This document shows, piece after piece, positions 1 to 33,156 of a stretch of DNA of 33,156 nucleotides (its first letter is position 1; every line of letters starts with the position of its first letter). The DNA comes from Oscillospiraceae bacterium (GTDB lineage: Bacteria > Bacillota > Clostridia > Oscillospirales > CAG-272), in contig SVRH01000008.1 of the NCBI GenBank assembly GCA_015064925.1, positions 1-33,156 on the forward strand, in the 5' to 3' direction. The notes beneath the pieces were generated by a model. That model was not told the origin of the DNA, ran no database searches, and saw nothing but the letters and a program-made list of their open reading frames with translations. The position numbers were made by a program, and so were the translations under genes.

Positions 1-2
1 AG

Positions 3-1802
3 GATCTCATCCGTGCCGCCTTCGGTGTGGACTACGGCATCGTGGAAACGCTGGCACACTACCGCGCCGCCAAGCATTTTAATCCAAAGGTCAATTTCAT
101 TTTGGACATCGGCGGTCAGGACATCAAGTGCTTCCGCATCAAGAACGGCGCCATCGACAGCATCCTTCTCAACGAAGCCTGCTCCTCGGGCTGTGGCTCC
201 TTTATTGAAACCTTTGCCCGTAGCATGGGATATCCCATTGCCGAGTTTGCTTCCCTTGGCCTTTTTGCAAAGGCTCCCGTGGATCTGGGAAGCCGCTGTA
301 CCGTCTTCATGAATTCCAGCGTCAAGCAGGCGCAAAAGGACGGAGCGGACGTGGGAGACATCTCAGCCGGTCTTTCCATCAGTGTTGTCAAAAACGCGCT
401 TTACAAGGTCATCCGCGCCACCTCTGCCGACGAGCTGGGCGACAACGTGGTGGTACAGGGCGGTACCTTCTACAACAACGCCATTCTGTGCAGCTTTGAG
501 CTGGAGCTTGGCAAGGAGGTTGTACGTCCCTCCATTGCGGGACTCATGGGCGCCTTCGGCGCGGCACTGTACGCCAGACGCAAAGCGGAAAAGCACCCTG
601 AACGCAGTTCTGCCCTCATCACATCTGATGCTCTGGAACGCTTCGTGCACACCTCCCGTACCGCGGTTTGCAACGGCTGCGGAAACCATTGCAGCCTGAC
701 CGTCAATCAATTCGAGGGCGGCAAGCGCTTCATCTCGGGCAACCGATGTGAAAAGGGGCTAGGCGTAAAGGTCGACGAAAAGCTTCCCAATCTGTACGAA
801 TACAAAACAAATCACCTCACCTCACTCATGGAGGATCAGGGGCAGCCCATCCGCGGCACCATTGGTCTGCCTTTGGGGCTTGGCATGTACGAGCTGGCGC
901 CCTTCTGGCACGGTATCTTCCGCGCCCTCGGCTTCCGCGTGATCCTATCAAAGCTCTCTGATCGCGCTCTCTACGAAAAAGGGCAGTTCTCCATTCCCTC
1001 CGACACTGCATGCTATCCCGCCAAGCTCATGCACGGCCACATCGAATGGCTGTTGGAGCAAAAGCCGGATGCCATCTTCTCGCCCTGTCTGACCTATAAC
1101 GTCAACGAATACGCGGGCGAAAACCACTACAATTGCCCTGTAGTTGCCTATTATCCCGAGGTGCTGCGTGGCAACATGGAGGGTCTTGCAAGCACCACCT
1201 TCCTCTATCCCTACCTCAATATCAACGATGAAAAGGTTCTCGCCAAGAGCCTTAGTGAAGCACTCAGTCCGATTTTTGGCAAGATCCCTCTGTCCGAGAT
1301 GCGCAGAGCTGTAAAGCACGGCAGTGAGCAGTACGAAAACTATATGCTGAATTTGTCATATGAGGGAGCAACTGCTCTGCGTTATGCCAAGGAGCACGGT
1401 AAGCGTGTCATGATCTTAGCAGGCAGACCCTACCACACCGACCCCGAAATCTGTCACGGTATCGACCGTTTGGCTTCTTCGCTTGGATTTGTGGTGGTCA
1501 GCGAGGACAGCATCTTCGGGCTTTCTCAGCCCCGCAAGGTGGACGTGCTCAACCAGTGGACCTACCACTCCAGACTCTACCGCTGCGCGGAATTTGCCGC
1601 CACCCACAAGGGTGTAGAGCTGGTACAGCTGGTATCCTTCGGCTGCGGCCTGGACGCAGTCACCACCGACGAGGTGCGCTCCATTTTGGAACGCCGCGGG
1701 AAACTGTATACTCAGATCAAGATCGACGAGATCACAAACCTTGGAGCCGTCAAAATCAGACTGCGTAGCCTGATAGGCGCGTTGGATGAAAAAGAAGGTT
1801 AA
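3..1802 (+). CDS. 2-hydroxyacyl-CoA dehydratase activase-related protein (BcrAD/BadFG-type ATPase domain plus DUF2229-like region), 5' truncated by window edge
   Basis: Frame is open from base 3 (DLIRAAFGVDYGIVETLAHYRAAKHFNPKVNFILDIGGQDIK). ASKHA-type phosphate motif DIGGQDIK; EACSSGCGSFIETFA; Cys cluster CNGCGNHC; DUF2229-like GTIGLPLGLGMYELAPFW and SDTACYPAKLMHGH. Confidence 0.85.
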   Translation, partial: DLIRAAFGVDYGIVETLAHYRAAKHFNPKVNFILDIGGQDIKCFRIKNGAIDSILLNEACSSGCGSFIETFARSMGYPIAEFASLGLFAKAPVDLGSRCTVFMNSSVKQAQKDGADVGDISAGLSISVVKNALYKVIRATSADELGDNVVVQGGTFYNNAILCSFELELGKEVVRPSIAGLMGAFGAALYARRKAEKHPERSSALITSDALERFVHTSRTAVCNGCGNHCSLTVNQFEGGKRFISGNRCEKGLGVKVDEKLPNLYEYKTNHLTSLMEDQGQPIRGTIGLPLGLGMYELAPFWHGIFRALGFRVILSKLSDRALYEKGQFSIPSDTACYPAKLMHGHIEWLLEQKPDAIFSPCLTYNVNEYAGENHYNCPVVAYYPEVLRGNMEGLASTTFLYPYLNINDEKVLAKSLSEALSPIFGKIPLSEMRRAVKHGSEQYENYMLNLSYEGATALRYAKEHGKRVMILAGRPYHTDPEICHGIDRLASSLGFVVVSEDSIFGLSQPRKVDVLNQWTYHSRLYRCAEFAATHKGVELVQLVSFGCGLDAVTTDEVRSILERRGKLYTQIKIDEITNLGAVKIRLRSLIGALDEKEG

Positions 1803-1805
1803 GCT

Positions 1806-3128
1806 ATGAACACACCAAACGAACAAAAAACATATCCAATCTTTACCGAGGAGATGAAAAAGGATTACACGATCCTCGTGCCCACCATGCTCCCCGTTCA
1901 TATCAAGCTGCTTACCAAGATCATGAAGTCATACGGCTACAACGCCGTGATGCTGGAGCCATCCCTCGACCGTAAGATCCCCGACACCGGCATCAAATAC
2001 GTACATAACGACATTTGCTACCCTGCACTGCTGGTCATCGGTCAGTTTCTGGTGGCGCTGGAAAGCGGCGAATACGATCCGAACAAGGTGGCTCTGCTCA
2101 TTACCCAGACAGGTGGCGGCTGCCGTGCCTCCAACTACATCCATCTGCTGCGCAAGGCACTGGAGAAGGCGGGATACGGTCACGTGCCCGTGATCTCCTT
2201 CAACGTTTCGGGTCTGGAAAAGGATTCCGGCTTTCAGATCACCTTCCCCATTCTGCATCGCATGATGTATGCCGTACTGTACGGTGACCTGCTGATGTGT
2301 CTGAAGAATCAGTGTCTGCCCTACGAAAACAACAAGGGCGATACCGAGGCACTGGTGGAATACTGGACAAACCGTCTGGCAGAGGATATGGAAACCAAGC
2401 GCGTTTCCTACCGAAGGATCAAGAGCATCTACACCGAGATCGTCAAGAGCTTTGCCGCCATTCCCATGACAAAGACCGAAAAGGTCAAGGTGGGCATTGT
2501 CGGAGAGATCTTTGTCAAGTATTCACCGCTTGGCAACAACAATCTAGAGCATTTTCTCCTAGGGGAAAACGCAGAGTGCATGGTCCCGGGGTTAACCGAC
2601 TTCTGTCTTTACACCATCTATGACAGCATCATGGACTATAAGCTCTACCGTCGCAATAAAAAATCGGTTTGGATCTATCGTATCGTTTACAGAATGTTTA
2701 TAAACAAGCAGCTGGATCTGATCAAGGCCATTACCGAAAACAGTGACTTTGCTCCCATGTCCTCCTTCAAGCACGCTCCCGACCTTACCGAAAACCTCAT
2801 CGGCAACGGTATGAAGATGGGCGAGGGATGGCTGCTGACCGCCGAAATGGTAGAGCTTTACAAGATGGGGGTCAAAAACATCGTCTGCACCCAGCCCTTC
2901 GGATGCCTTCCCAACCACATCGCGGGCAAAGGCATGATGAAGCCCCTGAAGGAAGCCTACCCCGATATCAATATCGTGGCGGTGGACTACGACCCGGGTG
3001 CCACCCAGATCAACCAGGAAAACCGCATCAAGCTGATGCTGGAAAACGCAAGAGACAGCCTGCGTCTTGAAAAAGAGGGCTCCCCTTCCGACGCCAAGGC
3101 TTCGCAGCGTGAGCTGACACCGGTATAG
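1806..3128 (+). CDS. 2-hydroxyacyl-CoA dehydratase/activase C-terminal-like protein
   Basis: Starts 3 nt after the previous stop. Motifs DICYPALLVIGQFL, TQTGGGCRASNYIHLLRKAL and CTQPFGCLPNHIAGKGMMK match the C-terminal part of the long fused activase-like proteins. Confidence 0.8.
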   Translation: MNTPNEQKTYPIFTEEMKKDYTILVPTMLPVHIKLLTKIMKSYGYNAVMLEPSLDRKIPDTGIKYVHNDICYPALLVIGQFLVALESGEYDPNKVALLITQTGGGCRASNYIHLLRKALEKAGYGHVPVISFNVSGLEKDSGFQITFPILHRMMYAVLYGDLLMCLKNQCLPYENNKGDTEALVEYWTNRLAEDMETKRVSYRRIKSIYTEIVKSFAAIPMTKTEKVKVGIVGEIFVKYSPLGNNNLEHFLLGENAECMVPGLTDFCLYTIYDSIMDYKLYRRNKKSVWIYRIVYRMFINKQLDLIKAITENSDFAPMSSFKHAPDLTENLIGNGMKMGEGWLLTAEMVELYKMGVKNIVCTQPFGCLPNHIAGKGMMKPLKEAYPDINIVAVDYDPGATQINQENRIKLMLENARDSLRLEKEGSPSDAKASQRELTPV

Positions 3129-3129
3129 T

Positions 3130-3162
3130 AAAAAAGATCTGCCATAACGGCAGATCTTTTTG
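3130..3162. terminator. Bidirectional Rho-independent terminator between convergent genes
   Basis: AAAAAGATCTGCC-ATAAC-GGCAGATCTTTTT. Confidence 0.85.
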
Positions 3163-3930
3163 TTATTTAAGCTTCAGTCGCAGGTACTCTTCTTTCACAA
3201 GTCCGTACTTCTTTATCATTTCCTCGGCGATAGCGGCGGAGGCATCGTCGGATACGGTCTTGGAGCCGTGGGCGTCACAGCCAAGGATCACGTGGCAGCC
3301 AAGCTTACCCGCTTCCTCCCAAAAGATGGGATTCGGGTAATGTCTGCCGTCGCGGATGCCCAGCAGATTGATCTCAAGGGGCGTTTCTGTCTCCACCGCA
3401 GCCTTGCACAGACGACGGATCTCGCTGCGGTATTTCTCCTCGCTTCCCGTAAAGTTGATGATATCGGGGTGGGCAACGTAGGAATATACCCCCAGATGCA
3501 TGGCTTCGATCACGCGGTCCACGTAGCCCACAAGGCGCTCTTCGTCGTCGGAAGCACCGCCGTTGTACAGCTTGCCGGGCTCACTGTCCACAAAATGCTG
3601 ACCGAGGATCAGATAGTCGATGGGCTGCTGCTTCAAAAACGCAAAAGTTGCCTCAAAATCGTCGCGGTAATATTCCATTTCCACGCCGATATAAAGGCGA
3701 ATGCGATCTCCAAACTCCTCACGCAAGGAAAGCAAGCTTTCAACGTATCCCGCGTATGCATCGGTGGTCATGCGAAAACCGGAATGGTGTCCGTCCGAAA
3801 AGATGTACGGCGAGTGGTCGGCAAAGCCAAGCTCCTCCATTCCCTTTTCAATGGCAGACTCCACGTATTCTCTGTCCTCGCCCCTTGCATGATTGCAGCG
3901 CATGGTGTGTGTATGATAATTGGTTTTCAT
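3163..3930 (-). CDS. PHP-domain phosphoesterase, histidinol-phosphatase-like
   Basis: N-terminal NYHTHTMRCNHARGEDREYVE; FADHSPY, GVEMEYY, YVAHPDIINF and CDAHGSKTV are PHP metal-site motifs. Confidence 0.85.
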   Translation of the reverse strand: MKTNYHTHTMRCNHARGEDREYVESAIEKGMEELGFADHSPYIFSDGHHSGFRMTTDAYAGYVESLLSLREEFGDRIRLYIGVEMEYYRDDFEATFAFLKQQPIDYLILGQHFVDSEPGKLYNGGASDDEERLVGYVDRVIEAMHLGVYSYVAHPDIINFTGSEEKYRSEIRRLCKAAVETETPLEINLLGIRDGRHYPNPIFWEEAGKLGCHVILGCDAHGSKTVSDDASAAIAEEMIKKYGLVKEEYLRLKLK

Positions 3931-4036
3931 TTTCCTTTCACCTCTTCGTCATCTTCTGATATTATAGCATTTTGAACAAAATTTGCAAGGCTTTTTTGTG
4001 AGAAAAGTGAATTTTAAATTTTTGTGCCCCAAGCTC

Positions 4037-4065
4037 TTGCAAAGAAGTCACTTTTTCAGTATAAT
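4037..4065 (+). promoter_or_regulatory. Sigma-A-type promoter upstream of pyrophosphatase
   Basis: TTGCAA - 17 nt - TATAAT. Confidence 0.65.
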
Positions 4066-4102
4066 ATTAAAAATATCTTTTGAAATGAACGGAGGTACCA
4101 CA

Positions 4103-4636
4103 ATGTCGAACATCTGGCATGATATTTCTCCCAAACGCATCACTCCCGAGGATTTCATCTGCGTCATCGAAATTCCCAAGGGAAGCAAGAAAAAATACGA
4201 GCTGGACAAGGAAACGGGGCTTATTATCCTTGACCGTATTCTTTATACATCCACCCACTATCCCGCAAATTACGGCTTTATTCCCCGCACCTTCGGAGAT
4301 GACAATGACCCCATGGACGTACTGCTCATCTGCTCGCAGGCACTGGAGCCCATGTCTTTGGTGCGCGCCTACCCCATCGGTGTCATCACCATGATCGACT
4401 CAAATCACCGCGATGAAAAGATCATCGCCATTCCCTTCAGCGATCCCACCTACAACCATTTCCGCGACATTTCCGATCTGCCGGCACACATTTTTGACGA
4501 AATGCGCCATTTCTTCACGGTCTACAAGAATCTGGAGAACAAGGAAACCGCCGTGGACGAGGTCATGGGAAGAGACGCTGCCATCGCCATCATCAAGGAA
4601 TCCATTGATAATTACATCGAAAAATTCTGCAAATAA
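4103..4636 (+). CDS. ppa: Inorganic pyrophosphatase (family I)
   Basis: Start chosen at 4103 behind GGAGGT (the ORF track begins earlier at 3983). YPANYGFIPRTFGDDNDPMDVLLI is the PPase signature. Confidence 0.9.
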   Translation: MSNIWHDISPKRITPEDFICVIEIPKGSKKKYELDKETGLIILDRILYTSTHYPANYGFIPRTFGDDNDPMDVLLICSQALEPMSLVRAYPIGVITMIDSNHRDEKIIAIPFSDPTYNHFRDISDLPAHIFDEMRHFFTVYKNLENKETAVDEVMGRDAAIAIIKESIDNYIEKFCK

Positions 4637-4641
4637 ATATC

Positions 4642-4675
4642 GGGAGATGACCGTTTAGGTCATCTCCCTTTTTAT
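4642..4675. terminator. Rho-independent terminator
   Basis: GGGAGATGACC-GTTTA-GGTCATCTCCC followed by a T-run. Confidence 0.85.
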
Positions 4676-6717
4676 TAGTTTACAGTCAGTTCACCGATAC
4701 TGATAAAGGTCTGAGAGCCGCCTGCCTTACCGCACAGACGCACGCCGTCACACTTGGTGGGAGTGTTCAGTACAAAGGTATAGGTATCATAGTTCTTGCC
4801 ATTATTCTTAAGCGGATATTCATCGCCGTCCATTGTGTATTCAACAGCCTTCCACTCTCCGTTCACCAGCACCTGCACTTCAAGCGTTGTAAACCAACCG
4901 CCGTTGCCGAAGCTCATACCCTCGGTGAAGACAACCTTGGAAACGGTCTTTTCTTCACGGTAGATATAGCCAACGTACGCGGTCTTACAGCCTGCGGGGT
5001 TGCCGTGGGGGTCGCCCAGCACGTAGGTATCGTACTGGCTGCCCTGAGAGGTGGGTGCCTTGCCGTCGCAAATGATGTTGATGTCGCGGGATCCGCCACC
5101 CCAAGGAGTGGTCACGTAGCAGATGATGATGGGCTTGGAAAGCAGAGATGCGCTACCGTCGGTGGCAATCTTCACTTCTCTTTCCACCTTCATTTCGGTA
5201 CCCTTATCACCGGTCACGGTCAAAGTGATGGTGTAAACGCCCTTCTTTGCGTAGGTGTAGGATGCGGGAGTAACGTTATTGAATTTGTAACCGTCGCCCA
5301 TGTCAAGCACGTAGCCGACGATCTTTTCATTCTTGGCGTAGGGAGTCAACTCCACGATCTTCACAGAGCTTCCGGTCACCTTCAGTTCAAGGTAGCCGAA
5401 TACGCCGTCGGGCCACTGCTCGAATTCCACGGGGATGTACAGATTGTCCTTTTCAAAGGTCCAGCTCTTGTTATCGTTCTTGACAGCACCGGACTTTTCC
5501 AAAACCTCTCTCATCAGATCCATGTTCAGATCAATGGTCTCTCTGAAATTGTATTCAGTGAAGGAGAAATTGGTATTGATGTAATCCAGCGCGGATGCGT
5601 AGTTCTTGGGGAGCTTGGATGCGCCGTAATAGTTGCCCAGAATGGAAGCAGCGCTGGAGGGGTTACAGTCACTGTCCTGACCGCAGCGGGTGGACAAAAT
5701 GATGGTCTTGTTGATGTCGCCTTCGCCGTACAGCATACCCAGAAGGATGTAGCCGGAGTTCAGCTTAGCGTCAATGTTGCTCTTGCCGGGCAGCTCGGGG
5801 CAAAGGTCCTTGGATGCCCACTTCACTTCCAGCTTGCGCCAGTTCTGTTCGAAGGTATCGCCCGCCTTATAGCTTTCGATCACGTCGTCCAGCAGATTGC
5901 GGAACTCGGTTCCCTCAGGAATGACCTCCACACCTGCGCGCCAGATCTCTTCAATGGAGGTGGCGGTATATGCCGCAGAGTGCATCGCAGTTACAAACAC
6001 GCCGCCGTACACGCCGTCGCCATAGTTCATAATATGACCGATCTCAAAGGCACGCTTTGCTGCTTCATTGGGCATACCGGGATACATCATGCCAAGGAAG
6101 TCAGCCTCGATCTGCCAGTCGATATCGTCAGCATGGTAATTGTACAGGTAGCTGCCCGATTGGGGGAAAGGAATGCCGTTGAGCAGGTTCTGTCTACCCA
6201 TGTAGTTGGCATGCCAAAGAGCGAACTTGGAGTCGCGGAAGGTCTCTGCCATATACTTGGGATCACAATCCACACCGTGATCCTTCATGGCATCCAAGAA
6301 GGGGATCTCTACGTACAGGTCGTCCTGACCAAAGGCGTCGTTGATCATTTCGGGCTTCCAGATGGGCATACCGGTTTCGGGGATCAGCTTGCCCGCATGG
6401 GTAAACTCTGTGGAAGCCGCCCAGGCAACGCCCACCATCTGACCGATCCAGCCGCCGGTGATCTTATCCTTCATTTCGGCTTCGGTAAGGGTCACCTTGC
6501 TCTTGGCAGGCACGTCGGGTTTTTGAGATCCTTCGGGCTTTTCAGATCCCTCGGGTGTTTCAGATCCCTCGGGTGCATCGGAGCCTTCGCCGGTTCCGGT
6601 ACCGGGTTTGTTGTTGTCGGGGGCGTCATTTCCGGTGCTATTTGAGGCACCGCCGCACGCCTGCAGCAGCATTGCGATCAAGCACAGGATCGCCAACCAT
6701 TTTGCAGATTTTCTCAT
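4675..6717 (-). CDS. Secreted lipoprotein with ADP-ribosylglycohydrolase-family domain plus PKD-like and C-terminal beta-sandwich region
   Basis: Lipobox LLQAC; low-complexity EGS/KPEGS linker; GGWIGQMVGVAWAAS, AFGQDDLYVEIPFLDAM, YGDGVYGGVFVTAMHSAAY and CGQDSDCNPSSAASILGNYYG are family motifs; GDGYKFNNVTPASYTYAKKGVYTITLTVTG is PKD-like. RBS AAGGAG. Confidence 0.8.
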   Translation of the reverse strand: MRKSAKWLAILCLIAMLLQACGGASNSTGNDAPDNNKPGTGTGEGSDAPEGSETPEGSEKPEGSQKPDVPAKSKVTLTEAEMKDKITGGWIGQMVGVAWAASTEFTHAGKLIPETGMPIWKPEMINDAFGQDDLYVEIPFLDAMKDHGVDCDPKYMAETFRDSKFALWHANYMGRQNLLNGIPFPQSGSYLYNYHADDIDWQIEADFLGMMYPGMPNEAAKRAFEIGHIMNYGDGVYGGVFVTAMHSAAYTATSIEEIWRAGVEVIPEGTEFRNLLDDVIESYKAGDTFEQNWRKLEVKWASKDLCPELPGKSNIDAKLNSGYILLGMLYGEGDINKTIILSTRCGQDSDCNPSSAASILGNYYGASKLPKNYASALDYINTNFSFTEYNFRETIDLNMDLMREVLEKSGAVKNDNKSWTFEKDNLYIPVEFEQWPDGVFGYLELKVTGSSVKIVELTPYAKNEKIVGYVLDMGDGYKFNNVTPASYTYAKKGVYTITLTVTGDKGTEMKVEREVKIATDGSASLLSKPIIICYVTTPWGGGSRDINIICDGKAPTSQGSQYDTYVLGDPHGNPAGCKTAYVGYIYREEKTVSKVVFTEGMSFGNGGWFTTLEVQVLVNGEWKAVEYTMDGDEYPLKNNGKNYDTYTFVLNTPTKCDGVRLCGKAGGSQTFISIGELTVN

Positions 6718-6741
6718 ATTGCGCTTCTCCTTTTTAAATTT

Positions 6742-8100
6742 TTATACTGTTTTTTTCACGAAAGGCATCGTTTTCTTTGCCATTTCGGTAATGGAAACCT
6801 TGTTATAACCCATGATATTGCTTTCCAGCGTATCGCAAACGCGATCGGTAAATTCTCTGGGCAGCGCCTTGTAACCGAGCATTACGCCGAGAATAGAGCC
6901 AACGGTGGCACCGTTACAGTCGGTATCAAGACCGGTCTGTACAGACAGACCCACGGATCTTGCGTAATCCTTTTCACCGTACAGAAGGGACGCCGCCACG
7001 ATCTCTGCATTGGAAACGGTGTGGGTCCAGTCGTGACCGTTGCGTTCGTCCCAACGCTTGTGGATATCGGCAAAGCAGTCCTCCACAGAAACGCCGTCAT
7101 GGTACATCTTGATGATGTTTTCCAGTGCCTCATAGGTTCTGGACTTTTCGGGGATCTCAGCCATACCGCGGCGGATCACCTTTTCGGGATCGTCACAGCC
7201 ATAGGCGGCTGCCAGCATGGCGGAAACCCACATTTCACCGTAAATACCGTTCTTGATATGAGAGATGGAGGCATCTCTGTGCGCCATATCGGCAGCGGTT
7301 TCGGGATCGCAGGGGTTGATATAACCGAATACGTCACCGCGGATCTGTGCGCCGATCCATTCACGGTAGGGATTCTTGTACTGTGCGGACATGGGGGGCA
7401 GATATCCGTTGACGAAATTGCGATATGCGATTCTCTCAGCGGTGCAGTACGCATTCTTCACCTGCGTGCCAAGCCAAGTATACGCCACGTGATCGGAGGT
7501 GAAGTCTCTGCCGTGCCACTGCAACAGACGCAGCGCCACGATCATGTAGTTGGTGTCGTCATCGGGGGGCATTCTGCCAAAATCTCTGGGATATGCACAG
7601 CCTGCAATGTTCCAAGAAAGTCCCTTGCCCACTTCCTCTGTAATATCTTCCTTATCGATATAGCGGGTCATGGGGTAGTTGTTTGTTCTTTTCAAGATCT
7701 CCTGCAGTTCCCAGGACATGATGCCCTCCACGGGCTTACCAAGGAAACAACCGCAAACACGTCCATACCAAGCGCCAAGCATTTTGTCCTCGAGAACCTC
7801 GTCCGAGGGCATGGGCATTTCAAGATCGTATGCCTTTCTTGCCGCCTGAATACCGGGAAGATCGCTGGGCTCCACGTAGGGATAACCCTCCTTCATGGGC
7901 GCTTCGCTGACAAGGGTATACAGCACGTCTGCCATCTTTTCCTTGTATTCATTGTTTGGCATGGCAAACACGGCATCAAACAAAGCCTTGTACTGTTCAA
8001 TGTCCTTGCCTTCCTCCACGGATTGCTTGAACTCAACGTCCAATTCCTTTTCGTAGCGCTCCCAGGTGGGGTGCTTATCATAGTTTGGCAGAATCTTCAC
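6742..8100 (-). CDS. ADP-ribosylglycohydrolase-family protein (cytoplasmic)
   Basis: The ORF track begins at 8271, but GGAGGAAAGAAACA-GTG supports a GTG start at 8100. Motifs [41 protein letters not shown] and [17 protein letters not shown]. Confidence 0.85.
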
Positions 8101-9353
8101 TGTTTCTTTCCTCCTTGATTCTTCAGCGTTTTTCTGTAATTTAACGGCGATACGCCGTATAATTTCTTGAATTTTTCTCTGAAAAAGCTCTCGTTGCTGT
8201 ACCCGATGCTGTGGATGATCGCACCGATGGGCATCTCGGTCTCTCTGAGCAGCCTTGCTGCCACCGAGCATCTCTTTTCATTGACGTACACGGCAAAGCT
8301 TTTTCCCACTGTTTTCTTCACGATGTTTCCCGTGTAAACAGATGAATATCCCAGCACCGCTGCCAGCTCCGAAAGACCGGCATCCTGTAAGTGTTCGTCT
8401 ATGTAGCTGTCGATCTTTTGCAGCAGAGCCTCGTCGGCAGCAACGTAGCCTGCATCCTTTGGCTTCAGGCTTTTCTTGACAGCCTTCACCTCATCTGCAT
8501 AGGGGATAGAGGGAGCAGCGCCCTTCTTGGAAACCGCCAGTGCCGAGGCGGCGCATGCCGTTTGAAGGATCTCCTCGGGCGGGTAGCCCCCCGCCAGTCC
8601 TGCGATAAAGTATCCCATAAAGGTATCTCCCGCAGCGGTGGTATCCACCACCGACACGTCATACGCCGAATGGAAGTACAGCTCGTTTCCGTCATGGTAC
8701 ATACAGCCCTTGTCTCCCAGAGTCAACACCACCTTCAACTTGGGATATTTGGCGCGCAGTGCCGAAACGATCTTGGCAGGCTCCTTGCATCCTGAAAGAT
8801 ATTCGCCCTCGATCTCATTGAGCACCGTATACGAAATCTTCTGAAAGTCGATCTTTTCAATATTCGCATCGATCGGAGAAGGATTGATCACCGTCTGCAT
8901 TCCCTTTTCATGGGCGCGTTCCACGATGTACGGGGTATTGTTGATCTCGTTCTGCAAAAGGAGCAGATCTCCTTCTCCAAACTGCGCAAGCACCGAATCG
9001 ATATATTCTTTGGAAAACATACCGTTGGAGCCCGAGTGGATCACAATGGAGTTCTCGCCCTTACAGCTTACCTGAATGACCGCGTGGCCGCTGGGCTCAT
9101 CCATCTTTTGCAAAAACGTCACATCCACACCGCTTTCCGACATGGTGTCCAGCAGCAGTCCTCCGTCCGGTCCGATGCAGCCCGCATGGTACACCTTCTG
9201 TCCCGCCTTTGCGATGGCGATGGACTGATTGAGCCCCTTGCCGCCGGGAAAAACATCTCTGCGGCTGCTGTGCTCGGTTTCTCCCACCTTGACGATGTGA
9301 TCCAGTTGATACACATAGTCGATATTGCAGGAACCGAAATTGACGATCTTCAA
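8097..9353 (-). CDS. PfkB-family (ribokinase-like) kinase fused to a C-terminal AraC-type HTH domain
   Basis: Ribokinase motifs [27 protein letters not shown] and [19 protein letters not shown]-terminal Ara[89 protein letters not shown] start at 9353 behind AAGGGGTG preferred over ATG 9380. The stop overlaps the next start as GTGA. Confidence 0.85.
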
Positions 9354-9481
9354 AATTTCACCCCTTTTCCTTGTTTTCATCTATTATATCACAAATTCAT
9401 CTAAAAATAAAGAACGATTGTCAGTAAAAAACAGACCGATTGAAAGTTTTTCACAAGACATTTCGTTTACCGCCGCATATC

Positions 9482-9510
9482 TTGACAAATATCACCAAAT
9501 CAACTAGAAT
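9482..9510 (+). promoter_or_regulatory. Sigma-A-type promoter
   Basis: TTGACA - 17 nt - TAGAAT upstream of the 9539 CDS. Confidence 0.75.
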
Positions 9511-9538
9511 AAAAACACCATTTCATTGGGAGGAAGCC

Positions 9539-10654
9539 ATGGATTTTAAAGATGCCGTAATAGAGCTCAACGAACAGAATTACAGCTATACAAACGAAAT
9601 ACTGTATGAGATATGCAAAAAGTCGCCGACAATTTTAGATAAAAACACATTGGCAAGCAAGATCGAAATCATCGGTCGCGTCTACGCCGCCTCGCCCGAA
9701 CGGCGCTCTTATAACCGCATCAGGTTTAAGGGGATAATCAATATAAACAAAAGTAAAGAAGAATACGAGATCGATCCCGACCACCATTCGTCACTTAAGT
9801 CCTCAAGCGATGCCACCTCTTTTCCTTCTTGGATCATCAAACCTTTAGGGGATGGACAGGGTAGTTTTTTTACCGAGCTTGCCGAACAATTACGCATAAC
9901 CGAAGACTTTAAAGAGTCATATTCCTATTGTGAAAATCATTCCTTCAAGTTCGATCTTTCCAATGACGATATCGACTTGCTTAAACACGTCATCCGGTCG
10001 GTGCTGTTGTTTAATCAAATGATCAAAGCGGCTACCATGAAGGTGGACGGCGCACCCGAAACGATCACGCTCAAAATGATCGACAAACCAGAAAAGATAT
10101 TTCCCGTACAGGTCAGAAATCAGATCTCCTTCTGCAGTAAGTTTTTGCATTTCCACCTGCCCAACCACATATTTATCATCGATAGTTATTCCAATAAGGG
10201 TGGCGCGCTGCTCTTTTCCGACAAAAACAAACCTGCCTTTCTGTCAAAAGCGAAGATCAATGGATGGGATTTGCTTGCGCCGTTCTCCTCAGCAGCTTCA
10301 TCCAAGATAAAAAACGCAATTGATCAGAAGAGAATCAATTTTTACACGATTGCTCAAAATACAGATAACCAAAGCAATAACGGAAGCGAACACGCGGGAA
10401 CGAACAACGACAAGGATTTTCTCGGAAAGGAATACGCAAATCATGCCCTGCGTGCCTATCTGCTTTGCTGTATATGCAAAAATGTCCCAATCGAACCGAA
10501 GGCGCAGATTCAATCAACCTCGGACATTAAGTCCTATCCGCGACTTGCAGACTGTATTTTGATGAATATAAAAGATACTGACAAACAACAAAACAGCAAG
10601 GACTACGACCGTAAAGAAGCATATGAAATGCTCAAAGCCGGGCAGTCACTGTAA
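9539..10654 (+). CDS. Uncharacterised protein
   Basis: ATG at 9539 behind GGGAGG; 371 aa ORF; contains ASKIEIIGRVYAASPERR. More AT-rich than its neighbours. No family identified with confidence. Confidence 0.75.
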   Translation: MDFKDAVIELNEQNYSYTNEILYEICKKSPTILDKNTLASKIEIIGRVYAASPERRSYNRIRFKGIININKSKEEYEIDPDHHSSLKSSSDATSFPSWIIKPLGDGQGSFFTELAEQLRITEDFKESYSYCENHSFKFDLSNDDIDLLKHVIRSVLLFNQMIKAATMKVDGAPETITLKMIDKPEKIFPVQVRNQISFCSKFLHFHLPNHIFIIDSYSNKGGALLFSDKNKPAFLSKAKINGWDLLAPFSSAASSKIKNAIDQKRINFYTIAQNTDNQSNNGSEHAGTNNDKDFLGKEYANHALRAYLLCCICKNVPIEPKAQIQSTSDIKSYPRLADCILMNIKDTDKQQNSKDYDRKEAYEMLKAGQSL

Positions 10655-10656
10655 CC

Positions 10657-10692
10657 AAAATGCAAGCCAATCTTAATTGGCTTGCATTTTGT
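10657..10692. terminator. Rho-independent terminator
   Basis: AAAATGCAAGCCAAT-CTTA-ATTGGCTTGCATTTT. Confidence 0.85.
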
Positions 10693-10765
10693 CCGTTTTA
10701 TCGTACATTTCATTTGCTATACTGAAGCCGTAAGATCAATGAACGTATGAGAAAAGGAGAAACAC

Positions 10766-11395
10766 ATGAAAATCAAGCACCTTAGCGCCATCACCGATAA
10801 GGACGATCTGGTTTGTGAATACAACCTGACCTTTTCCCCCAACAAAAGCATTCACGTTTTGCACGGCGATGCCGCTCTTTCCATGACAATCTTCCTTGCC
10901 TCCTTCACGGGAGATTACAGCGCCTTTCCCGACTATCCTTCCGCCATCCTCCACAGTGAGGTAACAGTCGGTCAAAGCAATTACCGCCTTTGTGTGCTGC
11001 ACGAGAAACAGGGCATGCGTATCAGCGCCAATTTCGATACCGAACGCTTTCGCCCAAACCATAGGGATACCGATCGGTACGTGCATCATATCGAACAGCT
11101 CGATCGATCGGAAAACAACTTCTTTTTTGGAGGCAGAGTAAAATACACAGCCCTTCCCCGCGGCGAACGCACCCGTATTCTGTTTGGCTTTGAAAATTGG
11201 CTAACGAATCTGGAACGTCAAGCACATCACAGCGAAAAGCCGCTTTACGTAGTCGATCTTCTGGATTACTTAGATGACAGCATCGATCTTGCTCCACTGT
11301 TCGATCGACTGGCAAATCTTCACCGCGAAGTATTTTTGACCTGTTATACCAAAAAGGAGATCACACACCCGCGCGCCGAGATAATCTTCGTGTAA
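10766..11395 (+). CDS. Uncharacterised protein with degenerate RecF/SMC-like ATPase resemblance
   Basis: ATG behind GAAAAGGAG. The IHVLHGDAALSMTIFLASFTGDYSAFPDY region and the PLYVVDLLDYLDDSIDLAPLFDRLANLHREVFLTCYTKKE tail resemble the Walker A neighbourhood and Walker B/D-loop/switch of AAA/RecF-type ATPases, without an intact P-loop. Confidence 0.6.
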   Translation: MKIKHLSAITDKDDLVCEYNLTFSPNKSIHVLHGDAALSMTIFLASFTGDYSAFPDYPSAILHSEVTVGQSNYRLCVLHEKQGMRISANFDTERFRPNHRDTDRYVHHIEQLDRSENNFFFGGRVKYTALPRGERTRILFGFENWLTNLERQAHHSEKPLYVVDLLDYLDDSIDLAPLFDRLANLHREVFLTCYTKKEITHPRAEIIFV

Positions 11396-11519
11396 GCAAG
11401 GAAAGACGTATGTTTTGTGATTGCATTCCCCCAAAAGGGACTTTCGGTGGCTGACTGCACCAAGCACGCCATCCGATGGATCTCGGATACCCAAAACTAC
11501 CCTACTCGGAGGTATAAAA

Positions 11520-11966
11520 ATGAAAGTGAATATCTGCTCGCGCAAGGAAGCGCTACAGCTCATTCAAAACGGCTTTCCCGAAAACACCGCCGTCATCAGC
11601 TTTTACACGCCCGCCTATCAAAAGAAAACGCAGGACAGGCTGGACTATCGCGGAAAGTGCAAACGCATTTTTTATGTTCCCGTTCATGACATTGATCCCC
11701 ATTGTCTCGGAGATTTTTGCCTGACCTACGAAACCTATCTGCCCGAAGCGGATGCTCTTGCCGAATTTATCTGCAATGCCAAACGGGATGGCATGAATCT
11801 TTTGTGTCAGTGCGACTACGGGCAAAGCCGCTCCGCCGCCTGCGCCGCTGCCATTCTCGAGCATTTTGAAGGCTGCGGCATTGACATCTTCACCGACTAT
11901 CGATACTATCCCAACCAAATGGTCTACCACAAGGTGTATGACGCTCTTCAAAAACGCGGGCATTGA
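11520..11966 (+). CDS. Tyrosine/dual-specificity phosphatase-like protein (CX5R motif)
   Basis: ATG 11520 behind CGGAGG (the ORF track begins at 11421). LLCQCDYGQSRSAACAAAILE contains C-x5-R (CDYGQSR) followed by a helix, as in cysteine-based phosphatases. Confidence 0.65.
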   Translation: MKVNICSRKEALQLIQNGFPENTAVISFYTPAYQKKTQDRLDYRGKCKRIFYVPVHDIDPHCLGDFCLTYETYLPEADALAEFICNAKRDGMNLLCQCDYGQSRSAACAAAILEHFEGCGIDIFTDYRYYPNQMVYHKVYDALQKRGH

Positions 11967-12006
11967 TTCCCAAAACGACCGCCATCTCCGTTTTATTTAT
12001 ACAGTG

Positions 12007-12038
12007 CAAAAGGACTTTCCGCCGGAAAGTCCTTTTGG
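12007..12038. terminator. Bidirectional Rho-independent terminator between convergent genes
   Basis: AAAAGGACTTTCC-GCC-GGAAAGTCCTTTT. Confidence 0.85.
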
Positions 12039-12039
12039 C

Positions 12040-12948
12040 TTATATAATGCTGAATGTTCCGTCATCCGAGACAAGCTTGCCGCACCATGCGGCAACTCTG
12101 TTCCACTCGATAACGGTTTCTTCCTTTTCCCAAGCATGGAAGAACAAAAGATTTTCATCCTCGGTCCGAACAATCGAACAGTGACCCGCGCCCTTGACCA
12201 TATCATTTGCCGTGAAGATCGGCTCGGGCAGCTTGTGCCACGCTTCTCTGTCAAGGGGATCCTTCCCCACCAGCTTCATCGCCGCAATACAGTAGTGCTC
12301 GCACCAAGAGCCTGCGCCCGAATAGGTGATATACAGCTCCCCGTCAATGACAAGCCCGTAGGGGCCTTCGTTGATAAAGGGATCCTCATCCTCACCGTTG
12401 GCGCCCAACTTCTCCCAATCGTATTCGGGAACAGAGATCAGATGGCGAGGCGAAGAAAGAGTATACGGATCCTTCATCTTCGCAATATAGAGATTTTGCG
12501 CCACATTGCGTTCTCCCTCCCAGCCGGACCAAACGAAATAGCGTTCTCCCTCCCACTCGATCACCGTGCCGTCGATCGCCCATTTATCGGTTTCATCCGC
12601 GATCTTGCCGTGCATGGTGTAGGACGCCATGGGATCTGCGCAACCGTTTTCCAAAACGTACATACGGTGATTGTGATTGTTTCCGTCATCACACGCCACG
12701 TAAATGTAGCACTTTCCGTCGATGATATGCAGTTCAGGTGCCCAAAGTTCCTTGGAATAGGGCGTTCCCTGCTCTGCCACGTACACCTTTTTCGGTGTTG
12801 CGTTTGCCAAGCCCTCCACGGTATCGGCGCAGATCACACTGATCGAATTGCCGGCAGAGGCAGCGCAGGCATAGAATTTGCCATCATAGCGGATCACGTC
12901 GGGGTCTCTGGAGGAGAAGTCGTCTTTAAAATCAAACAGTTTGTTCAT
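12040..12948 (-). CDS. Glycoside hydrolase family 43-like protein
   Basis: FSSRDPDVIRYDGKFYACAA, ELWAPELHIIDGKCYIYVA, WAIDGTVIEWEGERYFVWSG and EGPYGLVIDGELYITYSGAGS are five-bladed propeller motifs with catalytic acidic residues. RBS GAGGAT overlaps the upstream stop region. Confidence 0.85.
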   Translation of the reverse strand: MNKLFDFKDDFSSRDPDVIRYDGKFYACAASAGNSISVICADTVEGLANATPKKVYVAEQGTPYSKELWAPELHIIDGKCYIYVACDDGNNHNHRMYVLENGCADPMASYTMHGKIADETDKWAIDGTVIEWEGERYFVWSGWEGERNVAQNLYIAKMKDPYTLSSPRHLISVPEYDWEKLGANGEDEDPFINEGPYGLVIDGELYITYSGAGSWCEHYCIAAMKLVGKDPLDREAWHKLPEPIFTANDMVKGAGHCSIVRTEDENLLFFHAWEKEETVIEWNRVAAWCGKLVSDDGTFSII

Positions 12949-12955
12949 GTAATCC

Positions 12956-15550
12956 TCACTTGTTTTTGCGCAGTGCATCCTTCATCTTCATGTAGTAGCC
13001 CTTGAGATCCTTCAGACGGATCTTACGAACGGCGATATCCGTCAGCAGCCAAACGGCAAGCAGCACGGAAATGATCACAATCGGATCATGCACCATTCGT
13101 ATTCCCTGCGTTTTTACCCGCGCCAACGCATCTGTATCGGTAAACAGTGCTCCGTCGGTCAAAACGCACAAATTGTAAAGATACTGCTCGGAGCCTGCGG
13201 CGAACTCGTCGTATTCGATGGAATAGGACACCGCCAGCCCTGTATGCAGCTCATCCACAATACCGGCGCTGATATCTCTCTCGGTAATATACAGATCGTA
13301 CACCCCCTCTGCTTCCATCGGCACGGTACATTCAAATCTGCCGGGGTATACCTGCGTCATCATATACTCGGCGCTCTTGTCCCCCCGCAGGATACTCATC
13401 GACACCGTATTGGAAGAGGTAAGGGAGGCAGTGGTCACCGACACCTTTACACGCTTTCCGTAGTTCTCGACCTCTGCGATCAGAGAAGAATCCCGATGCA
13501 CCTCGGGCACTGTGGTCTTGATCATACCGAGTGTCAGCGTCCTGCCCACCTCGTCCGAAAGCCAACGATCCGACCAGGTTCCGTTCAAGTCACTGGTAAA
13601 GCAAGCAACGTTGCCAAATCCAAACTTCCACGAGGCATAAATGGGATTGCCCTCCTCGGTGGTCAGATACGCTGTGGCGGTATCCTTCAGCGTCGTACCC
13701 AAATAGCCGCCAAGGGTTGCCAGCGGCGCATCGCCGAGCGAGTCGGTGAGCGCACTGTCCTCCTTGATCACGGGTACAAAATCGCCCACGATCAGCGAGC
13801 TGACCCTTGCTTGCTCGGTCTCACTGAGCATAATATCGGGCAGCTCGTCGGCGCTGACGACGTAATAGTACCGTCCGTTTCCGTATTCGGCAATGTTTCG
13901 AAGAATATAAGACGAGTAGCCAAGACCGATGGTGGACACTGTGATGCCCTCCTCTCCCGCTTCGGTGGCAACAGAATAGTATCCGCTGTCGCTTGGTTGT
14001 CCGTCCGACAGAAACAGAATGTGCTTGATATTGGCGCCGCTCTTTTCCAGCTCTGTCTTTGCCAGCTCCAGCGCCTCGGTGTAGTAGGTTCCCCGCCCCA
14101 GCTCAAGAGCTGAAATCGTACGGGTCAGCTCTTCTTTATTGTTGGCATCCGCCCGTAAAAGCGGCGATTCCACCTGTGAGTTTTTGCTGAACGATACCAC
14201 TCCCACGTAGTCGTTGTCGGTCATGGCATCCAGACACTTAATGGCGCCCTGCTTGGCGATCACAAACCGATCACCATTCATACTGCTGGAGCAGTCCAGC
14301 ACCAGCATCAGCGCCACCGAATTGCCTCCGGTGCTTCCCTCCAGCGACAGCGTCACGGGAAGCATATCCTGAAGGAAGGTGTCCTGCATATCTCCATACA
14401 TGAAGGTGTCTTTTCCGCCCACGGCAAACAAGGTTCTGCCATAGCTTCCCACGTATTCCTGCAGGATCTTTTCATATCCCCAAGGCAGATCGTAATACTC
14501 CACGTTGGAAAGCACCACCGAATCGTATTTGCACAGCTCCACCAGTGTTTTGGGAGCAGTTTTGGGGGTGACGGTCGTGATTTCATTTTCACTTGCCAGC
14601 ACCTGCTCCAGTGTCTGCGCATTTGGAAGTGTATCCGCAATGATCAGCACTGTCGGCTGACCCGCCACCGAAAGGCAGGCAAACGATTCGTTGTTCTTTG
14701 TTACAGTATCCTTAGGCACCTGAAGCACCAAGCGGTAGGTATAGATACCTGCGCTTTGGGGAATCACTGTCATTTCCACCATGTTGCTTCCCTTTTTGAT
14801 AGGGTACTCCTGCTCCTTTAGCAAAACATCGTTCTCGTACAGCTGCAAGACCGCCTGACAGTCGGTATTGCTCATCAGCTCCGCAGAAAGAGTGGCTTCA
14901 TTTTCCTTGTACACACTCTCCGGCGCACTGAAGCTGCTGATCTGCACCTCCTCGGTGGGAAGTCCGGTGGTATCGTAATAGATCGCATCCAAACGGATGC
15001 TGCGGTTAGCCAGATCATACGCCGCCTTTTCGGCGTTTCCGCCCGTCTGCTTGCCGTCGGTGAGCAGAATGATCCGCAGCGCCTTATCGGCAGGGGCTAA
15101 CGTAGCGGCATAGTTGAGCGCTCCTTCCAGATCGGTGGCTTCCACGCCGGGCGCAGTCAGGCTGAGCTTGCGATCATTCTCGTCCAGGCTAACGCAGTAC
15201 ACCTGATCCTCACCAAACGCCACCACTCCCACAGGGGTGGTCTTTTCGATCTTTTGCAACAGCTCGTCCGCGTGCGCCTGCATACTCGCCTGCACCGATT
15301 CGGTGCTGTGAGACAGATCCACCAGCAGAATGACCGCCTGCTCATTGACGTTTCTGACCACAGAAAAGCCCGCCAGCACAAACAAAAGTGCCGTTGCCAG
15401 CAGAGCGTGCAAAACCAGAGGAACGACCCTCTTTACGGTATATCTTCTCTTTTTGGGCAGCATGAAAAAGGGCAGCGCAATGATCGCCAGCACCGGCAGG
15501 AGCAGCAACAGGTACAGGGGATGTTCAAAGCTGATCTCAATACTGTTCAT
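12956..15550 (-). CDS. Membrane protein with two VWA-type domains (BatA/BatB-like)
   Basis: N-terminal TM segments; MIDAS-like VILLVDLSHSTES and a second MLVLDCSSSMNGDRF; C-terminal TM. Start at 15550 behind GGGAGTGG, overlapping the upstream gene end. Confidence 0.8.
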   Translation of the reverse strand: MNSIEISFEHPLYLLLLLPVLAIIALPFFMLPKKRRYTVKRVVPLVLHALLATALLFVLAGFSVVRNVNEQAVILLVDLSHSTESVQASMQAHADELLQKIEKTTPVGVVAFGEDQVYCVSLDENDRKLSLTAPGVEATDLEGALNYAATLAPADKALRIILLTDGKQTGGNAEKAAYDLANRSIRLDAIYYDTTGLPTEEVQISSFSAPESVYKENEATLSAELMSNTDCQAVLQLYENDVLLKEQEYPIKKGSNMVEMTVIPQSAGIYTYRLVLQVPKDTVTKNNESFACLSVAGQPTVLIIADTLPNAQTLEQVLASENEITTVTPKTAPKTLVELCKYDSVVLSNVEYYDLPWGYEKILQEYVGSYGRTLFAVGGKDTFMYGDMQDTFLQDMLPVTLSLEGSTGGNSVALMLVLDCSSSMNGDRFVIAKQGAIKCLDAMTDNDYVGVVSFSKNSQVESPLLRADANNKEELTRTISALELGRGTYYTEALELAKTELEKSGANIKHILFLSDGQPSDSGYYSVATEAGEEGITVSTIGLGYSSYILRNIAEYGNGRYYYVVSADELPDIMLSETEQARVSSLIVGDFVPVIKEDSALTDSLGDAPLATLGGYLGTTLKDTATAYLTTEEGNPIYASWKFGFGNVACFTSDLNGTWSDRWLSDEVGRTLTLGMIKTTVPEVHRDSSLIAEVENYGKRVKVSVTTASLTSSNTVSMSILRGDKSAEYMMTQVYPGRFECTVPMEAEGVYDLYITERDISAGIVDELHTGLAVSYSIEYDEFAAGSEQYLYNLCVLTDGALFTDTDALARVKTQGIRMVHDPIVIISVLLAVWLLTDIAVRKIRLKDLKGYYMKMKDALRKNK

Positions 15551-17348
15551 AATAGTACCACTCCCATTCAATCAGCAGTATCAAAAGGAACGCCAGCGCA
15601 AGCCAGAACCAAATGCCGGACGTTGCCATTTTAGGTTCGGTATTCGGCTCTGCAGACAGGGCGATATTGATCTCGTCTCCCGTCTGTGGTGCCGCCTCTT
15701 CCCTTGCGATATGTACAAAGAAATCGGTATACTCACTATGCTGCGCACCCTTCATGACCACCGTATAAATACCCACCGCGTCCAGCGGAAGAACACATTT
15801 TCCGTTTTCGGTATACAGAGTTCTGATCGTTTCATCGGGGTATTGCAGATACATATCTCCCGATCCCGGAAGAGAGGAGATCGTGATCGAATCTCCTGCA
15901 ACATAGTCGGTCTTCGAGATCATAGTCGGGATCGAATATTCCAACAGATTGCCGATCAAAATCGGATAGTCCGCCATGAGGGGCAGATTGGAATTGTGCA
16001 GATCAAAGGAAAACACGGTAAAGCGCACGCCGTTTTCCCGCAGGGATGACATCATCACGGGAACGCTGTAACAGTACAGCAGCGGTTGCCAATCCCGGTT
16101 GCCCAAAAGCCCCGTATATTCCTTCACCACCGCGCCGTAAAAGCTCAGTCCGTTGTACAGATCGCTTTCCAGCTCCTTGTTGATCGAAATTCGTTCATGC
16201 TCCTCATAGAATGTGCCGCACTGTAAGCCCTGCGGCAAATGCTCGACTCCGAACACCACCACAGAGCCGTCCGTAGGGTATTCATCGGGTACGAGCCCGT
16301 CAAAAATGTACAGATCCATACCCTCAAGCGCCACGTCCTCCAGAGAAGGCACAACAGTGACCTCACAGCTGCCAAGCGCCGTCAGCGCACTTTCCAGATA
16401 TAAGGGTGATTCGCTTGCCAAAAGGACCTTGTATTTGGCATGGTTCTTCCGACAAAGGGCATAGCGATTATCCACCGCCAGCGAGTCCTTTGCCTCGATA
16501 AATATTTCCGCCGTGTCAAACGGCTTCATCTTGTTTTTGGTAAACACCACTTCAGCGGCGACGTCCTTTTCACAGCTTACGATCCTGGCATCCACCGTTT
16601 TGCCGTCGATAGCAAGACCCACCGTAACGTCCGCCTGCTCGTGGTAGCTGATCAGACTGCCCACGAACACGGTTTCATCCCCGTTTTCCCTGACCTCAAG
16701 CGAGCCGAGCGAAACGTTCCACTCGTCCTCACTCATATCGATCACGGTGATATTGCCAGCCTTTTCATAGGCACAGTCGGTATAAAACAGAACTTTGGCA
16801 TTTTCGCTTCGGTTGCAGGCGGTCTGTGCCAGAGCCATCGCCTCTTCGGTGTTACAACCGCCGTTGGTGCAGGCAGCCTTGCCGAGAGCCAGCTTTACCT
16901 CTGCCGAGGAATCGCTACCCTCAATGAGAGAAGAAGCGGTGTCTGCCGCCAGAATCACAGTCATGGTGTGTCCGTCCGACAGATCCTGCGCCTTTTTTTC
17001 AATGGCGCTGACTGCCTTGTCAAAGCGGCTCTTTCCCTTTTCATCCGCATTTTGCATACTGGCAGAGCCGTCGAGAATGACCACGTAGTCATAGCTTGCG
17101 CCCTTCACGATCACAGGCTTTGCTGCCATCAACGCAGCCAGTATGATCATGATCAGCTGCAAAAGAAACAGAAGGATCCGACGCAGCCTTCGCAAAGGAA
17201 GTCTCTTTTTGGCAAAACGTTCGCTGAGCTTCCAAATGAACGTACTGGACACAGGGCGCTCCTCGTGCTGCGCTTTGATCAGATATATGATAATGAGAAT
17301 GGGTATGCCCAATAAGAGCCAAAGGCCCGCGGGATTTAAAAATCTCAT
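15537..17348 (-). CDS. BatA-like VWA domain membrane protein
   Basis: MRFLNPAGLWLLLGIPILIIIYLIKAQHEERPVSSTFIWKL (BatA N-terminus); VVILDGSASMQNADEKGKSRFDKA MIDAS; C-terminal TM. ATGA overlap with the DUF58 gene. Confidence 0.85.
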   Translation of the reverse strand: MRFLNPAGLWLLLGIPILIIIYLIKAQHEERPVSSTFIWKLSERFAKKRLPLRRLRRILLFLLQLIMIILAALMAAKPVIVKGASYDYVVILDGSASMQNADEKGKSRFDKAVSAIEKKAQDLSDGHTMTVILAADTASSLIEGSDSSAEVKLALGKAACTNGGCNTEEAMALAQTACNRSENAKVLFYTDCAYEKAGNITVIDMSEDEWNVSLGSLEVRENGDETVFVGSLISYHEQADVTVGLAIDGKTVDARIVSCEKDVAAEVVFTKNKMKPFDTAEIFIEAKDSLAVDNRYALCRKNHAKYKVLLASESPLYLESALTALGSCEVTVVPSLEDVALEGMDLYIFDGLVPDEYPTDGSVVVFGVEHLPQGLQCGTFYEEHERISINKELESDLYNGLSFYGAVVKEYTGLLGNRDWQPLLYCYSVPVMMSSLRENGVRFTVFSFDLHNSNLPLMADYPILIGNLLEYSIPTMISKTDYVAGDSITISSLPGSGDMYLQYPDETIRTLYTENGKCVLPLDAVGIYTVVMKGAQHSEYTDFFVHIAREEAAPQTGDEINIALSAEPNTEPKMATSGIWFWLALAFLLILLIEWEWYYYEQY

Positions 17349-18241
17349 TGTACTAGTCCTGCCTCCGTCGCTTTCATAAACAGTATCCGTTCGATGCTGT
17401 CATCACTGCACAGCGTTACGAAGCCCACACCGCGCGCTTCGCAAAACTGCTTGATCTCATTTTGATGATACAGAAATGCTTCCTCATACGCTTTTACCGC
17501 AGAACGCGTCACGTCATGGCGGTAATTCTTTCCGTCGTCCTCATCGATCGCCTCCGAATCCAGCATAAACACCTTACCGCCAAGCTCGGGCGTGATCTCG
17601 TCGCGGGACAATATCTGAATCAGAAACACCTCTCTGTGGTGATACAAAAGACGGTCCACGGCGCTTTTCCAATCGCTTTCGGTGAGGAAATCCGAAATAA
17701 TGATCGAAAGTCCGTCTCCTTTTCCCGGGTCCTCCTCGGAGATGATCGCAGTACCCAGGTCACTCTCTTCGTAAAATTCCACGCTGTTAAGCAGATCCGC
17801 CGCATGATAAAAGGCTTCCCTGCCCACCACCGTACGGCAAAGTCCCTTGCATACGTCCCCGTGGATCGTATAGTAGGACACGCGATCCATTGCCTGCACC
17901 GCCAAAAAGCCGAGGGCTGCCGCCAGCTGCAGAGCCACGTGAGATTTTTCCGGATTGCCCCAGTCCATAGAAGCAGAGGCATCCAGATAAATGCGATGGT
18001 GCAGCTGCCGTTCATCCACAAACAGTCGCAGATACAGCTTTTCAAAGCGCGCATATAAATTCCAGTCGATGCGCCGCAGGTCATCCCCCGGCACGTACTC
18101 ACGGTAATCGGCAAACTCTACCGAGCTTCCGTAATTGCGCGAGCGGCGGTTACCGCCCAAAAGCCCGTCCATGGGGCGATGGATATACAGATCACGCGAC
18201 TCAAGCATGGCAATAAAATTGCCGTCAATGATCTTTTTCAT
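17345..18241 (-). CDS. DUF58 domain-containing protein
   Basis: YVPGDDLRRIDWNLYARFEKLYLRLFVDERQLHHRIYLDASASMDWG is the DUF58 signature. Confidence 0.9.
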   Translation of the reverse strand: MKKIIDGNFIAMLESRDLYIHRPMDGLLGGNRRSRNYGSSVEFADYREYVPGDDLRRIDWNLYARFEKLYLRLFVDERQLHHRIYLDASASMDWGNPEKSHVALQLAAALGFLAVQAMDRVSYYTIHGDVCKGLCRTVVGREAFYHAADLLNSVEFYEESDLGTAIISEEDPGKGDGLSIIISDFLTESDWKSAVDRLLYHHREVFLIQILSRDEITPELGGKVFMLDSEAIDEDDGKNYRHDVTRSAVKAYEEAFLYHQNEIKQFCEARGVGFVTLCSDDSIERILFMKATEAGLVQ

Positions 18242-18246
18242 AGGAT

Positions 18247-19299
18247 TTAAGACTTACGAAAGCCAAGCACGCCTTTTTTGCGGGGCTGCTCGGTCACAGG
18301 CTCGGGATCGCTCTGCTTTTTACCGCTCACCTCGGTCAAAAGACGACGGATGAGCATATCGGTGGTAATCTTCTCGGTCACCGCTCGGAAGCTGGGCTTG
18401 ATACGGTGACGCAGTACCGGATATGCCAAAGCATTGATATCCTCATAGGATACGTTATAGCGTCCCGCCATCAGAGCGCGCACCTTGCCTGCGGTGATAA
18501 GCGCCTGACCCGCACGGGGGCTGGCGCCGAATCGAATGTAATTCTTGGTAAGCTCAGGGCTATCCTCCAGTTCGGGATGGGTATAGGTCACCAGCTTCAT
18601 GGCGTACTGCATTACGTCATCCATGACCAGAATTTCCTTTGCCGCTGCTCTCATGGCGAGCAGATCCTCACCGGTAAGCACTGCGTTTGCCTTTTCTTCC
18701 ATGGTCTCCTGGGTCATGCTGACGATCTCGGTCAGCTCTGCCATATCGGGAAATCCCACCACAAGCTTGAACATGAATCGGTCCATCTGTGCCTCGGGCA
18801 GAGGGTATGTACCGTCCTGCTCAATGGGGTTCTGGGTTGCAAGAACGAAAAAGGGCTCTTCCAACGTAAAGGTATGTCCGCCTGCGGTCACTCTGTGCTC
18901 CTGCATGGCCTCCAGCAGCGCCGACTGCGTCTTGGGTGTGGCACGGTTTATTTCGTCCGCCAGCACAATATTGCTGAAAATGGGACCCTGCTGGAACTTC
19001 AGCACGTTTTGTCCCTTGTCATCCTTCTCGATGACGTTGGTACCCGTCACATCGGCGGGCATCAGGTCGGGGGTAAACTGAATACGGGAAAAAGGCAGCG
19101 AAAACGCCTTGCCAATGGAACGCACAAGACGGGTCTTACCAACGCCGGGCACGCCCTCCAGCAGCACGTTGCCGCCGGCGATCATGGCGATCACCGTTTC
19201 TTCCACAACTTCCTTCTGACCCACCATATCCTTGGCGATCTCGGTCAAAAGCTCCTCGCTCTTACGGGCAAAAAACGCAATATCCTTTTCATCAATCAT
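18247..19299 (-). CDS. MoxR-family AAA+ ATPase
   Basis: Walker A LLEGVPGVGKTRLVRSIG; LADEINRATPKTQSALLEAMQE; FVLATQNPIEQDGTYPLPEAQMDRFMFK. Confidence 0.95.
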   Translation of the reverse strand: MIDEKDIAFFARKSEELLTEIAKDMVGQKEVVEETVIAMIAGGNVLLEGVPGVGKTRLVRSIGKAFSLPFSRIQFTPDLMPADVTGTNVIEKDDKGQNVLKFQQGPIFSNIVLADEINRATPKTQSALLEAMQEHRVTAGGHTFTLEEPFFVLATQNPIEQDGTYPLPEAQMDRFMFKLVVGFPDMAELTEIVSMTQETMEEKANAVLTGEDLLAMRAAAKEILVMDDVMQYAMKLVTYTHPELEDSPELTKNYIRFGASPRAGQALITAGKVRALMAGRYNVSYEDINALAYPVLRHRIKPSFRAVTEKITTDMLIRRLLTEVSGKKQSDPEPVTEQPRKKGVLGFRKS

Positions 19300-19302
19300 T
19301 TT

Positions 19303-20835
19303 TTAATCCTCCGTATTCGTCAGTGACGAGAAATATGCATCCAGTATTGCTTGTAATGCTTCCGGTATCTTTCCTTCCTTGCATGCGGCGAGATAATCGG
19401 CATAGTAGGTGGCAAAGACCTTACCGTAGGAAACGCTGCCCGAGAAGGGATCGTAGATGCCCTCGGTCATGCCGGGTACGCTTTCGCCGTCACCGCCGTC
19501 GCCGCTACCGCCCTTATCGTCCTCTCCGGTTCCTTCACCTTCGCCTTTTCCATCTTCTCCCTCTCCGGGAACCTTTCCGGGCTTATCGCCGCCGGGCTGC
19601 TCGCCCTCGCCTTCACCGGGCTGCTCGCCCTCACCCTCACCGGGTTGTTCGCCCTCTTGACCCTCTTGACCTTCTCCTTCTTCGCCTTCGCCCTCTTGCT
19701 TTTCGCCATCCTTGTTACCAAGGATCTCTTCCTTGGCGTTGTCCATGATCTCTTCCATTTTGTCTTTTTCTTCTTCGATCTTCGCCTGCTTTTCCAGTGC
19801 TTTGTTGATCGCCTCTTCGGCTGCATCAAACACCGCACGCAGCTCATCGGCATAGGACGCGCTCTTGGAGTCAAGTCCCTTCAAGCCCTCGGAGAAATCG
19901 GCAAACGCTCGGTACAGCTCATCGGTTTCGGCAACTCCGCAATCCCGCAGCACTCTGTCTATGACCCTTGACAGATCCTCCACGTGATAGGGATCTATCA
20001 GCGCTTTTTTCTCCAGAACGTCCAGCGCGGCGGTCACTCCCTTGGGATTTCCTTTGCAGACTGCCACACCAAGGGGCTTGGTCAGCGTATATTTCTTCAG
20101 TTCTTCACCGATGGCATTGCGAGTCAGCTCCTGTTCAAGCCGCTCCTTAATCTCTTCCTTGGCATCCTCGATCTTACCCGCCTGCTCCAGCTCGCTGTCG
20201 GTCTTGTTCAGATCCTCCTCCAGCTTGTCTATGATCTCGTCGATTTCTTCCTTGAGATCATCCTCCAGCAACGAATTCTTGATCTCCTCGCGCATATTCT
20301 CGATCAGATCCTTGATGATCTCGGACTGCTCCTTGTCCATCACGATCTCCTTTTCGGCAGAGATCTCAAACAGATCGTGGGGCAAAAACAGCATGGTCAG
20401 TGCAAGACAAACAGTGACCGTACTGAGAATGCTCTCGCGTCGGAACGAACGCAGCTTCATCTGCTTGGGACTGCTTCTTTCAATATGCAAAACCGCATCC
20501 TCTCTTTGCAGCTGCACCATGAATCCCGTTTGATTTTGGTATTCCAGCATGGTACCGACTCGCTCCTGCAGCCCCATTTCATCCATACGGGACGCCACGC
20601 GTCTCTTGGTCGGATAATAGAACACACCGAATACAAGTGCAAACACCGCAGCAAATGTGCAGATCCCGATCAAAACGGTCAGTAAAACAGGTGTTTTTTT
20701 AACCAGAATATGATGCACAAGGGATGTAACAAATACCGCGGCTCCGCTTGCCATCAAGGCAAACAGAAACGACTTCAGGATTCCTTCCCACAGTAGTTTT
20801 ATCTTATACGTACGAAACAGTTTATCAATATTCAT
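19303..20835 (-). CDS. Membrane-anchored coiled-coil protein with acidic G/E/Q-rich C-terminal region (first gene of the MoxR/VWA operon)
   Basis: Two N-terminal TM segments, a coiled-coil rich in E/K/D, then GEGEGEQPGEGEGEQPGEGEGEQPGGDKPG. Start behind AAAGGAG; -10-like TATAAT at 20851-20856 (complement). Confidence 0.75.
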   Translation of the reverse strand: MNIDKLFRTYKIKLLWEGILKSFLFALMASGAAVFVTSLVHHILVKKTPVLLTVLIGICTFAAVFALVFGVFYYPTKRRVASRMDEMGLQERVGTMLEYQNQTGFMVQLQREDAVLHIERSSPKQMKLRSFRRESILSTVTVCLALTMLFLPHDLFEISAEKEIVMDKEQSEIIKDLIENMREEIKNSLLEDDLKEEIDEIIDKLEEDLNKTDSELEQAGKIEDAKEEIKERLEQELTRNAIGEELKKYTLTKPLGVAVCKGNPKGVTAALDVLEKKALIDPYHVEDLSRVIDRVLRDCGVAETDELYRAFADFSEGLKGLDSKSASYADELRAVFDAAEEAINKALEKQAKIEEEKDKMEEIMDNAKEEILGNKDGEKQEGEGEEGEGQEGQEGEQPGEGEGEQPGEGEGEQPGGDKPGKVPGEGEDGKGEGEGTGEDDKGGSGDGGDGESVPGMTEGIYDPFSGSVSYGKVFATYYADYLAACKEGKIPEALQAILDAYFSSLTNTED

Positions 20836-20890
20836 AGCCCGCTCCTTTACATTATATCGATCTTACACGAGTCCAAGCTAATTTTAGCAC

Positions 20891-20927
20891 AAAACAGGTG
20901 TTTTGTCTATAACAAAACACCTGTTTT
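20891..20927. terminator. Hairpin terminator downstream of the VanX-like gene
   Basis: AAAACAGGTGTTTTG-TCTATAA-CAAAACACCTGTTTT. Confidence 0.75.
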
Positions 20928-20946
20928 TCAAAAATATATCTACTAC

Positions 20947-21954
20947 TTACGATACCTTTTCTATATAGCTATGCAGTACATACCCTCGTTTCCCACCATA
21001 GTCAGCGTATACAAAATCTCCGCAGATGGCCATTGCCCACAAATGTGCCCCCTTCGGTATTCTTTGTATCACCTCGGATGCCGTGCTGGTCTCTTTTCGC
21101 AAGCTGATATATTCGTTGCAATCGGCATAGTACCACTCTTCTTTGATGGGTGTGAACGTATGCTCCACCGCATACGACGTGGTATCGGTAAAATGCCACC
21201 ATTCCCCGCTATACGGCCGAAAACCGTATTTTTTCATGATCTCTTCCAGCATGACCGCATTTTGCGCAGCCTCGGCACTGCAATCGCTGTAATCTCTGTC
21301 TGCCAGCTTTGAAAAATCATCAAAATCAGTGGGCATTGTCACTTCGTTGCCCAAAGCATCCACCAACGTAATATCTACCGTATTGCCGCGGCTGTGAGAG
21401 CTGAAGCCCTTGTTCGGATCGGAAACATAGGTTGGGTCGGGACAGATATCCCATAACTTCCACTGCGCCGAGGGTGGACGAAAGCCGTCCCACACCTTAA
21501 GATACAGTTCCTGTTCGGCAAGCTCTGCTTGCACCTGTATCAGTTTTTTAACCGTTCCGTACCGAAGCCACAACGTGTCGGAGACGTAGATCACCTTGCC
21601 GGTAAAATTATTTTCGGTGCCATATCGCAAATCCACCACCAGATCCGGAATATAATCTGACACCTTTACAAATGAATCCTCTGTGGGCTCCGGTTCGGGT
21701 TCCGGTTCCGGTTCGGGCTCAGGCTCGGGCTCAGGCTCAGGTTCGGGTTCCGGCTCAGGCTCGGGCTTCGGTTCGGGTTCAGGCTCGGGCTCAGGCTTAG
21801 GCACGGGGGTGGGTTTCGATTCCGGCTTGGTTACAGAAGCTTCATCCTTGTCCGTGCCACCGGGTTCGGAATGCTCTTCCGATGCAGCGCTGCACGAAAA
21901 CAGCACACAAACAATCATCAAAAGACAAATATAGCCGAGTATTCTTTTCATCAT
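20947..21954 (-). CDS. D-alanyl-D-alanine dipeptidase (VanX-like) lipoprotein with PE-repeat linker and C-terminal SH3-like domain
   Basis: Lipobox-like [48 protein letters not shown] and GEWWHFTDT are VanX zinc-peptidase motifs; C-terminal [27 protein letters not shown] is SH3-like. Start behind AGAAGG. Confidence 0.9.
21687..21804. repeat. Degenerate hexanucleotide (GGNTCN) tandem repeat encoding the Pro-Glu linker
   Basis: Runs of GGTTCG/GGTTCC/GGCTCA/GGCTCG on the + strand; reads as (PE)n on the minus-strand CDS. Confidence 0.9.
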
Positions 21955-21970
21955 AGCCTTCTTTTCGGTC

Positions 21971-21996
21971 AAAAAACGACCCTAAGGTCGTTTTTT
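21971..21996. terminator. Rho-independent terminator of the SDR gene
   Basis: AAAAAACGACC-CTAA-GGTCGTTTTTT. Confidence 0.85.
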
Positions 21997-22005
21997 GTTT
22001 GCGGA

Positions 22006-22806
22006 TCACGGACGCAGACCCATGCCGCCTTCCAGCGTCAAGGTCTCGCCGTTCATATACTTGAAGTCGGGGGATGCCAGCTGCACACAAACCCTTCCGA
22101 TCTCGGTCTCGGCATCGCCGTAATGCCCTGCGGGAGGCATTTTTACGTTGGCGGCAAAGGCCTCGGGGAAGGCTTCCTTGAATCTCTCCAGTTGGGCAGT
22201 CCAAGCAAGGGGACAAATGACGTTTGTATTGATGCCGTCCTTTGCCCACTCGGTGGCAGCCACGCGGGAAAGGCCGCGAATGCCCTCCTTGGCAGCCGCA
22301 TAGGCGCACTGACCGTAATTGCCGAAAAGTCCTGCGCCCGAGGCAAAGTTGATGACGCTGCCCTTACTTTCCTTCAGATAGGGATAGCACGCCTTCATAT
22401 AGTAGAATGCAGCGTACACGCCCGAATACATCGCCAGATTGAACTGATCGGTGGTGTGGTCCTGAATGGTAACCCCGGAGGCGGATGCCTGCGCGTTGTT
22501 GATCAGCACGTCGATCCTGCCGAACGTTTCAATTGTTTTCGCCACTACCGCCTTGGCTGTGGCTTCGTTGTCCTTGCCTGCGGCAATATCCGCCGCCATA
22601 ATGAGCACCGTAATGCCGTACTGCTTTTCCAGCGCTTCCTTTGCCTTTTCCAGCTTTTCCATATTGCGTCCGGTGATCACCAGATTCGCACCCTCCTTGG
22701 CATATGCCGTAGCAATGCCGTAGCCGATGGAGCCGCATCTGCCGTCCGACAAAACGGAGTATCCCGCTCCCGTAATGATTGCTGTCTTACCTTTCAAAAA
22801 ACTCAC
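22006..22806 (-). CDS. Short-chain dehydrogenase/reductase (SDR)
   Basis: GTG start behind GAAGGTGG. Rossmann TGAGYSVLSDGRCGSIGYGIA, DVLINNAQAS, INFASGAG and catalytic YAAAK. Confidence 0.9.
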   Translation of the reverse strand: MSFLKGKTAIITGAGYSVLSDGRCGSIGYGIATAYAKEGANLVITGRNMEKLEKAKEALEKQYGITVLIMAADIAAGKDNEATAKAVVAKTIETFGRIDVLINNAQASASGVTIQDHTTDQFNLAMYSGVYAAFYYMKACYPYLKESKGSVINFASGAGLFGNYGQCAYAAAKEGIRGLSRVAATEWAKDGINTNVICPLAWTAQLERFKEAFPEAFAANVKMPPAGHYGDAETEIGRVCVQLASPDFKYMNGETLTLEGGMGLRP

Positions 22807-22837
22807 AAAGCCACCTTCTTTCGTTATTTATAGACCC

Positions 22838-22866
22838 ATTGTAACAAATTTTACCCGTTTTGTCAA
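22838..22866 (-). promoter_or_regulatory. Sigma-A-type promoter of the SDR gene
   Basis: Minus strand TTGACA - 17 nt - TACAAT. Confidence 0.75.
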
Positions 22867-22888
22867 TCGGGTATACACCGCAGAACAG

Positions 22889-22917
22889 AAAAAAAGCACT
22901 TACAAAAGTGCTTTTTT
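22889..22917. terminator. Terminator of the 22980-23396 gene
   Basis: AAAAAAGCACTT-ACA-AAAGTGCTTTTTT. Confidence 0.8.
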
Positions 22918-22979
22918 CTGCCTTAAACGTGATAAAAGGTGTCTGAATAGAGGTAAAAACGAACAAAAGGTGTCCGCAC

Positions 22980-23396
22980 TTAATCGTATTTCTCGATAGT
23001 CCCTCCGTAATACGTTTCAAACAGTTTGACTACTTTCTTGTTTTTTGGAATACACGCTTTTTCCCATAAAGGAAATCTTGTTTTGAAATAAGCAATTTGG
23101 TACTCTCTCCACCAAGGTAGCACTCCGCTTTTTGAGTGATGATCTTCTACATACTTTAGTTTGCTCCAAGCGACTCTTTTTCTTATAAAACCAAATAGAT
23201 AATATACAGTAACTCCTTGCGTATTTATTACACAGCAAATAGGAAAAGCGATCGCGTACCCAAGAAACAAGAAGCAGCCAAGAACGATTATAGGGATGGA
23301 AACTACTTCATCTATAGTCCATACTCCCAAAGCGATTAATATAGAAAAAATGAGAAGAAAAAAGATACATCGATTGTTAATGACAAAATTTCTCAT
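22980..23396 (-). CDS. Small membrane protein with two N-terminal TM segments and a PH-like soluble tail (uncharacterised)
   Basis: 138 aa; hydrophobic N-terminus then GVTVYYLFGFIRKRVAWSKLKYVEDH; RBS AAAGGCGGTGA. Confidence 0.65.
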   Translation of the reverse strand: MRNFVINNRCIFFLLIFSILIALGVWTIDEVVSIPIIVLGCFLFLGYAIAFPICCVINTQGVTVYYLFGFIRKRVAWSKLKYVEDHHSKSGVLPWWREYQIAYFKTRFPLWEKACIPKNKKVVKLFETYYGGTIEKYD

Positions 23397-23419
23397 TATA
23401 TCACCGCCTTTCTACTGTT

Positions 23420-23448
23420 ATTATATCATAATTTAGATAGCTTTTCAA
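23420..23448 (-). promoter_or_regulatory. Promoter of the 22980-23396 gene, abutting the hairpin repeat
   Basis: Minus strand TTGAAA - 17 nt - TATAAT; the repeat starts at 23449. Confidence 0.7.
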
Positions 23449-23594
23449 GTGAAATATTCGGCTTACGCCGAATGTGAAATAATTCACTTCGTAAATTGTG
23501 AAATATTGCTCCTTTGTCGCAATGTGAAATGAAATTTGCTCACATTCGCGAAGCGAATATTTCACAGCGAAGCGATTTCACTTGCCTGCAAGTG
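23449..23594. repeat. Multi-hairpin GTGAAAT/ATTTCAC repeat, copy A
   Basis: GTGAAAT-ATTCGGCTTACGCCGAAT-GTGAAAT-AATTCACTTCGTAAATT-GTGAAAT-ATTGC..GCAAT-GTGAAAT...CACATTCGCGAAGCGAATATTTCAC-AGCGAAGCGATTTCAC-TTGCCTGCAA. Confidence 0.9.
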
Positions 23595-23653
23595 CTTTTT
23601 TCTGCCTTAAACGGGCAAAAAGGTCAAAAATCGAGGTAAAAGCGAAGAAAAGG

Positions 23654-24469
23654 TCAACTTTTTTCTGTGCAATATTGTTTTGCAAACTCTTTCACAACAG
23701 ATTTTATTGAAAAATCAATTCTACTATCACAAAAACGTTTGATATGCTCAGGAATCTCTTTGTAATAAGCTTCTGCAATACCGCCGGCTATGCACGCTTG
23801 TGTATCTGCATCACCGCCAAGAGAGATTGCATTTCTGATTGCGCTTTCATAATCTGTCGATTCTAAAAATGCAATAATAGCAGGTGGAACGCTATACGAT
23901 GTACGGCTGTCAAAGACGTGCGTTTCTTTTATGGAGGAAAGTGGCGTTGAGAGCTTGTATTTGAACGTTTTTTCCAAATACGCTTTAATTTGCTCTTTAT
24001 CCGCGCCGCTTCGTGCCAAAAAGATTGATGCAGCAACCGCTCTCGCTCCGACGATTGCCTCGCGGTGATTGTGGGTAGAAAGACAGCTTGCTTTCGCTTG
24101 CAAGAGAGTTTGTTCTAACGAATCATACGCATATCCGATTGGGATAACGCGCATAGAGGCACCGTTTGCATAACTGTGTTTGTTTCTTGCATACGGATCT
24201 TTCGCCCAAGCAACAAACATATTACCAAACCCTGCATATGGGTGATACGAATAATATTGACGGTATTGTGAGGCGTATTCTTTTGCGCGAGCGCGAAGAG
24301 CCCATTTGGAGATTTCGGTTGGATTATTGAGAATTGCCTTGCAGACTGCCGCGATCAATACGCTATCATCTGTAAAAAAGCTGTCTTTGTTAAATTCAAA
24401 ATTGTAATCCTTTGTACAATGAACCTCATAATACGAACCGATTATATCTCCGTATATTGCCCCAAACAT
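23654..24469 (-). CDS. ADP-ribosylglycohydrolase (DraG-like) family protein
   Basis: MFGAIYGDIIGSYYE; TDDSVLIAAV; GFGNMFVAWA; ISLGGDADTQACIAGGIAEAYY. Confidence 0.9.
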   Translation of the reverse strand: MFGAIYGDIIGSYYEVHCTKDYNFEFNKDSFFTDDSVLIAAVCKAILNNPTEISKWALRARAKEYASQYRQYYSYHPYAGFGNMFVAWAKDPYARNKHSYANGASMRVIPIGYAYDSLEQTLLQAKASCLSTHNHREAIVGARAVAASIFLARSGADKEQIKAYLEKTFKYKLSTPLSSIKETHVFDSRTSYSVPPAIIAFLESTDYESAIRNAISLGGDADTQACIAGGIAEAYYKEIPEHIKRFCDSRIDFSIKSVVKEFAKQYCTEKS

Positions 24470-24492
24470 TGCCTCACCGCCTTTCTGTGTTT

Positions 24493-24521
24493 ATTATACC
24501 ACACTTTTGTAAACAAATCAA
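24493..24521 (-). promoter_or_regulatory. Promoter of the 23654-24469 gene
   Basis: Minus strand TTGATT - 17 nt - TATAAT; then AACACAGAAAGGCGGTGAGGCA-ATG. Confidence 0.65.
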
Positions 24522-24569
24522 GGCGCAAGCCTTGTATATCATCCGCAACTTGTTGCGGTGAGTTTTTTA

Positions 24570-24740
24570 GTGAAATATTCGGCTTACGCCGAATATGAAA
24601 TAATTTCCTTGCGGAAATTGTGAAATATCTCCCTTTGGTCGATGTGAAATGAAATTTGCCCACATTCGCGTCAGCGAATATTTCACGTTTGCGGAGCAAA
24701 TATTTCACAGCGAAGCTATTTCACTTGCCCGTAAGGGCAA
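24570..24740. repeat. Multi-hairpin GTGAAAT/ATTTCAC repeat, copy B (one extra hairpin unit)
   Basis: Same module order as copy A plus an inserted GTTTGCGGAGCAAATATTTCAC unit; ends in TTGCCC-GTAA-GGGCAA. Confidence 0.9.
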
Positions 24741-24749
24741 ATTTCGTTG

Positions 24750-24781
24750 AAAAAAGCACTTGCTTTGGCAAGTGCTTTTTT
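24750..24781. terminator. Terminator downstream of the tRNA pair
   Basis: AAAAAAGCACTTGC-TTTG-GCAAGTGCTTTTTT. Confidence 0.85.
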
Positions 24782-24782
24782 C

Positions 24783-24867
24783 TGGTGGGGGATGGTGGAT
24801 TCGGACCACCGAAGTCAGTGACAACAGATTTACAGTCTGCCCCCTTTGGCCGCTCGGGAAATCCCCC
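24783..24867 (-). tRNA. tRNA-Tyr (GTA), CCA encoded
   Basis: GGGGGAT...CAGACTGTAAATCTG...long variable arm...GGTCCGAATCCACC ATCCCCCACCA; anticodon loop CTGTAAA. Confidence 0.95.
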
Positions 24868-24871
24868 ATTA

Positions 24872-24946
24872 TGGAGCTGGTGATCGGAGTCGAACCAACA
24901 ACCTGCTGATTACAAATCAGCTGCTCTGCCATTGAGCCACACCAGC
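24872..24946 (-). tRNA. tRNA-Thr (TGT), CCA encoded
   Basis: GCTGGTGTGGCTCAATGGCAGAGCAGCTGATTTGTAATCAGCAGGTTGTTGGTTCGACTCCGATCACCAGCTCCA; anticodon loop TTTGTAA. Confidence 0.95.
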
Positions 24947-24987
24947 GTCTTTTTGTGTTTCGACATCGCTTCTCAGCGACGAGAGTT

Positions 24988-25016
24988 ATTATAGCACGGC
25001 GCTCTGCGTTTGTCAA
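24988..25016 (-). promoter_or_regulatory. Promoter of the tRNA pair
   Basis: Minus strand TTGACA - 17 nt - TATAAT. Confidence 0.8.
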
Positions 25017-25137
25017 TACTTTTTTGAAAGTTTTTCAAAAAGTTTTTTACTCTCTTCCCTTTTTCGCAGAGGTGTTTTTTGTCGCAAAAGCAAGATCGTA
25101 ACCATCTAAAAAAATACGCAAAAATTTGTTAATAATA

Positions 25138-25166
25138 TTGCAAATAGAACGCAATGGGTGTATAAT
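25138..25166 (+). promoter_or_regulatory. Promoter of the branching enzyme gene
   Basis: TTGCAA - 17 nt - TATAAT. Confidence 0.65.
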
Positions 25167-25203
25167 AACAGTATAAATCAAACAATTGAACGGGGAGGGC
25201 ACT

Positions 25204-27186
25204 ATGGCATACAAAATTCTGAAGATCGACCCCATGCTGCAGGCATACGAAAAAGACATCGATCTGCGCATGACAAGCTACCTCAAAAAGCGAAAAGAGC
25301 TTTTGGGGGACGGCACTTCCCTTGTGGACTTCGCCAATGCCCACGAGTATTTCGGCTTCCACCGCACGAAGGACGGCTGGGTCTACCGCGAATGGGCGCC
25401 CAATGCCACCTCCATGTTCTTGACCGGTGATTTCAACGGCTGGAACCTCACGGGCAAGCCCATGAAAAAGCTGGATAACGGCGTTTTTGAGATCCACTTG
25501 AAGGGTCACGACGCGCTGCAACCCGGACAAAAGGTGCAGGCGATCGTTTGCGCGGGCGGCGAGCTGCTGCGGCGTATTCCCCTGTACGCCACCCGCGTGG
25601 TGCAGGATCCCGTGACCTACCTTTGGTGTGCCGAGATCGAGGACACCTTCGCTCCCTATCCTTGGACAGACGCGGGTTTCAAGATCCCCCGCACTCCCTT
25701 CATCTACGAATGCCACATCGGCATGGCGCAGGATAAGTACGGCGTCGGCACTTACGACGAATTCCGCCTGAACATCCTGCCCCGCATCAAAAAGCTGGGC
25801 TATAACACCATACAGATCATGGCCATTATGGAGCATCCCTACTACGGCTCCTTTGGCTATCAGGTCTCCAATTTCTTTGCCGCCTCCTCCCGTTACGGCA
25901 CCTCCGAGCAGTTGAAAAAGCTCATCGACACCGCCCACGGCATGGGCATTGCGGTGCTGCTGGACGTGGTACACTCCCACGCGGTCAAAAATACCGCCGA
26001 GGGGCCCAACGAGTTTGACGGCACGGTCTATCAGTTCTTCCACGAGGGTCCCAAGGGTGATCACAGCGCCTGGGGAACCAAGCTCTTCAACTACGGCAAG
26101 GGTCAGGTCATCCATTTCCTGCTTTCCAATTTGAAATACTGGATGGACGTCTTCCATTTCGACGGCTTCCGTTTCGACGGTGTGACCTCCATGCTCTACC
26201 TTGACCACGGGCTTGGCTCCGCCTTCACCGATTACAGTATGTATTTCTCCATGAACACCGACGTGGAGGCCATCACTTACCTGCAGCTGGCAAACGAGCT
26301 GATCCACACCATCAATCCCAAGGCCATCACGGTGGCAGAGGATATGTCAGGTATGCCGGGTATGTGCCTGCCCATCGCCGACGGCGGCATCGGCTTTGAT
26401 TTCCGTCTCTCCATGGGCATGCCCGATCTCTGGATCAAGACCCTCAAGGAGGTGCCGGACGAGAACTGGGATATGTTCAAATTCTGGTACGAGCTGAACG
26501 GACGCCGCCCCAAGGAAAAGAACATAGGCTATGCCGAAAGCCACGACCAGGCGCTGGTGGGCGATAAGACCATCATGTTCCGTCTGTGCGATGCCGAAAT
26601 GTACACCGGCATGAGCAAGCTGCAGCAAAGCGCCGTCATCGACCGCGGGATCGCCCTTCACAAAATGATCCGCCTTGTGACCGCCTCCCTTGCGGGCGAG
26701 GGCTACTTAAACTTCATGGGCAACGAGTTCGGTCATCCCGAATGGATCGATTTCCCAAGAGAGGGCAACGGCTGGAGTTACCACTATTGCCGCCGCCAAT
26801 GGAATCTGGTGGACGATCCGCTTCTTCGCTACGGCGATCTGAACGCCTTTGACGCAGCCATGATCCATCTGCTGCGCAAGGAACGCTTACTTACCAAAAA
26901 GACCGAGAGCCGCTGGATCGGACAGAACGAAAAGACCCTTGTATACTCCAAGGGCGATTATCTCTTCGCCTTCAATTTCGATCCCTCCGCCTCCTACGAG
27001 GGTTACTTCCTTCCCTGCTCCGAGGGACGCTACGTGGCAGTGCTTTCCACCGACGAGGAGCGCTTTGGGGGCGTCGGCAGAGTGGACAAGACCTACATCT
27101 ACAAAACCGAAGCCAGCGCCGACAAGGGCGTGGGCTTCCCCTGCTATCTGCCCGCCCGTACAGCCATTGTATTTAAAAAACTGTGA
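25204..27186 (+). CDS. 1,4-alpha-glucan branching enzyme / GH13 alpha-amylase-family protein (eukaryote-type, GH13_8-like)
   Basis: ATG 25204 behind GGGGAGG (the ORF track begins at 25186). CBM48-like YREWAPNATSMFLTGDFNGWN; AVLLDVVHSHAVKN; DGFRFDGVTSMLYLDHG; TVAEDMSG; YAESHDQA. Confidence 0.9.
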   Translation: MAYKILKIDPMLQAYEKDIDLRMTSYLKKRKELLGDGTSLVDFANAHEYFGFHRTKDGWVYREWAPNATSMFLTGDFNGWNLTGKPMKKLDNGVFEIHLKGHDALQPGQKVQAIVCAGGELLRRIPLYATRVVQDPVTYLWCAEIEDTFAPYPWTDAGFKIPRTPFIYECHIGMAQDKYGVGTYDEFRLNILPRIKKLGYNTIQIMAIMEHPYYGSFGYQVSNFFAASSRYGTSEQLKKLIDTAHGMGIAVLLDVVHSHAVKNTAEGPNEFDGTVYQFFHEGPKGDHSAWGTKLFNYGKGQVIHFLLSNLKYWMDVFHFDGFRFDGVTSMLYLDHGLGSAFTDYSMYFSMNTDVEAITYLQLANELIHTINPKAITVAEDMSGMPGMCLPIADGGIGFDFRLSMGMPDLWIKTLKEVPDENWDMFKFWYELNGRRPKEKNIGYAESHDQALVGDKTIMFRLCDAEMYTGMSKLQQSAVIDRGIALHKMIRLVTASLAGEGYLNFMGNEFGHPEWIDFPREGNGWSYHYCRRQWNLVDDPLLRYGDLNAFDAAMIHLLRKERLLTKKTESRWIGQNEKTLVYSKGDYLFAFNFDPSASYEGYFLPCSEGRYVAVLSTDEERFGGVGRVDKTYIYKTEASADKGVGFPCYLPARTAIVFKKL

Positions 27187-27191
27187 TACGC

Positions 27192-27224
27192 AAAAAACAG
27201 GTGCAAAACGGCACCTGTTTTTTG
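27192..27224. terminator. Bidirectional Rho-independent terminator
   Basis: AAAAAACAGGTGC-AAAACG-GCACCTGTTTTTT. Confidence 0.85.
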
Positions 27225-27236
27225 CTTTTTATTTTC

Positions 27237-30200
27237 TTACTTTTTCTTCTTGCCTATCACAAGCACGGTTGCACCGACCGCAAGGATCATTGCCGCAACC
27301 ACGATCGCGATCACAACGCCAACAGAAAGTCCGGAAGCGTCCTCTTCCTTGCCGCCCTCGTTTTCGGTGTTACCTTCATTTTCGGTGTTACCTTCATTTC
27401 CGGTGTTACCTTCCTCTCCGGTATTGCCTTCATCTCCGCCCGCAAGAGTGCCTGTTAGTTTGGAAACGGTCACAGAATCAAGGGTAAAGTCGCCTTCGTC
27501 AAGAAGAAGGATCTTCATGCCTTCGGCAACCGTAACGCTGTCTTCCAAAGCATTGCCTTCTTTGTCGACCACAACAAAGGTAGTGGTACCGTTACCGTCT
27601 GCCTTCACAGCTTTTTTCAGCTGCGCCACAGTAGTGCCGCCGGAAACACCGTCAAGTTTACCGTCTGCCACGGTATACCCTTTTCCGTTTGCCGCAATGG
27701 TGGCGTAGGTAGGAGTGGAATCCATCAACAGGCTCTTGACGATCTCGGTGCAAAGTGCTACAAATTCGGGACTATCGCTATTCAGCGCTTCGGTAGGAAG
27801 ACCCTCGCCGCGGGATACGATCAATTCCCAAGCGGTGTAAAAATAATCCTCAGGCTTGGTCTCGCCCGACTTCCAAACGCCTCTCTTCACGTTCTTTGTA
27901 GTTTCGGTCAGATAAGCTTCCCAGTTCTTATAGTGATATTCGGAGATCAGACCGGAATATGCACGGTTGGCATAACCGATGAGCTGAGTGCCCGAACTCC
28001 AGGTGGTGATCAAGATCAAGGCATTGTGCTTCATGTTGTCGATGTCGTAATCGCTGTAATCACCGGTGCGTTCGTCATTGACCCAATTTTCAATGCGCTT
28101 GCCCGCCCAGTTGCCGACCATCATGTCCTGAATATACATATTGATCTCATCGGCGAACTGCATGCAACGAAGGAACTTTCTCTTGTATCCGTCAAACTCT
28201 TCGTAATTCTTGTTGTTGACCGCATTTGCCATCTTTTCAAGATATACGCCCGAGCTGTTGCAGACCATCTGCAGCATGATGTCGCAAATATCATAGATAT
28301 AAGTTTTCTCACCCTTGAGGGTGTTAAATTCTTTCATGAGAAGCAAGAACGCTCTTTCCAGATCTCGACCTTCATACATGGGGTTATAATAACCACCCAT
28401 GTAAGCGGCTTCACCGCCATTGACGGAGTTGGCAAACAGTCTGGGATTGCTTGTCATGATGGTATTGTAGGAGGTACCGTCGTAGGTCTTATAACCGTAT
28501 ACGCTGGTGGAAAGCAGTTTCCAAGCGTTGATGATATTGTTGCTGTCGCTGCCGTAACGGCGCTTGGCATAGTTTTCTACCCAAGTTTCCACATAGGAGC
28601 TGATGTAGGCTGCGTTGGTCTGATTTTCGGGAATATCATCGGGAGTGATCCAAACCAGATCCCAATAGAAATCGTAACTTACGGGGTTTTCTTCGGTGGC
28701 TTCGGGAGTAATACCGATGCCCTTGAAGTAATTTGCATTTTGATAAGCATCCATCAGACCCGACATAACGCTCTTGAAGGCGCCGTGCATACCGGTTCTG
28801 CCGCCAAAGTTATCCAGCATACAGAATGCCCAGCCGCTTCCGCCGAATTCCTTACCGCCAAAGTTTGCGGTGTTTTTCCAACGGGGATCGTTGACTGCCG
28901 CCAAGTCCAGCACCAGAATATGATCCACACGGTCTTCCCCAAAGCCCGCAACCACATCCGGCAAGGGGTTTTCCCACCAAGACTGAATGATCCAGCAGGC
29001 TTCTTCATTTTCTTCAATCATCAGATCCAGAACCACACGGGACATATCCGCCTTGTCATAGGAAGAATCCATCTGGAAGCCGCCCATGAGTTCATGTAAG
29101 AAGTCGCCTGCATAATAATCGGTATTCTGACCGTAGAGTGCATTTTGTGTTTCGTAGAAGGCGTCTGCCATCGAGGCAAAGCCGGGATAGGTAGTATTGA
29201 GTGCGAAGGGACGCACGAAGTCTGTCCAAGAGCCGGTGCTTCCCAGATACCCTCTGATATCGGGATATCCCATACCCATCAGAGTGCCGTTTGCTTTGTC
29301 GGAAAAGTTGGTGGGAAGAGTACCCACAAACGCCTGCAGGCAAGGTTCTGCGCCCATGACGGTCATGTATCTCTGGTTCACTCTTGCCATTTCCAGCGTA
29401 TCATACAGCCACTGATCGGCAACGCTGCCACCGTAGTTTTCCAGGTTGCCCATCAGCCACCATGCTTTATACGCATAGCCGCAGACGAAGTTGATGGCTT
29501 CCTGCGCAGAATAGCCGTACTGCTGCAGATATGCCACCCACAGTGCTTCTGTGGCGGTGGTATCGAGAATGACGTTGACGCCGCAGAGCATCAAATAGTC
29601 CAGCTCTCTCTGCCAAGTGTCAAAGCCGTAAAAGGGCATGGTGTAGGACAGAGTACAGTAGTTATAGGCATAGCGCACCTCGCAAAGGGTATCCTTGCGA
29701 ATGGTGTTCTTCACAGCCACGACCGCAGAAGGCATATTGACCTGCTTGGTCTGCTGAGAAACGTTTACATTGCAGTAATACTTCAGGTAGTGATTCAGAC
29801 CCGACGCAATGGCAACACCGTTATTACCCTTGATCTTGATCTTGCCCGAAGAATTCGAGATCTCAAAATAATCGTACTTGCTGTTTTGGTTGGCAACCAC
29901 CTCAAAGATGAACCAACTGTTGTACTGCTCGCCGAGGATTCTGGATACCAAGCCCTGAAGCGCTTCTACGGTGTCGGCTGCGGTATAGGTATCTTCGATA
30001 TCGTAATTTCCCTTGAAATCCTTTAATTTGGAGATATCCACGCCGTGGTTTTCAAAAAGCCACTGATCATAGGTAGTAAAATTGATCTCTTCACGGGTGG
30101 GGATGATCTTGCTGTCGTTTTTGGTACCATGTACCTTAATCTCGCAAACCGAAGCGGCACTTCCCACGTTGGCGGAGGTGACGTTGACGCGGATCACCCG

Positions 30201-31070
30201 GTAATTGACGGGAGTTTCAAAGCTGAAAACCTCTCCGTCCTTACTGCCCGCCTTCTTTACGTTGCTGTCTGCCAAACGGTCAAAATTCACACCGTCAAGG
30301 CTTCCGTAAACGGTATAGGTGAATCTTTCCTTGGTGGGCATAAACACGATGATCTCGGAGATATCGTAGTTGGCAAGCAGATCCACGTCCACGTACTGAG
30401 GATACATGTTACCGTTCCAAGAATTGTCAAGAATACCGTCAGTCACACGCTTGGAAAGCAGATTGTTATAATTAGCGCGGGCGGGCTTACCGATGGCAAC
30501 GTTATTGGGATCGCTTGGGTCCTCGGTAATAGTGGGTTCCACGTAATCGGGATCCATATAACCCATGACGATCAGCTCGCAAATGTGGTATTCGGGGTTT
30601 GCGGAGTTTTTCTTCATGGTAACCTTGACATAGCGCACTCTATCCTGGACAACAGCATAGGTAGTTCCCTTTTCGGTGGCAATGCTATTGTCGGTCTTGG
30701 AACCAATGCAGGTGTATTCCTTGCCGTCAAGGCTGACTTCCACATCAAAATGATAGTAACGGCTGCTATCGTAATAGGTAATGACCGTAACGTCCTCTAC
30801 CTCAAAGGCAAAGCCAAGGTCAAGGGTAACGGTACAGGCGCCGGGTGCCCTGCCACTTTCGGTACTGTCCCAATAGGAAGCCAGATTGCCGTCTGCCACG
30901 GCATCTGCCTGGGTACCGCTGGAGGCGCGTACCGTCTTGCCGAGTGCCAGATTTTCAAGGGTTCTGACAACATTTTCTTTGCCTTCCTCTGCCGATACTC
31001 CGATCATTGCCAAAGGCAAAATCATGCAAAGACAAAGAACCACCGATAAAATGCGAGTAATTTTGTTCAT
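27237..31070 (-). CDS. Secreted alpha-N-acetylglucosaminidase (GH89-like) with N-terminal F5/8-type C (CBM32-like) domains and C-terminal TM anchor
   Basis: Signal peptide; two discoidin-like domains (ALGKTVRASSGTQADAVADGNLASYWDS; AIGKPARANYNNLLSKRVTDGILDNSW); NAGLU-like YNYCTLSYTMPFYGFDTWQRELDYLMLCGVNVIL; GNTENEG repeats; C-terminal TM plus KKKK. Confidence 0.85.
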   Translation of the reverse strand: MNKITRILSVVLCLCMILPLAMIGVSAEEGKENVVRTLENLALGKTVRASSGTQADAVADGNLASYWDSTESGRAPGACTVTLDLGFAFEVEDVTVITYYDSSRYYHFDVEVSLDGKEYTCIGSKTDNSIATEKGTTYAVVQDRVRYVKVTMKKNSANPEYHICELIVMGYMDPDYVEPTITEDPSDPNNVAIGKPARANYNNLLSKRVTDGILDNSWNGNMYPQYVDVDLLANYDISEIIVFMPTKERFTYTVYGSLDGVNFDRLADSNVKKAGSKDGEVFSFETPVNYRVIRVNVTSANVGSAASVCEIKVHGTKNDSKIIPTREEINFTTYDQWLFENHGVDISKLKDFKGNYDIEDTYTAADTVEALQGLVSRILGEQYNSWFIFEVVANQNSKYDYFEISNSSGKIKIKGNNGVAIASGLNHYLKYYCNVNVSQQTKQVNMPSAVVAVKNTIRKDTLCEVRYAYNYCTLSYTMPFYGFDTWQRELDYLMLCGVNVILDTTATEALWVAYLQQYGYSAQEAINFVCGYAYKAWWLMGNLENYGGSVADQWLYDTLEMARVNQRYMTVMGAEPCLQAFVGTLPTNFSDKANGTLMGMGYPDIRGYLGSTGSWTDFVRPFALNTTYPGFASMADAFYETQNALYGQNTDYYAGDFLHELMGGFQMDSSYDKADMSRVVLDLMIEENEEACWIIQSWWENPLPDVVAGFGEDRVDHILVLDLAAVNDPRWKNTANFGGKEFGGSGWAFCMLDNFGGRTGMHGAFKSVMSGLMDAYQNANYFKGIGITPEATEENPVSYDFYWDLVWITPDDIPENQTNAAYISSYVETWVENYAKRRYGSDSNNIINAWKLLSTSVYGYKTYDGTSYNTIMTSNPRLFANSVNGGEAAYMGGYYNPMYEGRDLERAFLLLMKEFNTLKGEKTYIYDICDIMLQMVCNSSGVYLEKMANAVNNKNYEEFDGYKRKFLRCMQFADEINMYIQDMMVGNWAGKRIENWVNDERTGDYSDYDIDNMKHNALILITTWSSGTQLIGYANRAYSGLISEYHYKNWEAYLTETTKNVKRGVWKSGETKPEDYFYTAWELIVSRGEGLPTEALNSDSPEFVALCTEIVKSLLMDSTPTYATIAANGKGYTVADGKLDGVSGGTTVAQLKKAVKADGNGTTTFVVVDKEGNALEDSVTVAEGMKILLLDEGDFTLDSVTVSKLTGTLAGGDEGNTGEEGNTGNEGNTENEGNTENEGGKEEDASGLSVGVVIAIVVAAMILAVGATVLVIGKKKK

Positions 31071-31089
31071 GATAAATCCTTTCTATACA

Positions 31090-31119
31090 GAATGCCGACA
31101 TCGTATGACGCCGGCATTC
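31090..31119. other. Intergenic inverted repeat between the GH92 and GH89 genes
   Basis: GAATGCCG ... CGGCATTC, 8-bp perfect stem; no clear T-tract on the minus strand. Confidence 0.5.
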
Positions 31120-31181
31120 CTTTACAAACACTATTCGGTTAAAGTATCAAATGTGTTTACGATTCATTTCAGACAAATGCC

Positions 31182-33156
31182 TTATTTCGCAACGGTAATC
31201 ACACCGCCCGAAACGGTGACCGTCAAGGTGGCAGTTCCCTTTGCCGTGCTTCCGTTCAGCTTGGCGCTTGTGGTAACTGTCATGGTATACGTTCCATCCT
31301 GCAGAGAATCGATGACTGTACCGAAGAGATATCCGCAGTCCAAGCTGACAAGCGCGTTCGCGTCCTTGTCGGTGGAGACCGCAGCGACCTTCTTACCATC
31401 CACAGTGCCGTACATGGTCGTATGCACCTTGGAAACGGTGTTCTTCACCGTCTTGTCACCGGCGCCCTTCAGAGTCACGGTCATTTCCAGATCCTCGCAG
31501 TCAAGCGAGTTCACGTAGCCGACAAGGCGAAGGCTCTTGCCGTCGTTACCCAGCTGATAACCCGCCAGACCGACGTCTGCCTTGGTGACACCCGATTTGG
31601 CTTCCTTGCCCCCGATGAACTCAATCTCAGCAAGCTCGGTGCCGCCGTACAGAGTCACGCGGTAATATTTGTACTCGCCACGCACGTCCTCGGGCACACT
31701 GAAGGACTGAACATAATTGTCGAATTTCCATTCAACGTTCATTCTTTCGTCTGCCTTGGTCCATTTCGTTCCGTCGTTGGAGACCTCCAGCATGAACGCC
31801 TTGGGTGCGGATGCCGCCTTGCCGGAAGCAAGCGTAACCATCGTTACAACTGTGGCTTCGTTGCTCTTGAGGGTGATGGTATCACCGCGGGTGATCTTGG
31901 AAACGGTCAGACTGTTGTTGTCAAACAGATTGGTGCTGTTTTCGATGTCGGTCTGCACCGTGACACCCGAGGTCTTGATAATATCCGACAGAGCGGTGGG
32001 CTTTTCTCCCTTTGCAGTCAGAGAGGTGGGTGCAGAATCGGCAGCACTACCCCAAGCGGAGGGCTTGTTACCCATTTCAAATACGATCTCGCAACCGCTT
32101 GTCAGCTGCTCGTGGGTTAAGAACATCTTGTTGTAATCCTTACCGTTGAGCTTGGCAGACTGAATATATACGTTTTCATCCGAATTATTGTTGGCAGTGA
32201 TCACGATATCCTTGCCGTTTTCCAGGTGAATCGTCACCTTGTCAAACAGAGGAGAACCGATTACGTACTCGTTGGAGCCCATGGCGTAAGGGTAGAAGCC
32301 AAGAGCGTTAAAGATGTACCAGCCGGACATTTCACCGTTATCCTCATCACCGGGATAACCCTGACCGAGCTGAGAGCCCACGTATACGTGGCGCAGAACC
32401 TCTCTTGTGTACTGCTGTACTCTGTAAGGCTCGCTTGAGAATGCGTAGGTATAGATCACGTGGTGAGAGGGCTGGTTACTGTGCATATACTGGCCCATCT
32501 TCACTTCCTTGAACTCTGCGATCTCGTGGTGGACCGAACCGATCTCAACCACGTTCTTCATGGCTTCATAGCTGTCGTCAAAGAGTGCGTTCAGCTTTTC
32601 TGCCAGCTTTGCCGCACCGCCGTGCAGCGTTGCCAAGCCCTGACCATCGAACACTGCAGGGAACGCGTACATCCAACCAACAGACTCGGTGAAGTCGTAC
32701 ATCGGTCCGTTCCACTGTGCGGGATCGAAGGCATTCTGTCCGCAGGACCAAACACCGGACAGCGACTTACCCATAAAGAAGCCGGCTGCTGCGTTGTAGA
32801 GCTTCACGTACTGCATACATCTGTTGTAGTAATACTCAGCCTCATCGGACTTACCCATTGCCTCTGCCATACGGTACAGACCGTAATCGTTGATATAGCC
32901 CTCAATAGAGCTGGAATATGCCTCGCCCACGAATTCGCTTGCGGTGCCGACCAGCTTGTTATTGGCAATATAGCCGTTGAAGGGTGCAGTGTTGTTTTCT
33001 TTTCTGCCGCCCGCGGTCATATTGCCGGAATATGCCGATGCGCTCTTGAGAATCGCATCAAACGCTTCCTCGTAATTGAACTTGATGCCCTTTAAATAGG
33101 CGTCTGCAAAAATGACGTCGCTGGAGGTACCGACCATGCAGTTTACAGGTCCGGGC
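31182..33156 (-). CDS. Secreted GH92 alpha-mannosidase-like protein with C-terminal discoidin-like/Ig-like modules, 5' truncated by window edge
   Basis: PGPVNCMVGTSSDVIFADAYLKGI runs off the edge; GDEDNGEMSGWYIFNALGFYPYAMGSNEYVIGSPLFDKVTIHLENGKDIVITANN is characteristic of GH92. Confidence 0.9.
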   Translation of the reverse strand, partial: PGPVNCMVGTSSDVIFADAYLKGIKFNYEEAFDAILKSASAYSGNMTAGGRKENNTAPFNGYIANNKLVGTASEFVGEAYSSSIEGYINDYGLYRMAEAMGKSDEAEYYYNRCMQYVKLYNAAAGFFMGKSLSGVWSCGQNAFDPAQWNGPMYDFTESVGWMYAFPAVFDGQGLATLHGGAAKLAEKLNALFDDSYEAMKNVVEIGSVHHEIAEFKEVKMGQYMHSNQPSHHVIYTYAFSSEPYRVQQYTREVLRHVYVGSQLGQGYPGDEDNGEMSGWYIFNALGFYPYAMGSNEYVIGSPLFDKVTIHLENGKDIVITANNNSDENVYIQSAKLNGKDYNKMFLTHEQLTSGCEIVFEMGNKPSAWGSAADSAPTSLTAKGEKPTALSDIIKTSGVTVQTDIENSTNLFDNNSLTVSKITRGDTITLKSNEATVVTMVTLASGKAASAPKAFMLEVSNDGTKWTKADERMNVEWKFDNYVQSFSVPEDVRGEYKYYRVTLYGGTELAEIEFIGGKEAKSGVTKADVGLAGYQLGNDGKSLRLVGYVNSLDCEDLEMTVTLKGAGDKTVKNTVSKVHTTMYGTVDGKKVAAVSTDKDANALVSLDCGYLFGTVIDSLQDGTYTMTVTTSAKLNGSTAKGTATLTVTVSGGVITVAK

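Follow-up and report, generated by a model that had tools for sequence, protein, structure and literature searches.

The window analysed here, a stretch of 33,156 nucleotides that makes up one entire contig in the draft genome (1.77 Mb) of an Oscillospiraceae bacterium, carries on its minus strand an operon of three genes, encoding a fusion of a PfkB-type kinase with an AraC-type DNA-binding domain, a cytoplasmic enzyme of the ADP-ribosylglycohydrolase family (PF03747) and a secreted PF03747-PKD lipoprotein (Table 1). This arrangement had been proposed in the original prediction, and its open reading frames, Pfam domains and GTGA overlap were all found: in aaacaGTGAag, the GTG start of the second gene (8100) overlaps the TGA stop of the fusion (8099–8097), and the third gene starts 24 bp past the stop of the second. 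The predicted start of the fusion is TTG 9353, because ATG 9380, which we considered and rejected, falls after the -10 box yet before the predicted transcription start, and because homologues align from the TTG. At its far end the operon is closed by an 11-bp stem followed by T's. Elsewhere on the contig lie a cluster of MoxR ATPase, DUF58 and BatA/VWA genes (12956–19299), similar genes also being found near the fusion gene in locus L074; another PF03747 protein, the third on the contig, which is shorter, closer to the DraG/Tri1 type and encoded outside the operon (23654–24469); and a host-glycan-type cluster of large NAGLU (alpha-N-acetylglucosaminidase) and GH92 proteins with F5/8 domains (27237–33137).

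Table 1. Features of the operon and its upstream region (positions in the window)
Feature	Position	Strand	Basis
Terminator-like stem separating the operon from the convergent pyrophosphatase gene	4642..4668	.	sequence
Secreted PF03747-PKD lipoprotein, 680 aa	4675..6717	-	ORF, Pfam
PKD domain of the secreted enzyme	5188..5334	-	Pfam
Putative lipoprotein signal peptide ending in LLQAC lipobox	6655..6717	-	read from sequence
Cytoplasmic ADP-ribosylglycohydrolase-family enzyme, GTG start, 452 aa	6742..8100	-	ORF, Pfam
PfkB-AraC fusion, TTG start, 418 aa	8097..9353	-	ORF, Pfam
AraC-type HTH_18 domain, ~aa 311–408	8130..8423	-	Pfam, PDB search
Ribokinase-like PfkB domain, aa 1–291	8481..9353	-	Pfam, profile, alignment
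Extended -10 box TGATATAAT	9383..9391	-	sequence, alignment
Second candidate half-site GTTCTTTATTTTT, overlapping poor -35 region	9403..9415	-	sequence, alignment
Candidate operator half-site GGTCTGTTTTT	9427..9437	-	motif scan, upstream alignment

The 418-aa fusion is encoded in a single frame, in which Pfam recognizes both PfkB (3.8e-44) and HTH_18 (6.1e-17), the latter as a complete double helix-turn-helix (62.1 bits, profile positions 1–79 of 80), and its predicted structure has a pLDDT of 87.9. The protein matches TIGR02152 at 6.6e-68 with 229 bits, short of the equivalog cut-off of 299.65 bits, and the closest solved structures of its kinase part, down to 7e-45 in a PDB search, are ribokinases. 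Alignment with Escherichia coli RbsK, whose ribose-site and catalytic residues we take to be N14, D16, the GGKG motif, N46, E143 and D255, bore out the predicted intact ribokinase site, since every checked residue is kept (N10, D12, 37–40, N42, E136 and D243); these residues would be compatible with another pentose too. All examined fusions except that of G053 agree at fifteen active-site and motif positions of ribokinase, which suggests that the kinase has been kept active and, therefore, that the fusion is not merely a kinase-derived sensor. In the G053 protein (L056, 1–1121, the contig ending within the AraC domain) the catalytic Asp is replaced by Val, giving SAGV for AAGD, and the promoter motif described below is retained; it is possibly a sensor-only form.

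The combination of a PfkB kinase with a PF03747 enzyme recalls E. coli yegTUV, where a transporter, a PF03747 enzyme and a PfkB kinase are encoded under GgaR, a single-target regulator reported to respond to ADP-glucose (PMC10819704). The operon might be a comparable module tied to ADP-glucose and glycogen, a reading that we regard as highly improbable given that the kinase shares 31% identity with RbsK but only 20% with YegV, that YegV lacks the ribose-site N and K in the same alignment, and that the cytoplasmic enzyme shares 20% identity with YegU. Apart from the adjoining PF03747 and kinase genes and the single-target regulator, the yegTUVW/GgaR system differs in having a separate GntR regulator and a kinase of another subfamily, and in having no secreted enzyme.

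According to the original prediction, its scheme would be refuted if homologues of the three genes never co-occurred elsewhere; however, the trio was found in at least five species when we inspected neighbourhoods of the cytoplasmic enzyme, which had served as query against relatives and against 297 family genomes. The identical order is seen in G000, G001, G012, G180 and G089 (at least five species, all of one family). A contig end just before the kinase cuts the trio in G253 and G220, the secreted gene is absent from G136, which has the first two genes, and in G096 the parts occur with the kinase unfused and with an XRE domain fused to the PF03747 enzyme. Among 43 loci selected solely for their PF03747 gene, seven have a PfkB gene at most two genes away, against 0 of 212 farther genes (p=0.002). 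The kept gene order and this enrichment rule out that the three genes are chance neighbours.

For most bacterial members of PF03747, no substrate has to our knowledge been assigned. Both enzymes of the operon clearly exceed the curated PF03747 cut-off of 26.2 bits, the cytoplasmic one with 169 bits (2.2e-49) and the secreted one with 118 bits (1e-33); the latter also matches PKD_4 (2.1e-8), and its N-terminus, MRKSAKWLAILCLIAMLLQAC, contains the lipobox. The cytoplasmic enzyme has an N-terminal domain of ~100 aa, and its fold and profile are nearest to ARH3 and DraG, albeit in a model of low confidence (mean pLDDT 58.6); DraG was reached weakly in a profile search, phmmer against the PDB gave no match, and no viral relatives were found. 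The canonical metal site, TDD(T/S)...DxDT, is not matched by either protein, which read DDDT...DTDC (cytoplasmic) and QDDL...DSDC (secreted): the four metal-site aspartates are kept in both, and two canonical positions are changed, with D for T before DD and C for T after DxD in the cytoplasmic enzyme, and Q and C, respectively, in the secreted one.

Some relatives of the cytoplasmic enzyme are themselves enzyme–regulator fusions, ~26 of 61 carrying an N-terminal XRE HTH_3 domain (including L060, L065, L186, L187/L282, L191–L193, L197–L202 and L205–L209). This domain occurs in none of the 6 loci with AraC on the kinase versus 26 of the 55 others (p=0.03, kinship ignored), and because relatedness is uncorrected, the apparent mutual exclusion is only a hint. 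In addition, a PF03747 protein of 700 aa that bears DDDVN/DTDCN motifs is encoded upstream of the kinase in L100, L102 and L150 (Oscillospiraceae, Oribacterium), with a LacI-type regulator and apparent sugar ABC permease genes as neighbours.

When 85,488 species genomes were scanned with the fusion alignment, 80 loci were returned, about 20 of them fused; the PfkB-AraC fusions found amount to ~24, in gut Clostridia. The next same-strand gene of these 24 fused kinases (one locus being counted twice, as L055 and L075) encodes a nucleoside hydrolase in 11 cases and a PF03747 enzyme in seven, and the fusion and its partner gene mostly overlap or lie a few bases apart. Among the tested partners of fusions, Pfam found PF01156 in three, and it did so too in the partners of L114 and of the unfused L099; the new loci L258 and L262 also have a nucleoside hydrolase partner. 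These hydrolases are of a divergent type, with a DTDxxNEIDD motif and scores of about 73–86 bits. Unfused kinases of the subfamily likewise adjoin genes for a nucleoside hydrolase, a nucleoside phosphorylase or a PF03747 protein, the last in L059 and L194 (both together with a nucleoside phosphorylase), L150 and L282. In the kinase tree, the ADP-ribosylglycohydrolase (ADPRG)-linked fusions form one clade (100/99) inside the fusion clade, whose commonest partner is the nucleoside hydrolase. Because they form a single clade beside the hydrolase-linked fusions, the PF03747 enzyme appears to fill a nucleoside-hydrolase slot. The tree backbone around this clade has moderate support only, so the direction of the swap, from nucleoside hydrolase to PF03747, is likely rather than proven. 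The lack of a nucleoside hydrolase in 7 of 8 trio genomes was considered as proof of replacement and set aside, such a gene being present in just 20 of 59 relatives.

Since the residues next to the metal site differ and the partner is swapped with a nucleoside hydrolase, the two PF03747 enzymes are better read as ribosyl hydrolases, putatively acting on nucleoside-like compounds or ribofuranosides, other than classical ADP-ribosyl hydrolases. Were they true ADP-ribosyl hydrolases, reversing ADP-ribosylation or degrading NAD-derived ADP-ribose with the kinase taking up a by-product, the proximity to ARH3 and DraG in profile and in the low-confidence model and the retained aspartates would be accounted for, as would a related kinase in G010 that has a Macro-domain protein of 340 aa encoded directly after it (L057, 9834–11761). 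We nevertheless consider this quite improbable: sister operons use a nucleoside hydrolase as the partner, ADP-ribose is useless to a ribokinase, two canonical metal-site positions are changed, and the neighbours of the trio included no transferase or Nudix gene. The original prediction held that sugars of the ADP-ribose type are released, for which we found no support; because ribokinase needs free ribose and the slot is otherwise occupied by a nucleoside hydrolase, free ribose is the sugar more probably released. With this substitution, the predicted scavenging scheme is largely upheld.

The pairing of a secreted with a cytoplasmic enzyme, also part of that scheme, is supported as well, and the secreted type recurs beside a ribose-type ABC transporter in L109 (Lachnospiraceae), where consecutive genes encode a secreted PF03747-PKD protein, an SBP, an RbsA-like ATPase, an RbsC-like permease and the kinase, a row that matches a putative scheme of cleavage outside the cell, import and phosphorylation. 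An RbsC-type permease was not found in G000 or G001. A ribosyl hydrolase pair is nonetheless not the only reading of such an arrangement, as the operon could serve a different sugar, such as a plant or host-glycan pentofuranoside, with the secreted protein acting as a glycan-active glycosidase and the kinase phosphorylating the sugar set free. The contig also carries GH43-like, NAGLU and GH92 enzymes, a GH43 gene lies just upstream in G001, and a PfkB gene is lacking in the vicinity of many relatives of the cytoplasmic enzyme; against this, the ribose-site residues of the kinase are retained nearly throughout, and nucleoside hydrolase and phosphorylase partners indicate ribosides, which makes a different sugar unlikely.

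For the regulatory half of the fusion, the intergenic region 9354–9481 had been singled out in the original prediction as the place to test for DNA binding, and it is there that we found a candidate operator conserved upstream of the fusions. In the window, the second half-site sits 21 bp downstream of the first, and 21 bp is the usual spacing of AraC-type direct repeats. An upstream alignment of about 22 fusion loci of both operon types revealed a shared element at fixed spacing, in the order gGTCTGTTTTT, 10–11 bp, G..CTT..TT and extended -10 box. With at most one mismatch, the GGTCTGTTTTT motif is present in 16 of 23 fused and none of 64 unfused upstream regions (p=2e-12, kinship among loci ignored). 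Five fused loci outside the motif definition (L037, L251, L252, L258 and L262) have it with 0–2 mismatches at -72 to -76, while all new unfused loci show at least three mismatches; L037 (G053) had been found earlier and is counted here because it was unused in the definition, and some further fused loci that duplicate earlier ones were excluded from the new-locus count. Within the ADPRG clade the motif is exact in the window and in G089 and degenerate in some members, e.g. CGTCCGTTTTG in G001. Beside the operator region starts the longest frame of a divergent 404-aa ORF with no Pfam match (9440–10654).

Exact copies of the 11-mer elsewhere in 12 genomes lie mostly within genes, and a wider regulon for the fused AraC domain, which we considered, is for that reason unsupported; we read the domain as a probable local autoregulator. 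A few promoter-like exact sites were noted in L225 and L226. As the candidate site adjoins a poor -35 region, we infer that the regulation would be activation.

Taken together, we think it probable that the operon is a self-controlled module for the salvage of glycosidically linked ribose, in which the fusion combines a working ribokinase and an autoregulatory AraC-type activator in one polypeptide. In the presence of ribose or a close relative, the fusion would bind the candidate GGTCTGTTTTT direct-repeat site over the poor -35 and activate the operon to which it belongs; outside the cell, the secreted lipoprotein would cleave ribosyl compounds, the cytoplasmic enzyme would cleave imported ribosides, a role that the nucleoside hydrolase would play in sister operons, and the kinase would phosphorylate the ribose so released to ribose 5-phosphate. 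Of this scheme, the architecture, the kept gene order and active sites, the exchange of partners and the conserved promoter element are observed, whereas we infer which reactions the two PF03747 enzymes catalyse, which ligand acts, in which direction the operon is regulated and how import takes place. More tentative, at somewhat less than an even chance, is the specific proposal that the fusion reads the sugar through its catalytic domain while activating its own operon, and that the DDDTN/DTDCN subfamily of PF03747 consists of ribosyl hydrolases that replace nucleoside hydrolases, some relatives having a fused XRE regulator of their own.

Several known systems share parts of this design. E. 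coli rbsDACBKR also pairs a ribokinase with a dedicated local regulator, and differs in that RbsR is a separate LacI-type protein and in that there are no hydrolases. Bacteroides thetaiotaomicron has a ribose-scavenging system, reportedly described in Glowacki 2020, whose locus includes a ribokinase and a nucleoside hydrolase (PMC10434189). This system resembles the operon in having a ribokinase, a ribosyl hydrolase (the nucleoside hydrolase), surface parts and a role in ribose scavenging in the gut, and differs in its SusC/D-type uptake and its phylum; its regulator is not known to be fused to the kinase. In Bifidobacterium longum, a cluster of ribokinase and nucleoside hydrolase (B8809_1363-1366) is required for growth on ribose, and the nucleosides tested did not support growth of strains that carry a similar cluster (PMC13011590); ribokinase and ribosyl hydrolase thus occur together there as well, whereas an AraC fusion, a PF03747 enzyme and a secreted hydrolase are not described. 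New here are the finding that the fusion is general, the swap of its partner and the conservation of a promoter element. We found no description of a PfkB-AraC fusion in the open-access literature, which is weak evidence of its novelty.

The swap with a nucleoside hydrolase predicts a substrate for PF03747 enzymes that can be assayed, and the kinase-AraC fusion with its conserved candidate operator represents a compact enzyme–regulator design. If the proposed scheme is true, it would account for the sensing of riboside-derived ribose by gut Clostridia with no separate sensor.

Follow-up and report, generated by a model that had tools for sequence, protein, structure and literature searches.

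Two hairpin arrays follow a tRNA operon

The window, the whole 33,156-nucleotide stretch of Oscillospiraceae DNA analyzed here, contains a tRNA operon followed by two gene cassettes, with the tRNAs, arrays, promoters, cargo genes, and right ends all on the minus strand. The first gene of the locus is tRNA-Thr (tgt; 24872..24946), and tRNA-Tyr (gta; 24783..24867) lies directly 5' of cassette 1, both as assigned by ARAGORN and Rfam. The operon ends at an intrinsic terminator visible in the sequence (GAAAAAAGCACTTGC..GCAAGTGCTTTTTTC; 24749..24782), directly after which begins copy B, a complete hairpin-ladder array (24570..24748) delimited by Gut-1 matches and sequence and designated the left end (LE). 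It is followed by the cassette 1 promoter (24493..24521; -35 box TTGATT at 24516-24521, 17-nt spacer, -10 box TATAAT at 24493-24498) and by cargo gene 1 (23654..24469), which encodes a 271-aa ADP-ribosylglycohydrolase (Pfam PF03747, E=1.1e-28). The right end (RE) of this cassette (23601..23656), conserved at approximately 75-92% identity behind unrelated cargo of other genomes, contains two ACCTTTT motifs and then the 5' arm of a terminator. Cassette 2 starts with copy A, a shortened array (23449..23594) delimited in the same manner, and continues with a promoter (23420..23448) whose -35 box (TTGAAA, 23443-23448) touches the array and is separated by 17 nt from the -10 box (TATAAT, 23420-23425). 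Cargo gene 2 (22980..23396) encodes a 138-aa protein with no Pfam match; its RE (22920..22979) is 83% identical to that of cassette 1 and is also present in C120, G013, and G016. A terminator hairpin seen in the sequence (22890..22919) ends the row, ahead of a native SDR gene (22006-22806).

An earlier note on copy A had described small hairpins punctuated by GTGAAAT in the left half and by its complement ATTTCAC in the right half. Every hairpin that it named was found in the sequence. Copy A comprises ATTCGGC-TTAC-GCCGAAT (23456-23473), AATTCACTTCGTAAATT (23481-23497), ATTGC..GCAAT (23505-23523), ATTCGC-GAA-GCGAAT (23544-23558), AGCGAAGCG (23566-23574), and CTTGCCTGCAAG (23581-23592), with GTGAAAT at 23449, 23474, 23498, and 23524 and ATTTCAC at 23559 and 23575. 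Copies A and B together hold 12 of the 15 GTGAAAT/ATTTCAC words of the window. Folding gave z-scores of -6.65 as RNA and -8.14 as DNA, and none of 200 shuffles was equally stable; both strands exceed the shuffles by a wide margin.

Compared to copy B and most relatives, copy A is missing two pieces, the 3' half of the terminator ahead of the array and, in hairpin 1, the 5' arm. The junction of this truncation, GCACTTGC-AGGCAAGTGAAA, recurs in a genome of another genus (G013). An origin of copy A by local duplication of copy B is unlikely, since its array is slightly closer to a copy on contig C43 (89% identity) than to copy B (87%) and different genes lie downstream. A simple terminator was ruled out as well, as a separate terminator stands ahead of the array. 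Elsewhere in the window, a 6-bp unit (GGCTCA/GGTTCG type) recurs in coding sequence at positions 21674-21827, forming a repetitive linker in an M15 peptidase gene.

The full element contains two Gut-1 halves

By covariance model, copies A and B are members of the Rfam family Gut-1 (RF01706). Against a 50-bit criterion, copy A reaches 58.2 bits on the plus strand (23447-23535), and the tRNA-proximal half of copy B scores 66.6 bits on the minus strand (24675-24749). Both copies show a second, weaker match on the opposite strand, located at 23532-23600 in copy A (minus strand, below cut-off) and at 24568-24655, the cargo-proximal half, in copy B (plus strand). The matches lie on opposite strands because the full element consists of two Gut-1 halves placed head to head. 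Across the genome to which the window belongs, 16 of the 19 Gut-1 matches pair up as eight convergent pairs; Gut-1 therefore represents only half of the whole element. Matches of the copies to the Rfam families rnk leader and mir-4818 fell below cut-off and were dismissed as chance.

The anatomy of the element was drawn from approximately 100 copies in relatives. Read from the tRNA side, a terminator hairpin is followed by CAACGAAAT or a variant of it and by hairpin 1, after which hairpins 2, 3, and 4 are each preceded by a 7-nt word, W. The center consists of a repeat of the 3' arm of hairpin 1 and then the first word in reverse complement, while in the right half W follows each of hairpins 5 to 7 in reverse-complemented form. 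The window copies have GTGAAAT as W; elsewhere GTGAAGT, ATGATGT, ATGATAT, GCGATAT, TGAATTG, and others occur, and the copies of W inside one element vary in concert. A generic word-based detector recovered 54 elements from 60 related loci, whereas shuffled sequence yielded none.

The earlier note would have been contradicted by a genome with just these two copies; genome searches found many more, with two copies in the window and at least 11 loci in the same genome. Gut-1 copies were found in 38 of 59 relatives, with a maximum of 50 matches per genome; the relatives are draft MAGs, so absence from a genome is weak evidence. One relative (G011, L536-L549) carries about 12 near-identical half-ladders that are scattered in palindromic mosaics, none of them adjoining a tRNA gene.

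The hairpin ladder is probably a DNA structure

The stems covary strongly; a lack of covariation would have counted against the earlier note. In a gapless stack of 28 equal-length hairpins, 95.4% of cells are paired and 75 of 196 show two-sided changes. The covariation score equals 0.995, compared with 0.196 after shuffling and no more than 0.20 in slid controls, and only 32-42% of cells pair in the slid structures. G-T pairs account for 5 of approximately 1,353 canonical cells (0.37%; other mismatches, 84), in contrast to a G-U share of 7.2% in the tRNA stems of the same loci. Selection on an RNA structure would keep wobble pairs, and their near-lack in the ladder thus speaks against RNA. In addition, 67% of the arrays have a terminator just 5' (2.3% in shuffles) and 27% a strong sigma-70 promoter immediately 3' (1.4% in shuffles), the -35 box usually lying 0-2 nt past the last word; promoter-like sites within arrays are almost nonexistent (0.8%). 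Given the scarcity of G-T pairs and the location, with a terminator ahead and a promoter behind, the hairpin ladder is most probably a structure of the DNA and no RNA gene.

Gut-1 was defined from metagenome DNA and rated 'certainly' RNA (Weinberg et al. 2010, PMC2864571). Its model and the element described here share three hairpins punctuated by GUGAAAU. However, the model covers one half, whereas the element comprises two halves that are free of wobble pairs and set in a terminator-to-promoter DNA context, and W varies. A small RNA acting in trans, or an RNA element transcribed by readthrough of the tRNA operon, would account for the scores above the Gut-1 gathering score and for the covarying stems, but it is highly improbable in view of the wobble deficit relative to real RNA stems of the same genomes, the terminator 5' and promoter 3' with no promoter within, the convergence of two Gut-1 halves on opposite strands, and the concerted variation of W across all copies of an element. 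The authors of Gut-1 discarded any motif with copies that overlapped by at least 30% with their reverse complement (PMC2864571), a filter that two abutting, non-overlapping halves would, we infer, escape. The reading of copy A as a folded-DNA recombination substrate or REP/MITE-like element, beyond a simple terminator, is well supported by copy number, covariation, defined ends, variable cargo, and tRNA linkage, while the structured RNA suggested alongside it lacks support despite the Gut-1 match.

Arrays border cassettes with unrelated cargo

Among the 109 arrays with sufficient flanking sequence, 53 have a tRNA gene at most 330 nt upstream, typically at a distance of 34-70 nt and with nearly all isotypes represented; some others stand behind tmRNA. 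The cassettes are laid out as array, promoter, unrelated cargo gene, and conserved right end. The RE spans approximately 60 nt with its two ACCTTTT motifs, lies just before the next terminator, and is approximately 75-93% identical after unrelated cargo genes (compared in G000, G001, G013, G016, G018, and one named MAG). The 46 cargo proteins belong to many unrelated families, nearly all occurring once, and include GNAT proteins, small kinases, ADP-ribosylglycohydrolase, DUF4279, DUF3885, nucleotidyltransferase, methyltransferase, and lipoproteins, together with numerous unknown proteins. For many arrays, no gene follows at a short distance.

The tRNA-Thr/Tyr locus illustrates how the cargo differs between genomes. 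In the window, it runs from copy B and the ADP-ribosylglycohydrolase to copy A, the 138-aa protein, and the SDR gene. G001, from the same genus, has kept the SDR gene (83% nucleotide identity) with a different, GNAT-like cassette ahead of it. The G013 locus opens with an ATGATGT array followed by genes for IVP (see below) and a lipoprotein and continues with two GTGAAAT arrays, the first ahead of a 193-aa and the second ahead of a 207-aa protein. DNA identity is confined to the tRNAs, arrays, right ends, and SDR gene and never extends into cargo, and several relatives have tRNA-Thr/Tyr without any element behind. At the level of sequence, cargo turns over at one and the same locus.

In the relatives, where synteny past the tRNA is mostly lost, a search for a cleanly empty site with matching flanks found none; in G019 the tRNA-Tyr terminator is of the same type and uninterrupted, but it leads into other DNA. 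Likewise, no target-site duplication was seen at the elements, with no clean empty site for comparison. Among these draft MAGs, no insertion or excision was caught directly, nor were two strains found that differ by a single cassette at a site that otherwise agrees. Two loci (L367 and L384; G003 and G014) carry tRNA-Tyr 3'-end fragments and terminators in tandem behind the intact tRNA gene.

Based on the anatomy, copy number, wobble-free covariation, position, and both ends, all read from sequence, the element probably forms the left end of mobile gene cassettes, a family linked to IVP, and would act as DNA. Rows of unrelated one-gene cassettes bordered by folded DNA also recall integron cassette arrays and their attC sites. 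A chromosomal integron with the ladder as attC would explain why unrelated small genes are arrayed with folded DNA, similar to a recombination site, at every boundary. However, none of the 59 genomes encodes an integron integrase (IntI, TIGR02249) above cut-off, which largely refutes this reading; moreover, the cassettes often have their own promoter, the site anatomy is different, and the arrays start at tRNA terminators instead of attI. An integron is therefore improbable in the extreme. No cassette recombinase was identified.

IVP genes accompany the arrays

IVP (S23) is a small protein that insertions in 23S rRNA brought to light 30 years ago. To our knowledge, it has no known catalytic activity, and its function has been unknown since the 1990s. 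The commonest gene behind the arrays encodes this four-helix-bundle protein (PF05635, 23S_rRNA_IVP). It is present in the fullest copies, while most copies carry other cargo or none; copies A and B have no IVP. In the same genome, IVP genes lie behind arrays at C77, with the same W, and at C113, with GTGAAG as W. In a structural model of moderate confidence, IVP is similar to the S23 structures 2rld and 2gsc. Residues R36, S37, S40, N44, E47, and Y73 of IVP are invariant. The DGR accessory protein Avd, also a four-helix bundle, shares the fold class and gave a weak Foldseek match (8ub8), but the S23 structures are the closest.

IVP is present in 31 of the 38 genomes with Gut-1 and in 4 of the 21 without (Fisher p=4e-6), and the counts of both correlate (Spearman rho 0.77; 59 genomes). 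Y1 transposase showed no association with Gut-1 in these 59 genomes (Fisher p=0.42). Between genomes, homology at IVP loci runs from the start of the array to the IVP stop codon. At 16 of 81 IVP genes, the end overlaps the next start codon by ATGA, with the ribosome-binding site inside the IVP gene, and the gene coupled in this manner varies among loci.

W class changes 15 times on the IVP tree, compared with a minimum of 10 and a shuffled value of 37.8, and the tree intermixes families and genomes. This match between W and IVP clade, again at sequence level, is partly co-descent, since W and IVP are neighbors in one unit. In trans, after exclusion of one in-gene chance match, exact GTGAAAT arrays occur in 8 of the 9 genomes whose IVP is of the GTGAAAT type and in 13 of the other 50 (p=6e-4), or with p=0.02 when restricted to genomes with other IVPs. 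These statistics are limited to the GTGAAAT pattern because TGATGT gives chance matches; the reversed GTGAAAT control had 0 matches in all genomes. The test lends moderate, supportive but not decisive, weight to the correspondence between W and IVP. G004, G011, and G030 contain many GTGAAAT arrays, and a matching IVP was not found in them.

In REP sequences, a short word stands at the base of small hairpins, which are inverted relative to each other and present in many copies. The element shares these features with REP/REPIN and RAYT but differs in having 4+3 hairpins, a defined right end, cargo, and no Y1 association. Passive REP/MITE-like hairpins, moved by an unrelated transposase or by tRNA-targeted islands with IVP as a frequent passenger, would suit the multicopy hairpins, the half-arrays of G011, and the duplicated tRNA 3'-end fragments. 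We consider this unlikely, as Y1/RAYT transposases are not associated, the homology of the IVP unit starts at the array, W class tracks IVP clade, and heptamers stand alongside IVP in unrelated settings.

Alternatively, the arrays could be operators, at which an IVP regulator binds W next to its own and cargo promoters, with no IVP-driven movement. The contact between arrays and the -35 box, the way W follows IVP type, and the promoters found also behind IVP-less arrays agree with such a role. It nevertheless seems quite unlikely given the many arrays without a close downstream gene, the preferred site behind tRNA/tmRNA terminators, the variable cargo at one locus, and the IVP units within 23S rRNA and RNase P RNA described below.

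Some IVP genes outside the order lie beside heptamers

We analyzed 32 IVP genes from the rest of the phylum outside this order and from the plasmids, of other phyla, named below. A strong 7-nt period (lag-7) was observed upstream of 8 and downstream of 6 of the 32, compared with 2 of 389 control windows. On a Bernardetia plasmid, the IVP gene is accompanied by approximately 15 tandem copies of TTAGTGA, and on Dolichospermum plasmids by tandem AATTCGT and AATTTGG; Treponema and Euhalothece plasmid IVP genes also lie within tandem heptamers. A Nostoc plasmid (L502 865-1600) has AAGTCGC upstream of the IVP gene and approximately 40 copies of the complement GCGACTT/ACGACTT downstream, which may relate to the heptanucleotide repeats of cyanobacteria. 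Beggiatoa TAACTGA repeats have been described in print without mention of IVP, and our literature search found no paper tying IVP to heptamers or tRNA cassettes.

Of these IVP genes, four are embedded in 23S rRNA and another two in RNase P RNA; heptamers stand immediately 5' of the gene. The former (L517, L521, L524, and L528; Bacillota) lie near the helix 45 sequence and have GAGGTTA-type heptamers just 5' of the IVP start codon. The latter, in two related Bacillota (L523 and L525, both 1229-2003, minus strand), lie with their heptamers inside a class A RNase P RNA gene of 775 nt, compared with a model length of 367. We know of no earlier report of IVP inside RNase P RNA.

In Coxiella, GACAGAT heptamers precede S23p in the 23S insertion, and insertions encoding S23p replace a tetraloop (PMC4990558). 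Such 23S insertions resemble the IVP-bearing cassettes in having a PF05635 gene after heptamers, which there are in tandem, and they occupy the loop of a hairpin within a stable-RNA gene. The heptamers here, in contrast, are split by hairpins, the site lies behind a tRNA/tmRNA terminator, and the cassettes carry extra cargo, most copies without IVP.

A candidate role for IVP in cassette movement

Most likely, the ladder would be the DNA end of a mobile cassette that IVP recognizes via W, which it may bind as hairpins or as a single strand. A complete cassette would contain, behind the ladder, a promoter, IVP, an often translationally coupled cargo gene, and the approximately 60-nt right end, and most copies would have lost IVP. 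Insertion would occur 3' of a hairpin, and cassettes would pile up head to tail behind tRNA/tmRNA terminators. The window copies are best read as IVP-less derivatives that carry the ADP-ribosylglycohydrolase and the 138-aa protein; such copies might be moved in trans by IVP or be relics.

More tentatively, IVP could be the recognition, perhaps catalytic, factor of an unnamed and widespread class of mobile elements, whose ends would be 7-nt arrays matched to the IVP clade and which would insert at hairpins of stable-RNA genes and terminators; in gut Clostridia, this would amount to integrase-free cassette shuffling. If true, such a class would also explain 23S intervening sequences and part of the abundant bacterial heptanucleotide repeats, offering one explanation for these two puzzles and Gut-1. 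The cassette reading itself recasts a database 'RNA family' as DNA, gives S23/IVP a testable role, and points to cassette arrays in gut Clostridia that would use no known recombinase and target stable-RNA genes.

A pattern scan of viral contigs yielded complete ladders at 2 of 120 loci, the other matches being mostly chance. Two human-gut records deposited as phage (L506 and L507) each contain a hairpin-ladder element and IVP, and in L507 the element is located behind a tRNA-Arg-like gene.
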